NCBI GenBank assembly: GCA_029252805.1
Contig: JAQXAR010000024.1
Location: forward strand, 1-64,000
Direction: 5' to 3'
DNA from: Rickettsiales bacterium
GTDB lineage: Bacteria > Pseudomonadota > Alphaproteobacteria > Rickettsiales > JALZUV01
DNA: 64,000 nucleotides
Positions within the stretch are counted from its first letter, which is position 1, and every line of letters begins with the position of its first letter. The position numbers and the translations under genes are program-made. This document shows positions 1 to 64,000 of the stretch, piece after piece. The notes below the pieces were generated by a model, which saw only the letters and a program-made list of their open reading frames with translations, was not told where the DNA came from and searched no databases.

Positions 1-1
1 G

Positions 2-103
2 CATTTTAATCTGTTCTTGAAAGAATGTGAGTGGAGGTTTAATATGGGCACACCAAGTGACTTACTGGCAGACCTGAAAAAGTTGCTCAAAGAATATTAT
101 TAG
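2..103 (+). CDS. C-terminal end of a transposase-like protein (partial)
   Basis: An open frame enters from the left edge and stops with TAG at 101-103. Only 33 residues are visible. They include the stretch FLKECEWRFN, which resembles the tail of ISXO2/IS1595-type transposases, where a similar phenylalanine- and arginine-rich motif follows the last catalytic residue. The bases just after the stop (GGTGTCAGCCCC followed by a T run) could be an IS terminal repeat, but the other end lies outside the window. The family is recognised from the motif alone, so it is tentative. The rest of the gene cannot be seen, so it is unclear whether it is intact. Confidence 0.45.
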   Translation, partial: HFNLFLKECEWRFNMGTPSDLLADLKKLLKEYY

Positions 104-184
104 GTGTCAGCCCCTATTTTTTTAGTGATCTCACACAAATCCGTGTCGGGACACTCTATAATTTTTTAAAAAAAATACCAAAAA

Positions 185-1084
185 ATGAAACGATTTATTG
201 CGTTTTTCATCATGGTGCTATGCGCCAACACCATTTTTTCTCAAATTGATATTATCGAAAACAAATTCGATAAAACCCGTCTTGTAGGGTTCTCATGCCA
301 AGAAAATGGCAAGGAAGTTTTTACGGTAAATTTTGATTTTCTTCAACTTGTGAAAGGCGACAACTATGTTGGATTTTCGGGTGAAGAGAAGTTTAAAGTA
401 GTATTTTCGAGTGATAAAAAAAGGACTGTTGCTACTATTAGTAGAGATACAGGGGTTCTTTTTTCCAACTTCTTAAACATTCCAGTTAAATTCTCTTTAC
501 CAAAAGAAGGCTCAAAAAAGGCAGATACTCTAATAGGTAACTGGATGCCCAACACGTTTGGTGCAGATACTGTCTTTATTACTGTTCTTCAAGATTCTTC
601 TGCCACTACCAAAAGCAAAAAACTTGCTAATGCAGCAGGAAATAAAGCGAAGAATTTAGGAAATGAGGCGAAAGACAAATTCAATAAAGGCAAAAAAGCT
701 TTCGGTGATGGTCTAAAATCCATCGGAATTACAGGAGTTATCTCCTACAAATCTATGCTCAAAATTGATTCTGTCGAAATTGGAGGTGAGATGGCTCACA
801 ACGTTTCCATCATGGAGAAGTCCAAGAAAAAGCGAAATTACGTTTTTATGGGACCTTCAAATGAAGGCGGACCTAATGTCTTTTACACCATTCACATGCC
901 AAAAAGTGGCGTGGCGACGGTATCTTTTAAGGAGGGCACAGATGAATACTTATACAAAGCAACATTCTCAGGATTTAATGAGAATGGAGTGGCAGTAGGT
1001 AACATCAGCGCAGCATCCCATAAAGATGGCAATGGGAAGGTTACAAACCTTCCTGTGGGTAAAAAGATTAGGCTTGTGAAATAA
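185..1084 (+). CDS. Secreted protein of unknown function, AT-rich
   Basis: I do not recognise this 299-residue protein. Residues 1-19 form a signal peptide (charged MKR, hydrophobic core, small residues before Q), so it is probably exported. A lysine/alanine/asparagine-rich stretch at about 141-170 looks like a flexible or helical linker between two predicted beta-rich parts. Codon choice is visibly more AT-rich than in pccB downstream, and the left neighbour is a transposase fragment. That fits recent acquisition, perhaps from an AT-rich donor such as a Bacteroidetes; the donor is a guess. No clear Shine-Dalgarno is visible before the ATG, which follows an A-rich run. Confidence 0.7.
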   Translation: MKRFIAFFIMVLCANTIFSQIDIIENKFDKTRLVGFSCQENGKEVFTVNFDFLQLVKGDNYVGFSGEEKFKVVFSSDKKRTVATISRDTGVLFSNFLNIPVKFSLPKEGSKKADTLIGNWMPNTFGADTVFITVLQDSSATTKSKKLANAAGNKAKNLGNEAKDKFNKGKKAFGDGLKSIGITGVISYKSMLKIDSVEIGGEMAHNVSIMEKSKKKRNYVFMGPSNEGGPNVFYTIHMPKSGVATVSFKEGTDEYLYKATFSGFNENGVAVGNISAASHKDGNGKVTNLPVGKKIRLVK

Positions 1085-1148
1085 TTGGTTTTTTAATTAG
1101 CAAAGCCGTCGGACCGTTTGTTCGTCGTGCTTTGCATTAAGTTAGGTG

Positions 1149-1182
1149 AAGGTCAGGCAACATATTATGTTGGCTGACCTTT
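1149..1182 (+). terminator. Near-perfect inverted repeat, possible terminator
   Basis: AAGGTCAG at 1149-1156 and CTGACCTT at 1175-1182 are the outer arms of a palindrome of about 16 bp per arm. It has one mismatch and almost no loop. It lies between the secreted protein and pccB. No T run follows, so intrinsic termination is uncertain. A cruciform or a bidirectional stem is an alternative. Confidence 0.35.
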
Positions 1183-1283
1183 GCTATGTTTGGGGTATGC
1201 ATTTTCTCTGTTTAAACTTACAATTTGCGGCGCGCGGCGGAATTTGCTAAAAGGGCTGCTGATAAAACAACGTGATGAGATCC

Positions 1284-2822
1284 ATGCCTCAAGAAGCGAT
1301 TATTACCGAATTGGAAAAACGCCGCGAATCTGCCCGTAATGGTGGTGGTGAAGTGCGTATTGATAAACAACATGAAAAAGGCAAGCTAACCGCGCGTGAG
1401 CGGATAGAAGTGCTGCTGGACCCAGACTCGTTTGAAGAGTTCGATATGTTCGTCGAGCATCGCTGCGAGCATTTCGGCATGGAAGATAATCGCATTGCCG
1501 GTGACGGCTGTGTGACGGGGCAGGGAACCATTAATGGCCGCCTCGTGTTTATTTACAGCCAAGATTTTACGGTTTTAGGCGGCTCGCTGTCTGAAACGAA
1601 TGGTCAGAAGATCTGCAAATTGATGGATATGGCGATGAAAGTCGGCGCTCCGGTGATTGGAATGAATGATTCCGGCGGTGCGCGTATTCAGGAGGGAGTG
1701 GATTCACTCTCGGGCTATGCCGAAATTTTCCAACGTAATGTGTTGGCCTCCGGCGTCGTGCCGCAAATCTCATTGATTATGGGCCCTTGTGCGGGGGGCG
1801 CGGTGTATTCGCCGGCGCTGACCGATTTTACCTTTATGGTCAGTGGTAGCTCATATATGTTTGTGACTGGCCCTGATGTGGTCAAAACGGTAACGCATGA
1901 GGTGGTCAGCCAAGAGACTCTCGGCGGCGCGGAAGTGCACACTAAGAAGAGTGGTGTGGCCGATCGCGCGTTTAACCATGATATTGACGCGCTGTTACAG
2001 ACGCGTCGCCTCTATAACTTTTTGCCGCTTTCTAATGTAAGTGGTGTGCCGAGCCGCCCAACCTCTGATCCGGTGGATCGGATTGAGATGTCGCTTAATA
2101 CCCTCGTGCCGGAAAATCCGAATAAAGCTTATGATATGAAAGAGCTTATCTTCCGCGTGGTGGATGAGGGCGATTTCTTTGAGATTCAACCGGAATGGGC
2201 GAAGAATATCGTCGTTGGTTTTGGCCGCATGGATGGTTATACGGTCGGCTTTGTGGCGAATAATCCGATGCATTTAGCCGGGTGTTTAGATATTGATGCC
2301 AGCCGTAAAGCGGCGCGTTTTGTGCGTTTTTGTGATGCGTTCAGTATTCCATTGGTCAATTTTGTCGATGTTCCAGGCTTCTTGCCGGGCACGGCGCAGG
2401 AGCATAATGGGATTATTAAACATGGTGCGAAGCTGCTTTACGCTTATGCGGAAGCGACGGTGCCGAAAGTGACGATCATTACGCGTAAGGCCTATGGTGG
2501 CGCTTATATTGTGATGAGCTCGAAGCATTTGCGCGGTGATGTGAATTACGCATGGCCAACGGCTGAGGTCGCCGTGATGGGGCCTAAAGGCGCGGTGGAG
2601 ATTATTTTCCGTGGCAGCTTAAAGAACAGTGCCGAAGCCGATAAGAAGGTGGAAGAGTATCGTGAGAAATTTGCCAGCCCGTTTGTGGCAGCGTCTCGTG
2701 GTTACATTGATGATATTATTCGCCCGCAAAATACGCGTGCGCGTATTTGCCGTAGTTTGGGAATCTTGAGACATAAAAAACTCGAGAATCCGTGGAAAAA
2801 ACACGATAACCTACCACTCTAG
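1284..2822 (+). CDS. pccB: Propionyl-CoA carboxylase beta chain (carboxyltransferase)
   Basis: Carboxyltransferase subunit of a biotin-dependent acyl-CoA carboxylase. It moves CO2 from carboxybiotin to propionyl-CoA, giving methylmalonyl-CoA. The family signature is clear along the whole 512 residues: GKLTARERI near the N-terminus, the glycine-rich acyl-CoA/biotin pockets SGGARIQEG (about 130-138) and [10 protein letters not shown] (about 167-176), and GGAYIVM near the C-terminus. ATGs at 1275 and 1284 and a GTG at 1272 are possible starts; 1284 gives the usual family N-terminus. The biotin-carrying alpha chain is not in the window. The biotin ligase at 55134 would serve it. A glutaredoxin follows 9 bases downstream. 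An acetyl-CoA or methylcrotonyl-CoA specificity cannot be excluded. Confidence 0.9.
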
Positions 2823-2831
2823 GAGAGAATC

Positions 2832-3083
2832 ATGGCTAAAATTGAAGTATATTCGACGAATTATTGCCCTTACTGCGTGCGCGCAAAGGATTTGCTGAAG
2901 CGTAAAGGGCAGGAGTTTGACGAAATCGATGTGACCGATGACATGGCTTTGCGTGAGAAGTTGGTCGAAAAAGCGGGGGGCCGACGTACTGTTCCGCAGA
3001 TTTTTATCGATGATCAGCTTATTGGAGGGTTTGATGACCTTGATAAACTCAATAAATCCGGTCGATTAGACGACTTATTGTAG
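2832..3083 (+). CDS. grxC: Glutaredoxin 3
   Basis: Small cytoplasmic thiol-disulfide oxidoreductase of 83 residues that uses glutathione to reduce disulfides. The dithiol active site CPYC is at residues 12-15. The cis-proline motif TVPQIFI and the GGFDDL glutathione-binding turn are both in place, so it should be active. It starts 9 bases after pccB with a good ribosome site (AGGAGAG) and is probably cotranscribed with it. The length and motifs match the GrxC class of alphaproteobacteria. Confidence 0.93.
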   Translation: MAKIEVYSTNYCPYCVRAKDLLKRKGQEFDEIDVTDDMALREKLVEKAGGRRTVPQIFIDDQLIGGFDDLDKLNKSGRLDDLL

Positions 3084-3180
3084 TCACCTAAACACCACAG
3101 AATTTGCGGCTTTTATAGCACAGGGTTGTGGATAACAGTCGCAAGTGACTGATAAATTCAGTCTTAGTGAGTGTTTCTAT

Positions 3181-3208
3181 TTGACAGCGAACCCAAAATA
3201 CCTAATTT
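3181..3208 (+). promoter_or_regulatory. Sigma70-like promoter for the OmpA-like gene
   Basis: A consensus TTGACA at 3181-3186 is followed after 16 bases by TAATTT at 3203-3208, about 50 bases before the start codon. The gene has its own Shine-Dalgarno (CAGGAG). No transcript data support it. Confidence 0.5.
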
Positions 3209-3259
3209 GTGGTTCAAATACGCCCAGTACAAATTACTTAAAACATACAGGAGTTTTCT

Positions 3260-3814
3260 ATGTTTAACCGTATCAAAGCAACTGCACTTGTGGCAACGAC
3301 TGCTGCTATGCTTGCTACCCCTTTTGCCGCTAGCGCATTCTGCGACAGTGAGCATAACGTTCTTGTTGACGAACGTGGCAACATTGTTCGCGATGCTCGC
3401 GGCAATTGTGTCTCTGTTGACTGGATGAATAATGGCTATAATTGCGATGGTGTTTACTTCACCACTGATGAACGTAACATCTATTTCCCATTCGATAGCG
3501 CGCGTTTGACAACAAAAGCGAAAGCTAAATTGGATTACATCGCTAACAACATCCTTTCTAAAGGCAACGTAACTAAAGCAACTTTGGTTGGTTATGCTGA
3601 TCCAATTGGTAACCCAGCATACAACAAAGCGCTTTCTAAGCGTCGTGCGATTGCTACGAAGCGTTACCTTGCAGCTAAAGGTTATTTGAACACAACGGCA
3701 ACGACTCTGACCGGTAAAGGTGAGACGTCTAAATTTGCTGAAGGCTGTGGCGGAGATATTTCTTGCCAACAACCTAACCGTCGCGTTGAAATTAAGTTCC
3801 AAAAAAAGAACTAA
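3260..3814 (+). CDS. OmpA-family peptidoglycan-associated protein
   Basis: A 184-residue exported protein. A signal peptide ends near residue 26 (AASA then FCDSEH). A short linker follows, then an OmpA C-terminal domain (about 75-182) with the typical YFPFDSARLT start and the central GYADPIGNPAYNKALSKRRA stretch, where the family binds diaminopimelate of peptidoglycan. There is no N-terminal beta barrel, and the mature N-terminus is not a lipobox, so it is probably periplasmic and wall-bound. Several cysteines (CDSEH, NCVS, NCDG, EGCGGDISC) suggest disulfides. It has its own promoter and a strong terminator, so it is likely monocistronic and well expressed. Confidence 0.85.
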   Translation: MFNRIKATALVATTAAMLATPFAASAFCDSEHNVLVDERGNIVRDARGNCVSVDWMNNGYNCDGVYFTTDERNIYFPFDSARLTTKAKAKLDYIANNILSKGNVTKATLVGYADPIGNPAYNKALSKRRAIATKRYLAAKGYLNTTATTLTGKGETSKFAEGCGGDISCQQPNRRVEIKFQKKN

Positions 3815-3836
3815 ATCAATCGACTAGTTGAAAATT

Positions 3837-3864
3837 AAAGGGGTCCGAAAGGGCCCCTTTTTTT
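3837..3864 (+). terminator. Rho-independent terminator after the OmpA-like gene
   Basis: A 10-bp stem (AAAGGGGTCC against GGGCCCCTTT, one G-T pair) closes a GAAA tetraloop and runs into a T tract ending at 3864. It lies 22 bases after the stop codon. Confidence 0.93.
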
Positions 3865-4180
3865 GATTGTTCTCGGCGCGCCCTATTGGCGTTTCGATGA
3901 AACGCCGCGTGAGCTAAGTTGATGATTCTGCTCGCCTACTATATTGCTCCTTTTTGAGTGTCTTCGCGTTAGGCCTACTGGTCTGCGCGATAGGTGATAT
4001 TTTGCTTGCGGGAGCTTGCTCCGTATTCATTACGGGTGCCGATTCGATTTTTAGGGTTTTTGAGGCAAGATGTGAATCTTGTCTATCTATATGAATAATA
4101 GGTGTTTTATTAAGTTTAGGTTAAGCAAAAGACTAAGGAATCTTCATGCAACTGTAACACTCCTTCGGTCGTGATTTCTC
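3865..4180. other. Intergenic region with degenerate dispersed-repeat copies
   Basis: About 316 bases without a supported gene. It holds a short palindrome, GGCGTTTC-GAT-GAAACGCC near 3889-3907. It also holds two stretches (about 3928-3950 and 3970-3990) with CCTACTATATTGCTC and CCTACTGGTCTGCGC, which resemble the repeat found intact at 31068 and inside ubiD. The last 100 bases are AT-rich leader for the next gene. Confidence 0.4.
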
Positions 4181-4197
4181 TATACTAAACAGTGGAG
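4181..4197 (+). promoter_or_regulatory. Putative -10 box and ribosome site setting the start at 4210
   Basis: TATACT at 4181-4186 is a good -10 hexamer; no convincing -35 is visible. GTGGAG at 4192-4197 can serve as Shine-Dalgarno for ATG 4210. It would be consumed if GTG 4192 were the start, which favours 4210. Confidence 0.35.
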
Positions 4198-4209
4198 AAA
4201 TATGAATTA

Positions 4210-6102
4210 ATGAACCAAACGACCGAACATAACGCTTACGATCCACACGATGTGGACCACGGAAGCCCCTACTACAAAATGGGGTGGAGTGCCTATAAGG
4301 GGCACACTCGTGGTATCATTCGTGGACTCGTCGTGGGCTGTGTTATCGGTGCGGTGATCGGTGCTGGTCTCTTTGGATTGGGTGCGATTGGTTTAGTGGG
4401 CGTAACGGCGAGTTTAAGCGTTTTGATGGCTGGGTTCTCGGCTTTCGCAGGATTAATGGCTGCTGGCCTTATGGGGCGCTTAGGTAATGCGGCCGGTAAT
4501 GCGGCATCGCAATTAGCGGAATTAGAGCTACGGGAGCGTTATCCTGAGCTTCCAGAGATTACGCCAGATTCGCCGGCGCCGGGGTATGGGCACCATTACG
4601 AGGTTCCAGCGGACCGCGATAAGGGAAAGCTCTTTCATGGACGTGTAGGGCTTACCGGTGGCCTATTAGGTGCCACTTTAGGTGGCCTAGCAGGGCATGC
4701 AGGGCTTGCGGGCTTAATGACATTGCATATTGGAGGGCTGGCTGCTGCTGCGCCCATTGCCGCGCCCATCATCTTAGGGGTGATCATGGGGAGCTCCTTT
4801 GGTATTAATCGTAGTTATTTTAAGAGCGTCTTTAACGTGACAGACCGTTTGTTGCAGGGGAAGCTATCCTCTCCATCAGAGGCAGAATTAGCGAAAGACA
4901 GAGAGCGCTACCGTGTGGCAGGTGAAGATGGACCTGCGCCGGTGATTACAAGCTTACAGCGCCAGGAAGAGTTTTACCGCCTAGAGAATGGCTATTATCA
5001 AAAAGCATTTGAAGCGGGTTTTGCAGGCAATGCACGCGGACTGGTTGGCGGTATTGTTTCAGGTGGCTTATTAGGGGCAGTGCTGGGGGGTGTCGCTGTA
5101 TTTGCCTTATCGGCAACCGGCATTGGTGCAGTGGCAATTTTCGCCGGCGTTATGGCATTCTCAATGCATCATTCCAGTGATTTCTTTAGTGAAGCGTTCT
5201 CAGAAGCGGGCGGCCACGGCCATGTGCATGAGCTTTTCCACGAGCGGATGCGCGGGATGCGTAAAGGCGTTGAATTGAGCTTTGATGAAGCAGAACATAA
5301 TATTGTGACACGCCGTCAGGCCGATCCTGAGTTAACTCCACCAGATGCGCAAGAGAGGGCTGTATTTAAGCCACGTGTTGCGCTGATTATGGGAGCCTTA
5401 GGCGCGGTGGCAGGGCTTGCATTGGCACCGCTTGCAGGCGGAGTGGCAGGCTTGTTATCACTCGGTGCGGCGCATCACCTCACGCTTGGTTTGGGTGCCG
5501 CGACTTTTGGTCTCGTGGGAGCAAGCTTTGGTATTGGCCCTAAATCTACAGAGGTATTACATCAATTTGGTGATGGAATTTATCACGGTGCTTTCTCACC
5601 AGGAAGCAACCATCCTGAGATTAAAACACAAGGCAATATCCCACTCATGTCACCTCGTTCAGACTTGGCGAAGCATTACTTAGAGCATGCAGGGGCGGAG
5701 CCATCGCAAGACGGCCCAGTGCATGATGAGCATTTTGCACAAGAGCAGTCCCAATCAACGTATGAATATTTGCCAAACCATACCCACCTTCCAGATAGCG
5801 AGTTGACGGCGCGTGAGCGACCTGTGCAGGAGTTGCCACCTCAGGGGCAACAGGCGCCACAAGAGCAAGGTACACGTCCAGAAGAAGCCGCGCATTGCGA
5901 AATAGTACCGCAGGAACAAGCGCAGCAAGAGCGGGTGGAGCAGCAGCCTATAGCGGCACGCGAGTCTACGGAATGTGAAGTGCCAAAAGAAGAAACTGCT
6001 TGTTCTGTTGATCATATTTTGGGTCGCGGTTCCCGTAGTCTAAAACAACAAATTACTGACCAAGAAGAAGTGACGGCAGCGCAAGGGAATCATAGGCAGT
6101 AA
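4210..6102 (+). CDS. Large glycine-zipper membrane protein of unknown function
   Basis: I do not recognise this 630-residue protein. Four hydrophobic glycine/alanine-rich blocks, each about 50-60 residues with GxxxG-like spacing (for example GGLLGATLGGLAGHAGLAG), alternate with charged segments. Each block follows a short aromatic/basic lead such as YYKMGWSAYKGHTRG or YYQKAFEAGFAGNARG, so they look like divergent internal repeats. The C-terminal 130 residues are rich in Gln, Glu, Pro and His and look disordered and soluble. Such zippers usually pack into membranes or form pores. There is no signal peptide. A GTG at 4192 would add six residues but lacks a ribosome site. The next gene starts 3 bases after the stop and also has a glycine-zipper N-terminus, so the two probably work together. 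Confidence 0.8.
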   Translation: MNQTTEHNAYDPHDVDHGSPYYKMGWSAYKGHTRGIIRGLVVGCVIGAVIGAGLFGLGAIGLVGVTASLSVLMAGFSAFAGLMAAGLMGRLGNAAGNAASQLAELELRERYPELPEITPDSPAPGYGHHYEVPADRDKGKLFHGRVGLTGGLLGATLGGLAGHAGLAGLMTLHIGGLAAAAPIAAPIILGVIMGSSFGINRSYFKSVFNVTDRLLQGKLSSPSEAELAKDRERYRVAGEDGPAPVITSLQRQEEFYRLENGYYQKAFEAGFAGNARGLVGGIVSGGLLGAVLGGVAVFALSATGIGAVAIFAGVMAFSMHHSSDFFSEAFSEAGGHGHVHELFHERMRGMRKGVELSFDEAEHNIVTRRQADPELTPPDAQERAVFKPRVALIMGALGAVAGLALAPLAGGVAGLLSLGAAHHLTLGLGAATFGLVGASFGIGPKSTEVLHQFGDGIYHGAFSPGSNHPEIKTQGNIPLMSPRSDLAKHYLEHAGAEPSQDGPVHDEHFAQEQSQSTYEYLPNHTHLPDSELTARERPVQELPPQGQQAPQEQGTRPEEAAHCEIVPQEQAQQERVEQQPIAARESTECEVPKEETACSVDHILGRGSRSLKQQITDQEEVTAAQGNHRQ

Positions 6103-6105
6103 TGT

Positions 6106-6741
6106 ATGGCTAATCCCCCCACCTCATTTTTATCGGGAGCCTTCCGCGGCGCTTGGAAAGGTGCGTTGATAGGGGGAACAATTCTAGGAACGCTAGGCCT
6201 GATTGCGGCGACAGGCGGTTTTGGTTTAGCGGCAGCCCCGGCTTTTGCCGGAGCAACCAATGTCATTACGGTAGGACTTATCAGTCTTGTAAATTTCTTT
6301 GCTCCAATTTTCACAGGGGTTGGGGCATTAGTGGTTGGTGGTTCTGCCTTGATCGGAGGAGTCCATCAGGGCGTGAGGGGTTCGGTTGAGCAAACCCATA
6401 TACAAAATGAGAAAGCTGACATGATCGAGTTGGCACAAACGGCTCGCCAACTTGAGAAGCAAAAAACTCCTCAGAGATCACAGGATCGCGCAGATTATGT
6501 GCCACAAAAAGTCCCGAATGTAGCCAAAGGGGAGATGCCTAAGAGTTGGGAAAAAACGGTCACCGAGGGTCGAGAAAGATCGAAACAACAAGCCCCTGTG
6601 AAATCGCAGGATCACGCAGATTATGTGCCACAGAAAGCTCCGAATGCAGCCAAAGGGGAGATGTCTGAAAGCTGGGGAGAGGCAGTCACTGAGGGTCGAG
6701 AAAGATCGAAACAACAAGCTCCTGCAGGCCATTCACACTAA
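6106..6741 (+). CDS. Small glycine-zipper membrane protein with tandem 42-residue repeat
   Basis: Unrecognised 211-residue protein. Residues 10-90 form hydrophobic glycine-rich segments (GALIGGTILGTLGLIAATGG and ITVGLISLVNFFAPIFTGVG), probably two membrane hairpins. A coiled linker follows at 91-120. Then come two copies of a 42-residue repeat starting at residues 125 and 167 (SQD-ADYVPQK ... GRERSKQQAP). The C-terminal part is polar and likely cytoplasmic or exported. The gene starts 3 bases after the preceding glycine-zipper gene, so they form an operon. The function is unknown; a structural or secreted membrane-active role is only a guess. Confidence 0.75.
   Translation: MANPPTSFLSGAFRGAWKGALIGGTILGTLGLIAATGGFGLAAAPAFAGATNVITVGLISLVNFFAPIFTGVGALVVGGSALIGGVHQGVRGSVEQTHIQNEKADMIELAQTARQLEKQKTPQRSQDRADYVPQKVPNVAKGEMPKSWEKTVTEGRERSKQQAPVKSQDHADYVPQKAPNAAKGEMSESWGEAVTEGRERSKQQAPAGHSH
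6478..6729 (+). repeat. Two tandem 126-bp coding repeats
   Basis: Copy 1 starts at 6478 and copy 2 at 6604, a period of 126 bases (42 codons). The copies remain highly alike in DNA, which suggests a recent duplication or ongoing homogenisation inside the gene. Confidence 0.85.
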
Positions 6742-6816
6742 TTACCGCTTACAATGTTTTCAGCGAATATTTGATAGCGCGTTGCAAAGAGTGCTGTCTC
6801 TAGTGGTTTAAGGTAA

Positions 6817-6834
6817 CCGCCTTAGTTCAGGAGT
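6817..6834 (+). repeat. Fragment resembling the 5' end of tRNA-Thr
   Basis: CCGCCTTAGTTCAGGAGT matches the start of the intact tRNA-Thr at 15101-15027 (CCGCCTTAGCTCAGGGGT) at 16 of 18 positions, but on the plus strand. It lies just left of the first decayed island gene and may mark the island edge. It is short, so chance is possible. Confidence 0.4.
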
Positions 6835-6844
6835 TTTTATTCTG

Positions 6845-7087
6845 TCAAAGGTGAGTTTTTTGGTCGAGTTGCAAGATGTCAATGATAGCAAATAGCTCTT
6901 CCATTTCTGTGAGGATCGTTTGCGATTCTTCGTGGAAGGTCATCGGAGTGAAGATAGAGGAAACCTCGAAGCGGTTTTTATTGGCAAAAATCATTAGCAG
7001 AAGTTTATTTTCATAAAATGCAGCCTGTACTCTGCCTGCCGCCAGTAGCGTGAATCGCCGTAAACCTCCCGTCGCTTTATCTTTGCG
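6845..7087 (-). pseudogene. Remnant reading frame, unknown family
   Basis: On the minus strand 80 codons stay open between stops. The reading begins around RKDKATGGLRRFTLLAAG and ends ILQLDQKTHL. The only ATG is at 6994, giving 49 residues. The composition looks protein-like, not random, but I do not recognise the family. The upstream end runs into the truncated DUF927 gene on the other strand at 7064-7087, so the original gene was probably cut at that junction. It could also be a short intact gene using a non-ATG start. Confidence 0.35.
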
Positions 7088-8248
7088 TTATCATGCGCTT
7101 TTGCCGCGCCACTGCTTCCGCTGGCAAATGTCGAGAGCGGCGGGTTTAATTTTCGTGGCAGTAGCAGTATGGGTAAATCTACGGCCTTAGAGCTTGCCGC
7201 TAGTGTTTGGGGAAGTCGTGACTATGTGCAACAATGGCGCGCTACTGGCAACGCGTTAGAGGCGGTATGTGAAGGGCACAACCATGCACTCTTATGTTTA
7301 GACGAACTAGGGCAAGCCGATAGTCGAGAGGCGGGCGAAACGGCCTATATGATTGCTAATGGTGCCGGTAAGAACCGATCCAAAGCAAGAGGTGGTTTGC
7401 GTCGCAAATATCAATGGCAGCTACTCTTTCTCTCTACGGGTGAAATCTCACTGGCCGATAAGCTGAGTGAGTCAGGTAAGAAGCCCCGCGCCGGTATGCT
7501 CACCCGTTTAGCAGATATTCCAGCCGATGCAGGTAAAGGCTATCGTATGTTTGATGCGCTTGGCAGCTTTGATGATGGTCACAAAATGGCGCAACATTTA
7601 AAGCAAGCTACTGCAAACTATTATGGCGTCGCAATTAGAAGTTTCCTACATGGCGTTGCCTCGAATTACGAAGCATTGCCAGCGATATTGCAGACGATTC
7701 AGAATGACTTTATCGCAAAGTATGTGCCGGTTGATGCTGACGGACAGGTCAAACGTGTAGCTTCTCGTTTTGCGTTGGTAGCCGCTGGTGGAGAGCTAGC
7801 TATTAGCAGCAAGATACTGCCTTACAATTCAGGCGAAGCGATGGAGGCCGTTGCAACCTGCTTTCAGGCATGGATTGAAGAAAGAGGCGGTTCACAGGCG
7901 CTTGAGACAGAACAAGCCATTTCACAGGTGCGTGGCTTTATTGAAGCACATCATGCGAGCCGCTTTATCACGATAACGGATAGCGGTGGTCAGGTTGACA
8001 GAGTGCAAAATGTTGCCGGTTATAAGCGTGAATCTGTCACCGGTGGTTATGAGTTCTTTGTGTTAGGCGATCCCTTCCGTAAAGAGATGTGCAAAGGATT
8101 AGATCATAAGCAAGTGTGCGAAGCGCTGATAGGTGAAGGGCATTTACTCCAAACCGAAGCGACTAAGTTTGTTTCAAAACACACCCTCCCTATCGGACGA
8201 AAACGAGTCTATCATCTCGCCCCGTCTATTTTGTTAGGGGGTGAATAA
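7064..8248 (+). pseudogene. DUF927-type helicase, N-terminus missing
   Basis: ATPase domain of a mobile-element replication protein of the DUF927 family, which usually pairs a primase-like N-terminus with a helicase C-terminus. The first ATG is at 7169, inside the P-loop (GSSSMGKST). In-frame homologous sequence continues upstream to a TAA at 7061-7063, reading FALSCAFAAPLLPLANVESG before the P-loop, as in intact family members. The 5' part is therefore lost. Other motifs remain: the acidic Walker B-like LLCLDELGQ and the sensor-like LLFLSTGE. Translation from ATG 7169 would give 359 residues without a working P-loop. The 3' end overlaps the next gene by one base (TAATG). Probably inactive. 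Confidence 0.7.
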
Positions 8249-8718
8249 TGCAGGATTACTTTACCAACCTATCATTTTCGACAGGGGCAGCAGGGGCACG
8301 GTGGGCACTACCGTCAAAACCCACAGTGACAGCCGATGATAACAAAGCACTACGGTGCCCACCCACTAAAAAACCGCAGGGGCAGCGGTGGGCAGCAACC
8401 AAGAGTGCCCACCAGTGCCCACCATCAAAAACGCAAGGTGGGCAACGGCATGATAAGTCAAAACCCTTGCTCACAAAGGATTTCAGCGCCAGTGCCCCTG
8501 CTGCCCACCCTGCCCACCGTGTTTTGGAGGGTAATGCAACGCATTGGCATGAGCAGTACGAAGAGCGCATTGCTATTAGGCAACATGATGGTGAGTTGCC
8601 AATAGAGGAAGCGATCTATTTATCTCGCTGGGCGACCCTGCATCAGTTCGTGGTACTTCATCATCCCAGCGTCATGGCTGAATTTGAAACCGCAATCAAT
8701 CAACCGGTGAGGCACTAA
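8248..8718 (+). CDS. Hypothetical island protein carrying an octamer-rich segment
   Basis: A 156-residue protein I do not recognise. It starts within the stop of the DUF927 gene (TAATG) and ends within the start of the DUF5681 gene, so the three form a tight translational chain. Residues about 18-92 are low complexity, with repeated WA, CPP and AHPAH groups. This is the by-product of eight copies of an 8-bp DNA word. The C-terminal 60 residues (EERIAIRQHDGELPIEEAIY and on) look like a small folded domain. The DNA word strip may matter more than the protein there. Confidence 0.6.
   Translation: MQDYFTNLSFSTGAAGARWALPSKPTVTADDNKALRCPPTKKPQGQRWAATKSAHQCPPSKTQGGQRHDKSKPLLTKDFSASAPAAHPAHRVLEGNATHWHEQYEERIAIRQHDGELPIEEAIYLSRWATLHQFVVLHHPSVMAEFETAINQPVRH
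8300..8518. repeat. Eight exact copies of GGTGGGCA / TGCCCACC
   Basis: GGTGGGCA occurs at 8300, 8387 and 8437. Its complement TGCCCACC occurs at 8356, 8406, 8416, 8502 and 8511. All are exact octamers in both orientations within 219 bases, with spacings of 56, 31, 19, 10, 21, 65 and 9. The strip lies directly after the element's helicase gene, where iterons of an origin would be expected. Confidence 0.85.
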
Positions 8719-9164
8719 TGACTGATAATACAGAATCAGAACAGTCTGAGGAAAAACCTTGGCAATTTAGCGCCGGTCAATCTGGCAATCCATCTGGCCG
8801 CCCTAAAGGGTCACGCAATCGCGCCACATTAGCCGTACAGGCATTGCTAGAGGGTGAAGGTGAGGCAATCACTCGCAAAGCCATTGAGAGCGCTAAAGAA
8901 GGCGATATGACAGCCATTCGTTTGGTATTGGAGCGACTGCTTCCACCTCGTAAAGATGCGCCGGTATCGTTTGAACTTCCGCCGCTTAAAACGGCTGAGG
9001 ATTTGCCAGTCGCTATTGCTGCACTTATCGAGGCGGTATCTATTGGCGAGTTAACACCGATAGAAGCACAAAGCGTGGCGAACCTATTAGAGCTCCACCA
9101 CCGTTCATTAGAAGCCTGTGAGTTGGAGCAACGTATTACCGCACTAGAGGGGAAGCAGATATGA
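8718..9164 (+). CDS. DUF5681 domain protein
   Basis: A 148-residue protein common in phages and integrative elements of proteobacteria. The N-terminal signature WQFSAGQSGNPSGRPKGSRN (about 16-35) is the DUF5681 motif, a basic glycine/proline-rich stretch thought to contact nucleic acid. The rest is helical with a leucine-rich C-terminus. The family's function is not established; a link to phage packaging or DNA handling is only suggested by context. It overlaps both neighbours (TAATG before, ATGA after), showing tight coupling in the island operon. Confidence 0.8.
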   Translation: MTDNTESEQSEEKPWQFSAGQSGNPSGRPKGSRNRATLAVQALLEGEGEAITRKAIESAKEGDMTAIRLVLERLLPPRKDAPVSFELPPLKTAEDLPVAIAALIEAVSIGELTPIEAQSVANLLELHHRSLEACELEQRITALEGKQI

Positions 9165-9328
9165 GCAAGTTACTATCGAAGCGATTAGAGCAGTTGGAGC
9201 GAGATACCCACTCTGATGATGAGATGCGATAGGTGCTGGCTTATCTAGGTGATACCACCGCTGATAATATTACCGTCACAGCGGCTTCATACCGCACGCA
9301 TGAGCAATGGCTAGATGAATTACAATAG
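9161..9328 (+). pseudogene. Small coiled protein interrupted by an in-frame TAG
   Basis: Starts at ATG 9161, overlapping the DUF5681 stop (ATGA). It codes for 23 residues (MSKLLSKRLEQLERDTHSDD and three more) before TAG at 9230-9232. The same frame continues for 31 codons, ending ASYRTHEQWLDELQ and TAG 9326-9328. A GTG directly follows the internal TAG, so reinitiation is possible. The N-terminus matches the next two small genes (M-K-L--RL--LE pattern). The simplest reading is a point-mutated pseudogene; a split gene or sequencing error cannot be excluded. Confidence 0.55.
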
Positions 9329-9339
9329 GAGTAAGTAGG

Positions 9340-9534
9340 ATGAGTAAACCACTAGAGAAACGTATTGGTAAGTTGGAGAAATCCATCACGCCGGATGAGA
9401 GGCCATTTCGGTTTTTATTTTGTGAGGTTGGTGAAACCAGTGAAGAGGCACGCGTACGCTATAACGCTGACAAGCCCGATGATCTGCTATGTGATGATGA
9501 TAATATTATGATTATCAGGTGGTGCAAGCCATGA
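9340..9534 (+). CDS. Small island protein with N-terminal coiled motif
   Basis: A 64-residue acidic protein of unknown function. It begins MSKPLEKRIGKLEKSI, the same short amphipathic helix seen in the genes before and after. The middle (RPFRFLFCEVGETSEEARVR) looks like a small alpha/beta unit. A ribosome site (AGGAGTAAGTAGG) precedes the ATG. Its stop overlaps the next start as ATGA at 9531-9534. The family resembles small proteins that follow DUF5681 genes in integrated elements. Confidence 0.6.
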   Translation: MSKPLEKRIGKLEKSITPDERPFRFLFCEVGETSEEARVRYNADKPDDLLCDDDNIMIIRWCKP

Positions 9535-9728
9535 ATCGATTGAACAACCGATTAGATAAGCTGGAGAACCTTAATAGGGCTGCGAGCTTACAATCCATTC
9601 CTGCAGATGAAACAGCTGCGCAGCGTTATTTACGTTTACTTGATATGGTGCCTAGGCAAAGAGCATCTAACCACAGTAATCAATATACCCCAGAGGAAGC
9701 CCATCGAGTGCTGAAAGGGGAACTCTAA
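9531..9728 (+). CDS. Small island protein with N-terminal coiled motif
   Basis: A 65-residue protein of unknown function starting MNRLNNRLDKLENLN, the third member of a set of adjacent small proteins sharing this helix. A GTG at 9519 would add four residues, but the ATGA overlap with the previous gene at 9531 strongly favours the ATG. The C-terminus (YTPEEAHRVLKGEL) is helical. This is the last gene of the overlapping island operon. Confidence 0.55.
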   Translation: MNRLNNRLDKLENLNRAASLQSIPADETAAQRYLRLLDMVPRQRASNHSNQYTPEEAHRVLKGEL

Positions 9729-9831
9729 CAGCACAAATAGGTAGGGTGGGTCAAATGTTCAGCGCTTGCCTTTTAGGGGCGGTGCGGGAGTCACATTTTT
9801 ACCGCCACAATAAATACATCATGAAAGGTTA

Positions 9832-10092
9832 ATGCGAATCTTAGTGGCTTCCTATTATGAAGATTGTGTGAAGTTATTTACTTCGTCACGAAGCTGTAAC
9901 GATTTTCTATTACCTTCCGTGGGCGTTTTTATCTCTTTTAGATTTCAGGTTTCTTACCCTCACCATCATTTGCTCCATTCTCTTCTACAAGAAGAATCTG
10001 AGCATACGGAAAATTCAAAGTATTTTACTTATGAAATTCCCAAAACAGACAAACTCGCACGGCAATATTGCCAATTGCATGATAAAAAATAA
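9832..10092 (+). CDS. Doubtful small reading frame
   Basis: An 86-codon frame ending 6 bases before the next gene. The composition (many S, H, Y, L without pattern) does not look like a protein, and no ribosome site precedes it. It is recorded because the 370 bases between 9728 and 10099 hold nothing else I can identify. Most likely non-coding leader. Confidence 0.15.
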   Translation: MRILVASYYEDCVKLFTSSRSCNDFLLPSVGVFISFRFQVSYPHHHLLHSLLQEESEHTENSKYFTYEIPKTDKLARQYCQLHDKK

Positions 10093-10098
10093 AACATC

Positions 10099-10701
10099 AT
10101 GACAAAATTCTTATTAGTGGCAATGCTGACGCTTTGCGCAGTAACCACAACTAATGCTCAGGACACTTGGAGCTTGGGCAGCTCTGCGAACTTCACTACG
10201 TTGAATGTGGATGGAAACACTACCGATATTTTTGCGGTAGGTATTTCTATTCAAACTCCAACTTACACCGGGGTTACAGTTCGAATTGGTGGGTCCGACC
10301 TTGTTAACCCTTTCAATGGTAATGAGGAGAAAGTTTTAGTATTAGCTGTCTCACAAGGGGTGGCATTATTAAAATTAACTGAATGGCTGAATGTTCCTGT
10401 CGCTGTATTGATAGAGCACATTTCAGCACAAGGTGGTTTTAGTAAAACCTTCGCCTTTTCCTTAGGTGCAGGTACAGGACTTTGGTTCAAAGTTAATGAT
10501 AAATTGACCTTAAAAGCTAATGCTACTTATAGTCACAGATGGTCTAAATTGTTCGGATTCGAACAACCACCTTTGTGGACTATCGGAGGCGGGCCAGGCT
10601 TTGCTTTGAAGGTGGTAGATCAATTAACCTTCAGTGCGGATTACAATTTTCGTGACACTGGCTCAACAACGCTGGTGGTAAGGGGGATCTACTCCTTCTA
10701 A
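10099..10701 (+). CDS. Predicted outer-membrane beta-barrel protein
   Basis: A 200-residue exported protein. A signal peptide (about 1-20, ending TNAQ) is followed by alternating hydrophobic/polar strands throughout, glycine-rich turns (GAGTGLWF, GGGPGFAL), and a C-terminal strand ending in phenylalanine (VVRGIYSF). A C-terminal aromatic residue is the usual signal for outer-membrane assembly. I do not recognise a specific family. It lies inside the island but looks intact and is followed by a terminator, so it may be expressed cargo. Confidence 0.65.
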   Translation: MTKFLLVAMLTLCAVTTTNAQDTWSLGSSANFTTLNVDGNTTDIFAVGISIQTPTYTGVTVRIGGSDLVNPFNGNEEKVLVLAVSQGVALLKLTEWLNVPVAVLIEHISAQGGFSKTFAFSLGAGTGLWFKVNDKLTLKANATYSHRWSKLFGFEQPPLWTIGGGPGFALKVVDQLTFSADYNFRDTGSTTLVVRGIYSF

Positions 10702-10773
10702 TTTTTTAACAAGAGTCAGGCAGTTTCTCAACCGCTTGTTTCTATTTTTTTCTGTCTCTATGAGACACCCATG

Positions 10774-10816
10774 AAGGGGAGATTGCCGCATTGCGCCGCA
10801 TCTCCCCTTAATTTTT
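10774..10816. terminator. Terminator between convergent genes
   Basis: AAGGGGAGAT at 10774-10783 pairs perfectly with ATCTCCCCTT at 10800-10809, with a 16-base loop. A T run (10812-10816) follows on the plus strand. It lies between the beta-barrel gene (plus) and a minus-strand gene. Confidence 0.75.
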
Positions 10817-10874
10817 GTCTAAATTTAGCCCCACTGCATCACGCTATTCACATGACACGGCGGGGTTTGAGTGG

Positions 10875-11201
10875 TTAGGCTGCCTGTCTCTTCTCAATAG
10901 CTGGTTGCTGTGCTATAGCATTTAGCAAACCTACAATCTCTGGGTATCTATCATGTAGTGGTGACTCACTTTGATGACAAAAAAGCATATAAGCGGCGGC
11001 GGCTTGGGCATCATCTAATGATTCAATCGAACTGATAGCACCTAACTTCTCATCCATCTCTTTTTCTAATGTTATCAACCCCTGTTCTATTGTCTCTACG
11101 TTTTCAGCGGCTTTGTCGCTTTCATCTTGAGCCGCTCTCCACTTGTGGTACTGCGCTTTATGAACACTATAAGCCTGTGCGAAGGTTCTCTTGTTATTCA
11201 T
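10875..11201 (-). CDS. Hypothetical helical protein
   Basis: A 108-residue protein of unknown function. The first 70 residues are strongly helical with a heptad-like pattern (DESDKAAENVETIEQGLITL), so a coiled coil is likely. The C-terminal part is alanine-rich. No signal peptide or membrane segment is present. It lies in the island, separated from its convergent neighbour by a terminator. Composition fits a real mobile-element gene, but there is no family match I can name. Confidence 0.55.
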   Translation of the reverse strand: MNNKRTFAQAYSVHKAQYHKWRAAQDESDKAAENVETIEQGLITLEKEMDEKLGAISSIESLDDAQAAAAYMLFCHQSESPLHDRYPEIVGLLNAIAQQPAIEKRQAA

Positions 11202-11529
11202 CTTACGCTCCCTAGTTTGATTCAGCTAAAAGCGTAGCGCTTTGCTTGAGCGCATATTCGATTGCACAGCTAAAAGGCTGTTTCCCTAAATGGGTATCAA
11301 CATACTCGTCATGTAATAGTTCAGGCGTCTAGTTTGGAGCGGATAGAAAGAGCCCTGCTAGATGGCGGCACGGTTAGCTTTATCAATGAAGGTAAAAACT
11401 ACGGCGTTATGCTTAATGGTGAGGTTGTTAGGGAGTAATTCTTGCTGTTCGCTTTTATCGCTTGAGCGACCTATTTGCGACCTAGAAGAAAATGGTGATT
11501 TTTCAAAAACCACCCAACCTATTGAAAAA
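11202..11529. other. Intergenic stretch with a short gene remnant
   Basis: No full gene is seen here. A plus-strand frame at 11334-11438 (TTG start possible) reads LERIERALLDGGTVSFINEG and 14 more residues to a TAA. This looks like the tail of a small phage-type gene. Its upstream part is closed by a stop after about 20 further codons. Confidence 0.3.
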
Positions 11530-11577
11530 CATGGTGCCGCCTACAAGATTCGAACTTGTGGCCTCGTCATTACCAAT
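11530..11577 (-). repeat. 48-bp copy of the 3' half of tRNA-Thr (attachment-site repeat A)
   Basis: Identical over 48 bases to 15025-15072, the 3' half of the intact tRNA-Thr including the anticodon loop and CCA. After the shared ...TTACCAAT the two sequences diverge. This is the pattern left when an element integrates in the anticodon loop and carries its own 3' half. Confidence 0.9.
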
Positions 11578-11698
11578 TATTCCTTTGCGTCTACGCCGTA
11601 GCCCTATCCATTACCCTGCATTGCGCTGTGACATTGCCTTTTGAGGATCGATATTGCGAATCGATTACTCTGTTTTACCCTGTAGTTTGCTGAAACCG

Positions 11699-11717
11699 CC
11701 TTCTTAAATCCTTCTTA
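11699..11717. repeat. Arm-type direct repeat CCTTCTTA x2 (left)
   Basis: CCTTCTTA at 11699-11706 and 11710-11717, spaced 11 bases start to start. The same word with the same spacing recurs at 15438 and 15449. It is near an att core, so it likely binds the integrase arm domain. Confidence 0.55.
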
Positions 11718-11745
11718 ATCACAAAATCATCACCTAAAACGAATG

Positions 11746-11775
11746 AAGAGGTTCTCAATTTCTTGAAAACCTCTT
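11746..11775 (-). terminator. Weak hairpin after the minus-strand gene
   Basis: AAGAGGTT at 11746-11753 and AACCTCTT at 11768-11775 form an 8-bp stem with a 14-base loop, 19 bases downstream of the gene ending at 11794. There is no clear T run on the minus strand, so the role is uncertain. Confidence 0.3.
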
Positions 11776-11793
11776 ACCATTCTGAGGAGAGCA

Positions 11794-12147
11794 TTAATCT
11801 TTCTCCTCATCTTTGCTGCGACTGCCCAGTATTACTGAAGGCGCAAATCCGATGCCTGAGATATAAGATTTTCTCATGTTCTCCAGATTTTGCTTATCAG
11901 CCTTCGACTGTAAGTCTGCCATTCGTTGAAACTCTCGTAAACCTTGTTCAGATCTCCTTTTACGTTCCTCTGCATCCTTCTTGTTTTCTCGTTCCTCCCA
12001 TTCCGCATTTTCTCTACGAATACGATCTCGATTTTTTTCGAGTTCATTTTCCCAGAACTTGCGGTCAGAACGATTTAAGATTGAAGAGAGTCCCCAAAAG
12101 AAAACCAACACTCCTGCTACCATTAAAGCAATGTGATACCATTCCAT
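11794..12147 (-). CDS. Single-pass membrane protein with coiled coil
   Basis: A 117-residue protein of unknown function. One N-terminal membrane helix (about 5-24, HIALMVAGVLVFFWGLSSIL) is followed by a long charged helix (27-90) rich in E, R, K and N that should form a coiled coil, and a short polar tail. Topology is probably N-out with the coil in the cytoplasm. It is the first gene inside the left edge of the tRNA-Thr element. It may be cargo or a membrane partner of the nuclease protein in the same element, which is only an inference from proximity. Confidence 0.6.
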   Translation of the reverse strand: MEWYHIALMVAGVLVFFWGLSSILNRSDRKFWENELEKNRDRIRRENAEWEERENKKDAEERKRRSEQGLREFQRMADLQSKADKQNLENMRKSYISGIGFAPSVILGSRSKDEEKD

Positions 12148-12383
12148 GATAAAGATTTTTGATTAAAAAATGATCGAGCCATCGCGGTTTTTGCGTCGTT
12201 AAGAATCGCTCGTTCAAATACTGTAACGAGTGGTAACAACCACCAAAGTATGAATTGAATAAATCAAAATACTCACACAAAAACCAGCCTCTATATTACC
12301 AAAAATTAAGACTCATAACAACCTATGTCATCAAATCTTAATAAATCGCTGCATGACTCTTTCACAACCCAAGTATTTCCACG

Positions 12384-12617
12384 TTAATCTTCGATCTGTT
12401 CCAACATATCACTGATCCTCACGTCCAGAGCAGAAGCTAGCCTCAGCATCGTTGCCAGTGTAGGATTACTATTACCTGCTTCGATTTTCGAGATCGCCTG
12501 ACGCGTCACACCCGATCTATCTGCCAATTTATCATGACTATAACCTAACGACTTCCTGCGTTTCTTAATGTCCGCAGCGTAGTTATTGATAAACTGTTCA
12601 ACTTCTTTTCTTTTCAC
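12384..12617 (-). CDS. XRE-family transcriptional repressor
   Basis: A 77-residue protein that is almost entirely a helix-turn-helix of the Cro/C1 (HTH_3) type. The recognition region reads DKLADRSGVTRQAISKIEAG (about 29-48), followed by NPTLATMLRLASALDV, the standard family continuation. It should bind DNA as a dimer. A perfect 10-bp palindrome lies 31 bases upstream of its start, between it and the divergent gene at 12692. It probably represses both itself and the plus-strand genes, as element control proteins do. Confidence 0.88.
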   Translation of the reverse strand: MKRKEVEQFINNYAADIKKRRKSLGYSHDKLADRSGVTRQAISKIEAGNSNPTLATMLRLASALDVRISDMLEQIED

Positions 12618-12647
12618 CTCATCAAACTAGCAGATTGACGCGAGAGC

Positions 12648-12671
12648 GTTACGCAACTACAGTTGCGTAAC
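12648..12671. promoter_or_regulatory. Operator palindrome for the XRE repressor
   Basis: GTTACGCAAC (12648-12657), spacer TACA, GTTGCGTAAC (12662-12671): a perfect 10-bp inverted repeat in the divergent promoter region. A further TTACGTGAG half-site-like word follows at about 12678. Position and symmetry fit repressor binding. Confidence 0.8.
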
Positions 12672-12691
12672 TATAATTACGTGAGGTTAAA

Positions 12692-12856
12692 ATGAATCAT
12701 TCCCTAAAAACACTAACAGCGGCAGCAATCATCGCTGCTTCACTCTTCCCTGTCACAGTAACTGCCGATCCTGCCATTGATAATTACTGTTTCAGTACCA
12801 CTACCAAACTATCCTATCGTATCCATCTTCAACGTAACAGTGGTTATCCTTACTGA
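12692..12856 (+). CDS. Short exported protein, probably a truncated gene
   Basis: A 54-residue frame from ATG 12692 to TGA 12854. The first 26 residues are a good signal peptide (MNHSLKTLTAAAIIAASLFP then VTVTA before DPAIDN). The remainder is only about 28 residues and has no recognised domain. It begins 20 bases after the operator palindrome, so it is probably the first gene repressed by the XRE protein. The mature part overlaps the start of the recombinase fragment in another frame. This suggests that a deletion joined a secreted-protein start to a recombinase end. Confidence 0.5.
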   Translation: MNHSLKTLTAAAIIAASLFPVTVTADPAIDNYCFSTTTKLSYRIHLQRNSGYPY

Positions 12857-13445
12857 TCGCAAGTTGTGGTTCACAGAGGAATCTAGAACCTCATTGTTGA
12901 AAGAGGATCAGATTTATCCGTGGATGCAACATCTTCAATCTTACCCTAACGATGTCATGTACGATTCTATCCTGCTCATGCTCCTCAGTGGAGTCCGTAA
13001 AAACGAAGCATTCAAACTGAAGTGGTCTGATGTTGATTTTGAGGATCGTTCATTCATCCTACGTAACACAAAAAATCGAACCGATCATGAATTACCCATT
13101 ACGACTCAAATTGAAACAGTCCTTAAACGCCGTTTAACCTCCCGTATGAACGATTATGTCTTTCCAAGCAATCGAAGCAACAGCGGACACTTAATCAACA
13201 TCAGTAAAGCAGTGAATCATACGAATGAGCAATCCAACCTATCCATCACTGTTCATGATCTCCGTAGAACATTTTCCATGATCGCCTCAAGACTTGACTT
13301 CAACGATTACACTATCAAACGCCTCATCAATCACAGTACTAAATCAGATGTTACTTCCATCTACCTACCTATTGATACTGATGATCTTCGTAAACCTCTT
13401 CAAACCATCAATGATAAACTCAATAAGATACTCATAAACATTTAA
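12777..13445 (+). pseudogene. Tyrosine recombinase (integrase), catalytic domain only
   Basis: A 222-residue frame containing the full catalytic domain of a phage-type integrase: Arg74 (SGVRKNEAF), Lys99 in the beta-hairpin, His160 and Arg163 (HDLRRTF), His186 (LINHST) and Tyr196 as nucleophile. The usual N-terminal arm-binding and core-binding domains, about 150-200 residues, are missing. The first 25 residues do not resemble the family. Homology seems to begin around TDRKLWFTEESRT. The protein could still dimerise or cleave, but arm-site binding should be lost. It is the only recombinase visible and is the likely source of the integration at tRNA-Thr. Confidence 0.75.
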
Positions 13446-13584
13446 CCTAATTACAATTATCCCAATCATCATATCCACCCATAGCAGTACCAATGCATCG
13501 CTACTAAACGTCACAGAGTTTGAGGATGTAGATGATCGTCAGAAGCGCTGAGTGGTGCACACAGTTACTGATCAATCACGAATG

Positions 13585-13926
13585 TTAACGAGTGAAGATG
13601 AACTCGTTTGAAATCAAGAAGTTTTCGTAATTTTTCTCACGAGCGGTTTGCTTCGTAATGTACTCAGCAATTCGTCCTAAATCTCCGTTATTCAGAGGCT
13701 GTAATGTTGATTTGATTGCAGACTCATTATCAACCGCAACATAAACCTCACCCGAAGGAACAATCTCCTCCCATGCCTTTTCAGCATGATGCAAAAAGTT
13801 GCAGTCATTTACCCGAAGCAGTGAATGATAGTGGATGTTCGTCTCACAATTTTCGAGAACCCTACAGTAACACTTGGGCATTACACTCAGGCTGTCCGTG
13901 GCGGCGAAGAAGCGATGGAAATGCTT
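13585..13926 (-). pseudogene. HUH-type Rep / rolling-circle initiator fragment
   Basis: From ATG 13881 the frame gives 98 residues, but family-like sequence continues upstream without an ATG (HFHRFFAATDSLSV) to a TGA just beyond 13926. Motif II of HUH endonucleases is present as NIHYHSLLRV (two histidines around a bulky residue). A Y-x-x-K motif (EYITK) about 60 residues later matches the catalytic tyrosine motif. The N-terminal motif I region is gone. This is probably the decayed replication or mobilisation protein of the element. The family call rests on two short motifs. Confidence 0.5.
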
Positions 13927-13979
13927 TCAGGGTATTAGCGTTGGCTGCTTAATCAACTTAACCTTAAGGCCTGCAAGTT

Positions 13980-14912
13980 TTAGTAGTTCTGGGTCTTCTT
14001 ATCTCTTTCTCGTATAATAGATTTCAACTCTTCACCTGCCGCTACACCCGTGGCGGCGATTGCATCTGCAACATTAAGCCATTGATCTAGATTCGAATCG
14101 TTAAGTGACTTTTTGGCAAGGACGCAAACGCGGAAACCAATTCCTAGTTCGTTCCAAAATTGATGATCACCTAAAGTTTCCCAGCTTGTAGCTGCCGCTA
14201 AAATAGAAGGTTCGGAAAGCTCAGCTTTTACCAGTTCGATTGTATCAAGAAATAAACGCGCAATGGTTGGGCATGCATTCGATATTACAGTTATCTCTGT
14301 TAGAATTGGAAAAAAGGGCAATAGCTGATCATCTGTCAGTCCCTTCGTATATGCAGTAGCACTACCAAAGCCCTCACTTGTTTTTAAAAAGAAGGCTAAT
14401 ATGAGCTCTTTAAGATGTATCTCCATACCTTTTTGTGGAGATTGTATACGCATCTGATTATTACTGCGCCCCGCCGTAGTAAGTAGCTCTAAAAAAGATT
14501 CGGCAGTTGTGGTGTGTCTTGCAAGTTCTAAGGATTCTTGAACGCCGTTTTCGATAGCTCCTGTAGTGCGTTCTATGGCTGCTGCGTAGTATCGTGAAGG
14601 AGCTATAGTCCTGCTTTTAACAATATTAGCAACGATAGTGGCAAAGTTTTGATTATTCTCTGTAAAGGCTATGGATCGTTTCGCTTGTATCTCTAGGCAC
14701 TTTTCCTCGCCAGACTTCGTTATTCCTTTTACAATAACGTCATCAAGTGGATACCCTTGTTGATGCCGCTGGAACTCAATTCTTTTAACTTCCACATTCG
14801 GCATCCCAAATGCTTCAGTTCCAACAAGCATGGCCAACGCATAGTGCGTTCCTACTTTTACTTCAAACTGTGCTCCTGCTGGTCCAGTCGCTCTTGGGCT
14901 AGAATCTTTCAT
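13980..14912 (-). CDS. DUF4297/Cap4-like nuclease-domain protein
   Basis: A 310-residue cytoplasmic protein. Residues about 10-95 match the N-terminal nuclease domain seen in DUF4297/Cap4-type and related large anti-phage proteins. It shows the opening GAQFEVKVGTHYALAML, an acidic pair in PLDDVIV (Asp57/Asp58), and EIQAK (Glu74, Lys78), together forming a PD-(D/E)xK-type site. The rest is helical, with no P-loop visible. Family members are usually much longer, with an ATPase or sensor part, so this one is either a stand-alone nuclease or a shortened version. It sits as cargo beside the tRNA edge of the element, a typical place for defence genes. Function is inferred, not shown. Confidence 0.55.
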   Translation of the reverse strand: MKDSSPRATGPAGAQFEVKVGTHYALAMLVGTEAFGMPNVEVKRIEFQRHQQGYPLDDVIVKGITKSGEEKCLEIQAKRSIAFTENNQNFATIVANIVKSRTIAPSRYYAAAIERTTGAIENGVQESLELARHTTTAESFLELLTTAGRSNNQMRIQSPQKGMEIHLKELILAFFLKTSEGFGSATAYTKGLTDDQLLPFFPILTEITVISNACPTIARLFLDTIELVKAELSEPSILAAATSWETLGDHQFWNELGIGFRVCVLAKKSLNDSNLDQWLNVADAIAATGVAAGEELKSIIRERDKKTQNY

Positions 14913-15026
14913 TTGAGAAATGTATACATTCGGTCCATTTTTCGCAAACTTTCAGAAAGTATTTTACGGTTCTCTAATTTGAATTTCTTGACTGAGGTCT
15001 ATACTCGCCTAACATATTGAGAAGCA

Positions 15027-15101
15027 TGGTGCCGCCTACAAGATTCGAACTTGTGGCCTCGTCATTACCAATGACGCGCTCTACCCCTGAGCTAAGGCGG
15101 C
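15027..15101 (-). tRNA. tRNA-Thr (anticodon GGT)
   Basis: Complete cloverleaf on the minus strand. The acceptor stem GCCGCC/GGCGGC, D arm GCTCAGGGGTAGAGC, anticodon stem CGTCA/TGACG with loop TTGGTAA (anticodon GGT), T arm ACAAG/CTTGT with loop TTCGAAT, and encoded CCA at 15029-15027 are all intact. Its 3' half is identical to the repeat at 11530-11577, so it was probably restored by an integrated element. Confidence 0.95.
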
Positions 15102-15294
15102 ATTTGCCTTGATGCATTCACGAAATCTAGCGGCAAACACAACGCAAACACGCTGCTTTAGAATCCCATTTGCCGCTGTCCTCATGACAGCTAAAACTAC
15201 TTCGTTCACTTTTCCAGCTTCAAGCCTATCGCGGCTTTTCGCTGGTTTGACACTTTTGCCGTCTCATCTTTAGTGTGCAGTGTGAACTACTGCT

Positions 15295-15330
15295 TACCAA
15301 TGAGGTACTCTACCACTGAGTTACAACGGC
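15295..15330 (-). repeat. Degenerate 5' half of a tRNA-Thr (piece C)
   Basis: Read on the minus strand from 15330: GCCGTTGTAACTCAGTGGTA, then GAGTACCTCATTGGTA. It matches the intact tRNA-Thr at most D-arm and anticodon-loop positions but differs in the acceptor stem. Homology stops right after the GGT anticodon. Its acceptor pairs better with the 3' piece at 15835-15880 than with the intact tRNA. Confidence 0.7.
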
Positions 15331-15437
15331 ACATAATGAAGAGGCGTTCTTACAACAAAGCAAAATTTCCCGCAAGTACTGCCTCAAATGTTTTTGAATT
15401 TTCTATCATGTAACTAACCACAAAAATTCACAATGTG

Positions 15438-15456
15438 CCTTCTTATAGCCTTCTTA
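15438..15456. repeat. Arm-type direct repeat CCTTCTTA x2 (right)
   Basis: CCTTCTTA at 15438-15445 and 15449-15456, with the same 11-base spacing as the pair at 11699. Both pairs lie 100-150 bases from a tRNA anticodon-loop core, as arm sites do. Confidence 0.55.
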
Positions 15457-15558
15457 ATTGAAAAACGTCGATTTCAATGAAAACCGAAAAATCCTATAAT
15501 ATTTTGTTATTAAATGATAATCTACCCATCACTCTTATCCAAAATCACTGAGGACATA

Positions 15559-15598
15559 TCATTACCAATGACGCGCTCTACCCCTGAGCTAAGGCGGC
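15559..15598 (-). repeat. Exact 40-bp copy of the tRNA-Thr 5' half (piece D)
   Basis: Identical to 15062-15101, covering the acceptor 5' strand to the anticodon loop. Homology starts at the anticodon loop (TCATTACCAATG on the plus strand). With the intact tRNA it forms a direct repeat 497 bases apart. Confidence 0.88.
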
Positions 15599-15834
15599 TA
15601 CTGATGAGTAAGCGTTAATACAACAATGCGTTTATCCTAGCAAGTGCCTTGATAGGAGCTTTTTACATTTGTTTTCTGTGGAGAGGCGGCTTGCTCAAAT
15701 TACAGCCCTATAACCGACAAATTCCAGTCAAGTTCGTACTAATACCGTACCTTTGTATTTTTGATGAAATGAGTAAGAACTTCAAACCTGCTATTCATGC
15801 GCCTTACAACGAATCAACAGCAAGTTGTGTGAAG
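15599..15834. other. Non-coding remnant
   Basis: A 64-codon plus-strand frame at 15649-15843 runs through this region into the tRNA piece, but its composition is not protein-like. I see nothing else. Confidence 0.3.
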
Positions 15835-15880
15835 CATTGGTAGTGGCGAGGCTGCAAGTTTGGATCTTGTAGACGGCACC
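15835..15880 (+). repeat. Degenerate tRNA-Thr 3' half, inverted (piece E)
   Basis: From CATTGGTA at 15835 to the final CC at 15880 it matches the intact tRNA-Thr 3' half at about 38 of 46 positions, but on the plus strand. The T loop is damaged (TTTGGAT). A T6 run follows. It marks the right edge of the island. Confidence 0.75.
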
Positions 15881-15905
15881 TTTTTTAATTAATTTATTTG
15901 TCCAT

Positions 15906-15934
15906 TTGTAAAATGCACGTATTTAGGGTATAGT
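15906..15934 (+). promoter_or_regulatory. Sigma70-like promoter giving an almost leaderless mRNA
   Basis: TTGTAA (15906-15911), 17-base spacer, TATAGT (15929-15934). The next ATG is at 15943, so the transcript would start about 2 bases before it. No Shine-Dalgarno is visible. Confidence 0.5.
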
Positions 15935-15942
15935 GCCGCTCG

Positions 15943-16074
15943 ATGGAAAAGCCCGCTAAATCACAGTCACAGCCAAAAAATAATAAGCCAAAGCCGCAAT
16001 TGGCCGCGGCTTTACGTGCAAATTTGAAGCGTCGTAAGGTGGTGGATAAGGCGAAGAAAGACGGGCAAGCTTGA
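15943..16074 (+). CDS. Small basic protein
   Basis: A 43-residue lysine/proline-rich protein starting MEKPAKSQSQ, with an AALRANLKRRK helix in the middle. It resembles short basic proteins that are conserved in alphaproteobacteria and end in a similar AALRANL-RRK helix, but the family has no known function that I can name. It starts just after a good promoter and its stop overlaps the TTG start of the next gene (TTGA). It could bind nucleic acid, judging only from charge. Confidence 0.6.
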   Translation: MEKPAKSQSQPKNNKPKPQLAAALRANLKRRKVVDKAKKDGQA

Positions 16075-16373
16075 GTAAAAAGCCGCCTAAACCCCATACC
16101 GCAAAAGAAAAAAAAGAAGCGCTTCGCAAGAAGAATAGATGGTTGTTTGAGACCTTCACCGTTGCCAATCGTGCGGCGGATAATGTGGATATTGGAGCGC
16201 CTGAAGTGGTGGCTTCGCCCGAGCCCGAAAAGACAGTCGTGCAGCTTAAAGAAGAAGATGCGCTAGAGCGTGCGCAGCAGATTCGTAATCGTATTAGTGG
16301 TCGTAAACGGGCGTCCAAAGATAAATGGAATCGCTTTGCTGGCACCTCCGGCGGTGGTGGTCGCGGAAGGTAA
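16071..16373 (+). CDS. Basic hypothetical protein, TTG start
   Basis: A 100-residue cytoplasmic protein of unknown function. It begins at TTG 16071, overlapping the previous stop by four bases, so translation is coupled. The N-terminal 30 residues are lysine-rich, the centre is acidic, and the C-terminal third is basic (RNRISGRKRASKDKW) and ends in a GGGGRGR tail. It could be a nucleic-acid-associated protein; there is no clear family. Operon with the preceding small basic protein. Confidence 0.6.
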   Translation: MSKKPPKPHTAKEKKEALRKKNRWLFETFTVANRAADNVDIGAPEVVASPEPEKTVVQLKEEDALERAQQIRNRISGRKRASKDKWNRFAGTSGGGGRGR

Positions 16374-16397
16374 CTTCTTTAAAAAGGCTGTAGTGAT

Positions 16398-17552
16398 ATG
16401 GGATTCTTATCGAGTAAAAACATTAATCTGCTGAATATTCATTCCAGCATGATGCGTTTGATTGATATCGTCGCATGGACTTTTGGCCCGATCTTTATGT
16501 ATCAACTTGGGCTCTCGGTTGGTTGGATTCTGATCATTACGGCGGGAATAAATTTTTGCCGTATTCCTTTTCGCTTCCTCATGATTCCTGCCATTAAGAA
16601 ATTGGGTCTGAAAAACACCGCTATTTTATCTTCTCTTGTGAAGTGTACGGCGCCGATGCTTCTTATTGGTGCAGGGAATGGGGTGGAGTGGATCGCGGCT
16701 TATGTCGTTTTTGCTGGATTTTCCGGTTCCATGTATTGGACGAGTTTCCATTGTTTCTACACGCTTAGCGGCGATAAAGAGAATAGGGGGCGGCAATTTG
16801 CGGTAGGTGAGGCGGTTAAGCTCATGCTGGTCGCGCTTGCACCTTATATGAGCGGGCTGTTTATTGAGGTGCAGGGGTTTGAGGCTTATTTTTATCTCGT
16901 GATTCCGGTGATGATTTTTGCGGTGATGCCTTTGCTCTTATGCCAGCCTATCAAAATGCATCATGAGCCTCGCGCATGGCGGGAGGAGTTTCTTACCTTT
17001 GGAGGAAAGAGTCACTTTTGGTACGCGTTTGTTGTAGATGGAAAGAATATCATCTGGCCGTTAATGTTGATCGTTGCACTGGGCGATATTTCGAATTTCG
17101 GTGCTGTTTTTACGGTGGGCATGATTGCTCAGGCATTTATTCAGTTATTTTTGGGGAGTTTGATCGATAAAGGGCATGTGTGGCGCGTCTTTGTGCTGGG
17201 CAATGGGATGATGTTTTTGGTTCTGATTGCGATGGGATTCACGCCTTTATCTTTAACCATTGCCGCCGTGTTGGAGACGCTCTTTGCCTTTGCTTTGATT
17301 AATCAAGTCTCCGGTTTTATTACGTCGCTTTATAATGATGCGCATGAGACGAAACACACTTTGTGGTACTGGATATTCTCGGAAGCTTGGGTGGATGTGG
17401 GCGCTGTTTTAGTGAAAATACTGGCGGCGGGCCTCTTCTTTTTGGAGGTTCCGACTCCTCTCTTGTTGCTTGTCTGTACGCCGGGGTTACTGGGTTTACA
17501 TCTGGTGATGAATAAGCATATTAAACAGCAGAACGCGGAAAATATTACCTAA
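16398..17552 (+). CDS. Major-facilitator-like membrane permease
   Basis: A 384-residue integral membrane protein with about ten to twelve hydrophobic segments across its length and short loops, matching the layout of small MFS transporters. A basic loop after the third segment region (PAIKKLGLKN) resembles the conserved loop between helices 2 and 3. The substrate cannot be inferred. It is followed after 47 bases by a small two-helix membrane gene and then threonine dehydrogenase. An amino-acid-related role is possible but rests on context only. Confidence 0.7.
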   Translation: MGFLSSKNINLLNIHSSMMRLIDIVAWTFGPIFMYQLGLSVGWILIITAGINFCRIPFRFLMIPAIKKLGLKNTAILSSLVKCTAPMLLIGAGNGVEWIAAYVVFAGFSGSMYWTSFHCFYTLSGDKENRGRQFAVGEAVKLMLVALAPYMSGLFIEVQGFEAYFYLVIPVMIFAVMPLLLCQPIKMHHEPRAWREEFLTFGGKSHFWYAFVVDGKNIIWPLMLIVALGDISNFGAVFTVGMIAQAFIQLFLGSLIDKGHVWRVFVLGNGMMFLVLIAMGFTPLSLTIAAVLETLFAFALINQVSGFITSLYNDAHETKHTLWYWIFSEAWVDVGAVLVKILAAGLFFLEVPTPLLLLVCTPGLLGLHLVMNKHIKQQNAENIT

Positions 17553-17599
17553 TATCACATCCCGATTTTTGTTGAAGAAAGAGAAATGTAAGGCCGTTA

Positions 17600-17830
17600 A
17601 TGGAAGTTGAGATTACCGCATTTATTCATTCCGAAATGGGATATATCACGGCGCTGGTGCTTATCATGTTAGGGCTGTGCGATCTGGTGAGCGGCTATTA
17701 TATTACTCGCTATCGGCCTGATTTGCTGCCCATTCCGGCGGAGAAGCTCAAACCGATTATGATGGCAGTCTATTTTGTCTCATCATTCTTGGTGCTTATC
17801 GGAATCTATATGCTATATATCCGTGCATGA
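17600..17830 (+). CDS. Small two-helix membrane protein
   Basis: A 76-residue protein with two membrane helices (about 14-34 and 54-74) joined by a polar loop, [15 protein letters not shown]. No known family is recognised. Its stop overlaps the start of tdh (ATGA at 17827-17830), so the two are translated together. The shared operon with a permease and threonine dehydrogenase suggests a common pathway, but no catalytic motif is present. Confidence 0.65.
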
Positions 17831-18861
17831 AAATGAAGGCATTGGTTAAGAAAGATTCCTGCGAGGGGATTTGGTTGCAAGAGGTGGAGAAACCCACTCC
17901 TGCTGCGCATGAAGTTTTAATCCGCACCCATTATACGGGGATTTGCGGTACAGATATTCATATTTATAATTGGGATGAATGGGCGCAAAAGACCATTCCT
18001 GTGCCCATGACGATCGGCCATGAATTTGTCGGCGAGATTGTCGAAATGGGCAGTCAGGTTAAGGGCTTTGAGATGGGTCAAATCGTTAGCGCTGAAGGGC
18101 ACATTGTCTGCGGACGTTGCCGGATGTGCTATGCGGGCAAGCGCCATCTGTGCCGTAATACGGTGGGGATCGGGGTGCACCGCGATGGTGCAATGGCGGA
18201 ATTTGTGACCGTGCCGCAGGAGAATTTATGGAAAACACTGCCAGAAATTCCTGCCGAACATTATGCGATTTTTGATCCTTACGGAAATGCGGTGCATACG
18301 GCCGCAAGCTTCGACCTGCTGGGCGAGGATGTGTTGATTACCGGCGCAGGGCCGATTGGCTGCATGGCGGTGGCGATTGCGAAACATTCAGGCGCACGCA
18401 AAGTGATTATTACCGATGTGAATGAGTACCGCCTTGATCTCGCGCGTAAGATGGGCGCAACGCAGGCCGTGAATGTGACGAAGAAAACCCTCGATGAAGT
18501 GATGGCAGAGGAAGGCATGACGGAAGGCTTTGATGTTGGCTTGGAAATGTCCGGTAATCCTTCTGCCTTTGCCGATATGATCCGCACCGTGCGTAACGGT
18601 GCTAAGATTGCGCTGCTGGGTATCCTACCGCCAGATACTTCAATCGCGTGGGATGAGGTGGCCTTTAAAGGGCTGGAAATTAAAGGCATCTACGGTCGTG
18701 AGATGTTTGAGACCTGGTATAAGATGCAAGCAATGTTGCAAACCGGGCTGGATATCGCGCCCGTGCTGACGCATCGTTTCCACTATAATGACTTCCAAGA
18801 GGCATTTGATATCATGCGTAGTGGTCAGAGCGGTAAGATTGTACTTGATTGGCGCGGTTAA
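17827..18861 (+). CDS. tdh: L-threonine 3-dehydrogenase
   Basis: Zinc-dependent medium-chain dehydrogenase of 344 residues. It oxidises L-threonine to 2-amino-3-ketobutyrate with NAD+. Catalytic zinc ligands Cys40 and His65/Glu66 (TGICGTD and GHEFVGE) and the threonine-recognition segment [18 protein letters not shown] are typical of true Tdh. The structural zinc cysteines (CGRCRMC and RHLC) and the Rossmann GAGPIG are intact. The partner kbl (2-amino-3-ketobutyrate CoA ligase) is not adjacent, unlike in E. coli. It overlaps the preceding small membrane gene by four bases. Confidence 0.95.
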
Positions 18862-18913
18862 ATACGGCAAAACTACGTTAATTAAATAATTATACATAAG
18901 ATTAGTGTTTAAT

Positions 18914-20854
18914 ATGACCCAAGCTGCTTTAGTTGAAACTCCCGAGCTCGCCACACAGCGCGAGCAAATGAAGATTGTTATCGTGGGGCATGTCGATCAC
19001 GGTAAGAGCTCGCTGATTGGGCGTTTGTTTTATGAAACGGGCAGTCTTGAAGAGGGCAAATATGAGGCAATTCTTGCGAGCAGTGAGAAGCGCGGTATGC
19101 CGTTTGAATGGTCGTTTCTGCTGGATGCTCTGCAAGCTGAGCGTGATCAGGGTATCACGATTGATACGACGCAAATCTGGTTTAAAACGCAGGCGCGTGA
19201 CTATGTGATCATCGATGCGCCGGGGCATAAAGAGTTTCTGAAAAACATGATCTCCGGTGCGGCTTCGGCGGATGCAGCGATTTTGTTGATTGATGCCAAA
19301 GAAGGCGTGCAGGAACAATCGAAACGCCATGGTTATTTATTGCATCTTTTGGGGATTCGCCAAATTGCGGTGGCCGTTAATAAAATGGATCTAGTCGATT
19401 ATTCTCAAGCCCGCTTTGAGGAGATTAAAACTGAATATACCGCCTATCTAAGATCGGTGGGGGTTGAGCCGACCGTATTTATTCCGATCTCCGCACGCGA
19501 AGGCGATAATATCGCTGACACGAGCAGCGCCATGGCATGGGATGAGAAGACGACCATCTTGCACGCATTGGATAACTTTACGCCCACCAAACCGCTAACG
19601 GGCTTGCCGTTACGCTTCCCGATTCAGGATGTTTATAAATTCGATGAGCGCCGTATTCTTGCAGGACGTATTGAATCAGGCAGTTTGAAAGTGGGCGATG
19701 AAGTGCTCTTCTCGCCATCGAATAAAACCAGCACCATTACTTCGCTCGAGCAATGGCCGGACGATGTAGAAAATAAACCTACCACGGCACAGGCCGGGCA
19801 GTCGGTCGGTGTCACTTTGCAGCACCCGCTCTTTTTGGAGCGTGGTGAGATTATCAGCCATGTGAATGATGCGCCACTGCTGTCCAATTTCTTTTCGGCG
19901 AATATTGTCTGGCTGGGCGATAACCCGCTGCAAAAAGGCAAACGCTATAAAATTAAACTCGGCACCGCAGAATTTGATGCAGAATTGCGCACTATTGACC
20001 GCGTATTAAGCACGGATGATTTATCGTTTGGTGCCGCTGAAGAAATACCTCGCCACGGGGTAGGGGAAGTGACCTTCCGTCTACGCGGAATGGCGGCGTT
20101 GGATGACCATACGAATAACGCGCGTGCGGGGCGTTTTGTGATTGTGGAAGGTTATGATGTGGTCGGCGGGGGTATCATCACGCTGGACGGAATCAATGAC
20201 CAACGCGTGGCGCAAACCGAACGAAAATCGCAAAATATCACCAAGGTGGAGCATCAAGTCACGCTCGATCAGCGTAGTATGATGAACGGCCACCTGCCAG
20301 GTATTCTATGGTTTACGGGCCTATCGGGTTCAGGTAAATCCACCCTCGCGCAAACGCTGCAAGAAGAGCTATTCGCTAAAGGCTATCAGGTGATGGTGTT
20401 AGATGGCGATAATATCCGCCACGGCCTCAACCGTGATTTGGGCTTTAGTGCGGATGATCGCTCGGAAAATATTCGCCGTGTGGGCGAGGTAGCTGCATTG
20501 TTTGCTAAAGCTGGCTTTATCGTGATTACCGCCTTTATTTCACCTTATATTGAAGATCGCCGCCGCGCACGTAATGCCGCGCCCGAGCATTTCCATACGG
20601 TTTATATCGAAGCGGATATTGAGACTTGCGAAGGTCGTGATGTCAAAGGCCTCTACGCTAAAGCGCGCGCAGGTGAGATCAAAAACTTCACCGGCATCGA
20701 TGACCCATTCGAGCCGCCCGAGCATTTCGATATCGCGCTTAAAACGGCGGATCTATCCGTTGAAGAATCGACCGAGAAGCTTATGCATTATGTAGAAGAG
20801 AATTTCGTATCACCGCTTAATAAACCACGCCACGGCGACGGTGGTGGGATTTAA
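18914..20854 (+). CDS. cysNC: Fused sulfate adenylyltransferase GTPase subunit / APS kinase
   Basis: A 646-residue bifunctional enzyme of sulfate activation. The N-terminal EF-Tu-like GTPase (P-loop [25 protein letters not shown]) drives ATP sulfurylase. The C-terminal APS kinase (P-loop GLSGSGKST, then [16 protein letters not shown]) makes PAPS. Beta-barrel domains link them. A GTG at 18905 would add three residues; ATG 18914 is preferred. The catalytic partner CysD is not in the window, so it must lie elsewhere, or the GTPase part has another role. The 3' end overlaps the convergent DUF2336 gene by four bases. The GTPase part starts with [15 protein letters not shown]-like sequence that is less standard than in classic CysN. 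Confidence 0.85.
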
Positions 20855-22029
20855 TAACTAGGTAGCTCGCCGCCGGCTAGAGGCTTGTTGGTGCCGAATT
20901 GTTCTTCTGCATTTTCTAAATCTTGAGTGGCGCGTTTGATGATGGCGGTGGTGAATTCGATTGCTTCGGCACTTTCATCTTCTGCAATGGCGATGAGTAG
21001 GTGGTTTTGTAGTAGGCGAGGATGCAGGGATTTAAGTGTCGTATCCGTCAGCAATAAGCGGATGAGTTCGACAAAAATATTCGTGTAAATAATCGGCATC
21101 TTACTGGCTTTATAGAGTGCGGCAATTCCGCGTCCGCCTTTATCGCGCAAGAGGATACGGGCATTGCTAACCGGTACTCCCGCCATTTGTGCGAGTGCAT
21201 GTTCGACTAAGGCTAACTCGCCAATACACAGGGATCGTAGTAGCAGGGAGATGCTTAAGCGTCCCTCTTGGCCGAGTTGATGGACCAGCTGCGCCATGCC
21301 CTCGCCTTTGACTTGCTCTATCGTCATACCGAGCAGCGAATAAAGGCGCGCGGCTTCGACCAAGTCTTCAGGTTCTAATTCTTCTTCCGTCAGGGATTGG
21401 GAGAAGCGTGTGAAGCCCGCTTTGACCGCCAACACTTTCAATTTCTGCTGGCTAATGCTGCCAATTTCGCGGCGTTGTGCCACCAGTGCCATTAGGTCTT
21501 CGGAAGGAGGTACGGCTTCGAGCGTTTTAATGACGACTTCTTCGTCTAATTGTACGCCATTATTTTGAAACAACATCGCCATTACCTGAGGTAACTTTTT
21601 ATAGAGCAAGGCGGAAGAAACTTTTGCTGAGAGTGCTTCACGTCGGGCAATCGCCTCCAGTCGCGGGGAACTTACCGTATCATTAATGAGCGCGGTGAGG
21701 TCATCTTCTGACAGGAGGTAGGAGTTTTCTAGTATGGGCGTGGCGACTGCATCTGAAATATCGGTCGCGAGGGCCATCACAATATCATGCGGAAGCAGTA
21801 AGTTATTTTTTAGGATATCGGAAAGTTGTTGGCGAATGTTCTCGTCAGAATCTTTGACCAGTGCGCGGAATATTTCATCGGCCAACTGCTGTTCTTGACG
21901 GTTGAAGAAGTTATTTTGGTAGGCTTGAGCGAGTTTATCCACGACAGCCTGCTTGGCCGATTTATCGCTGCTGCGTAAATCTTTCAGAGTTTGTTTGCCA
22001 AAGAAGGGAGTATAGCCGCTATTATCCAT
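20851..22029 (-). CDS. DUF2336 protein
   Basis: A 392-residue cytoplasmic protein of the DUF2336 family, which is almost confined to alphaproteobacteria. It is all-helical, with HEAT-like repeats such as [20 protein letters not shown] and the [11 protein letters not shown]-type segment followed by ISARE-like units here read as [10 protein letters not shown]. The biological role is not established; some members relate to cell-cycle or stress signalling. It is transcribed alone, and its stop overlaps the end of cysNC. Confidence 0.85.
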
Positions 22030-22176
22030 GAAGGGTTTTATAGCGTGATGATTGAATTAGTCATTTTCTTTCTCGTTTATTGACAAAAATAGTCATGAGA
22101 GGAGTTGAGTGATATCTTCGCTGCGTCCTTTTCATTTAGTCATTTATTTTTCGCCGGTAATAGTAATAATGACGAC

Positions 22177-22893
22177 ATGGTTCATATTTACGAAAATGCG
22201 CAAGACGCACTCGCTGGTTTACTAAGAGACGGAATTACGATGATGTCAGGCGGATTTGGCCTGTGCGGCATCGCGGAAAACTCGATTCTGGCGATTGAAG
22301 CCAGTGGGGTGAAAAATCTTACCATCATTAGTAATAATTGTGGGGTCGATGATTTTGGTCTTGGGTTTTTGCTACGTAAAAAACAGATTCGCAAGATGAT
22401 CTCCTCCTATGTAGGCGAGAATAAAGAATTTGAGCGTCAATATTTGAGCGGTGAATTAGAGTTGGAATTTAATCCGCAAGGCACCTTGGCTGAACGTATT
22501 CGTGCAGGCGGCGCAGGGATTCCTGCTTTTTATACCAAAACGGGTGTGGGTACGATCGTGGCTGAAGGTAAGGAAACTCGAAAATTTGACGGCGATACTT
22601 ATGTGATGGAGCGTGCGTTGAAGGCCGATTTAGCGATCGTCAAAGCATGGAAAGCGGATACGGCGGGTAACCTAGTATTCCGCAAAACTGCACGTAACTT
22701 TAATCCTTTGATGGCGCAAGCCGCAATGGTCACCGTGGTTGAAGTCGAGGAGATTGTCGAAGTCGGTATGTTAGGCGCAGATGAGATCCACACACCAAGC
22801 ATCTATGTCGATAGAGTGTTCAAAGGCACAAAGTTTGAGAAACGAATCGAATTTAGAACGGTCACCCCGCCGCAGCCTGTGCCAGCGGCTTAA
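22177..22893 (+). CDS. scoA: 3-oxoacid CoA-transferase subunit A (orphan)
   Basis: Alpha subunit of succinyl-CoA:3-ketoacid CoA-transferase, which activates acetoacetate. Recognised by [16 protein letters not shown] near the N-terminus, [11 protein letters not shown], and [15 protein letters not shown]. The length is 238 residues from ATG 22177, the start that fits the family; a TTG at 22105 would add 24 unrelated residues. The catalytic glutamate is on subunit B, whose gene normally follows immediately. Here a palindromic repeat and ubiD on the other strand follow, so scoB has moved or been lost. Without it this subunit should be inactive. Confidence 0.9.
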
Positions 22894-22901
22894 CAGGTGA
22901 T

Positions 22902-22982
22902 CGTTATTGCCCGACTTGTTCGGGTAATCCATGAGAAATAGAAGGCGGTAAACGGATTACCTGCATAAAGCGGGTAATGACG
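22902..22982. repeat. Paired palindromic repeat (family 1)
   Basis: Two inverted units, CGTTATTGCCCGACTTGTTC... (22902-22932) and ...ATAAAGCGGGTAATGACG (22953-22982), each with a short palindromic core. Together they resemble a REP/BIME pair. Related pairs lie at 39404-39464 and 63919-64000. Confidence 0.7.
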
Positions 22983-22989
22983 GATGCGC

Positions 22990-24573
22990 TTACTTCCAGA
23001 TCTTTTTGCCTTCGCCGGGTAGGCCGTATATCTTCCAGTTTTTATCCACTTTTTGGATCACGTCTTCGTCCATGAAGATTTCTTCGCCCCATTCGCGGGT
23101 GGTTTCGCCTTCCCACTTGTTGGTGGCGTCCAGGCCCATTTTCCCGCCGAGGCCGGAGACGGGGGAGGCAAAATCTAGGTAGTCGATCGGGGTGTTTTCA
23201 ACGAGCATCGTATCGCGGACCGGGTCCATGCGGGTAGACATCGCCCAGATCACTTCTTTCCAATCGCGGCAATTGATATCGGCGTCCACTACGATGACGA
23301 ATTTCGTATAGATAAATTGGCGCAAGTAGCTCCATACGGCCATCATGATGCGGCGGCCATGGCCGGCATAAGCTTTCTTGATGCTAACGACGGCGACGCG
23401 GTAGCTGCAGCCTTCCGGCGGTAACCAGAAATCGACAATCTCAGGGAATTGTTGTTGGATCAGCGGAATGAAAAGCTCGTTCAGTGCCTCGCCAAGGATG
23501 GCAGGTTCATCCGGCGGTTTGCCAGTATAGGTGCTGTGATAGATCGCATCTTTGCGCATGGTAATGGCGGAGACGGTGAAGACGGGGAAGGATTCGACGC
23601 TGTTATAATAGCCGGTATGGTCGCCATAAGGGCCTTCATCGCCATAGTCCTCGAGGCTGACATGGCCTTCAATGACGATTTCGGCATTGGCCGGGACTTT
23701 TAGCGGGATGGTTTTGCAATCGACCAGCTCAACGGGTTTGCCGCGAAGTAAGCCGGCAAATTGATATTCCGATAGGTTATCCGGTACGGGGCAGACAGCG
23801 GCGAGTGTGGTGCCGGGATCCGCGCCAATGACGGCTGCTGCGGGCAGAGGTTCGCGCTTTTGATCTTTCCAGCGTTTGTGATGTTGCGCGCCGCCACGAT
23901 GTTTCAGCCAGCGCATAAGGGTGGTATCTTTACCGGTCACCTGCATGCGGTAAATGCCGAGATTAAAGGCATCTTCCCCCTTTTTAGACGGACCTTGCGT
24001 GACGATCAGCGGCCAGGTGATAAGGGGGGCAGGTTCGTTGGGCCAACAACCTTGGATGGGCAGTTGGCTTAAGTCAATATCATCGCCTTTAAGCACCACT
24101 TGTTGGCAGGCAGCTTTTTTGACCACCTTCGGTTTCATGTTTAGCGCTTTTTTAGCGATGGGGAAAAGATCAACTGCGCCACGCAAACTATCGGGCGGGG
24201 TAGGCTGGCGTAGATAAGCCAGTTCTTCGCCGAATTTACGCATCGTTTCGGGCGTTTGGTTCATGCCCATAGCGACGCGTTTGACGGTGCCGAACAGGTT
24301 GATGAGGACTTGATGATTGCGCCCGCTATTGCGACTACTGTCGCTCACATGGCGTGCCGTTTCGCGGACTGATGGCTCGCTCGGACTACTTTCCTCGCTA
24401 AAGTGAGGTTCGTGAATGACATTCTCGAATAATACCGCCGGACCGCCTTCTGCGATAAGGCGAGTGCCGATTTCGGTCATCTCTAAATGGGTGGAAACAG
24501 GCTCGGTCACGCGCACTAATTCACCCTGTTTTTCGAGGGTTTTGAGAAAGTCGCGTAAACTATCGTAAGCCAT
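22990..24573 (-). CDS. ubiD: UbiD family decarboxylase with in-frame insertion
   Basis: Prenyl-FMN-dependent 4-hydroxy-3-polyprenylbenzoate decarboxylase of ubiquinone synthesis, 527 residues. The family signature runs throughout ([31 protein letters not shown], and the catalytic E-R-E region around [13 protein letters not shown]). The start at 24573 has a GAGGG ribosome site. Residues about 53-86 are an insertion rich in Ser/Arg ([20 protein letters not shown]) placed between AVLFENV and VLINLFGT, which are normally close together. Its DNA matches a dispersed repeat (31068-31104). The insertion is in frame, so the enzyme may still work. The flavin prenyltransferase UbiX is not in the window. 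Confidence 0.92.
24318..24416. repeat. Dispersed repeat (family 2) inserted in the ubiD reading frame
   Basis: The core 24363-24399 matches 31068-31104 at 30 of 37 positions (CGCGG-CTGAT-GCTC-CTCGG-CTACT---CTCGCT). The flanking insertion is about 99 bases, a multiple of three, so the frame is kept. Confidence 0.65.
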
Positions 24574-24658
24574 GCCCTCGTTGTTAAGGTGCAAAAACCT
24601 AGCGTGCAAGGCTTACTTACCTCTTGAGCGAAGCTGCGTAGCCGTTATACCTGCCATT

Positions 24659-25231
24659 ATGTCTGATATTGTTTATAGTATAGTTACCGATAAAGCCTTA
24701 CCGGAACGCCGAATTATTGCCGTACTCGTTGAAAATGAGTTTGGGGTGCTTGCGCGCGTGGTCGGATTGTTCTCGGGCCGTGGTTATAATATTGATTCAC
24801 TCACCGTGGCTGAGGTGGATGAGGCGCGTAATATCTCGCGTATTACCGTGGTCGTGACAGGTTCGGAAAAGAAAATTACACAGATTAAGTCATTGCTTGA
24901 TCGTATGGTGCCGGTGTTGGCCGTGCATGATCTTTCGATCGAAGGGCCGCATGTAGAGCGTGAACTCGCCTTGATGAAAATCACCGGTGAGGGGCAAAAC
25001 CGCGTTGAAGCGCTGCGTTTGGCCGATATTTTCCGCGCGAGTGTGGTGGATTCTACGACGGAATCTTTTGTATTTGAAATGACCGGCGCTTCGGCCAAGA
25101 TTGATGCATTTCTTGATCTAATGCGTCCCTTAGGCTTGGTCGAAACCTCGCGCACGGGGGTGGTGGCAATCGCCCGGGGTAAAGAGGGTATCATCGAAGG
25201 TCGCCGTCTCGTGACTGAACTGCGCCAGTAG
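24659..25231 (+). CDS. ilvN: Acetolactate synthase small (regulatory) subunit
   Basis: Regulatory subunit of the first common enzyme of branched-chain amino acid synthesis. It confers valine feedback control. The N-terminal ACT domain (IIAVLVENEFGVLARVVGLF then SGRGYNIDSLTV) and the C-terminal ALS_ss_C domain are complete, for 190 residues. ATG 24659 gives the family N-terminus; an upstream in-frame ATG at 24572 lies inside the ubiD region and is rejected. The large subunit IlvB is not adjacent, which is unusual because ilvB and ilvN are normally coupled. thrC follows after 7 bases, so this is an amino-acid operon. Confidence 0.93.
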   Translation: MSDIVYSIVTDKALPERRIIAVLVENEFGVLARVVGLFSGRGYNIDSLTVAEVDEARNISRITVVVTGSEKKITQIKSLLDRMVPVLAVHDLSIEGPHVERELALMKITGEGQNRVEALRLADIFRASVVDSTTESFVFEMTGASAKIDAFLDLMRPLGLVETSRTGVVAIARGKEGIIEGRRLVTELRQ

Positions 25232-25238
25232 CTCCCCC

Positions 25239-26618
25239 ATGCCTATCATTTATCAATCGACGCGTGGGCAATCGCCTGAACTTTCATTTAAAGAAGTCGT
25301 ACTTGCGGGGCTTGCGCCGGATGGCGGGCTTTATGTGCCGAAAACGTTGCCGCATTTCTCGAAAGAGAAAATTGCGAGTTGGAAAGGCTTGGATTATCCA
25401 AGCCTAGCCGCAGAGATTCTCGCGCCCTTCTGCGATGATATTGATATTAAGCGTCTGACCCAAGCGGCTTACAGCACGTTCCGCCACGAAGAGACGGCGC
25501 CTTTGACAAAGCTGGCGGAGGGGCATTATCTGTTGGAGCTGTTCCATGGCCCGACCCTGGCGTTTAAAGATTTTGCGCTACAGCTTTTGGGGCATTTATT
25601 TGACGAATTACTCGCGGAAAAAGGTGAGCATGCGACGATTTTGGGTGCCACTTCGGGCGATACGGGATCGGCGGCGATTGCCGGTTGTCGGGGGCGTAAG
25701 AATATGGATATTTATATCCTGCACCCTAAAGGCCGCGTGTCAGATGTGCAGCGCCGCCAGATGACGACGGTATTGGATAGCAATGTGCATAATATCGCAG
25801 TGGAAGGCAGTTTCGATGATTGCCAGCGGATCGTCAAAGAGTTGTTTACCGATGCAGAATTTCGTCAAAAGCAGCGCTTAACGGCGGTGAATTCGATCAA
25901 TTGGGCGCGAATTATGGCGCAGATCGTATATTACTTTTACGCCTCGCTAAAATTAGGCGGGCCTGAGCAAGCGGTGAGTTTCTCTGTTCCGACCGGGAAT
26001 TTTGGTGATATTTATGCGGGCTATCTCGCCAAGCGTATGGGGCTGCCGGTGGATACGCTGATGATTGCCTCAAACCGCAATGATATTCTCACACGCTGCT
26101 TTGAGACCGGCGAATATAAGGTCGATGGAGCCACTCCAAGCCTGAGCCCAAGTATGGATATTCAAATTTCCAGCAATTTTGAACGTTTATTGTTCGAATA
26201 TGTGGATGCCGATGCGGAGGCGCTTCGCCAAATGATGGCTGATTTAAAGGAAACGGGCAGCTTTACGTTACCGCAAGCGGCGCATCAGCGCTTACAGGCT
26301 AATTTTAAGGCCGCCCGCGTGGATGACGCGCAAACCTTGGCTGAAATTCAAGAGATTTATGAGAAAACTGGCGAAATTCTCGATCCGCATAGTGCGGTGG
26401 GCACCAAATCAGCCGTAAAAGTACAGAAACCGGGCATTCCCATGGTGACTCTGGCAACGGCACACCCGGCTAAGTTCCCCGATGCGGTTAAGGAAGCCAT
26501 CGCACTAACGCCTGATTTACCGCCTCATATGGCTGATCTCTACGAAAAAGAGGAGCGAATGGTGATTCTGAGCGCTAAATCACACGAAATAAAGCATTTT
26601 ATTGAAAATTCTGCCTAA
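25239..26618 (+). CDS. thrC: Threonine synthase
   Basis: Pyridoxal-phosphate enzyme converting O-phospho-L-homoserine to L-threonine, 459 residues, of the long class found in alphaproteobacteria and fungi. The PLP lysine is Lys110 in GPTLAFKDFALQLLG. The phosphate-binding GATSGDTGSAA and the SVPTGNFGDIYAGY segment are intact. It probably shares a transcript with ilvN, 7 bases upstream. Together with tdh at 17827 the window holds both the last step of threonine synthesis and the first step of its breakdown. Confidence 0.96.
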   Translation: MPIIYQSTRGQSPELSFKEVVLAGLAPDGGLYVPKTLPHFSKEKIASWKGLDYPSLAAEILAPFCDDIDIKRLTQAAYSTFRHEETAPLTKLAEGHYLLELFHGPTLAFKDFALQLLGHLFDELLAEKGEHATILGATSGDTGSAAIAGCRGRKNMDIYILHPKGRVSDVQRRQMTTVLDSNVHNIAVEGSFDDCQRIVKELFTDAEFRQKQRLTAVNSINWARIMAQIVYYFYASLKLGGPEQAVSFSVPTGNFGDIYAGYLAKRMGLPVDTLMIASNRNDILTRCFETGEYKVDGATPSLSPSMDIQISSNFERLLFEYVDADAEALRQMMADLKETGSFTLPQAAHQRLQANFKAARVDDAQTLAEIQEIYEKTGEILDPHSAVGTKSAVKVQKPGIPMVTLATAHPAKFPDAVKEAIALTPDLPPHMADLYEKEERMVILSAKSHEIKHFIENSA

Positions 26619-26677
26619 CGTTCATCAAATTGAAACATTTCTTCCGTACACTGATTGTAGAAAGGTTTTAGGACGAT

Positions 26678-28123
26678 ATGAGCATGTTTGAAGATATAAT
26701 GGGTTTTTTACCCGGCGGCGACAGTTTAATGGATATAGGAGGTTTCCTATCAGGTGACAAAACTGGCATCCAAACAATGGCCGGTATGGTCGGCAACGGT
26801 GCGTGGTATGGGCAATTACTTTTCCCGTCCGCTGCCAATAAAGCAAAAAACGTTGCAAAGTTAGTCGATCTCTTCGGTGATGGATTCCAACGCGAAGATC
26901 TTGACGATTTAGGCGGTATTGTTGCCGATGGTTTTGTCGCGCATTTTGGTACTGCAATCTTTGGTGATAGCCATATGGGTAAATTAATGGCCGTAGGTGC
27001 TGGTGCTCTTGTAAGTATGCTCGTTGAGAACCTATTGCATGAATTCGCACATATAAGCCCCGAAGCGTCTGAAGAAGCAATGAGAACGGCTGGAGATAAG
27101 GCCATTGCGAAAACAATGAAAGATACAGCCGATCTAACCCGTACGCCTGAACAGATGGCGACGTGGGAAAAACACAATTTAACAATTGATATGAGCGCAG
27201 AAGATCATAAAAAAGAATGGGTTGCGGATTATGTGCGCGATCATAAGCAAGAATATCAAGTGGATACGACGGGTGGTGGTTTTAAACTTATTGATTCGCA
27301 ATTAAAGCTTGCTGCTGAACAAGACGCGGCTGCAAAATATGCTGAAACCTTTGCGACGCAAAGCAGCTTCCAGCGTGTGATGACCAAAGATGAATATACT
27401 AAAGCAGGTCTTGAGCGATTAGGTGTCTATGAAGAACTGGATGCGGAGGGCAACGTCACTAACAAAGCGGAAATCGCCAAAGATACAAAATTCTTACAGG
27501 AAGAATATGCTCAGAAACTGACTCTGGCGCGCGCGGAAGTGCTAGCAAACGGCGTGGTGGCTGATCCCGCCAAGGCTAAAGCGAAACCAGTTGCGAACCC
27601 GAAGGTAACAACAAGTGGAGTAGATCCGAAGGGCGTTGCAGGTGCTGCGGTGGTTGCGGGGGCTGCAGGCGCGAATGCGAACACGAATGCGAACACGAAT
27701 GGGAACACGACTGTCACTGTAACGAATACCCCAAAAACAAAAGCACAAGAAGCTGCCGATGAGGTGATCAGGAACGTTAAGAAAAACTCAGAGGCGATTC
27801 TTCTAGAAAAGAAGGCAGACGTAAAAGCAAAAGAAGCGGATATCCCGGAGGTTACGCCAGCACCAACTGAAAAGCAGCGCACCGAAGACGCCTTTGATGG
27901 TTGGGTTATGGATGATGGAAGTAAGGGCGGTCCAAGTAAGGATAATAATCAATTGCCAGTTGAAAGTGAATATAATTTCTTGCTGTCTCCAGATGAAGCA
28001 GTGGAAACTAATTCAGATGTCGTAGCGAATTTTGGAAATAAGCTGAAAAAAGTCACTGAGGAAGCTCAGAATATTAATTTTGTGCTTGAGCGTCGTCCTA
28101 AGGGCCAGATTGCGTTGACATAA
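26678..28123 (+). CDS. Large protein of unknown function, first of a three-gene set
   Basis: I do not recognise this 481-residue protein. The N-terminal third is glycine-rich with amphipathic segments (for example MGKLMAVGAGALVSMLVENL at about 101-120) but no classical signal peptide. The middle is helical and charged. Residues about 305-350 form a low-complexity linker of A, G, N and T, coded by a 12-bp tandem DNA repeat near 27671-27710. The C-terminus is acidic and ends around NINFVLERRPKGQIALT. It starts a chain with the next two genes (2-base and 44-base gaps). It could be a secreted or surface protein using a non-classical export route; this is inference. Confidence 0.75.
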   Translation: MSMFEDIMGFLPGGDSLMDIGGFLSGDKTGIQTMAGMVGNGAWYGQLLFPSAANKAKNVAKLVDLFGDGFQREDLDDLGGIVADGFVAHFGTAIFGDSHMGKLMAVGAGALVSMLVENLLHEFAHISPEASEEAMRTAGDKAIAKTMKDTADLTRTPEQMATWEKHNLTIDMSAEDHKKEWVADYVRDHKQEYQVDTTGGGFKLIDSQLKLAAEQDAAAKYAETFATQSSFQRVMTKDEYTKAGLERLGVYEELDAEGNVTNKAEIAKDTKFLQEEYAQKLTLARAEVLANGVVADPAKAKAKPVANPKVTTSGVDPKGVAGAAVVAGAAGANANTNANTNGNTTVTVTNTPKTKAQEAADEVIRNVKKNSEAILLEKKADVKAKEADIPEVTPAPTEKQRTEDAFDGWVMDDGSKGGPSKDNNQLPVESEYNFLLSPDEAVETNSDVVANFGNKLKKVTEEAQNINFVLERRPKGQIALT

Positions 28124-28125
28124 GC

Positions 28126-29217
28126 ATGGTTGATTCACAAACAGCAGAGCAAGGTAAAAAGACGTCGGAAGCGGCGGGAAGCTTTTTTACTACGGTTTTT
28201 ACCACTTGGGGAAAAGCTTCAAAAGGTGTTTTGAGAAACAAGAAAACGCGTGATAACGTTTATAAAGTCTTAGAGGATTCAGAATTATTAACCGCTTTTC
28301 TTGGCCCTAAAATTGCCGGTGCCGCTGATACTGTAAAGATGTTTTTGGGAACAGATACAGATGCGATCCTCGCAGAGGGCGGAATCACAGGTAAAACAGG
28401 TGCGAAGCTACTAAATGATGGTGCTACCGCGGGAAGTAAACAGTTCGGTTACTATGTCGCTAGAAATTATTTAGGTCTGAAAGATCCAGCAATGGCAGAG
28501 CGTGTTGGCGGTATGATTGGCACCATGGTCGGCGGGCATATCTCTAAGATGATTTTCAACAAATTAGGGATTCCTGATTCGAAAAAAGATGAAATAATTG
28601 CTGATACAGCTGTAGAAACGGCTCCAACAGCAGAAACGACTCCAACAGCAGAAGAGATTGGTAAAGCGGCAGTTGCAAAACATATAGCGGATGAAGAAGC
28701 AAAAGAAGCAGAAGCAAAAGCAAAAGAAGAAGTGGTAGCAAAAGAAGAAGCACATGAAAAATTGAAGAAAACGCTGACTGCTAGAGAGAAAACCATTTCG
28801 GAGCTTCGGGTGCAGGTGGCCTCATTAAATGAAGAAGCTGTAGCGCAACAAAAAAAACCAGTGGGAGAGGTTGCTGATCCCCTGCAAGCCTTTGGTGGCT
28901 ATACTACGAATAGTAGTGGTGACAATCCTGATGTGAATATAGTGTTTGAGGAGAACGAGACGAAGACCCTCGATGCCGATGGTGATACAAAGGCGTATCA
29001 GGCGAAAAACACAAATAGTACAGACAACGTAATGGGGAAGCTGTTTGAAAGTAGTGGTTTAACAAACTCAATGGGTAATTTAGCATTTAATTACGAAACA
29101 ACAACAACCGATGCCCTTTTTACGCATGCTGGTTCGGAAGGAAAGACATCTGATAGGGTGGAAGTCATCATCGATGGAAGTGCCGTTGGTAAACAGTCGG
29201 GCATCCGCAGAGATTAA
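28126..29217 (+). CDS. Protein of unknown function, second of a three-gene set
   Basis: A 363-residue protein I do not recognise. It resembles the preceding one in plan. A glycine/alanine-rich N-terminal half includes a hydrophobic hairpin (VGGMIGTMVGGHISKMI, about 126-142). A long E/A/K-rich coiled region follows (about 165-245, low complexity in DNA). The polar C-terminal part has PDVNIVFEENETK, echoing NINFVLE in the first protein. No signal peptide is present. It begins 2 bases after the previous stop, so the pair is translated together and its products probably interact. Confidence 0.75.
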   Translation: MVDSQTAEQGKKTSEAAGSFFTTVFTTWGKASKGVLRNKKTRDNVYKVLEDSELLTAFLGPKIAGAADTVKMFLGTDTDAILAEGGITGKTGAKLLNDGATAGSKQFGYYVARNYLGLKDPAMAERVGGMIGTMVGGHISKMIFNKLGIPDSKKDEIIADTAVETAPTAETTPTAEEIGKAAVAKHIADEEAKEAEAKAKEEVVAKEEAHEKLKKTLTAREKTISELRVQVASLNEEAVAQQKKPVGEVADPLQAFGGYTTNSSGDNPDVNIVFEENETKTLDADGDTKAYQAKNTNSTDNVMGKLFESSGLTNSMGNLAFNYETTTTDALFTHAGSEGKTSDRVEVIIDGSAVGKQSGIRRD

Positions 29218-29261
29218 CTTCCGTTCAGTAGGGCGGATATTGAAAAGAGAGAGAAGAGAAA

Positions 29262-29879
29262 ATGACTGATGGATTCGTAGCGGGTATGTTGAAGGAATCA
29301 TTTCCAGTGGTGGGTAACATCATGGAACTGAAAGACACGGTTGCTGATTTTAGAGAAAAAGGGGTGGTGAATTCTGGTATTCGTGCGGGTTTAAATTGTG
29401 TCCCTAATGGACCGTTGACTCTGTGGGCTGAAGGGCTGACTCGTGCGACAAATGGCAAAGGGTGGGAAGAAACTATTGCAGATGCGATTGCCGGTGACGG
29501 CTCGAAAAAGCAGTCGGACGCAAAAGAAGTCGAACTGTCGATAGACGAACGTGAAAATGTACTTGAAATGGCCACGGAAACGGCCAGATATATGGAAGTT
29601 CCAAGCGAAATGGCTGATGCAATTAATACGAGCCTCAAAAAGATCGATAAAATCAAAAATCCTGAAAAGCAGGCGGCAACGAGAGATGCTTATTTCACCT
29701 TAATTGAACTGCAGGTGAAGATGGAAATTGGTGAAGATGGTAAGGTCACAAGCAAGGAAGCTCAAATGGCTGCCGCTGTTGGAGAAGAATTAAAGAAGGC
29801 GGGCTATGCTCCTGTACCAGAAAATACCGAAGCCGGTTTACAAAGGAATGGCGGAGGCGTTAAAGGCAAGGGTGCCTAA
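29262..29879 (+). CDS. Protein of unknown function, third of a three-gene set
   Basis: A 205-residue protein of unknown family. The N-terminal 60 residues (MTDGFVAGMLKESFPVVGNI onward) are mildly hydrophobic and glycine-containing. The rest is helical and charged, with an ERENVLEMATETARYMEVPS segment. It ends in a glycine/lysine tail. It lies 44 bases after the second protein of the set with a good ribosome site (GAGAAGAGA). No catalytic motif is visible. Its position suggests it belongs to the same complex or export unit as the two preceding proteins. Confidence 0.7.
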   Translation: MTDGFVAGMLKESFPVVGNIMELKDTVADFREKGVVNSGIRAGLNCVPNGPLTLWAEGLTRATNGKGWEETIADAIAGDGSKKQSDAKEVELSIDERENVLEMATETARYMEVPSEMADAINTSLKKIDKIKNPEKQAATRDAYFTLIELQVKMEIGEDGKVTSKEAQMAAAVGEELKKAGYAPVPENTEAGLQRNGGGVKGKGA

Positions 29880-29925
29880 AACTCCACGCTTGCCCAAAAC
29901 ACCCTAACCGATTATACCCCGCCAC

Positions 29926-31029
29926 ATGGGATTTAATTGTGGAATTGTTGGCCTACCGAATGTAGGCAAATCAACTTTATTTAACGCGTTATTGCAGACG
30001 GCTCAGGCCGAGGCTGCGAATTATCCATTCTGTACGATCGAGCCGAATGTTGGCCGTGTGGCCGTGCCGGACCCGCGTCTTGATGCGCTGGCCGAAATCG
30101 TGAAGCCGCAAGCCGTGCTGCCGACCCACCTTGAATTTGTCGATATTGCTGGCCTCGTCAAAGGCGCGAGTCAAGGCGAGGGCTTGGGCAATCAGTTCCT
30201 CGGGCATATTCGTGGTGTCGATGCGATTGGCTTTGTGCTGCGCTGCTTCGAAGATGATGATATCACGCATGTCGAAGGCTCGGTTGATCCGATCCGCGAT
30301 GCTGAGATCATCGAAACAGAGCTGGTGCTCGCCGATTTAGAGTCGATTGAGAAACGCACTTATGCGTTGGAAAAACGTGCGCGAGGCCAAGATAAAGAGG
30401 CTAAAGCGCTGCTGCCGATCGTGCAGAAAATGCATGAACATCTAGCTGAGGGTAACCCGGCGCGCTTGCTTATTCCCACGGATGCGGATGATCTAAAACT
30501 CTTCCATAGTTTGCAGCTTCTCACCGCTAAGCCGATTCTTTATATCGCCAATGTGGAAGAAGAGGCCGCCGCGAACGGTAATGCGCATTCTGCCAAGGTC
30601 GAAGAATATGCCAAGCAGCATAACGCGCCGTGTATCCTCATTTCTGCCGCGATTGAGGCGGAGCTCTCCAGTCTTGATTCGGAAGAGGAAAAACTAGAAT
30701 TTCTGGCCGATTTAGGGCTAGCGGAATCCGGCCTTGCGAAAATTATTCGTTCAGGTTACGCGCTGCTGGCACAGCAAACCTTCTTTACGGCAGGCGTGAA
30801 AGAAGTGCGTGCTTGGACGGTGAGAACCGGTGCGACGGCGCCTAACGCTGCCGGCGTTATCCATACCGATTTTGAGCGCGGATTTATCCGCGCCGAAGTC
30901 ACTGCTTATGACGATTATATCGCCTGTAAGGGCGAACAAGGTGCCAAAGAAGCGGGTAAGCTCCGCCTAGAGGGCAAAGAGTATGTCTTAGCCGATGGCG
31001 ACGTCGTGCATTTCAGGTTCAACGTTTAG
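29926..31029 (+). CDS. ychF: Ribosome-binding ATPase YchF
   Basis: Obg-related P-loop ATPase of 367 residues that binds ribosomes and responds to oxidative stress. The nucleotide-binding motifs are GLPNVGKST (residues 8-16), DIAGLVKGAS and the unusual NVEE in place of NKxD, which gives ATP preference in this family. The C-terminal TGS-like domain ends VLADGDVVHFRFNV. It stands alone after the three-gene unknown set and is followed by a dispersed repeat. Confidence 0.96.
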   Translation: MGFNCGIVGLPNVGKSTLFNALLQTAQAEAANYPFCTIEPNVGRVAVPDPRLDALAEIVKPQAVLPTHLEFVDIAGLVKGASQGEGLGNQFLGHIRGVDAIGFVLRCFEDDDITHVEGSVDPIRDAEIIETELVLADLESIEKRTYALEKRARGQDKEAKALLPIVQKMHEHLAEGNPARLLIPTDADDLKLFHSLQLLTAKPILYIANVEEEAAANGNAHSAKVEEYAKQHNAPCILISAAIEAELSSLDSEEEKLEFLADLGLAESGLAKIIRSGYALLAQQTFFTAGVKEVRAWTVRTGATAPNAAGVIHTDFERGFIRAEVTAYDDYIACKGEQGAKEAGKLRLEGKEYVLADGDVVHFRFNV

Positions 31030-31067
31030 TTTAGTCTTTAATTGTTTCTCCTCTGCGTGCCTGCTAT

Positions 31068-31104
31068 CGCGGGCTGATAGCTCACTCGGTCTACTGATCT
31101 CGCT
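31068..31104. repeat. Dispersed repeat (family 2), intergenic copy
   Basis: A 37-base core matching the insertion inside ubiD (24363-24399) with no length difference. Here it lies between ychF and the flavoprotein gene, where it does no harm. Confidence 0.65.
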
Positions 31105-31149
31105 TTTTTATGATTGCTCCCTAAGGGCTAACCGTTTAAACATTTTTGC

Positions 31150-32160
31150 ATGATAAAACATGAAACAGATATTTGTATTATTGGTGCGGGGCCGGTTGGG
31201 CTTTTTGCCATTTTTGAAGCGGGCATGTTGAAGATGCGTACCCATGTGGTCGATACGCTGGATATGATTGGCGGGCAATGTGCCGCGCTCTATCCAGAAA
31301 AACCGATTTACGATATTGCGGCGCACGCCTCCATCACCGGCCAAGGTCTGACGGATGAGTTGGCGAAACAAGCCGAGCCGTTTGATCCGGTTTATCATCT
31401 GGGCCAGCAAGTGGTGAAGGTGGATAAACAAGGCGAGGGCTTTGTGGTTGAAACCTCCAAAGGCACGCAAATTAGCTGTAAGGGCATTATTATTGCGGCA
31501 GGCGCAGGCGCCTTTGGCCCGAACCGTCCGCCCCTCGAAGGGCTGGAAGCTTACGAGGGTAGTAGCGTGTTTTACATGGTCGCCAAGCGCGAAGAGTTTC
31601 GTGATAAGCGTATTGTAATTGCGGGTGGGGGAGACTCTGCGGTGGATTGGGCCTTGTCGCTGGCGGATTTGGCCGAGCATATTTATTTTGTACATCGCCG
31701 TCCAAAATTCCGTGCTGCGCCGGATTCGGTTGAAAAACTGCATGCGTTGGCAGAGGCTGGTAAGATCGAATTGGTGGTGCCGTATCAGTTAGATTCTCTG
31801 CAAGGTGATAATGGGCAACTTACCGGAGTTGGCGTGAAGACACTGGCCGGTGAAACACGGATGTTGGAGGCGGATACGATGCTGCCATTCTTTGGCCTAT
31901 CGATGAATTTAGGGCCGATTGCTGAATGGGGTTTGAACCTGAATATGAGCCATATTGAAGTGCAGGATCCAACGACTCTGGCGACCAATGTCGAGGGTAT
32001 CCACGCGATTGGTGATATTGTGACTTATCCGAATAAATTAAAATTGATTGCCTGCGGCTTCTCTGAAGCGGCGATGGCCTGCCATGCGCTCTATAAGCGG
32101 GTGCATCCCGATGTGGCCCTGCATTTCGAATATTCGACCAGCAAGGGCGTGCCTGCATAA
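31150..32160 (+). CDS. Ferredoxin/flavodoxin-NADP+ reductase, thioredoxin-reductase-like type
   Basis: A 336-residue flavoprotein with two Rossmann folds: FAD-binding GAGPVGLF (12-19) and NADPH-binding GGGDSAVDWAL (about 158-168). The CxxC redox pair of thioredoxin reductase is absent. The C-terminal extension and the FAD-contacting GIHAIGDIVTYPNKLKLI match the TrxR-like FNR class, which reduces ferredoxin with NADPH. It likely supports iron-sulfur or oxidative-stress metabolism. It is a single gene followed by a long hairpin. Confidence 0.9.
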   Translation: MIKHETDICIIGAGPVGLFAIFEAGMLKMRTHVVDTLDMIGGQCAALYPEKPIYDIAAHASITGQGLTDELAKQAEPFDPVYHLGQQVVKVDKQGEGFVVETSKGTQISCKGIIIAAGAGAFGPNRPPLEGLEAYEGSSVFYMVAKREEFRDKRIVIAGGGDSAVDWALSLADLAEHIYFVHRRPKFRAAPDSVEKLHALAEAGKIELVVPYQLDSLQGDNGQLTGVGVKTLAGETRMLEADTMLPFFGLSMNLGPIAEWGLNLNMSHIEVQDPTTLATNVEGIHAIGDIVTYPNKLKLIACGFSEAAMACHALYKRVHPDVALHFEYSTSKGVPA

Positions 32161-32164
32161 AAAA

Positions 32165-32207
32165 CTCCATAGTTTCTCAGTATTTTACTACTGAAAACGC
32201 TATGGAG
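32165..32207. terminator. Long hairpin after the flavoprotein gene
   Basis: CTCCATAG (32165-32172) pairs with CTATGGAG (32200-32207). The inner TTTCTCAGTA pairs with TACTGAAAA with small gaps, giving an arm of about 17 bp and a 6-base loop. No T run follows, so it may be a bidirectional stem or an mRNA end. Confidence 0.5.
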
Positions 32208-32236
32208 CCAATGTGTTATGTATCTCATGGTTTTTT

Positions 32237-32500
32237 CTACTCTTCAGTCTTTCGACGCGAATCGGAAAAAGGGATACTCTTCATGTGACTTTTAGCTTGT
32301 TTTGCTAAGTCGCCAGGGGTATCTTTATTTCTCTGAATTTCGTCAAAAGAGTTTTTGATGCTCATTTTCTGAATGACTTCGCGGAAGCCATATTTGGAAC
32401 TGAGTTCAAAAAATCTGAAGATTGCTTTTCTTTTAAAAAATAGAAAAAGTACAAAGAGGATTGCTGCAAATGCAATCACGTGGTTTGAAGAAAAATCCAT
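32237..32500 (-). CDS. Small single-pass membrane protein
   Basis: An 87-residue protein with one N-terminal membrane helix (about 8-24, VIAFAAILFVLFLFFKR), a basic stop-transfer, and a charged cytoplasmic region ending KTEE. No family is recognised. Upstream on its own strand lies a 120-base stretch with two crossing complementary pairs (32518-32634), which would be in its 5' leader. Its 3' end faces the long hairpin at 32165-32207. Confidence 0.6.
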   Translation of the reverse strand: MDFSSNHVIAFAAILFVLFLFFKRKAIFRFFELSSKYGFREVIQKMSIKNSFDEIQRNKDTPGDLAKQAKSHMKSIPFSDSRRKTEE

Positions 32501-32517
32501 AATGATAGGTGTATAAT

Positions 32518-32634
32518 GCTTTGGTCTGGAGTTGTAGCCAAAGAAAATTTATTTTTAGTTTAAACAAAATATTAAAAAAGACTCCAGAGTCAAAGCGTGG
32601 TTTTTGAAAAAAATAATTAAAAAAACGGCTACAA
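32518..32634. other. Two crossing inverted repeats, possible pseudoknot
   Basis: GCTTTGGTCTGGAGT (32518-32532) is complementary to ACTCCAGAGTCAAAGC (32581-32596) apart from a one-base bulge. TTGTAGCC (32532-32539) is exactly complementary to GGCTACAA (32627-32634). The order left1-left2-right1-right2 is that of an H-type pseudoknot. The spacers are AT-rich. Confidence 0.45.
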
Positions 32635-32729
32635 AATACCCTCTTAGTATACGTATTTTGTCTCATTATGGGATGACAGTTGTGTGACAATTCTTGCAAT
32701 TTCCGTGGGGAATGGGTAAGCCCGCATTC

Positions 32730-33566
32730 ATGACAGCAAAATTGATAGATGGTAAGGCGCTCGCCGCCCGTATTCGTGAAGATCTCGCAGTGGAGGTGGC
32801 TGCGATGGATGTGCAACCCAACCTCGCGGTAATTATTGTTGGCGATGATCCTGCCAGCCACGTCTATGTGCGCAATAAAGGCAAAGCGGCCGATGGCTGC
32901 GGCATTAAGTCAACGACCGATCAACTGCCGACGGAGACGACTCAGGCAGCGTTGCTTGCCCGTGTGCATGAGCTCAATGCCGATGATTCGGTACATGGCA
33001 TTTTGGTGCAATTACCGGTGCCGAAACATATTGATGCCGATGCGGTTATTAACGCGATCGCGCCGCAAAAAGATGTGGATGGGTTCCATGTGGTAAATGC
33101 CGGTAAGCTGGCCACAGGGCAGGATTCACTGGTCGCCTGTACACCGCAAGGGTGTCAGCTGATGCTGAAAACCGTGCATGAATCGCTATTGGGAATGCAT
33201 GCAGTGGTGATTGGGAAATCTAACATTGTTGGGCGTCCGATGGCGCAGCTTCTATTGAATGAAGGCTGTACGGTGACGGTGTGTCACTCTCGCACGAAAG
33301 ACGTCGCGCAAGAATGCCGTCGCGCTGATATTATCGTGGTAGCGGTAGGCCGTCCGAAAATGGTCAAAGGTGATTGGGTGAAACCGGGGGCAACGGTGAT
33401 TGATGTTGGCATCAACCGTGGCGACGATGGAAAACTTGTCGGCGATGTTGACTTCGCTGAAGCGCAGAAGGTCGCCGGTGCTATTACGCCTGTCCCGGGC
33501 GGCGTTGGCCCGATGACGATTGCGTGCTTGCTAAAGAATACGGTGAAGGCGGCGAAGAACCTTTAA
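32730..33566 (+). CDS. folD: Methylenetetrahydrofolate dehydrogenase/cyclohydrolase
   Basis: Bifunctional folate enzyme of 278 residues, interconverting methylene-, methenyl- and formyl-tetrahydrofolate with NADP+. The active site [14 protein letters not shown] contains the catalytic Lys of the Y-x-x-x-K motif. [26 protein letters not shown] and the C-terminal [14 protein letters not shown] are all family signatures. ATG 32730 ([10 protein letters not shown]) is the usual start; ATG 32712 and TTG 32694 would add residues not seen in the family. The end overlaps the convergent CDF gene by four bases. Confidence 0.95.
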
Positions 33567-34474
33567 GCGTCTGACCAAGATTTTGCTTCAATAAAGATAC
33601 GTTTAACACTGGGCACATGAAGCTGCAGTTTTTGGGTTAGCTTTGCCGTAATCTTTTCGACCATCGCCGCTGATAATTTATCTTCAAAATCCAAGCTGGC
33701 ATTGACCAATATTTCATCGGGGCCTAGATGCAAGGTGATGATACCATTCACATTAGTGATGCCTTTGGCCTCTGAAATGATCTCTTCAATGATCGCGCGG
33801 TTTTCAGGCGTAGCCGCTTCGCCTATCAGGAGGCCTTTTGTCTCGTAAGCAAGGAAGATAGCGGTGATGGCGAGCACCACGCCAATGGCGATAGAGGCGA
33901 TCCCGTCAAAGATAGGCATATTTAGCGTTTGCGCGAGGAACAGGCCGATAAAAGCGATTACAAGGCCGAGCATGGCGGCTGAATCTTCGAAGAGTACCGT
34001 GAAGATGGCGGGGTTTTTGCTGCGTTTAAGAGCTTGGATGTAAGAATAATCGCCCTTAGTTTTGACAAATTCGCGGAAGGCGACAAAGGTAGCGGCGCCC
34101 TCAAAGAGCATGGCGACAGCGAGCACAACGTAATTCACCCACGCATTGGTGACGATCTCAGGATGCTGTACTTTGTGAATTCCTTCATAGATGGAGATTC
34201 CAGCGCCGATTGAGAAAATCAGAATGGCGACGACAAAGGCCCAGAAATAAAGTTCGGCACCATAGCCGAATGGGTGGCGGTCATCGGCAGGTTTTGCCGC
34301 ACGTTTTAGTCCGAACAGGAGTAAGCCCTGATTGCCTGTATCAACAAGCGAGTGCACTCCCTCGGATAGCATGGCGGAAGAACCCGTCATCGCTGCCGCA
34401 GCAAATTTCGTGATTGCAATGAATCCGTTTCCGAACAATGCAGCGTAAATTACTTTTTTTGAATCACCAGCCAT
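33563..34474 (-). CDS. Cation diffusion facilitator transporter
   Basis: A 303-residue inner-membrane metal/proton antiporter that exports divalent cations such as zinc or manganese. The six-helix membrane domain (about 8-205) carries the metal-site residues [13 protein letters not shown] in helix 2 and FEDSAAMLG in helix 5 (Glu-Asp in place of the common His-Asp). A cytoplasmic C-terminal domain of about 85 residues ([19 protein letters not shown]) follows. The helix 5 variant is typical of the subgroup related to ZNT9-like proteins. The metal cannot be decided from sequence. The next gene (methyltransferase) lies 14 bases upstream on the same strand. Confidence 0.9.
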
Positions 34475-34488
34475 GAGAATGCTTTAAC

Positions 34489-35313
34489 CTATCCCAGCAC
34501 TTCTTTCAACGAAACCTTGCCGCTACCACGACGTAAAGGTTGTTGTTGCGATTCATGGGGGGTCCAAGCGGTGATGAATACGATCTCGACTGTGACAGGG
34601 TAGAGGCCGTCTTGCTTGACATAGGCTTTTTCAACCGCCTGCCAATAACGCGCGGTGGTCATACCTTTAAATTGCTCGGTCAGCGCGTTGGTTTCACCCA
34701 TCATTTTTAGCTCGCGTAGGAGGGTGGGAAAATTGCGGTAGGTAAGGTGAAGGAACTCGGTATCGACCACCGGTAGGGCGAATCCGGCGCGCTGTAAGAG
34801 TGCGCCGGCATCTCGCACTTCGACGAAGGGAGCGATGCGCGGGGCTGCTTTGCCGGTTTCGGTGGCCACTTGCATCATGGCCTCGCGTAATTCCTGCAAG
34901 GTGCGCGGGCCGGGCATGGCGACCATGAGTAAGCCATCTTCTTTCAACGCGCGGCGGCATTGGATAAGGGTGCCAGGTAAATCATTCACCCAGTGCAGTG
35001 ATAGGTTGCTTAAGATAACATCGAGCGACTGATCGGCGAAGGGGATGAATTCTTCATCAATCACGGCGTCTTGTGCCATAGAGTGTGCGAAATCACTTTG
35101 AATTAATTGCCCAATTTTGCCTTTAGGGAGAGCTTGTGCGGTCTGTCCTGTATGGCAGCCTAGCTCTAGTCCAAGTGGGAATGAACGGTCAATATCGAGC
35201 AATCTATCGGCCAATTGCTCGGCAATTTCAGCCTTTAAAAAGGCGACATCATCGAAGGTTTCGGCGATGCGTTCGCGGCGTTTTCGATGCAGTGTTCGGT
35301 TAAATAATGTCAT
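34489..35313 (-). CDS. SAM-dependent methyltransferase-fold protein, NDUFAF5-like
   Basis: A 274-residue protein with a class I methyltransferase fold. The SAM loop reads GLELGCHTG (about 47-55). The segment IPFADQSLDVILSNLSLHWV followed by NDLPG is characteristic of the BioC/NDUFAF5 group. In mitochondria NDUFAF5 hydroxylates an arginine of the NuoB homologue NDUFS7. Bacterial members are common in alphaproteobacteria with complex I, and this window also carries nuoB at 40870. BioC is the main alternative, but no bio genes are present. The C-terminal 30 residues are basic and polar. It is probably cotranscribed with the CDF transporter. Confidence 0.75.
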   Translation of the reverse strand: MTLFNRTLHRKRRERIAETFDDVAFLKAEIAEQLADRLLDIDRSFPLGLELGCHTGQTAQALPKGKIGQLIQSDFAHSMAQDAVIDEEFIPFADQSLDVILSNLSLHWVNDLPGTLIQCRRALKEDGLLMVAMPGPRTLQELREAMMQVATETGKAAPRIAPFVEVRDAGALLQRAGFALPVVDTEFLHLTYRNFPTLLRELKMMGETNALTEQFKGMTTARYWQAVEKAYVKQDGLYPVTVEIVFITAWTPHESQQQPLRRGSGKVSLKEVLG

Positions 35314-35410
35314 GTAGCGGTTTTCTAATGGAATTATTGTAAAATATCACTGGATTTTTTTAACTTATCTGCGTATAACCCGCCTCTGAAATTTAGAAAT
35401 AGAGGATGTT

Positions 35411-35596
35411 ATGGCAGTTCCTAAGAGTAAAATTAGTAATTCCCGTCGTGGAATGCGTCGTTCGCACAAGAATGTGAAAGCCGTTTCGCACATTACAGAA
35501 GCACAGCCTACCGGTGAGCAAACTCGCCGTCACCACGTATCTCCTGATGGATATTACCGTGGTCGTCAGGTGACTGAATCCAAAATTAATACTTAA
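35411..35596 (+). CDS. rpmF: 50S ribosomal protein L32
   Basis: Small ribosomal protein of 61 residues, complete, with the family start MAVPKSKISNSRRGMRRSHK. It lacks the four zinc cysteines found in some bacteria, as is usual in alphaproteobacteria. It begins the conserved rpmF-plsX-fabH-ihfA-merR block; plsX follows after 8 bases. Confidence 0.97.
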   Translation: MAVPKSKISNSRRGMRRSHKNVKAVSHITEAQPTGEQTRRHHVSPDGYYRGRQVTESKINT

Positions 35597-35604
35597 TCGT
35601 ATTT

Positions 35605-36663
35605 ATGCCGGATAGCTTCACCATTGCTCTAGACGCAATGGGCGGCGACCATGCGCCTGCCTGTGTGGTAGAAGGTGCAGAGCTCGCGTTACGGAAATCT
35701 CCAAAGCTTCGCTTTGCTTTTGTGGGCGATGAAGCAAAAATTACACCCCTTTTAAAGCGTCATTCTGATGTAGCGGCGCGTTCGACGGTTATCCATACCG
35801 ATGAGTTTGTGGCCGATGAAGTGAAGCCGTCTATTGCGGTTCGCCAAGGTCGTAAAAGCTCTATGCAGCTTGCAATTAACGAAGTGAAGGCCGGCAATGC
35901 ACATGCGGTTATTTCGGGCGGTAATACCGGCGCGCTGATGGCGATGTCTAAATTGGCTTTACGCATGCTACCTGGCATTAAGCGCCCTGCGGCGGCGGGT
36001 TTGTTTCCTACTGAAACGGGCGAAGTGGTGATGCTCGATCTGGGCGCGAATCTTGAAGCGAATGCCGAAGAGCTGGTTCAGTTTGCTATCATGGGTAATG
36101 CTTACGCGCGCGCCGTATTGGGCCGTGAAAATCCATCTATTGGCCTGCTTAATGTGGGCGAAGAAGATACGAAAGGTCATCCGGAAATTCGGGAAGCGGC
36201 GGAAATGATGCGCAGCAATGCAAATTCGCACCTGAATTTTGTCGGTTTTGTTGAAGGCAACCAAGTGCCGATGGGCAAAGTTGATGTTGTCGTAACCGAT
36301 GGCTTCTCCGGCAATGTGATGTTAAAAACCGCTGAAGGTACAGCCAAGCTGATGGGTCGGCGTATGAAAGAGGCGTTTAACAATAATTGGGCGACCAAGC
36401 TTAGTTATATTATCGCTTCTAAAACAATGGGTAATTTACGTAAATCGCTTGATCCGCGCCGTTATAATGGTGCGATGTTCTTAGGGCTTAATGGTGTGGC
36501 CGTGAAGAGCCATGGCGGTTCGGATGCGTATGGCTTCAGCCACGCGATTCGCACGGCAGCGGCATTGGTCGCGCATGATGCGAATCAGTTGATCATTACA
36601 GAACTCAAAGCGTCTGGCATGTTGAAAGACTCAGATGCAAAGGAGTCAGTCGATGTTGCGTAG
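35605..36663 (+). CDS. plsX: Phosphate acyltransferase PlsX
   Basis: Makes acyl-phosphate from acyl-ACP for phospholipid synthesis; a peripheral membrane enzyme of 352 residues. Recognised by the N-terminal DAMGGDHAP, the SGGNTGALM segment and VVTDGFSGNVMLKTAEG. The C-terminus overlaps the start of fabH by 11 bases, linking phospholipid and fatty-acid initiation genes as in most proteobacteria. Confidence 0.97.
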   Translation: MPDSFTIALDAMGGDHAPACVVEGAELALRKSPKLRFAFVGDEAKITPLLKRHSDVAARSTVIHTDEFVADEVKPSIAVRQGRKSSMQLAINEVKAGNAHAVISGGNTGALMAMSKLALRMLPGIKRPAAAGLFPTETGEVVMLDLGANLEANAEELVQFAIMGNAYARAVLGRENPSIGLLNVGEEDTKGHPEIREAAEMMRSNANSHLNFVGFVEGNQVPMGKVDVVVTDGFSGNVMLKTAEGTAKLMGRRMKEAFNNNWATKLSYIIASKTMGNLRKSLDPRRYNGAMFLGLNGVAVKSHGGSDAYGFSHAIRTAAALVAHDANQLIITELKASGMLKDSDAKESVDVA

Positions 36664-37612
36664 TGTGATTAATGGGATCGGCCATTATCTGCCGGAGAAA
36701 ATCGTTACGAATAAAGATCTGGAAGCAACGCTTGAGACCTCTGATGAGTGGATTCGCGAACGTACCGGAATTGAGCAGCGTCATATCGCGGCGGAAGGTG
36801 AGTTAACGTCGCATCTCGCGACGAAAGCCGCGCAAGCTGCTTTGGATGATGCGGGTGTTACAGTAGAAGAAATCGGTGCGATTATTGTTGCGACAACGAC
36901 GCCGGATGAGACATTTCCAGCCACCGCGGTTCGTGTGCAAGCAGCACTTGGTGCGCCTGCGATCATGGCGTTTGATATGCAAGCGGCATGTTCAGGCTTC
37001 ATCTATGGCCTTACAGTTGCGGATGGTTTGATTAAGGCCGGGCAAATAAAACATGCCTTGGTGATTGGCGCGGAAACCTATTCACGCATCGTGGATTGGG
37101 AAGATCGCGGAACCTGTATCCTGTTTGGTGATGGCGCCGGCGCAGTTGTTCTTTCCGGCGAAGAAAATTCGGAGCGCGGATTGTTGCACTCAACGGTTTC
37201 AGCCGATGGTAATTTAGCGGATATTTTGAAAACTACGGGCGGCGTCTCATCGACGAAAACGGCTGGTGTGGTGCATATGCAGGGCCGTGAAGTCTTCCGC
37301 CATGCAGTTTCGAAAATGACGGGGGCGGTGAAAGAATCCCTCGAAGCGACCGGCTACTCGCTGGATGATGTCGATTGGCTGATTCCGCATCAGGCCAATG
37401 CGCGAATTTTGACGACCATTGCGGATAAGCTTGGTTATCCGCGCGAGAAAGTCGTGATGACGACGGCGCAGCATGCCAATACCTCAGCGGCGACCATTCC
37501 GCTCGCTATGGCTGTTGCAAAAGCTGATGGACGGTTAAAACCCGGAAATTTAATTGCATTACCCGCATTAGGGGCTGGACTAACCTGGGGTAATTGTTTA
37601 GTTTTACTCTAG
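36653..37612 (+). CDS. fabH: 3-oxoacyl-ACP synthase III
   Basis: Starts fatty-acid chains by condensing acetyl-CoA with malonyl-ACP; 319 residues. The catalytic triad is present: Cys113 in QAACSGFIYGL, His in IPHQANARI, and Asn in QHANTSAATIP. ATG 36653 has a strong AAGGAG ribosome site seven bases upstream, inside the end of plsX; an upstream in-frame codon at 36635 is rejected. ihfA follows after a short gap. Confidence 0.97.
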   Translation: MLRSVINGIGHYLPEKIVTNKDLEATLETSDEWIRERTGIEQRHIAAEGELTSHLATKAAQAALDDAGVTVEEIGAIIVATTTPDETFPATAVRVQAALGAPAIMAFDMQAACSGFIYGLTVADGLIKAGQIKHALVIGAETYSRIVDWEDRGTCILFGDGAGAVVLSGEENSERGLLHSTVSADGNLADILKTTGGVSSTKTAGVVHMQGREVFRHAVSKMTGAVKESLEATGYSLDDVDWLIPHQANARILTTIADKLGYPREKVVMTTAQHANTSAATIPLAMAVAKADGRLKPGNLIALPALGAGLTWGNCLVLL

Positions 37613-37633
37613 TTTAATTTGAAGGATTTACTG

Positions 37634-37939
37634 ATGTCACAAGAAAAAAATCTCACCCGCGCCGATCTCGCAGCCTCTATCTATCGCGATGTTGGTCTGT
37701 CGCTTTCCGAATCTGGTACGATGGTGGATGCTGTGATTGAAGAAGTGAGCGATGCACTAAAATCAGGCGAGCAAGTTAAGCTTTCATCTTTTGGTACCTT
37801 CAACCTTCGTCGTAAGAAAAGCCGTGTTGGCCGTAACCCTAAAACAGGTCAAGAAGTGCCGATTACACCGCGTACGGTTCTTACGTTTAATGCTTCAAAT
37901 ATTTTGAAGAAAAAAGTAAATGACGGCCTCTCCGACTAA
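37634..37939 (+). CDS. ihfA: Integration host factor alpha subunit
   Basis: DNA-bending nucleoid protein of 101 residues that forms a dimer with the beta subunit. The signature [12 protein letters not shown] and the preceding [17 protein letters not shown] arm are intact. ATG 37634 follows a GAAGGA site. The 3' end overlaps merR by 20 bases. IHF is also a normal host partner of tyrosine recombinases like the one in the island. Confidence 0.96.
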
Positions 37940-38291
37940 ATCACCTGACGCGCTTAGGACCATCCGTGAAGTGGCGGATGAGTTATCATTAGAGCCGCAT
38001 GTGCTGCGCTTTTGGGAGAAAGAATTTCCGAAACAGATTTCACCGATGCAGCGTGGCTCAGGCCGCCGCTATTATCGCCGTGAAGATGTAGAGCAAATCC
38101 GCCGTATTCAGGTGTTGCTGCATGAGCAAGGTTATACGATCAAAGGTGCGCGTGCGGTTTTATCCGGCAAGGTTGAGGCTCCAGTGATGGTGGTTTCTGA
38201 ATCTAAGGATGCGAATGCATTGCAGGGTGAACTCGAACAGCTCCACCAACAAATTCTCCAACTTCGCCAGAAAATTTCAACGGCTTTGTAG
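37920..38291 (+). CDS. MerR-family transcriptional regulator
   Basis: A 123-residue regulator. The N-terminal winged helix-turn-helix reads [20 protein letters not shown] and continues [30 protein letters not shown], the standard MerR pattern. A coiled dimerisation helix follows. No metal- or drug-binding cysteines are present at the C-terminus. This member always follows ihfA in alphaproteobacteria; its target is unknown. It overlaps ihfA by 20 bases, so translation is coupled. Confidence 0.93.
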
Positions 38292-38337
38292 TTAAGTTAG
38301 GCCGCTGGTTTAAGTTCAGTCCTCTGACCAGTGCTTA

Positions 38338-38997
38338 TTAAACTTCGGTTAAAATTTCTGAATAGGGAAGGCGGGATTTTGGAAGCTTGGCGTTATAGTC
38401 ATTTTCTGCATCGTGATAACCAAGGCACACTGCCACAAGGCTGGTATAGCCTTTCTCGCGTAGGCCAAATTCTTCATCCAACACTTTAACCTCAATGCCT
38501 TCCATCGGTGTGGCATCTATCCCAAGCGTTGATACGCCAAGCAAGAACTGACCGATATTTAGGTAGACTTGCTTGTCCATCCAATGCTGCACGTCTTTAT
38601 AGTCGTGCTTATGGATATTAATGAAAAAATTACGACCTCCATGCATGCTGTCTTTTGAGGTGTCCCGAACGAAACGACCCTCTTTATCTTCTTGCTCGAG
38701 TACGCGGTGGAGGAAGTCTTGCTCAATGTCTAGCTTGCTACAAAACACCACCACGTGCGATGCATTAAGAATAGCGTCTGTGTTGAAAGGGTATATCTCA
38801 GTCGATTTGGCAATTCTCTTTTTACCTTCATCCGTTGAAGCCAGAATAAAATGCCAAGGTTGCGCGTTGGTGCTAGAGGGGCTGAATCTTAGGAGCTCTT
38901 TTATCTTTTCAACATGCTCTACAGGTATCTTTTTGCTCGAGTCATAGGCTTTGGTGGTATGACGAGTTTTTGCGTAATGGGTGATGTCAGGGTTCAT
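38338..38997 (-). CDS. NfsB-like oxygen-insensitive nitroreductase
   Basis: FMN-dependent NAD(P)H oxidoreductase of 219 residues, related to NfsB and dihydropteridine reductases. The FMN-binding segments KTRHTTKAYDSSKKI and LLRFSPSSTNAQPWHFILA are near the N-terminus, and GIDATPMEGIE near the C-terminus. The long upstream frame (to 39333) overlaps the next gene and is not family-like; ATG 38997 is the start. Physiological substrate unknown, possibly quinones or nitro compounds. It is the last gene of a minus-strand run with the metal-handling genes. Confidence 0.88.
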   Translation of the reverse strand: MNPDITHYAKTRHTTKAYDSSKKIPVEHVEKIKELLRFSPSSTNAQPWHFILASTDEGKKRIAKSTEIYPFNTDAILNASHVVVFCSKLDIEQDFLHRVLEQEDKEGRFVRDTSKDSMHGGRNFFINIHKHDYKDVQHWMDKQVYLNIGQFLLGVSTLGIDATPMEGIEVKVLDEEFGLREKGYTSLVAVCLGYHDAENDYNAKLPKSRLPYSEILTEV

Positions 38998-39023
38998 GGC
39001 AGAGAGTTCCTTATTTGCAGTAG

Positions 39024-39392
39024 TTATAGGAGATGTACTGCCATAAAGGCAAAGAAAAATCCGGTCGCATAAATGGCGATGGAGAGCCCTAATATCCACC
39101 TGCTGATTTTGCGCAGGTGTGTGCAGGCTTTGGCTTGGGCTGGGTCGACTGGGCAAGGGGCGTTTCTTGCACGCCATTGCATTAAGGTGGCGGCGATTAA
39201 TAAGACTCCTGCAGCGCAGAAGGTCCAAACTTTGTATTTTGAAAATGTGATTAACCAGGGGGCTGTGCTGACGAGTCCGGCGAGAGTTGCACCGGCCCCC
39301 AGTGTGACGAATAAAGCGGGGAGGGCGCAGCAAATCAGAGTGCCTGCGGAAGTGAAGAGGCTGAGTGCGGGGAGCAGGGTTTGCTTGTTCAT
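39024..39392 (-). CDS. MerT-like membrane protein
   Basis: A 122-residue inner-membrane protein with three to four membrane segments. A vicinal cysteine pair in the first helix (TLICCALPALF, about 17-27) and a loop CPVDPAQAKAC match the layout of MerT and related small metal importers. The gene upstream encodes a secreted HMA-domain protein, as MerP pairs with MerT. No merA is nearby, so mercury specificity is doubtful; copper or another soft metal is possible. Start at ATG 39392. Confidence 0.65.
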   Translation of the reverse strand: MNKQTLLPALSLFTSAGTLICCALPALFVTLGAGATLAGLVSTAPWLITFSKYKVWTFCAAGVLLIAATLMQWRARNAPCPVDPAQAKACTHLRKISRWILGLSIAIYATGFFFAFMAVHLL

Positions 39393-39403
39393 TGTTTCTC
39401 TTT

Positions 39404-39464
39404 CGTCATAGCCTGACTGGTTCGGGCTATCCATAGGTTACTCGCATGAAGCGGGTAATGAGGG
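39404..39464. repeat. Paired palindromic repeat (family 1)
   Basis: CGTCATAGCCTGACTGGTTC... and the inverted ...GAAGCGGGTAATGAGGG unit form one large imperfect palindrome. It shares GCGGGTAATGA with the copy at 22902-22982. Confidence 0.7.
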
Positions 39465-39472
39465 AGTGTGGG

Positions 39473-39760
39473 TTAGCACTCTTTATTAATGGCGGTGAGG
39501 TTATAGCCGCTATCGGTGATGAGCTTGGTGAGGGTGGCGTCATCTAATGCGCTTTGGCCGGCTTTCATTGTTACGGCAACGATGCCTTTATCTAAATCGA
39601 CATTGATGCTGTCGACTGTTTCCTGTGTACTGAAGACTTTCTCTAAGGCGCGGGCACAGAAATCGCATACGAGTCCGTTTACTTGTGCGTTGATGATGCA
39701 TTGCGGTGCCGCTTGCACAGGCGTGCTGGCGAGTAGGAATAATGCGATAAGGTATTTCAT
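39473..39760 (-). CDS. Periplasmic heavy-metal-associated (HMA) domain protein
   Basis: A 95-residue exported metal carrier. A signal peptide (about 1-18, ending VQAA) is followed by a ferredoxin-like HMA domain, with the binding motif VCDFCARALEKVF in place of the usual GMTCxxC. It starts at ATG 39760 with a strong AGGAGAG site. The neighbours are a beta-barrel protein upstream and a MerT-like protein downstream, with a palindromic repeat between it and the latter. It probably hands a soft metal across the periplasm. Confidence 0.8.
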   Translation of the reverse strand: MKYLIALFLLASTPVQAAPQCIINAQVNGLVCDFCARALEKVFSTQETVDSINVDLDKGIVAVTMKAGQSALDDATLTKLITDSGYNLTAINKEC

Positions 39761-39768
39761 GGTCTCTC

Positions 39769-40422
39769 CTAGAATCTTAAAATGCCGTTGAGGGTCACTT
39801 CGCCTTGATTGCTCATGCCAGCCTCTATCATGGTTTCGCCTTTGAACAAGCGAATGAGAGGGGTGACGGTATAGTGATGTGCGGCCTCTGGTTGATGCTC
39901 TAATTCTAGCATAAGCCATGTGTGCAAGTCGCCATAATTCCCAATATAAGGCGCGATGCCGAGGCGTGCTTTTTGTGTGAAGAAGGAATCAATATCGCCG
40001 GCATAGGTGCCACGGTTTTCGTAAGCGGCGAAGTAGCGGCGGGTTTCCCAATCAAGGGCGAGGCCGGTAAAACCAGCGGCTTGGATCTTGCTGTCGAAGG
40101 AGTCAAAGTCGCTATAGGCAATGCCTGCGCCAGATTTGATGTAGAAGTTAGCTTGTTCTTGTGGCGCGTTCCAGCGTTTGACGAGGTAGTTGAGCTGCGC
40201 GCCGTGAAATTGCCACTGGGTATCGCGCCAATATTCTGCTTTATAGCCAATCGAATATTTAGCGGTGGGGGAATAATGCAGGTGTAGACTGTTACGATCG
40301 CCGTTATTCATTTGCATGACCGTAACGCCGCCAGGATACGAAACGGGGCGAGCGTAGGCGGCGTTAAAATGAGCTATGAAAAGCAAACTAAGGAGTGTCA
40401 TTCTAAGAAGCATGGGTGGCAA
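39769..40422 (-). CDS. Predicted outer-membrane beta-barrel protein of the metal cluster
   Basis: A 217-residue exported protein. A signal peptide (about 1-25, ending AYARP) is followed by alternating strands and a C-terminal strand ending in phenylalanine (TLNGILRF), the usual assembly signal. Histidines and methionines are frequent in the strands. It ends 8 bases before the HMA gene, so the two form an operon. No family name is recognised; a metal uptake or sensing role is suggested by context only. Confidence 0.65.
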   Translation of the reverse strand: MPPMLLRMTLLSLLFIAHFNAAYARPVSYPGGVTVMQMNNGDRNSLHLHYSPTAKYSIGYKAEYWRDTQWQFHGAQLNYLVKRWNAPQEQANFYIKSGAGIAYSDFDSFDSKIQAAGFTGLALDWETRRYFAAYENRGTYAGDIDSFFTQKARLGIAPYIGNYGDLHTWLMLELEHQPEAAHHYTVTPLIRLFKGETMIEAGMSNQGEVTLNGILRF

Positions 40423-40513
40423 TGTATCATCTTTGAAAATAATTGTTGATATCTTTTGTTTTTCTGCTCGCTAGCCATTGCAATCACGTGCGGGGCTGAT
40501 ATACCCAAATACG

Positions 40514-40879
40514 ATGTTAGAAGTCTCAACAGCTTACTTTCCCATACTCGTATTCCTTGTGATTGCGGTAGGGTTAGCTACCGTAATGGTTGTATTGCCG
40601 CGTATCGTGGCGAAGCAGCGTCCTGATAAAGAAAAACTTTCGCAATATGAGTGTGGGTTTGAGGCCTTCGATGGGGCTCGCTCTAAGTTCGATATTCGTT
40701 TCTATCTCGTAGCGATTCTGTTTATTATTTTCGATCTTGAAATTGCCTTCTTATTCCCTTGGGCTGTGGCTTTGGGTGATATCGGGGTGTTCGGATTCTG
40801 GTCGATGATGATGTTCCTTGGTCTGCTGACGGTCGGCTTTATTTATGAGTGGAAAAAAGGAGCGCTGGAATGGGAGTAA
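40514..40879 (+). CDS. nuoA: NADH-quinone oxidoreductase subunit A
   Basis: Membrane subunit of complex I with three helices, 121 residues. The conserved loop [21 protein letters not shown] (with the E-C-G of the family) links the membrane arm to the peripheral arm near the quinone site. ATG 40514 gives the usual N-terminus. It begins the nuo operon; nuoB overlaps its end. Confidence 0.96.
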
Positions 40880-41403
40880 ACGAACCATTGGTGACCCCAC
40901 AAGAATACCAAGATTTGGTGTTAAAGGGTGTTCAAGAAGAGTTTAACGATAAAGGTTTTGTCGTAGCGAACTTGGATAGTCTTGTAAATTGGGCGCGTAC
41001 AGGCTCGCTTTGGCCGATGACGTTCGGTTTGGCATGTTGCGCAGTAGAAATGATGCAGGCGGCGGCCTCTCGTTACGATATGGATCGTATGGGGTTGGTG
41101 TTCCGCCCGAGTCCGCGTCAATCAGATGTGATGATTGTGGCGGGCACGCTTTGTAATAAAATGGCGCCGGCGCTGCGTAAAGTTTACGATCAAATGGCTG
41201 AGCCTCGCTGGGTGATCTCGATGGGGTCGTGTGCGAATGGCGGTGGGTATTATCACTATAGTTATAGTGTGGTGCGTGGTTGTGATCGTATCGTGCCGGT
41301 GGATGTTTATGTACCAGGGTGTCCTCCAACGGCTGAAGCGCTGATGTACGGTATCTTGCAGCTGCAAAAGAAGATTAAACGTGAGAAGGTATTTGCGCGA
41401 TGA
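40870..41403 (+). CDS. nuoB: NADH-quinone oxidoreductase subunit B
   Basis: Carries the terminal cluster N2 that passes electrons to quinone; 177 residues. The four ligands are Cys56-Cys57 (LACCAVEMM), Cys121 (MGSCANGGG) and Cys151 (PGCPPT). The segment [11 protein letters not shown] contains the arginine region that NDUFAF5 modifies in mitochondria. The start overlaps nuoA and has an AGGAG site; the end overlaps nuoC by four bases. Confidence 0.98.
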
Positions 41404-42014
41404 GTGATGTGCTGACGCTTTCTGAACTAGCTGAATTGATTGCGACCAAGCAAGGTAAAGCCGTTCGTGATTGGTCGGTTAAATTAAACGAACTAACCTT
41501 GGTGACGGATGGGAAAAACCTCATCTCACTGATGACCTATTTGCACGATAATTCGAAATGCTTATTCCATCAGCTAACAGATTTGTGTGGGGTAGATTAT
41601 CCGGCGCGTACGCAGCGTTTTGAGGTGGTTTACCATCTACTTTCGACGGCGAATAATCAGCGTATCCGTGTGAAGGTTTCGACCGATGAAAATACGCCGG
41701 TGCCAAGTTTAGTGTCGCTCTATCCGGCGGCGGGTTGGTATGAGCGTGAAGTGTGGGATATGTATGGCGTTTATTTCTCCGGCAACCCTGATTTGCGCCG
41801 TCTGCTAACTGATTATGGTTTCGATGGGCACCCCTTGCGCAAGGATTTTCCGATGACCGGCTATGTTGAAATGCGGTATGATGCTGAGCAAGCGCGCGTG
41901 ATTTACGAGCCAGTGAAGCTGCAACAAGAATTTCGTAACTTCGATTATCCAAGCCCGTGGGAGGGTGGTAAATACGTGCTCCCGGGTGACGAAAAGGCGG
42001 AGGATGTGGCATGA
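41400..42014 (+). CDS. nuoC: NADH-quinone oxidoreductase subunit C
   Basis: Peripheral-arm subunit, 204 residues, not fused to NuoD, as is normal in alphaproteobacteria. The signature [20 protein letters not shown] and the C-terminal [16 protein letters not shown] are intact. Its stop overlaps the start of a secreted-protein gene (ATGA), which is not a normal nuo gene. Confidence 0.97.
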
Positions 42015-42367
42015 AGATAGTGGTATTTTTAATGATGATCCTTGTGAGTGGATCTGTTTGTGCACAAGATTCGGTTCATGCCAAAACGCCTGCGGAGACG
42101 CAAGTGTGGGTTGCTGAAGTGGATCCCGAATTTGACAAAGATATGGCGAAAATTCAAAAGGACCTCGATGCGGCAAAAGCGATGTTTGGCGAGTCGGGTC
42201 CGATCGATGAAAATTCTGGTCCTGTGGAGTATCAAGCTTATATGAAGAGCTGTCTGGAAGAGAAGTTTGTGGGAGTGGATAAGGGTGCCATTAGTGAACA
42301 ATTATATAACTCCTCCCGCAAGGCGCTTTTATCGGTTTGTGATATTCAATGGACGGGGGCAAGATAA
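42011..42367 (+). CDS. Secreted protein embedded between nuoC and nuoD
   Basis: A 118-residue protein of unknown function. A signal peptide (about 1-18, [19 protein letters not shown]) is followed by a helical, acidic mature part with two cysteines (KSCLEEK and SVCDIQW) that may form a disulfide. It overlaps nuoC by four bases and ends 2 bases before nuoD, so it is fully coupled to complex I expression. No equivalent is in the standard nuo operon. It may be a periplasmic accessory or assembly factor, or just a passenger. Confidence 0.8.
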
Positions 42368-42369
42368 CT

Positions 42370-43566
42370 ATGCCTGAAACAGTAAAAAAAGCTCCAGTTG
42401 AGCTAAAGAATATGACGCTGAATTTCGGCCCGCAGCATCCGGCGGCGCACGGTGTCTTGCGTATGGTCATGGAGATGGATGGCGAAGTGGTCGAGCGTGT
42501 TGATCCGCATATCGGTCTATTGCATCGTGGTACGGAAAAGCTGATTGAGTATAAAACTTATTTGCAGGCACTGCCTTATTTTGACCGCCTCGATTATGTC
42601 TCGCCGATGTGCATGGAGCACAGTTATTGTATGGCGATTGAGAAATTGACGGGGCTTGAAGTGCCGTTACGTGCGCAATATTTGCGGGTGATTTTCGCGG
42701 AATTGACGCGTATTTTGAATCATATTCTCAATATCACGACGCAAGCGCTCGATGTGGGTGCGATGACGCCTTTACTTTGGTTGTTTGAAGAGCGTGAAAA
42801 GATTCTCGCTTTTTATGAGCGTGTTTCAGGCGCGCGTTTTCACTCTGCGTGGCTGCGTCCGGGGGGAGTGCACCAAGATATGCCGGCAGGCATGGATCAA
42901 GAAATTCTTGAATTCTGCGATGGGTTTCTGCCTGTCTTGAATGATGTTGATAACCTGCTTACGGAGAACCGTATCTGGAAGCAGCGTACGGTCGATATTG
43001 GTGTGGTGAGTGCGGCTGAAGCGCAAGCTTGGGGCTTTACGGGTGCGATGCTTCGTGGTTCGGGTGTGGCGTGGGATTTACGCCGTGCAGAGCCGTATGA
43101 ATGCTACAGCCATTTCGATTTTGATATTCCGGTGGGCACTAAGGGTGATTGCTGGGATCGTTATCTCGTTCGGGTGGAGGAGATGCGTCAGTCGGTTCGT
43201 ATCATTCGCCAAGCGATTGATAAATTGCCGGGTGGTGATGTGATGGCGGATAATCCAGCACTCGTGCCGCCAAAACGTGGTTTGATGAAGCATTCGATGG
43301 AAGCGATCATCAATCACTTTAAGCTTTATTCTGAAGGTATGGAAGTGCCTGAGGGTGAGGTTTATGCGGCTTGCGAAGCGCCAAAAGGTGAGTTCGGAGT
43401 GTACTTGATTTCAGATGGCACAAACCGTCCGTATCGTTGTAAGATTCGTGCGCCGGGTTTTGCGCATTTGCAGGCAATGGAATTTATGAGTAAGGGTCAC
43501 ATGTTGGCCGATGCGGTGACGATTATCGGCACCATGGATGTTGTATTTGGGGAGATTGATAGATAA
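42370..43566 (+). CDS. nuoD: NADH-quinone oxidoreductase subunit D
   Basis: 49-kDa subunit of 398 residues forming the quinone pocket with NuoB. It has the N-terminal [14 protein letters not shown] with the quinone-binding histidine, and the C-terminal [12 protein letters not shown] 42370 is chosen; an earlier in-frame codon overlaps the secreted gene. The end overlaps nuoE by one base. Confidence 0.98.
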
Positions 43567-44345
43567 TGGGTATCGGTCTAAAACCTGTTGAATTTACGCA
43601 GCCGGATAGCTTTAGCTTTACCGGTCGTAATAAGACAAAAGCGAAAGAGTTAATCTCGCGTTATCCTGCGGGGCGTGAGCAATCGGCGGTTATGCCGTTA
43701 CTTATGTTGGCGCAACAACAGCATGATGGCTGGCTGCCACAGGCGGCGATTGATTATATATCATCCGTTCTCGGTATGGCGCCGATCAAAGTGAAGGAAG
43801 TCGCGACTTTCTATAGCATGTATAATCTGCAACCTGTCGGGCAATTCCATATTCAAGTGTGCGGCACAACGCCATGCGGTTTGCGTGGTGCGGAAGATAT
43901 TATCGAAGTTTGTAAGGTGCATCTGGGTATTGGTTTGGGTGAAACCACGGCGGATGGTAAGTTCACTCTTTCGGAAGTGGAGTGCTTGGGAGCGTGTGTG
44001 AATGCGCCGGTCATGGAAGTGACGACGGCCAAAGATGATGGCTATTACGAAAATTTAACGCCGCATATGGCACAAACGCTTATTCAAGAAATGGCAGCGG
44101 GTAAATTGCCGAAATTTGGATCGTTAACGGGACGTGTCAGTTCGGAACCTGAAACGGGTGCGACAACGTTGATCCTCAAAGCGGAAAAACCGAAAAAGAC
44201 TCCGGTTAAAAAAGCACCTGCGAAAGCCACGGCAGTGAAAAAGCCTGTAGCCAAAAACCCAGCGGCGAAAAAAGCAGCCCCTAAAAAGACAGTGACTAAA
44301 AAAGCGCCAGCCAAAAAGGCTCCAGCGAAGAAGGGTAAGAAATAA
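43566..44345 (+). CDS. nuoE: NADH-quinone oxidoreductase subunit E with basic tail
   Basis: 24-kDa-type subunit with the [2Fe-2S] cluster N1a, bound by Cys99, Cys104, Cys140 and Cys144 (CGTTPC and CLGAC). The core ends near residue 200. Residues about 208-259 are a histone-H1-like Lys/Ala/Pro tail (KKAPAK repeated), absent from E. coli NuoE but seen in various forms in other alphaproteobacteria. The tail could contact membranes or other subunits; its role is unknown. The end overlaps nuoF by one base. Confidence 0.96.
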
Positions 44346-45628
44346 TGCTGCAAGATCAGGATCGTATTTTTACCAATCTCTACGGCTTCCTAGACTGGAA
44401 ACTTGAGGGCGCTAAAGTGCGTGGCGACTGGAATGGAACGAAGCGTCTATTGGCTAAAGGCCAAGAGAAAATTATCGACGAGGTGAAGGCTTCTGGCTTG
44501 CGTGGTCGTGGCGGCGCGGGATTCTCGACGGGCATGAAATGGTCATTCATGCCGAAAGAAAACAAAGATGGTCGCCCCTCTTATCTGGTGGTGAATGCTG
44601 ATGAAGGCGAGCCAGGTACCTGTAAAGACCGCGATATTTTACGCCACGACCCGCATAAATTGGTTGAAGGTTGCTTGGTGGCGGGTTTTGCAATTCGTGC
44701 TGTCGCGGCTTATATTTATGTGCGAGGTGAGTTTGTGCGCGAGATTAAACATCTGCAACAGGCCATTAACGAAGCCTATGCGGCGGGCATGCTCGGTAAA
44801 GATGCATGTGGTAGTGGCTATGACTTTGATGTGTATGTGCATGCAGGTTCGGGTGCTTATATTTGCGGTGAAGAAACGGCATTGATTGAATCACTGGAAG
44901 GTAAAAAAGGCCAGCCTCGCTTGAAGCCGCCTTTCCCAGCAATGTCTGGCCTCTATGGTTGCCCGACAACCGTGAATAATGTGGAATCAATTGCCGTTGT
45001 GCCGACAATTCTACGTCGTGGACCCGCATGGTTTGCGAATTTAGGGCGCGAAAATAATACGGGTACGAAAATCTTTTGTATCTCCGGTCATGTTAATACG
45101 CCTTGTAATGTTGAAGAAGAAATGGGCATTCCGCTCAAAGAACTCATCGAGAAACATGCCGGCGGCGTTCGCGGCGGATGGGATAATCTGCTCGCAGTGA
45201 TTCCGGGTGGTTCATCGACTCCTCTGCTTCCTAAAGACGTATGCGATACGGTGCTGATGGATTTTGATTCTCTGCGTGCAGAAGGCACGGGCCTCGGCAC
45301 CGCAGGTATTATTGTCATGGATAAATCGACCGATATTGTTGCTGCGATCGCGCGACTATCGACCTTCTATATGCATGAATCGTGCGGTCAATGTACGCCA
45401 TGTCGTGAGGGTACGGGTTGGCTTGCACGTGTGATGATGCGTATGGTTGAGGGGCGCGCGATGCCAGAAGAAATTGACGGCTTGTTAGATGTAACAGGCC
45501 GGATCGAAGGTCACACGATTTGCGCACTTGGCGATGCTGCGGCATGGCCGGTGCAAGGACTCATCCGCCACTTCCGTCCTGAGCTGGAAGAGCGCATTGA
45601 GCAATATCACAAGAACAGGGCTGCGTAA
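44345..45628 (+). CDS. nuoF: NADH-quinone oxidoreductase subunit F
   Basis: NADH-binding 51-kDa subunit, 427 residues. The nucleotide/FMN motif is [13 protein letters not shown] (51-63). The N3 [4Fe-4S] cluster is bound by Cys347, Cys350, Cys353 and Cys393 (ESCGQCTPC and TICALGD). All key residues are present. It overlaps nuoE by one base and is 11 bases before nuoG. Confidence 0.98.
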
Positions 45629-45639
45629 GGAACACGGAT

Positions 45640-47715
45640 ATGCCTAAATTAACGATTGATGGAAATGAAATTGAAGTTGCTGACGGTTCTACCGTTATTC
45701 AGGCGTGTGAGCAGGCGGGTGTTGAGATCCCGCGTTTTTGCTACCATGACCGTCTGAAAATTGCCGGTAACTGTCGTATGTGTTTGGTGGAAGTATCCCC
45801 CGGCCCGCCAAAGCCTGCTGCCTCTTGTGCGTTGCCTGTTTCTGAGGGTATGACGGTGAAAACCGATACGCCGATGGTGAAAAAAGCACGCGAAGGCGTG
45901 ATGGAATTCCTTCTCATTAACCACCCGCTCGATTGCCCAATTTGTGATCAGGGCGGTGAGTGTGATCTGCAAGATCAAGCGCGCAATTACGGTACCGGCT
46001 TTAGCCGCTATGCTGAACATAAGCGCGCGGTTGAAACGAAGGATATGGGCCCGCTCATTAAAACTCATATGACGCGCTGCATTCACTGTACGCGCTGTGT
46101 TCGTTTTGCTGACGATGTGGCGGGCGTGCCGGAACTTGGTGCCGTTGGTCGTGGCGAACATATGGAAATTACGACGGAAGGTAAGGCGTTTGCGTCAGAA
46201 CTTTCTGGCAATGTGATTGATCTTTGCCCCGTGGGTGCTTTGACCTCGCGTCCGTATGCGTTTGTCGCGCGTCCGTGGGAATTGAAGAAAACCGAAAGTA
46301 TCGATGTGCATGATGCGATGGGCTCGAATGTGCGTATTGATGTGCGCGGTAATAATGTGATGCGTGTACTTCCTCGCCTCAATGAAGAAGTGAACGAAGA
46401 ATGGCTCGGCGATAAATCTCGCTATGCCTGTGATGGCTTGCGCCGTCAGCGTTTGGATACGCCTTATTTGCGTGTTCAGGGTAAGCTCCAGCCCGTAAGT
46501 TGGGATGAAGCTTTTGCTGCGATTTCTGAGAAATTTGAACAATCAGGCGCGAAAAAACTAGGCGCTATTACCGGCGATATGATTCCGGTTGAACCGATTT
46601 ATGCGCTCAAAACACTGATGGATGAGCTGGGCTCTGCCAACCGTGATTGCCGTCAGGATGGAACTTATGTTTCGCGAGATGAACGTGGTGAATATCTGTT
46701 TAATTCAGGTTTTGCAGGCGTCGAAGAAGCGGATGCAATTGTGCTCATTGGCACAAATCCACGTGCAGAAGCACCGGTGCTTAATGCACGTATTCGCAAA
46801 GCGTGGCTGAATAACGGAACGCCAATCGCGGTGATTGGGCAAGAAACTGCACTGACTTACCCTGTGGAGTGGCTGGGTGAATCGCCTGCTGTTTTGGGCG
46901 AATTAATTTCTGGAAACGGCGAGTTTGCGAAAATATTGAAAAAAGCAAAACGTCCGCTTATCATTGTTGGCCAAGCGGCGATGCAGCGCGATGATGGACA
47001 GGAAATTTATGCGGCAGCGCGTACGCTAGCGCAAGAATCAACCGATCTTAAAACGTGGAATGGCTTTAATGTTTTGCAAACTTCAGCCTCGCGAACCGGT
47101 GCGCTGGATGTTGGTTTTATGCCAGCCAAAGGCGGGTTTGATAGCGCTGAGATGCTTGAAGCGAGTCGCTCAGGTGAAATCGAGATGCTTTATTTGCTTG
47201 GCGCAGATGAGCTGGATATGTCGCAAATTGGCGGCAATTGTTTCGTGATTTATCAAGGTCACCACGGCGATAATGGTGCGCATCGTGCCGATGTGATTTT
47301 GCCGTCTGCAGCTTATACGGAGCAGGATGGGACTTACGTGAATATGGAAGGCCGTGTGCAACGTAGTTTCGCGGCGTCATTTGCACCGGGTGAAGCGCGC
47401 CCTGATTGGAAAATTATCCGTGCGCTATCTGAGTTGTTGGGGCGAAAACTACCGTTCGATGAACTTAGCACATTGCGCGCGCAGATGATTAAGGCTCATC
47501 CGCATTTAGGCGAGTTAGATGTGAAGCCGGTGGCGGCTCTTTCTAATACCCGCCCACGTAAGACGTTTAAATTTGGTGGAAATAAGCTTTCAACCTATTT
47601 CACGAACTATTATATGACGGACGCGATTTCGCGTGCATCAGCGACGATGGCAGAATGTACGGCAGTTTTCATTGACGGTAAATCCTCACAGAAAAGCAAA
47701 GGGGAGGCTGCGTAA
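45640..47715 (+). CDS. nuoG: NADH-quinone oxidoreductase subunit G
   Basis: 75-kDa subunit, 691 residues, holding clusters N1b, N4 and N5. N1b ligands are Cys34, Cys45, Cys48 and Cys63. The HxxxCxxCxxxxxC motif for N5 is in the [18 protein letters not shown] region. A later [10 protein letters not shown] plus LCPVGA binds N4. The extra N7 site of E. coli is not evident, as in the mitochondrial-like class. The last residue overlaps nuoH. Confidence 0.97.
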
Positions 47716-48785
47716 TGCTGCAAGAGTTCCTTAACCTGATTGAACCTTTTTTACCGTTGCTAATTATCATCGGAAAAATTCTGCTCGTAGCGGTACCATT
47801 GATGATTTTAATGGCGTATCTGACTTATGCAGAGCGTAAGGTGATTGCGGCGATGCAGTTGCGTAAAGGGCCAAATGTGGTGGGGCCGTTTGGCTTGTTG
47901 CAACCGTTTGCTGATGGCTTGAAGCTCTTTATGAAAGAGACGATCATTCCGACGCATGCTAGCCCGATTGTCTTTATTCTCGCGCCGATGTTGACCTTTG
48001 TTTTGGCGTTGGTTGGCTGGGCCGTGATACCATTTTCAGCGGAATTTGTGATTGCCGATATCAATGTAGGCATCTTGTATTTGCTCGCCATCTCGAGTCT
48101 TGGTGTTTACGGCGTGATCATGGCAGGTTGGGCGAGTAACTCAAAATACGCCTTCCTCGGCGCCATTCGTTCTGCGGCGCAAATGGTCTCGTACGAAGTC
48201 TCTATCGGCTTTGTGATTGTGTGCGTGCTACTGCTGGTTGGCTCACTGAATTTGACCGAAATTATTGAAGCGCAGCGTGATGGATGGTTCGTATTCACGG
48301 GTTTATTCCCGATGTTCATTTTGTTCTTTATCTCAATCCTAGCGGAAACGAATCGCCACCCCTTTGACTTACCGGAAGCGGAAGCAGAGCTGGTAGCGGG
48401 TTATAATGTTGAATATTCTTCGATGACCTTCGCTCTCTTTTTCCTCGGCGAATATATGAATATGATTTTGATGTCGGCGATTGCGACGGTTCTGTTCTTA
48501 GGCGGCTATCTTGCGCCGCATGAGTCGCTTGAATTTATTTCAGGCCCGATCTGGTTTGCGTTAAAGATTTCGTTCATCCTGTTTGCCTTTATTTGGATGC
48601 GTGCCTCACTGCCGCGCTACCGTTATGATCAATTGATGCGTTTGGGTTGGAAGGTATTCTTGCCGCTCTCATTACTATGGGTGGCTTTGACTGGCGCCTA
48701 TGTCGTTTACGGCGATGAAGCGCAAAATGTTGCAGAGCCAGCGCCTGTTCAGATTGAAACTCAAATCCAAGAGGTGACCCAGTAA
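47715..48785 (+). CDS. nuoH: NADH-quinone oxidoreductase subunit H
   Basis: Membrane subunit at the junction with the peripheral arm, 356 residues, eight helices. The cytoplasmic loop with [20 protein letters not shown] and [20 protein letters not shown], both near the quinone channel, is intact. It overlaps nuoG and nuoI by one base each. Confidence 0.97.
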
Positions 48786-49270
48786 TGAGCTTAGCCCGTT
48801 TCTTAAATGCGTTTTTATTGCTCGAAATTTTTTCCGGCTTGTTTATGACGTTGAAGTATTTCTTCAAGCCAAAAGTGACGATCAATTACCCTTACGAAAA
48901 AGGTCCGCTAAGCCCGCGTTTTCGAGGTGAGCATGCGTTGCGCCGTTATGAAAATGGTGAAGAGCGCTGTATCGCTTGTAAATTATGCGAGGCGATTTGT
49001 CCGGCGCAAGCGATCACGATTGAAGCGGAAGAACGTGAAGATGGTAGTCGTCGTACTACGCGTTACGATATTGATATGGTCAAATGTATCTATTGCGGTT
49101 TCTGTCAGGAAGCCTGCCCGGTGGATGCTATTGTGCAGGGTCCGAACTTTGAATTTGCGACGGAAACACGCGAAGAGCTTTGGTATAATAAAGATAAATT
49201 ACTCGATAACGGAGAACGCTGGGAAGATGCGATTGCAGCTAATTTAGTCGCAGACGCACCTTACAGGTAA
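48785..49270 (+). CDS. nuoI: NADH-quinone oxidoreductase subunit I
   Basis: Ferredoxin-like subunit, 161 residues, with clusters N6a and N6b. The ligand sets are Cys62, 65, 68 plus 72 ([11 protein letters not shown]) and Cys101, 104, 107 plus 111 ([11 protein letters not shown]). An N-terminal amphipathic helix rests on the membrane. nuoJ follows after 3 bases. Confidence 0.98.
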
Positions 49271-49273
49271 TAG

Positions 49274-49894
49274 ATGATGGAAATTGCAACACTTACATTT
49301 TACGTTTTATCGACGGTGATGGTGCTCTCCGCTTTCGCGGTGATTTCATCACGTAATCCCGTGCATTCGGTATTATTTCTGATCTTCTGCTTCTTTAATG
49401 CAGCCGGTTTGTTCGTGCTGCTGGGTGCAGAATATATCGCCATGACCTTGGTGATTGTTTATGTGGGTGCAGTCGCAGTATTGTTCCTGTTTGTGGTTAT
49501 GATGCTCGATGTTGATTTGGCAGCAGCGCGACAAGGCTTCTTAAAATATTTACCGATTGGTGGCGGAGTTGCTGTGCTTTTATTTGCCGAACTCTATCTC
49601 GTTTTTGGCGCATTACAGCAAACAGAATTAGTCAAAGCGGTGGCCACCCATCCGACGCCGGATGCGTCTGAAGTGAGCAATACGTTGGCGATTGGCCGGA
49701 TTCTCTACACGGATTATATCTACGCATTCCAAGTGTCGGGCATTATCCTTTTGGTAGCGATGATTGGTGCTATTGTGCTTACGCTGCGCGGTAAAAAACG
49801 TTCGCGTAAACAAAATATCAATCAGCAACTGGCGCGCAAACGTAGCGATGCGCTAAAGCTGGTCAATGTGAAACCAGGTGAGGGAGCGGCATAA
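49274..49894 (+). CDS. nuoJ: NADH-quinone oxidoreductase subunit J
   Basis: Membrane subunit of 206 residues with five helices, including the [21 protein letters not shown] segment with its mid-membrane bulge. The C-terminal 40 residues are basic and cytoplasmic ([14 protein letters not shown]). ATG codons at 49274 and 49277 are both possible. It overlaps nuoK by one base. Confidence 0.95.
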
Positions 49895-50235
49895 TGAATA
49901 CGTCTTTGTTTGAGTCGATTGATGTGACTCACTACCTTATCGTGGCGGCATTACTTTTTGTCATCGGCATTTGTGGAATTTTCCTCAACCGTAAAAATAT
50001 CATTACGCTGCTTATGTCGATTGAGCTGATGCTATTGGCTGTTAACATTAATATGGTGGTGTTCTCGGTTGCTTTGCAAGATTTAGTGGGGCAAGTATTT
50101 ACCGTCTTTATTCTAACCGTAGCGGCGGCGGAAGCGGCTATCGGCCTTGCAATTCTCGTGGTATTCTTCCGTAATGCAGGCTCAATTGCGGTAGAAGAAA
50201 TTGGTCAGTTGACACAAGAGGAGGCTGCCAAATGA
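49894..50235 (+). CDS. nuoK: NADH-quinone oxidoreductase subunit K
   Basis: Small three-helix membrane subunit, 113 residues. The conserved glutamates lie in [17 protein letters not shown] and [11 protein letters not shown], part of the proton path. The N-terminal 14 residues are longer than in E. coli NuoK. The end overlaps nuoL by four bases (ATGA). Confidence 0.96.
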
Positions 50236-52178
50236 ATGAGCTAGCTCAATTGGTTGTATTCCTTCCGCTCATTGCGGCGGTCGTTGTAGGTTTTACATGG
50301 AACCGTATCGCGCATAATACGTCGCAAATTTTCACCAGTACTTGTGTGGCAGGGGCGGCGCTTTTTGCGTGGATTTTGTTCATTAAATTATCGATGGGTG
50401 CAGAGACTTTCACCCTCGATATTGGTAGCTGGATTACATCAGGTAGCTTCGATGTGCGCTGGGCATTGCGCGTGGATATGCTTTCATCAGCGATGATGCT
50501 GTTGGTGACGAGCGTATCGGCTCTCGTGCATGTTTACTCGATTGGTTATATGAGCGAAGAACCTTGTAAGCCGCGCTTTATGGCGTATTTGTCGCTCTTT
50601 ACCTTCTTCATGTTAATGCTGGTGACGGCGGATAACTTGGTTCAACTCTTCCTTGGTTGGGAAGGGGTAGGGCTGTGCTCTTACTTGCTGATTGGTTTTT
50701 GGTATCACAAAGAGTCGGCCAATGCGGCAGCGATGAAAGCCTTTATCGTCAACCGTGTGGGGGATTTCGGCTTTGCGCTCGGGATTTTCGCGATTTACAT
50801 GATGTTCGATACGGTACGTTTTGATGAAATTTTCGCTCTTGCTTCGAGCCAAGCGGATGCGACGATCATGTTCTTGGGCAGTGAATATCACGCGATGACG
50901 GTGATTTGTATTCTGCTCTTTATCGGCGCGATGGGTAAGTCTGCGCAGCTTGGTTTGCACACATGGTTGCCCGATGCGATGGAAGGTCCGACTCCGGTTT
51001 CGGCCCTCATTCATGCGGCGACGATGGTAACGGCAGGTATATTTTTAGTCGCGCGTATGTCGCCTCTCTTTGAACTTTCGCCCGTAGCGTTGCAGTTGGT
51101 GACTTATGTGGGTGCGGCGACGGCGATTTTCGCGGCAACGGTTGGCTTGGTGCAAAATGATATTAAGCGGGTGATCGCTTATTCGACCTGTTCACAATTG
51201 GGCTATATGTTCTTTGCCTGTGGGGTGTCCGCTTATGCAGCGGGGATGTTCCACTTGCTGACTCACGGTTTCTTTAAGGCGCTATTATTCCTTGGTGCAG
51301 GCTCGGTGATTCACGCGCTTCACCATGAGCAAGATATGCGCAAAATGGGAGGGCTCGCGAAAAAAGTTCCTATCACCTGTGCGCTGATGTGGATTGGTTC
51401 ATTGGCGCTTGCAGGGATTCCTCCCTTCTCAGGCTATTACTCTAAAGATATGATTATCGAGGCAGCTTATGCGGCGCATAGCACGCATGGTGCTTTTGCC
51501 TTCTATATGGGTGTCGCTGCGGCTTTCCTTACGGCGTTCTATAGTTGGCGTTTATTGTTTATGACCTTCCACGGGCAGCCGCGTATGGAAAAGAAAGCGC
51601 TAAAAGCGGCACATGAATCTCCGAAAGTTATGCTGGTGCCATTGGCGCTATTGGCGCTTGGTGCGGTGTTTGCGGGTGCGATTGGGTACCACACGCTTGG
51701 TATGGTCGATGGCGATGGCGCCTTCTGGCGTGGAGCGATCTTTGTAGCCGAAGAAAATAACGTATTGCATCACATTCATGATATTCCTAAATGGGTGCCA
51801 ATGGTTCCACTGATTGTGGCGTTGTCGGGTATTTTCCTGGCTTGGGTGTTCTATATTAAATGTCCGAAACTACCGGCTGCTTTTGCGAAACGTTTCCAAC
51901 CGATTTATACGTTCTTGCTTAATAAATGGTATTTTGACGAGCTTTACCGTGCGATTTTCATTCGTGGAGCGATTGCGATGGGGCGCCATTTCAGCAAGTT
52001 CTGGGATACTAAAGTGATTGATGGTTTAGGGCCAAATGGCTTCGCTGCGGTCTCGCACTATTTCGCCGTTAAAGTCGGTAAAACGCAGACAGGCTATCTC
52101 TATCATTATGCCTTTATGATGTTGGCTGGATTGGTGCTGCTTGTAACGTGGTATTTAGTGCGAGGAGGTGCATCATGA
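50232..52178 (+). CDS. nuoL: NADH-quinone oxidoreductase subunit L
   Basis: Antiporter-like proton-pumping subunit at the far end of the membrane arm, 648 residues. Recognised by [19 protein letters not shown] with its key glutamate, the lysine-bearing [20 protein letters not shown], and a long C-terminal lateral helix with extra transmembrane helix ([17 protein letters not shown]). It overlaps nuoM by four bases. Confidence 0.97.
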
Positions 52179-53677
52179 GTACATTACCTGTGTTATCTCT
52201 ACTTCTAGCATTGCCCCTCATTGGTGCTGCTGCGATCTTCCTATTCGTGCGCGAATCCGAAGGTGAGCAAGCGGCGCGTAATGCCAAATTAACGGCACTA
52301 TTCGTCACCGTGATTACCTTTATCGCCTCAGTCGTTCTGGTGCTTCCGGGCTTTGATGTTTCGCAAGCAGGTTTCCAATATGTTGAGAAACATGAGTGGG
52401 TGGCTGAGGGTATTAGCTATCATTTAGGGGTGGATGGTATTTCACTGTCACTGCTTCTATTGACGACTTTCTTGATGCCGATTTGTATCCTTTCTAGCTG
52501 GAAAGGGGTGAAGACGCGTGTACGTGAATTTATGCTCTCGTTCCTTGTTCTGGAGAGCTTCATCATTGGTGTATTTTGTTCGCTAGATGCGTTGTTATTC
52601 TACGTATTTTTTGAGGGTATGCTCATTCCGATGTTCCTAATTATCGGTGTTTGGGGCGGCAATAACCGGGTTTATGCGGCTTACAAATTCTTCCTCTATA
52701 CGTTGCTTGGCTCGGTACTATTCTTGCTCGCTATTCTTTGGCTGTATTATACACATGGCACGACCAGCATTCCGGAGCTGATGGAGCTCTCGCCGAGTTC
52801 GGCCAGTCATGTGCAGAATATTTTATGGCTCGCCATGTTTGCAAGTTTTGCGGTGAAGGTGCCGATGTTCCCTTTCCATACGTGGCTACCCGATGCGCAT
52901 GTACAAGCGCCTACGGCGGGTTCGGTTATTCTGGCGGGTATCTTGCTGAAAATGGGCGGCTATGGCTTTATTCGTTTTAGCCTGCCAATGCTGCCAGAGG
53001 CCTCGCATTACTTTACGCCATTCATATGGAGTTTGAGTATTATCGCCGTAATTTATACCTCGCTTGTGGCACTCGTGCAGGAAGATATGAAAAAGCTAAT
53101 TGCTTATTCTTCGGTCGCGCATATGGGCTTTGTGACGGCAGGTTTATTTGCTTTCAACCAGCAAGGGATTGAAGGTGCGATGGTGCAGATGATCTCGCAT
53201 GGTCTGATCTCAGGCGCGCTCTTTATCTGCGTGGGTGTGGTGTATGATCGTGTGCATACGCGTGAGATTGCGCGTTATGGTGGAGTGGCGAAGGTTATGC
53301 CGTGGTATGCGTTCTTTTTCCTCTTCTTCACGATGGCTTCAGTTGGCTTGCCCGCGACCTCTGGCTTTACGGGTGAGTTCCTCGTGCTGATTGGTGCCTA
53401 TCAGGCGAGTAGCTGGTTAGCGTTCGGTTTGGCGACGGGCTTGGTGCTGGGTGCGGCTTATGCGCTCATGCTTTACCGCCGTGTTGCATTTGGTGACTTG
53501 GTTCGTAATGAATTGAAGAAACTGAAAGATCTAGAAGCACGCGAAACTGTTATGTTTAGCGTGTTAGGTGTGGCGGTTATCTGGTTAGGGGTTTATCCTG
53601 ACCCCTTATTGGAATTGCTACATGCGCCGGTTAATAATCTTTTGACTCAAATCACCATTGAAGGGGGAGTTCAGTAA
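52175..53677 (+). CDS. nuoM: NADH-quinone oxidoreductase subunit M
   Basis: Antiporter-like subunit of 500 residues with fourteen helices. Motifs include FEGMLIPMFLIIGVWGG (essential glutamate), AVKVPMFPFHTWLPDAHVQA (lysine), and SSVAHMGFV. ATG 52175 overlaps the nuoL stop; an upstream in-frame GTG at 52148 is rejected. It overlaps nuoN by one base. Confidence 0.97.
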   Translation: MSTLPVLSLLLALPLIGAAAIFLFVRESEGEQAARNAKLTALFVTVITFIASVVLVLPGFDVSQAGFQYVEKHEWVAEGISYHLGVDGISLSLLLLTTFLMPICILSSWKGVKTRVREFMLSFLVLESFIIGVFCSLDALLFYVFFEGMLIPMFLIIGVWGGNNRVYAAYKFFLYTLLGSVLFLLAILWLYYTHGTTSIPELMELSPSSASHVQNILWLAMFASFAVKVPMFPFHTWLPDAHVQAPTAGSVILAGILLKMGGYGFIRFSLPMLPEASHYFTPFIWSLSIIAVIYTSLVALVQEDMKKLIAYSSVAHMGFVTAGLFAFNQQGIEGAMVQMISHGLISGALFICVGVVYDRVHTREIARYGGVAKVMPWYAFFFLFFTMASVGLPATSGFTGEFLVLIGAYQASSWLAFGLATGLVLGAAYALMLYRRVAFGDLVRNELKKLKDLEARETVMFSVLGVAVIWLGVYPDPLLELLHAPVNNLLTQITIEGGVQ

Positions 53678-55143
53678 TGTTTTCATGGATTGATTTACTC
53701 TTCCTGATGCCCGAATTAACACTCTTTGCGGCGACGATTCTTTTGATGCTTGCTGGCCTTTATGGTGGTGCGAGTGGTCGTCAATTTGTGCAGGCAGCAG
53801 CGCCTATCGGTGTCGTGTGCGCGCTTTATTTTGCGATTAATTTGCCGTCTGGTGCGCCCGAGTTTTTGATGAATGGGTTGGTGCAGGTGGATGGCTTTAC
53901 GCAATTTGCTAAAGTTCTGATCCTGCTATCGACCTTGCTGGCGATGGTTCTTGCTTCTTATTGGAAGCGTGGCATTGACCAAGGCGATCGCTTTGAGTTT
54001 CCGCTGCTCATGATGCTGGCAAGTCTCGGCATGTGCCTGATGGTGTCGTCGGCAGATATGCTCTCGCTCTATCTTGGGCTAGAGCTCATGAGCCTCTCGC
54101 TTTATGTGCTAACGGCCTATCATCGTGATGATCGCATGGCGACGGAAGCGGGGATGAAATATTTCGTGCTGGGCTCACTCGCATCCGGTTTGATTTTGTT
54201 TGGTATCTCTTACCTTTATGGCTTTACGGGAACGACCAACTTTATGGCGATGGGAGAGTTTCTAGGTAGTTCGGGAAGTTTCGCACAGCTCTCTGTGCAG
54301 CAATTTGGAATCTTACTGGGCATGATTTTCTTGCTGGTAGGTTTCTGCTTTAAGATTTCGGCAGTGCCCTTCCATATGTGGGCGCCGGATGTGTATCAAG
54401 GTGCGCCGACTCCGGTGACGGCCTTCCTCTCAACCGTGCCGAAAGTAGCAGCGGTTTTAGTGCTGGTTCGTTTGTTACTGGAGCCGCTGGGTGATTGGAT
54501 CATGCAATGGCAGCAGATTATTATTTTCGTCTCCGTCGCTTCGATGATTATCGGTGCTTTAGGGGCGATGGTGCAAACCAATATTAAGCGTATGCTTGCC
54601 TTTAGTTCGATTGGCCATGTCGGCTATGTATTGGTGGCGATTGCTGCTGGCACGCAAGAAGGTTTGCAAGCCGTGTTAATTTATCTCGCGCTTTATATCT
54701 TTATGAGTATTGGTGCCTTTGGTTGCGTTTTGTTGATGCAGCGCGATGGCAAAGCGGTTGAGTCGATTGATGAGCTCGGTGGCATTGCACAGAAGCATCC
54801 CTACTTTGCGCTTCTGATGGCGGCGTTTATGTTCTCGCTCGCGGGGATTCCGCCGCTTGCGGGTTTCTTCGGTAAGTTTTATGTGTTCCTCGCCGCACTT
54901 AATGCAGGCTTGATAGGTCTCGCTATCATCGGTGTGTTGACGAGCGTGATTGGTGCTTACTATTACCTACGTGTGGTGAAGGTGATGTATTTTGATGCGG
55001 AACGTGATGGTTTCGATGCGGAGATGACAGGGAGTTTGAAGCTCGTGTTATGTGCCTGTGCTGCGGTAACGCTGCTTTACATTGTGATACCTGCACCTTT
55101 GATTGAAGCGGCTCACGCAGCGGCAGGTGCATTGTGGCTCTAG
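53677..55143 (+). CDS. nuoN: NADH-quinone oxidoreductase subunit N
   Basis: Third antiporter-like subunit, 488 residues. The glutamate in LGLELMSLSLYVLTAY and the lysine in FKISAVPFHMWAPDVYQGAP are typical. It closes the nuo genes. Its last codons overlap the GTG start of birA, so complex I and biotin ligase are coupled, as in many alphaproteobacteria. Confidence 0.97.
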   Translation: MFSWIDLLFLMPELTLFAATILLMLAGLYGGASGRQFVQAAAPIGVVCALYFAINLPSGAPEFLMNGLVQVDGFTQFAKVLILLSTLLAMVLASYWKRGIDQGDRFEFPLLMMLASLGMCLMVSSADMLSLYLGLELMSLSLYVLTAYHRDDRMATEAGMKYFVLGSLASGLILFGISYLYGFTGTTNFMAMGEFLGSSGSFAQLSVQQFGILLGMIFLLVGFCFKISAVPFHMWAPDVYQGAPTPVTAFLSTVPKVAAVLVLVRLLLEPLGDWIMQWQQIIIFVSVASMIIGALGAMVQTNIKRMLAFSSIGHVGYVLVAIAAGTQEGLQAVLIYLALYIFMSIGAFGCVLLMQRDGKAVESIDELGGIAQKHPYFALLMAAFMFSLAGIPPLAGFFGKFYVFLAALNAGLIGLAIIGVLTSVIGAYYYLRVVKVMYFDAERDGFDAEMTGSLKLVLCACAAVTLLYIVIPAPLIEAAHAAAGALWL

Positions 55144-55922
55144 AAGGCTCAGCTGAAAGCAAACGCCGCGCGCCCTTAATCGACGATTATCATCTATTGA
55201 CCTATCAGCAGTTGGATAGCACTAATGAAGAAGCACGTCGATTGGCTGAAGGTGGCGGCGCACATGGTGCCTTCATTTGGACCCATGCACAAAGTGGCGG
55301 ACGCGGGCGTAGGGGCCGCGATTGGATCTCGCAAAAAGGCAATCTTTTTGTCTCCGCCTTGCTTTCGCCGGATTGCGAATTTGGACAATTTCCGCAGCTT
55401 TCATTTGTCGCCGCGGCTGCGGCACATGCGAGTGTCGCGCCGCTCTTGCCAGACTCTGATTTGAAGCTGAAATGGCCGAATGACTTACTTCTGGAGGGTG
55501 AAAAGCTGGCCGGCCTATTGTTGGAATCTTTTGAGACGATTGATGAAGAAACGGGTGAGCTTAAGCGTTGGGCCGTGGTGGGCTTGGGCATGAATATTGA
55601 GAATGCTCCAGCAGGGATGGACCTGCCGGCAACCTGCTTAAAGCATGCGGGTGTTGACCTGATTTCCGCCAAAATTGTACTGTCACGTTTTATCCATCAC
55701 TTTATCGAATGGTATCAGCTATGGCAGGATCATGGATTTGAGCCGATACGCAAATATTGGATGAACCATTCTCTGCATAAAGGCCAGCAAGTGGAAGTGC
55801 TGGTTGGAGAGCAATTCTATAGCGGCAAGTTTGTCGGTTTAGATGAAACGGGAAATCTGCTATTAAAACCCAAAGGCGCTAAGGAAATCAGCTTAAGCGC
55901 TGGAGAGGTTTTGTTGAGTTAG
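55134..55922 (+). CDS. birA: Biotin-acetyl-CoA-carboxylase ligase
   Basis: Attaches biotin to carboxyl-carrier proteins such as that of the propionyl- and acetyl-CoA carboxylases. A 262-residue short form without the N-terminal DNA-binding domain, so it is not a repressor. Active-site segments are QLDSTNEEA, GGRGRRGRDWIS and KWPNDLLLEGEKLAGLLLE. It begins at GTG 55134 inside the end of nuoN; CoaX follows after 2 bases. Confidence 0.93.
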   Translation: MALEGSAESKRRAPLIDDYHLLTYQQLDSTNEEARRLAEGGGAHGAFIWTHAQSGGRGRRGRDWISQKGNLFVSALLSPDCEFGQFPQLSFVAAAAAHASVAPLLPDSDLKLKWPNDLLLEGEKLAGLLLESFETIDEETGELKRWAVVGLGMNIENAPAGMDLPATCLKHAGVDLISAKIVLSRFIHHFIEWYQLWQDHGFEPIRKYWMNHSLHKGQQVEVLVGEQFYSGKFVGLDETGNLLLKPKGAKEISLSAGEVLLS

Positions 55923-55924
55923 AG

Positions 55925-56698
55925 ATGATACTCGCGGTTGATATTGGAAATACGAATACGGGCTTCGCGCTTTATAAGGGCGATGAGTGCGTGGGCCAAT
56001 GGCGTTTATCGACGAACCGCTTGCGCACTTCGGATGAGTTTACGCTTTGGTTGGAGAACTTTCTGAAACGTTTAGGTGTTGAGGTTTCGACGGTTAAAAG
56101 CTCGATCGTCGCGTGTGTGGTGCCGAGCTGTCGTTTTGCGATTTTGTCTGCGCTTGAAGAGTTGTTTGGCAAAGAGCCGATATTGATTACGGCTAAGCTG
56201 ATGAGCAAAGTGGGAGTCGAAGTCAAACTCGATAACCCGAAAGAGGTCGGCGCCGATCGCCTCGTGAATGCTTATGCGGCAACCCAGCAATATGGCATGC
56301 CGGTGATCGTGTTGGATTTTGGAACGGCGACGACTTTTGATGTGGCCGATGCAAATGGCGCTTATATCGGTGGTGTGATTGCGCCGGGCGTGAACCTCTC
56401 ATTGGAAGCGCTGCATCGTGCGGCGGCGAAGCTACCCTCGGTCGATATTAAACATCCGGTTAAAGCGATTGGCACCAGCACCGAAACTGCGATGCAGTCG
56501 GGCATTTATTTTGGCTATTTGGGACTGATCGAGCGTATCGTTAAAGAGATACGAGCAGAGTTAGCCGATCAACCAAAAGTCATAGCAACAGGTGGCCTCG
56601 CCCCGCTCTTTGCCAAGAATTGCGATGTGATTGATGCGCTAGATACCGATTTAACCATGCGCGGCCTGCATTGGGTCGCTAAGAAACTTGCTGAGTAA
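55925..56698 (+). CDS. coaX: Type III pantothenate kinase
   Basis: First step of coenzyme A synthesis, phosphorylating pantothenate; 257 residues of the ASKHA fold. The phosphate loop DIGNTNTGFALY is at residues 5-16, with GADRLVNAYAA and DFGTATTFDVAD following. Unlike type I kinases it is not feedback-inhibited by CoA. It lies in the nuoN-birA-coaX-rnj order common in alphaproteobacteria. Confidence 0.96.
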   Translation: MILAVDIGNTNTGFALYKGDECVGQWRLSTNRLRTSDEFTLWLENFLKRLGVEVSTVKSSIVACVVPSCRFAILSALEELFGKEPILITAKLMSKVGVEVKLDNPKEVGADRLVNAYAATQQYGMPVIVLDFGTATTFDVADANGAYIGGVIAPGVNLSLEALHRAAAKLPSVDIKHPVKAIGTSTETAMQSGIYFGYLGLIERIVKEIRAELADQPKVIATGGLAPLFAKNCDVIDALDTDLTMRGLHWVAKKLAE

Positions 56699-56751
56699 AA
56701 ACAGCGTTCTAACCAAAGAAAATAACCAGAAAGTAATGACGGAAAAAAAAT

Positions 56752-58401
56752 ATGAGTTTTAATTTTAAACCTTATGAAAATGAGATAATTTTTGTGCCAC
56801 TTGGTGGGTCGAATGAAATTGGGATGAACCTGAATCTCTACCGCCATAAAGGCAAGTGGTTGATGATCGATATGGGTATTGGTTTTACCAATGACTATCT
56901 TCCGGGCGCGGATGTGATTGTGCCCGATACTCGCTTTATTGAAGATGTGATTGGCGATGATCTAGTCGGCCTCGTGCTGACCCATGCGCATGAGGATCAC
57001 CTAGGCGCGGTGCCGTATCTTTATGATGTGGTCAATTGCCCGATCTATGCGACGGCCTTTACCGCCAACGTGCTCAAAGCCAAACTAAAGGGTGAAGGCA
57101 TTGAAGGCATGGATATTCGTGAAGTAGAGCAGGGCAGTCATCTAGAGCTCGGCCCGTTCAAGCTCGACATGATTGATCTGACGCACTCGATCCCTGAAAT
57201 GCAGGCGATTGCGATTACGACTGATGCGGGTGTGGTGATGCACACGGGCGATTGGAAGCTTGACCCTGAACCTGTCGTGGGCGCTGTGACCGATAAAGCG
57301 ACGCTTACCAAATTTGGTGATGCTGGCGTGATGGCGATGGTCTGCGATTCGACCAATGTATTTGTTGAAGGCACCAGTGGTTCTGAAGCGGGCGTGAAAG
57401 AAGAGCTATTCAAGAAGATTGCGGCTTGTGAGAATCGTGTCGTGGTATCGACTTTTGCTTCTAACCTCGCACGGTTGGAATCGATCATTAAAGCCGGTGA
57501 AGCGGCGGGTCGTAAAATCTTTATGGCAGGCCGCAGTTTTGGACGCATCGTTGGTGCGGCGAAAGATTCTGGCTATTTGAAAGATTGCCCGCCTTTGTTA
57601 GATGCGGATAATGCGATGTCTGTTCCGCGTGGTGAGTGTATGATTATCGCAACGGGTTGTCAGGGCGAGCCGCGTGCAGCGCTTAGCCGCATGGCCTGCA
57701 GCGATCATCCAAAGATTCGTTTGGCCGCGAAAGATACGGTGATTTTCTCCTCGAAAGATATTCCAGGTAATGAATCACGCATCGCCTATATGCAAAATCA
57801 GCTGGTGGAAATGAATGTTGAGATTATCACGGCGCATAAACATGATATTCACGTATCAGGCCATCCAGCCCGCGAGGAGCTGACGGAAATGTACAAAATG
57901 GTACAGCCGGCAATCTCGGTGCCGGTACACGGCGAAGCGCGTCATTTGCGTGAGCATATGACGCTTGCGACAAGCTTAGGCGTGAAAGAAACAGTCAAGG
58001 CCAGCAACGGCGCGGTGATCCTTCTGAAAGAAGGAGAAGCCAAGCAAGTCGGTACGGTGGATAGCGGTTACATCGCGGTTGATGGCAAAGTGCTTACGCC
58101 AACGGATAGTAAGATCTTCGGTCAACGCCGTCGTATTCGTGATGAGGGGATTATCTTTATTGCATTGGCGATGGAAGATAACCGCCTAATCGAAAAGCCG
58201 GGCATTATTGCGCCGGGCTGTTTAGATGCGCGGGACGATGCGGATATTTTGGAAGAAATGGCGGCGGCGATCGATAATACATTAGAAGATCGCAAAGCCA
58301 GCAAACCGTTAGAACAGCGTGTGCGTACTGCTGTGCGTAAAATTGTGAAAGCGGAGCTAGGCAAGCGACCTTTGATTGAGATTTCTGTTTTACGTGTTTA
58401 G
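56752..58401 (+). CDS. rnj: Ribonuclease J
   Basis: Metallo-beta-lactamase ribonuclease with 5'-exonuclease and endonuclease activity in RNA turnover, 549 residues. The metal site HAHEDH is at residues 78-83, with further ligands in LTHSIPE and HTGDWKLD. The beta-CASP part (SGHPAREEL, VPVHGEARHL) and a C-terminal domain are present. It closes the nuo-birA-coaX cluster. Confidence 0.95.
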   Translation: MSFNFKPYENEIIFVPLGGSNEIGMNLNLYRHKGKWLMIDMGIGFTNDYLPGADVIVPDTRFIEDVIGDDLVGLVLTHAHEDHLGAVPYLYDVVNCPIYATAFTANVLKAKLKGEGIEGMDIREVEQGSHLELGPFKLDMIDLTHSIPEMQAIAITTDAGVVMHTGDWKLDPEPVVGAVTDKATLTKFGDAGVMAMVCDSTNVFVEGTSGSEAGVKEELFKKIAACENRVVVSTFASNLARLESIIKAGEAAGRKIFMAGRSFGRIVGAAKDSGYLKDCPPLLDADNAMSVPRGECMIIATGCQGEPRAALSRMACSDHPKIRLAAKDTVIFSSKDIPGNESRIAYMQNQLVEMNVEIITAHKHDIHVSGHPAREELTEMYKMVQPAISVPVHGEARHLREHMTLATSLGVKETVKASNGAVILLKEGEAKQVGTVDSGYIAVDGKVLTPTDSKIFGQRRRIRDEGIIFIALAMEDNRLIEKPGIIAPGCLDARDDADILEEMAAAIDNTLEDRKASKPLEQRVRTAVRKIVKAELGKRPLIEISVLRV

Positions 58402-58410
58402 TATGGCTCT

Positions 58411-60027
58411 ATGAATAGAGCAGAAAAACGCGCGCAAGAAAAAGCGCAAAAGCAGCAAGAGAAAGCGATGCTTTCGACGGCAGCGGGATGCAATCAGCTA
58501 GCGGTCAGGTTGATGGCGACGGAGCCTAATCGCTCTTATGAACTTTTGACGCGTGCGATCACGATGGAGCCATCTGAAGATGCGTTCTGGGTGAATTATA
58601 TGGATGTGTTGCAGCGGGTGAAGCTTAGTGCTGCCCCTGCGCATATTCTGCAATTGCTTAATAAGCGGCTCACTGAGCCTTCCCAGATTGCTATCGTGTT
58701 CCTTAATATCGGAATGTTCTTCCTTGTTTTGGATAAGAAAATCCGAGATTGGACAAAGCTGCCAGAGGCAGAAATTCTAAATCATCCGGTTAAACATGAG
58801 CTGCTCTTTAATTTGCTAGAGAGCCATATTATTGCCAGCCCTCCCTTAGAGCATTGGCTGGTGCGAGTGCGTAATGCGCTGCTATTGGCTGAGTTGGACG
58901 AAGAGCAACAAGAGCAATGGAAGCCGTTTTTAAAAGTGCTAGCACGGCTTTGTTTCCGCAATGAATATGTGTTCTGGCAAAGCGATGAGGAAACGGTCAA
59001 ACTTGAGACTCTCGATTTGAAAAATGAATGGCAGTTTTTGCTCGCAGCGTGCTATTCGCCGGTGGACCGACAAGATCAGCTGATGCGTGAGCGAGAATTG
59101 GCTGCCTCTATCTCGCCGTCCGACGCGATTACGGATGAAGTCTCGCAAAAGGTAAAAGCGCAATATGAAGAGAATCCCTATCCGCGTTGGGAAAAGATTC
59201 AATTGCCCAAAGCGCGCCCGGTAGCGGACGAATTGCAGCGGGTGATGCCTCTGCAGCCTTCTGCCGTATTTGCAGGGATTACGAATCCGCCGCAGGTGCT
59301 TATCGCGGGTTGCGGTACAGGACAGCATGCCGTGCAAGTCGCCTCGCGCTACAAGGACTCTCAAGTGCTGGGGGTGGATTTAAGTGCCGCCAGCCTGGGC
59401 TATGCGAAAAGCAAAATCGAAGAATATGGTTTCGCGGATAAAGTAGAACTCAAGCAGGCTGATATCTTGTCGCTCGACAGTCTGAACCAGACATTTGATA
59501 TTATCGAATCGGCCGGCGTGCTGCACCATATGGAAGATCCGATTGCCGGTTGGAAGGTGTTGAAGTCACTCCTCAAGCCGGAAGGGGTGATGAAAATCGC
59601 GCTCTATAGTGACCCAGCACGTCAGTTCGTGGTGCAGGCGCGCGAGTGGATTGCACAGAATGGTTATGAGAGCACTCCGCAAGGTATCCGGCAATGTCGC
59701 CGCGATATTATGTTATCGCCAGGTGTTGCGCAGTGGAATGCACTCGTACGCCGGTCTGATTTTTATTCCATGTCCGATTGCCGCGACTTGATTTTCCATG
59801 TGCAAGAGCATCGCTACACGATTCCGAAGCTTGAAGAGATCTTGGATGAGTTAGGCTTTGAGTTTCTTGGGTTCGAGCATGATAATAATGCGAGAGAGAA
59901 GCTGTATGCGCAACATTATCCGCATGATCGCAAGCAAACGCATTTAAATAACTGGCACCAGTTGGAGAAGAAAGATTTCAACATGTTTGCTGGTATGTAT
60001 CAAATGTGGATGCGCTTGAAGCCCTAG
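58411..60027 (+). CDS. SAM-dependent methyltransferase with helical N-terminal half
   Basis: A 538-residue cytoplasmic protein. The first 250 residues are helical and partly repeat-like (RLMATEPNRSYELLTRAIT), possibly TPR-like. The C-terminal half is a class I methyltransferase: SAM loop VLIAGCGTGQHAVQ (near 293-306), acidic VLGVDLSAASL, and the DIIESAGVLHHMEDPIAGW segment. The linker YEENPYPRWEKI is a known feature of this methyltransferase group. The substrate is unknown. Its stop overlaps the convergent small gene by four bases. Confidence 0.85.
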   Translation: MNRAEKRAQEKAQKQQEKAMLSTAAGCNQLAVRLMATEPNRSYELLTRAITMEPSEDAFWVNYMDVLQRVKLSAAPAHILQLLNKRLTEPSQIAIVFLNIGMFFLVLDKKIRDWTKLPEAEILNHPVKHELLFNLLESHIIASPPLEHWLVRVRNALLLAELDEEQQEQWKPFLKVLARLCFRNEYVFWQSDEETVKLETLDLKNEWQFLLAACYSPVDRQDQLMRERELAASISPSDAITDEVSQKVKAQYEENPYPRWEKIQLPKARPVADELQRVMPLQPSAVFAGITNPPQVLIAGCGTGQHAVQVASRYKDSQVLGVDLSAASLGYAKSKIEEYGFADKVELKQADILSLDSLNQTFDIIESAGVLHHMEDPIAGWKVLKSLLKPEGVMKIALYSDPARQFVVQAREWIAQNGYESTPQGIRQCRRDIMLSPGVAQWNALVRRSDFYSMSDCRDLIFHVQEHRYTIPKLEEILDELGFEFLGFEHDNNAREKLYAQHYPHDRKQTHLNNWHQLEKKDFNMFAGMYQMWMRLKP

Positions 60028-60293
60028 TTAGGGTTGATAACCTCGCCATGTTCGGCAACGATCTTTGCGTGAGTTTCTGGCGAGGGTTCATGCCCCCAGC
60101 CGGTTTCCAGCACGTTACCTAGGCGGTTTAAATCAATCGGCGCGCTTTTTTGTTGCGCCTCCTGAAACTCCGCAAGCTTCAGCAAGGTGAGTTTAATATA
60201 GGCGTGAAACGGGCGTCCATCATTGGTTTCGGCAGTGAATAAAATCACCGCTTCTTCATGGCCGGTTAAAGTGGGGGGAGGAGGATTTATCAT
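60024..60293 (-). CDS. Conserved-looking small protein
   Basis: An 89-residue protein of unknown function. It has a compact alpha/beta pattern (EEAVILFTAETNDGRPFHAY then IKLTLLKLAEFQEA) and a C-terminal GHEPSPETHAKI segment. No signal or membrane part is present. It is convergent with the methyltransferase, overlapping by four bases. The composition and good ribosome spacing suggest a real gene. Confidence 0.6.
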   Translation of the reverse strand: MINPPPPTLTGHEEAVILFTAETNDGRPFHAYIKLTLLKLAEFQEAQQKSAPIDLNRLGNVLETGWGHEPSPETHAKIVAEHGEVINPN

Positions 60294-60336
60294 AAGTAAA
60301 ATAGAGCCGATCTTGTGTGTTTAATCAATCCAAAAC

Positions 60337-62040
60337 CTATCTTGAGGGGGCATTGCTTGCGATATAGGTGTTCACGAGGACACGACCTTTGCCACTTTCA
60401 TCGGTAATACACGCTTTAGGATCATAAGATTTATCAACCAGCGAACCGCTATATTTACCATTGCCATCAGAATCCGCGCGCAGTTCATAATGGAGGTGGT
60501 TTCCGGTGGAAACGCCTGTTGTGCCCACGCCGCCAATATCTTGCCCCATTATTACTTTACTGCCTTCAAACACTTGAATATTTGATAGGTGATTATACAG
60601 ACTGAAATTACCATCTGCATGCTGGAGAACAATTTGATTGCCCCAGCCGCCATTCCAGCCACGATTCACCTGATGAACCACGCCATCAGCGGATGCGAGT
60701 ACATCGGTGCCAGCAGCGGCACGAATGTCCAATCCAGTATGAAGTTTCATGACATGGTGGACAGGGTGCATTCGCATGCCATATTCGCTACCCGTGGTAA
60801 CGGTGACGTTCGGATCAACCGGCCATGTATGTGAAATGCCGCTCAGGCAATCCGCCGAGTGAGGCGGGTGGTAAGGAATTTGTGTTTTGGTGCCAGCTTC
60901 AAATGGAACATTAAACTTCTCGCCAGCGAACATATAGTCAGAAACACGCGTTCTGCCATCGCTTGCATCCCAATCACCAATGCCACCATGTTCTAGGAAG
61001 GTTTTGACTCCGCCTACGCCACCTAGATGGGCGCCACGAAGGAGGCCACCTGGGGTGACTTTGAAACTATTGCCATGCCGATCTTCAAAGGTTTGACCTA
61101 TATAATCATCGAGTTCATAATAGATAATATCTTCCCAATTAGATTGCATTAATTCCCGCACTGCTTGTTCTTGAACGGCGGGATTGTTTTTAAAATCTTC
61201 GGTGCTGTTAATGCCAAGTGCCTGTGCTTTCTCTGTCCACATACCTTCCCAGCTATTGACTTTGGTCCATTCCATTCCCTTTGTGTATCGCCAGTTTGTT
61301 TTATCAACTGGGGTGCCGCTTTCATCCGTCCAACTGTAATAGCCTGTCTCCACCATTGCCGGTTCACCAAATTGATACTTGCCGACAAAGTGTTTGCTAT
61401 TCTCGGCTTGATACAAGCCTGAAGCTCTTGATTCGTCATCTGCGAGGTCCTCTAGGAATTTCTGATATTCTACATCTCCAGGTACATTGAAGGTATGAGT
61501 GCCGTAAGCATGGTCGCTGTAATTGTGGCTGCCACCAAAGCTGACATTCTCAAACAGCGAGGTTAAGAATATGCCGGTCACGCTCCCGATAATACCGGTA
61601 AGTGCCGCGCGTTTGAAGCCCGTTTCGATGACGCCGGCCATATCAATATGTTTGGCTTTCGCTAGATCTTCAGGGGTTGGGTTATCGGTGCGCTTATAGA
61701 GCTGATCGACACGGCGGGTGCGCGCTCGGGTTTCTTGATTAAGGCTACGTCCGACGCCGAGTATTCCTGCGGTGAGCATCGCGGCAGCAATTCCGGCTAA
61801 AACAGGGAATGCCATGGTCACGAGTGCCTTCGCGGCGATAAAGGTTCCGACAGAGATGACGAAGTCGACCGGGTGGTCGCGCATGTATTCGAGTGATTTG
61901 GTGATTGCGCGGCCTAGCGAGACAGGGCGAGCCTGCACTTTGGAGGCATCAGACACACGTAAATCCATCGGGCGTGGCTTGTTTTGGCCCTGCTCCATAC
62001 GCTGTTTCCAGCTCGGATTTTGTGTCGTAGATACATTCAT
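60337..62040 (-). CDS. Membrane-anchored bifunctional peptidoglycan hydrolase (predicted)
   Basis: A 567-residue protein. Residues 1-55 are polar, then two hydrophobic regions (about 58-95 and 135-165) anchor it in the membrane. A middle domain (about 185-380) with ENSKHFVGKYQFGEPAMVET and MWTEKAQALGINSTEDFKNN resembles lysozyme-like/transglycosylase domains of phage and element origin. The C-terminal domain is an M23 metallo-endopeptidase with zinc ligands His434 and Asp438 (HTGLD) and His515/His517 (GNHLHYELR). It should cut both glycan and peptide parts of the wall. Alternatives for the middle domain remain open. It is a single gene on the minus strand. Confidence 0.75.
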   Translation of the reverse strand: MNVSTTQNPSWKQRMEQGQNKPRPMDLRVSDASKVQARPVSLGRAITKSLEYMRDHPVDFVISVGTFIAAKALVTMAFPVLAGIAAAMLTAGILGVGRSLNQETRARTRRVDQLYKRTDNPTPEDLAKAKHIDMAGVIETGFKRAALTGIIGSVTGIFLTSLFENVSFGGSHNYSDHAYGTHTFNVPGDVEYQKFLEDLADDESRASGLYQAENSKHFVGKYQFGEPAMVETGYYSWTDESGTPVDKTNWRYTKGMEWTKVNSWEGMWTEKAQALGINSTEDFKNNPAVQEQAVRELMQSNWEDIIYYELDDYIGQTFEDRHGNSFKVTPGGLLRGAHLGGVGGVKTFLEHGGIGDWDASDGRTRVSDYMFAGEKFNVPFEAGTKTQIPYHPPHSADCLSGISHTWPVDPNVTVTTGSEYGMRMHPVHHVMKLHTGLDIRAAAGTDVLASADGVVHQVNRGWNGGWGNQIVLQHADGNFSLYNHLSNIQVFEGSKVIMGQDIGGVGTTGVSTGNHLHYELRADSDGNGKYSGSLVDKSYDPKACITDESGKGRVLVNTYIASNAPSR

Positions 62041-62184
62041 ACTGTTACATTATACGAAAATCGGGTTACGGTTTGATGACGAAACCCTTAATAAAGCGTG
62101 AGAAATTAAGGGTTGCGGCGGCTTTTATTGCCTGTCATAACCTGATTTAAGAGAAAACACTCCAACACAGGGTGAAAGAGAACG

Positions 62185-62874
62185 ATGCACAATCCAATTT
62201 TAGTGGCCATTGATACGGTCGATTTAGAGAAAGCACGCGGCTTAGCGCGGTCTGTCGCACCGCATGTGGGCGGCATTAAACTGGGCTTAGAGTTTTTCGT
62301 CGCCAATGGTGCGCAAGGCGTTAATTACGTTGCGGGTGATATGCCGGTGTTTTTGGACCTGAAATTCCATGATATTCCCAATACGGTAGCCGGTGCTATT
62401 CGTGCGACAGCGGGTATTAATTGCTTCATGATGACCGTTCATGCCTGTGGGGGCGGCGATATGATGCGTGCGGCAAAAGAAGCGGCATTGAGCTTGCCTA
62501 ACTCGCCGAAGATCGTTGGGGTCACGGTGCTGACCAGTATGGATCAAGCCGATTTAGGCAGGGTAGGGGTGGATAAACCGGTTGAACAGCAAGTGCTAGA
62601 TCTTGCTGACTTGGCAAAAGATAGCGGTTTGGACGGGATTGTTTGTAGTCCGCGCGAAATTTCTGCCCTTCGCGCACGTATCGGTTCCGATTTTACACTC
62701 GTAACGCCGGGGATTCGTCCATCAGGAAGCGCTAAGGGCGACCAGAAGCGCATTATGACGCCTAAAGATGCGGTGGATGAGGGGTCAAATTATCTCGTTA
62801 TTGGCCGCCCAATCGCGCAAAATGCGGAGCCTGCACAAGCGGCCGCCGATATTTTTGCATCAATATCGCAATAA
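62185..62874 (+). CDS. pyrF: Orotidine 5'-phosphate decarboxylase
   Basis: Last step of UMP synthesis; 229-residue TIM barrel. The catalytic motif DLKFHDIPNT (58-67, Lys60 and Asp63) is intact, as is the C-terminal phosphate site VIGRPIAQ. The preceding GAAAGAGAACG is a suitable ribosome site. It precedes rpsP by 70 bases. Confidence 0.97.
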   Translation: MHNPILVAIDTVDLEKARGLARSVAPHVGGIKLGLEFFVANGAQGVNYVAGDMPVFLDLKFHDIPNTVAGAIRATAGINCFMMTVHACGGGDMMRAAKEAALSLPNSPKIVGVTVLTSMDQADLGRVGVDKPVEQQVLDLADLAKDSGLDGIVCSPREISALRARIGSDFTLVTPGIRPSGSAKGDQKRIMTPKDAVDEGSNYLVIGRPIAQNAEPAQAAADIFASISQ

Positions 62875-62944
62875 AAGGCTTTATTTCTCTGGCTAAGAGT
62901 GCTATTTGCACCGTCTTGAAATCTATAAAACACTTTAGGTAATT

Positions 62945-63385
62945 ATGTCTGTTAAAATTCGTCTAGCCCGTGGTGGCACCAAAAAACGTCCTTTCTACCG
63001 TATCGTAGTCGCTGATGTGCGCTCTCCGCGTGATGGTAAATTCATCGAGAAATTGGGTACGTTTAACCCATTGCTTCCTAAAGAGAACGAAGCGCGTTTG
63101 GTGATTGACCTTGAAAAGGTGAAAACATGGATGAGCAAAGGTGCTCGCCCAACAGAACGTATGGAAAAAATCCTCGTTGCCGCTGGCGCAATGGAGCCCG
63201 TAACTGACTTCGCTATTAAGCCGAAGAAAGACGTGAAAACTCCAGGTAAGCAAACGCGTGCAGAAGATCGTGCGAAGCTAGAAGCAGAAGCAGCGGAAGA
63301 AGCAAAGAATGTAGCAGCTGAAGCTGCCGCAGCACCGGCTGAAGAAGCAGCACCTGCAGAAGAAGAAAAGCTAGCTGCTGAATAA
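62945..63385 (+). CDS. rpsP: 30S ribosomal protein S16
   Basis: Ribosomal protein of 146 residues. The core (about 1-85, starting [20 protein letters not shown]) is standard. The C-terminal 50 residues are an Ala/Glu/Lys-rich tail, longer than the 82 residues of E. coli S16 but common in alphaproteobacteria. rimM follows after 17 bases. Confidence 0.96.
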
Positions 63386-63402
63386 GCTGCTGCTTTTAAT
63401 CT

Positions 63403-63915
63403 ATGTCTGATTCGAAACGTGTATGTGTAGGCATTATTGCGTCTGCTCACGGCATACGTGGTGGTTTTAAAGTTAAAAGCTTTACTGAGGTTCCAAACAC
63501 GATTTTTGATTTTACCGACCTCTCCTTTGAAAAGGGTGATGCTGCTGAGCTGAAAGCGAATGGTGTAGCGGGTGGAGCATTGCTTGCGACGATGGCAGGT
63601 GTTAACGACCGCAATGATGCAGAATTGCTAAAAGGCAAAAAGCTATACGTTACGCGCGAAGTCCTTCCAGAGCCCCCTGTCGATGAGTTTTACATGGAAG
63701 ATATGCTCGGTTTAGATGTTAAAATCGCCGATGGCCGTGTGGTCGGGAAAGTCATCCAAGTCGCCAATTACGGCGCGGGCGATGTGGTTGAACTGAAGTT
63801 CAATAACGGTACCGAAGAAATGTACAGTTTCATCGATGAGAATTTCCCAGAAGTAGATATCAAAGCTGGCACTATTACCTTCAACGCGCCGGACGTGATT
63901 GAAGCGAAGAAGTAA
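63403..63915 (+). CDS. rimM: Ribosome maturation factor RimM
   Basis: Assists 16S rRNA processing in 30S assembly and binds S19; 170 residues. The N-terminal domain (VGIIASAHGIRGGFKVKSFT) and the C-terminal PRC-barrel (EFYMEDMLGLDVKIADG) are complete. It follows rpsP as in most bacteria, where trmD and rplS usually come next; those would lie beyond the window. A palindromic repeat follows at once. Confidence 0.95.
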   Translation: MSDSKRVCVGIIASAHGIRGGFKVKSFTEVPNTIFDFTDLSFEKGDAAELKANGVAGGALLATMAGVNDRNDAELLKGKKLYVTREVLPEPPVDEFYMEDMLGLDVKIADGRVVGKVIQVANYGAGDVVELKFNNGTEEMYSFIDENFPEVDIKAGTITFNAPDVIEAKK

Positions 63916-63918
63916 ATT

Positions 63919-64000
63919 CGTCATCTTCAGGCTCTCGGCAGCCTGCCCCGTCACAAGTACGGGATAAACTCCAAGCGGGTAATGGGGCGGCCTCAGGTTT
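63919..64000. repeat. Palindromic repeat cluster (family 1), cut by the window end
   Basis: Starts CGTCATCTTCAGGCTCTCGG and contains AAGCGGGTAATGGGG, matching the family-1 unit at 22971 and 39451. At least two inverted units are visible before the window ends. Confidence 0.6.

What the first reader, a model, noticed from the sequence alone, without database searches (positions are those of the whole stretch)
11530..15101. 3.5-kb element integrated in the anticodon loop of tRNA-Thr(GGT)
An exact 48-bp direct repeat (11530-11577 and 15025-15072) consists of the 3' half of tRNA-Thr including the anticodon loop and CCA. Between the copies lie a recombinase, a repressor with operator, a Rep remnant and a nuclease-domain gene. 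The unusually small size suggests a satellite-like or mini integrative element. The repeat is seen directly; the integration model is established for tRNA-targeting tyrosine recombinases.
Basis: partly seen in the sequence, partly recalled or inferred. Interest (0 to 1): 0.7.

Follow-up and report, generated by a model that had tools for sequence, protein, structure and literature searches.

The report
Decayed tRNA-replacing mobile element remnant
The repeat is real and marks an old mobile DNA insertion in a threonine tRNA gene, but the insert is a shrunken wreck inside a larger pile-up, and relatives suggest that such elements break the host's tRNA gene and supply a complete replacement of their own.

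Summary
The 48-bp repeat is exact and where stated. An empty site exists in a same-genus genome, but it lacks about 9.1 kb (window 6742-15896), so the 3.5-kb piece is one layer of a tRNA-Thr(GGT) hot spot. It is not a natural mini-element. Its integrase keeps only the catalytic domain, its HUH Rep has lost the N-terminal half, and its 'nuclease' gene is an in-frame internal deletion (about 1,395 aa lost) of a roughly 1,700-aa Avs4-like antiviral STAND NTPase.

The intact tRNA-Thr(GGT), the only one found in this genome, then lies inside the element. In genome G129, two nested elements each split a tRNA-Thr and bring their own; the inner one carries relatives of this integrase, Rep and repressor.

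Best reading: a decayed member of a family of tRNA-replacing integrative elements, resembling tRNA-dependent lysogeny. For this locus a classic 3'-half island plus a second insertion remains possible.

The parts
15559..15598 (-). 5' half of tRNA-Thr(GGT), positions 1-40, exact; proposed right half of the split resident tRNA (T0)
   Evidence: joins with 11532-11577 (11-bp overlap) into a tRNA that ARAGORN reads as tRNA-Thr(GGT)
11532..11577 (-). 3' half of tRNA-Thr(GGT), positions 30-75, exact; left half of the split tRNA
11578..15558 (.). proposed full extent of the element (3,981 bp), between the two halves
15027..15101 (-). intact tRNA-Thr(GGT), the only one found in this genome; proposed element-borne replacement tRNA
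15291..15330 (-). diverged 5' half of a tRNA-Thr (D stem ACTC/GAGT instead of GCTC/GAGC, a paired change); probable 5' half of an earlier element-borne tRNA
15437..15465 (+). arm-type repeat, right side (two 11-bp units CCTTCTTANNN)
11698..11726 (+). arm-type repeat, left side, 83% identical to 15437-15465
12777..13445 (+). tyrosine recombinase remnant: catalytic domain only (R...HxLRR...H...Y kept), arm-binding and core-binding domains missing
12384..12617 (-). Cro/CI-type HTH repressor, 77 aa
13585..13881 (-). HUH Rep remnant (C-terminal 98 aa; homologues 161-175 aa, REP_ORF2/G2P-like)
13980..14912 (-). fused remnant of a roughly 1,700-aa Avs4-like STAND NTPase: N-terminal nuclease region plus C-terminal end, about 1,395 aa deleted in frame
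11794..12147 (-). 117-aa protein, no convincing family
15835..15880 (+). inverted, decayed 3' half of tRNA-Thr (positions 29-74, 85%)
6742..11531 (.). further accessory DNA left of the 3' half, with a truncated DUF927 primase (7169-8248)
   Evidence: absent from the G001 empty site
15599..15896 (.). accessory debris between the 5' half and the conserved right flank
   Evidence: absent from G001

Best explanation
The locus is the decayed remnant of an integrative element that inserted by tyrosine recombination in the anticodon loop of tRNA-Thr(GGT). Its ends are about 11578 and 15558. Attachment site and target shared only a short core (11 bp, ATTGGTAATGA), so insertion split the resident tRNA into a 5' half (15559-15598) and a 3' half (11532-11577). 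The element brought a complete tRNA-Thr(GGT) near its right end (15027-15101), which now serves the cell. The extra diverged 5' half (15291-15330) suggests that two such elements were nested, the second splitting the tRNA of the first. The genes have since decayed. The remnant is probably immobile by itself, and is kept because an imprecise loss would remove the only intact tRNA-Thr(GGT). Shown here: the repeat, both halves, the empty site, the truncations, the same layout in relatives. Inferred: that the intact tRNA came with the element, the order of events, and why it persists.
For: The two halves overlap by 11 nt and rebuild a perfect tRNA. G052, another family, has the same trio beside a homologue of the same flanking gene: 5' half, 98 bp, intact tRNA, 13.5 kb with an integrase, 3' half, core 8 bp. 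G129 shows the mechanism clearly for tRNA-Thr(CGT): the resident tRNA is split 73 kb apart, inside it an element tRNA with another acceptor stem is split 21 kb apart (its 3' end AGACGGCACCA was predicted and then found at 276118-276162), and inside that lies an intact third tRNA. The inner element carries homologues of the window's integrase (41%), Rep (40%) and HTH (34%). In G117, G084 and G110 a resident 5' half stands beside a shared arm-plus-complete-tRNA module. The intact tRNA is the only tRNA-Thr(GGT) found here.
Against: The intact tRNA is identical to the rebuilt resident tRNA (75 of 75) and to the G001 native tRNA; the same holds within G052. A classic island whose attP carries the 3' half predicts that identity, while a foreign tRNA would be expected to differ. 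No sigma-70-like site was found upstream of 15101. The 3' half matching the diverged 5' half was not found. The inverted 3' half, and the absence of the G001-type upstream region next to any copy, are unexplained.
Confidence: 0.6

Rival explanations
1. Classic tRNA island plus a second event: one element whose attP carries the 3' half of tRNA-Thr (ends 11578 and 15026) rebuilt the tRNA at 15027-15101, and separate insertions on the 5' side left the extra 5' halves.
For: Exact identity of the 3' halves, as usual for such islands; the Islander survey lists 3,760 islands with 3' fragments and 159 with 5' fragments (PMC4383910); a paralogous 6.6-kb element in tRNA-Val of the same genome has this plain layout.
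Against: Needs a 5'-half-carrying element reduced to about 200-460 bp here and, independently, to 98 bp in G052; no arm repeats inside 15026.
Confidence: 0.3
2. An intact, naturally small satellite-like element of 3.5 kb.
For: Open reading frames without stops; repressor, recombinase and Rep genes present.
Against: The integrase lacks about 190 N-terminal residues that its homologues have; Rep lacks its N-terminal half; the nuclease gene lacks about 1,395 internal residues; no packaging or capsid-related gene seen.
Confidence: 0.04
3. Tandem duplication and decay of tRNA genes without site-specific recombination.
For: Several tRNA pieces, each with upstream DNA, in 0.8 kb.
Against: The two exact halves and the diverged 5' half all break in or next to the anticodon loop (positions 30, 37, 40); empty site in G001; recombinase gene present; the G129 nest.
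Confidence: 0.04

Closest known systems
tRNA-dependent lysogeny (mycobacteriophages Fionnbharth and cluster L; mBio 2024, PMC10865867)
   Same: Short common core (about 10 bp), resident tRNA not rebuilt, element carries a complete tRNA of the same isotype.
   Different: Here the tRNA sits within about 0.1-1.2 kb of the attachment core in elements that do not look like phages, and elements nest in each other's tRNA. In Fionnbharth the tRNA differs in sequence from the host's; in the window it is identical. The need for the tRNA was not tested.
Sinorhizobium meliloti prophages and islands whose own tRNA replaces the inactivated one (PMC11476347)
   Same: Alphaproteobacteria; includes a phage-related tRNA-Thr(GGU); inactivated tRNA gene replaced by one on the insert.
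   Different: Prophages and phage-related islands there; no nested relay with reconstructable halves was described in the passages read.
tRNA genomic islands (Islander, PMC4383910)
   Same: Tyrosine integrase, crossover centred on the anticodon (site A), intact tRNA plus a fragment of it.
   Different: Both a 5' and a 3' fragment flank one intact tRNA; the integrase here is truncated.
Avs4-like antiviral STAND NTPases
   Same: The 310-aa gene aligns to the N- and C-termini of a 1,703-aa protein that matches PDC-M54A and Avs4 profiles.
   Different: The NTPase and nearly all of the middle are deleted.

Membership tests
tRNA genomic island (Islander sense) | intact tRNA and a fragment of it in the same orientation, 3' fragment downstream | tested here: met
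tRNA genomic island (Islander sense) | integrase gene in the interval | tested here: met
   PF00589 catalytic domain, E 5.5e-23, but N-terminal domains missing
tRNA genomic island (Islander sense) | absent from a related genome | tested here: met
   G001 empty site, as part of a larger absent block
tRNA-dependent (tRNA-replacing) integration | resident tRNA split, with a short core that does not rebuild it | tested here: inconclusive
   halves share 11 bp, but the identity of the intact copy leaves the classic reading open; clear in G129
tRNA-dependent (tRNA-replacing) integration | element encodes a complete tRNA of the same isotype with its own promoter | tested here: inconclusive
   intact tRNA-Thr(GGT) lies between the halves; no consensus promoter upstream; complete tRNA shown in G117, G084, G110 and G129
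tRNA-dependent (tRNA-replacing) integration | element tRNA required for viable integration | not testable with these tools
   needs an experiment; only one intact tRNA-Thr(GGT) was found
Phage satellite (PICI/P4-like) | genes that redirect a helper phage's packaging | tested here: not met
   no such match in PHROGs or Pfam for the element's genes; the remnant may have lost genes
Mobilizable or conjugative element | relaxase or conjugation genes | tested here: not met
   none among the element's ORFs; the Rep homologues are REP_ORF2/G2P-like

The most novel reading that the evidence does not exclude
In this alphaproteobacterial order, threonine tRNA genes are passed on by a relay of mobile elements. 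Each newcomer breaks the current sole tRNA-Thr at its anticodon loop and installs its own complete copy near its attachment core. Elements thereby nest and become hard to lose, and decayed remnants such as this one persist as carriers of an essential tRNA.
Probability: 0.45. Interest if true: 0.7.

Novelty: new variant of a known kind. Interest (0 to 1): 0.5.

Why it matters
If the relay reading holds, an essential tRNA gene in these bacteria would be a mobile-element gene, replaced repeatedly by horizontal transfer. This would explain why dead elements persist at tRNA loci and would show that tRNA-replacing integration is not special to mycobacteriophages. It also warns island finders, which look for one intact tRNA plus one fragment, that element ends can lie beyond the intact tRNA.

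Tried and rejected
The MFS gene found no named relatives in genome contigs; PccB did (nearest a MAG labelled Rickettsiales, 81%), but with no synteny at the tRNA. The element's DNA, the nuclease and the Rep fragment gave no hit in phage records, and the nuclease none in viral contigs; two exact attachment-region patterns gave none in viral contigs either. A 5' fragment near 6817 was at chance level. Arm repeats in G052 and in G129's inner element were not above chance, so that test supports only G000 and G129's outer element. I first took the extra 5' halves for remains of 5'-half-carrying elements and dropped this as the lead after G129. In the pattern search of 344 genomes of the order the displayed matches were cut off; I followed up 16 genomes with several hits and found local arrays of tRNA-Thr(GGT) 5' halves only in G000 and G052.

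Full report
Observation. The 48-bp repeat is exact and at the stated coordinates. It holds positions 30-75 of tRNA-Thr(GGT) plus two bases. The window has one intact tRNA, tRNA-Thr(GGT) at 15027-15101 on the minus strand. Searches of the window's own genome (2.19 Mb, 99% complete) found no other tRNA-Thr(GGT).

Empty site. The only other genome of the genus that was searched, G001, has the tRNA as a single copy, identical in sequence, between homologues of the gene ending at window 6741 and of the DNA from 15897 on. So all of 6742-15896, about 9.1 kb, is accessory in this genome. That left part has a DUF927 primase that matches only the C-terminal part of its profile (556-889 of 895).

State of the genes. 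The integrase (222 aa) aligns from about residue 16-32 onward with homologues that mostly lie in 350-425-aa frames, including a full-length paralogue of 419 aa in the same genome with arm-binding and central domains. Its catalytic residues are kept, but both N-terminal domains are gone. The Rep fragment (98 aa) matches the C-terminal part of 161-175-aa HUH proteins, from the HYH motif to the YITK tyrosine. The nuclease gene (310 aa) aligns at 62% with residues 9-162 and at 60% with residues 1558-1700 of a 1,703-aa Phyllobacterium protein, which matches PDC-M54A and Avs4 profiles. About 1,395 residues were lost in frame. In about 640 order and class genomes, homologues lie in 1,711-1,806-aa frames, apart from one hit at a contig end. 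The small size is therefore the result of deletions.

Boundaries. Besides the 3' half at 11532-11577, there is an exact 5' half (positions 1-40) at 15559-15598, a diverged 5' half at 15291-15330, and an inverted, diverged 3' half at 15835-15880. The two exact halves share 11 nt and rebuild a tRNA that ARAGORN accepts. A tandem 11-bp motif lies 101-122 bp inside 15558 and 119-140 bp inside 11578 in the same orientation. None of 2,000 shuffles reached its score. Taking 15026 as the right end gives p = 0.196, and 15290 gives 0.344. Such arm-type repeats on both sides of a core are what an attP needs (established knowledge of tyrosine integrases). I therefore put the element at 11578-15558, with the intact tRNA inside it.

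Comparison. G052, of another family, has at the same place (next to a homologue of the flanking gene 16071-16373) a 5' half, 98 bp, an intact tRNA-Thr(GGT), 13.5 kb with an integrase, and a 3' half; the halves share 8 bp. For tRNA-Thr(CGT) the case is clearer. In G129 the resident halves at 254811 and 327999 pair with each other (GCCGCCT with AGGCGGC). Inside them, halves of a second tRNA at 254998 and 276118 pair with each other (GCCGTCT with AGACGGC). Inside those lies an intact third tRNA with a different acceptor stem. I predicted the 3' end of the second tRNA before finding it. The inner 21-kb element holds homologues of the window's integrase (41%, full length, 426 aa), Rep and HTH. G117, G084 and G110 show a resident 5' half next to a shared arm-plus-complete-tRNA module, and G117 and G124, of different families, share 147 bp of it at 98%.

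Mechanism. Shown: split tRNAs, a complete tRNA between the halves, recombinase genes, and nesting in G129. Inferred for the window: recombination at a short core split the resident tRNA; the element's own tRNA took over; a second element probably did the same to the first one's tRNA (diverged 5' half); deletions then removed most of the genes. The sole intact tRNA-Thr(GGT) lying inside the wreck would explain why it stays.

Doubts. In the window and in G052 the intact tRNA is identical to the rebuilt resident one, which a classic 3'-half island predicts. The missing 3' partner of the diverged 5' half, the inverted 3' half, the lack of a consensus promoter upstream of the intact tRNA, and the absence of the G001-type upstream region from every copy are not explained. 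I give the replacement model 0.6 and the classic model plus a second event 0.3.

Known context. tRNA-dependent lysogeny was described for mycobacteriophages (PMC10865867) and noted in S. meliloti prophages and islands, including a tRNA-Thr(GGU) (PMC11476347). Islander found 2,083 anticodon-centred islands and 159 with 5' fragments (PMC4383910). So the kind is known; the nested relay, the tRNA near the core and the occurrence in this order are the new parts.

Noticed in passing
L050 (own genome, contig C18) 69-6805: A 6.6-kb element with a full-length 419-aa integrase, an HTH gene and an HUH-like Rep sits between an intact tRNA-Val(GAC) and a 79%-identical copy of its 3' half; it is a paralogue of the window's element with the classic island layout.
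   Followed up: partly
window 15835-15880: Inverted, decayed 3' half of tRNA-Thr right at the border of the conserved flank; suggests an inversion or an element inserted in the other orientation.
   Followed up: no
window 6742-11531: Accessory segment with a truncated DUF927 primase, a DUF5681 protein and a beta-barrel protein, without an integrase among the genes tested or a detectable tRNA fragment at its left end.
   Followed up: partly
L081 6862-8510 (genome G129, contig C23): tRNA-Thr(GGT) beside the same flanking gene, followed by an excisionase-like HTH gene and an HUH Rep homologous to the window's; no integrase or tRNA fragment found nearby, so perhaps another remnant at the same hot spot.
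   Followed up: partly
L200 and L201: 147 bp covering an attachment arm and a complete tRNA-Thr(CGT) are 98% identical between genomes of two families; two of the three differences form a compensating pair in the anticodon stem.
   Followed up: partly
L222 1465-2178 (genome G052, contig C1): Two tRNA-Thr(CGT) copies on opposite strands 0.6 kb apart, the second apparently damaged at its 3' end.
   Followed up: no
L075 (Legionella fallonii LLAP-10 plasmid III): A 14.6-kb plasmid carries an integrase 36% identical to the window's together with a DUF927 gene, the same two gene types found in the window's pile-up.
   Followed up: no
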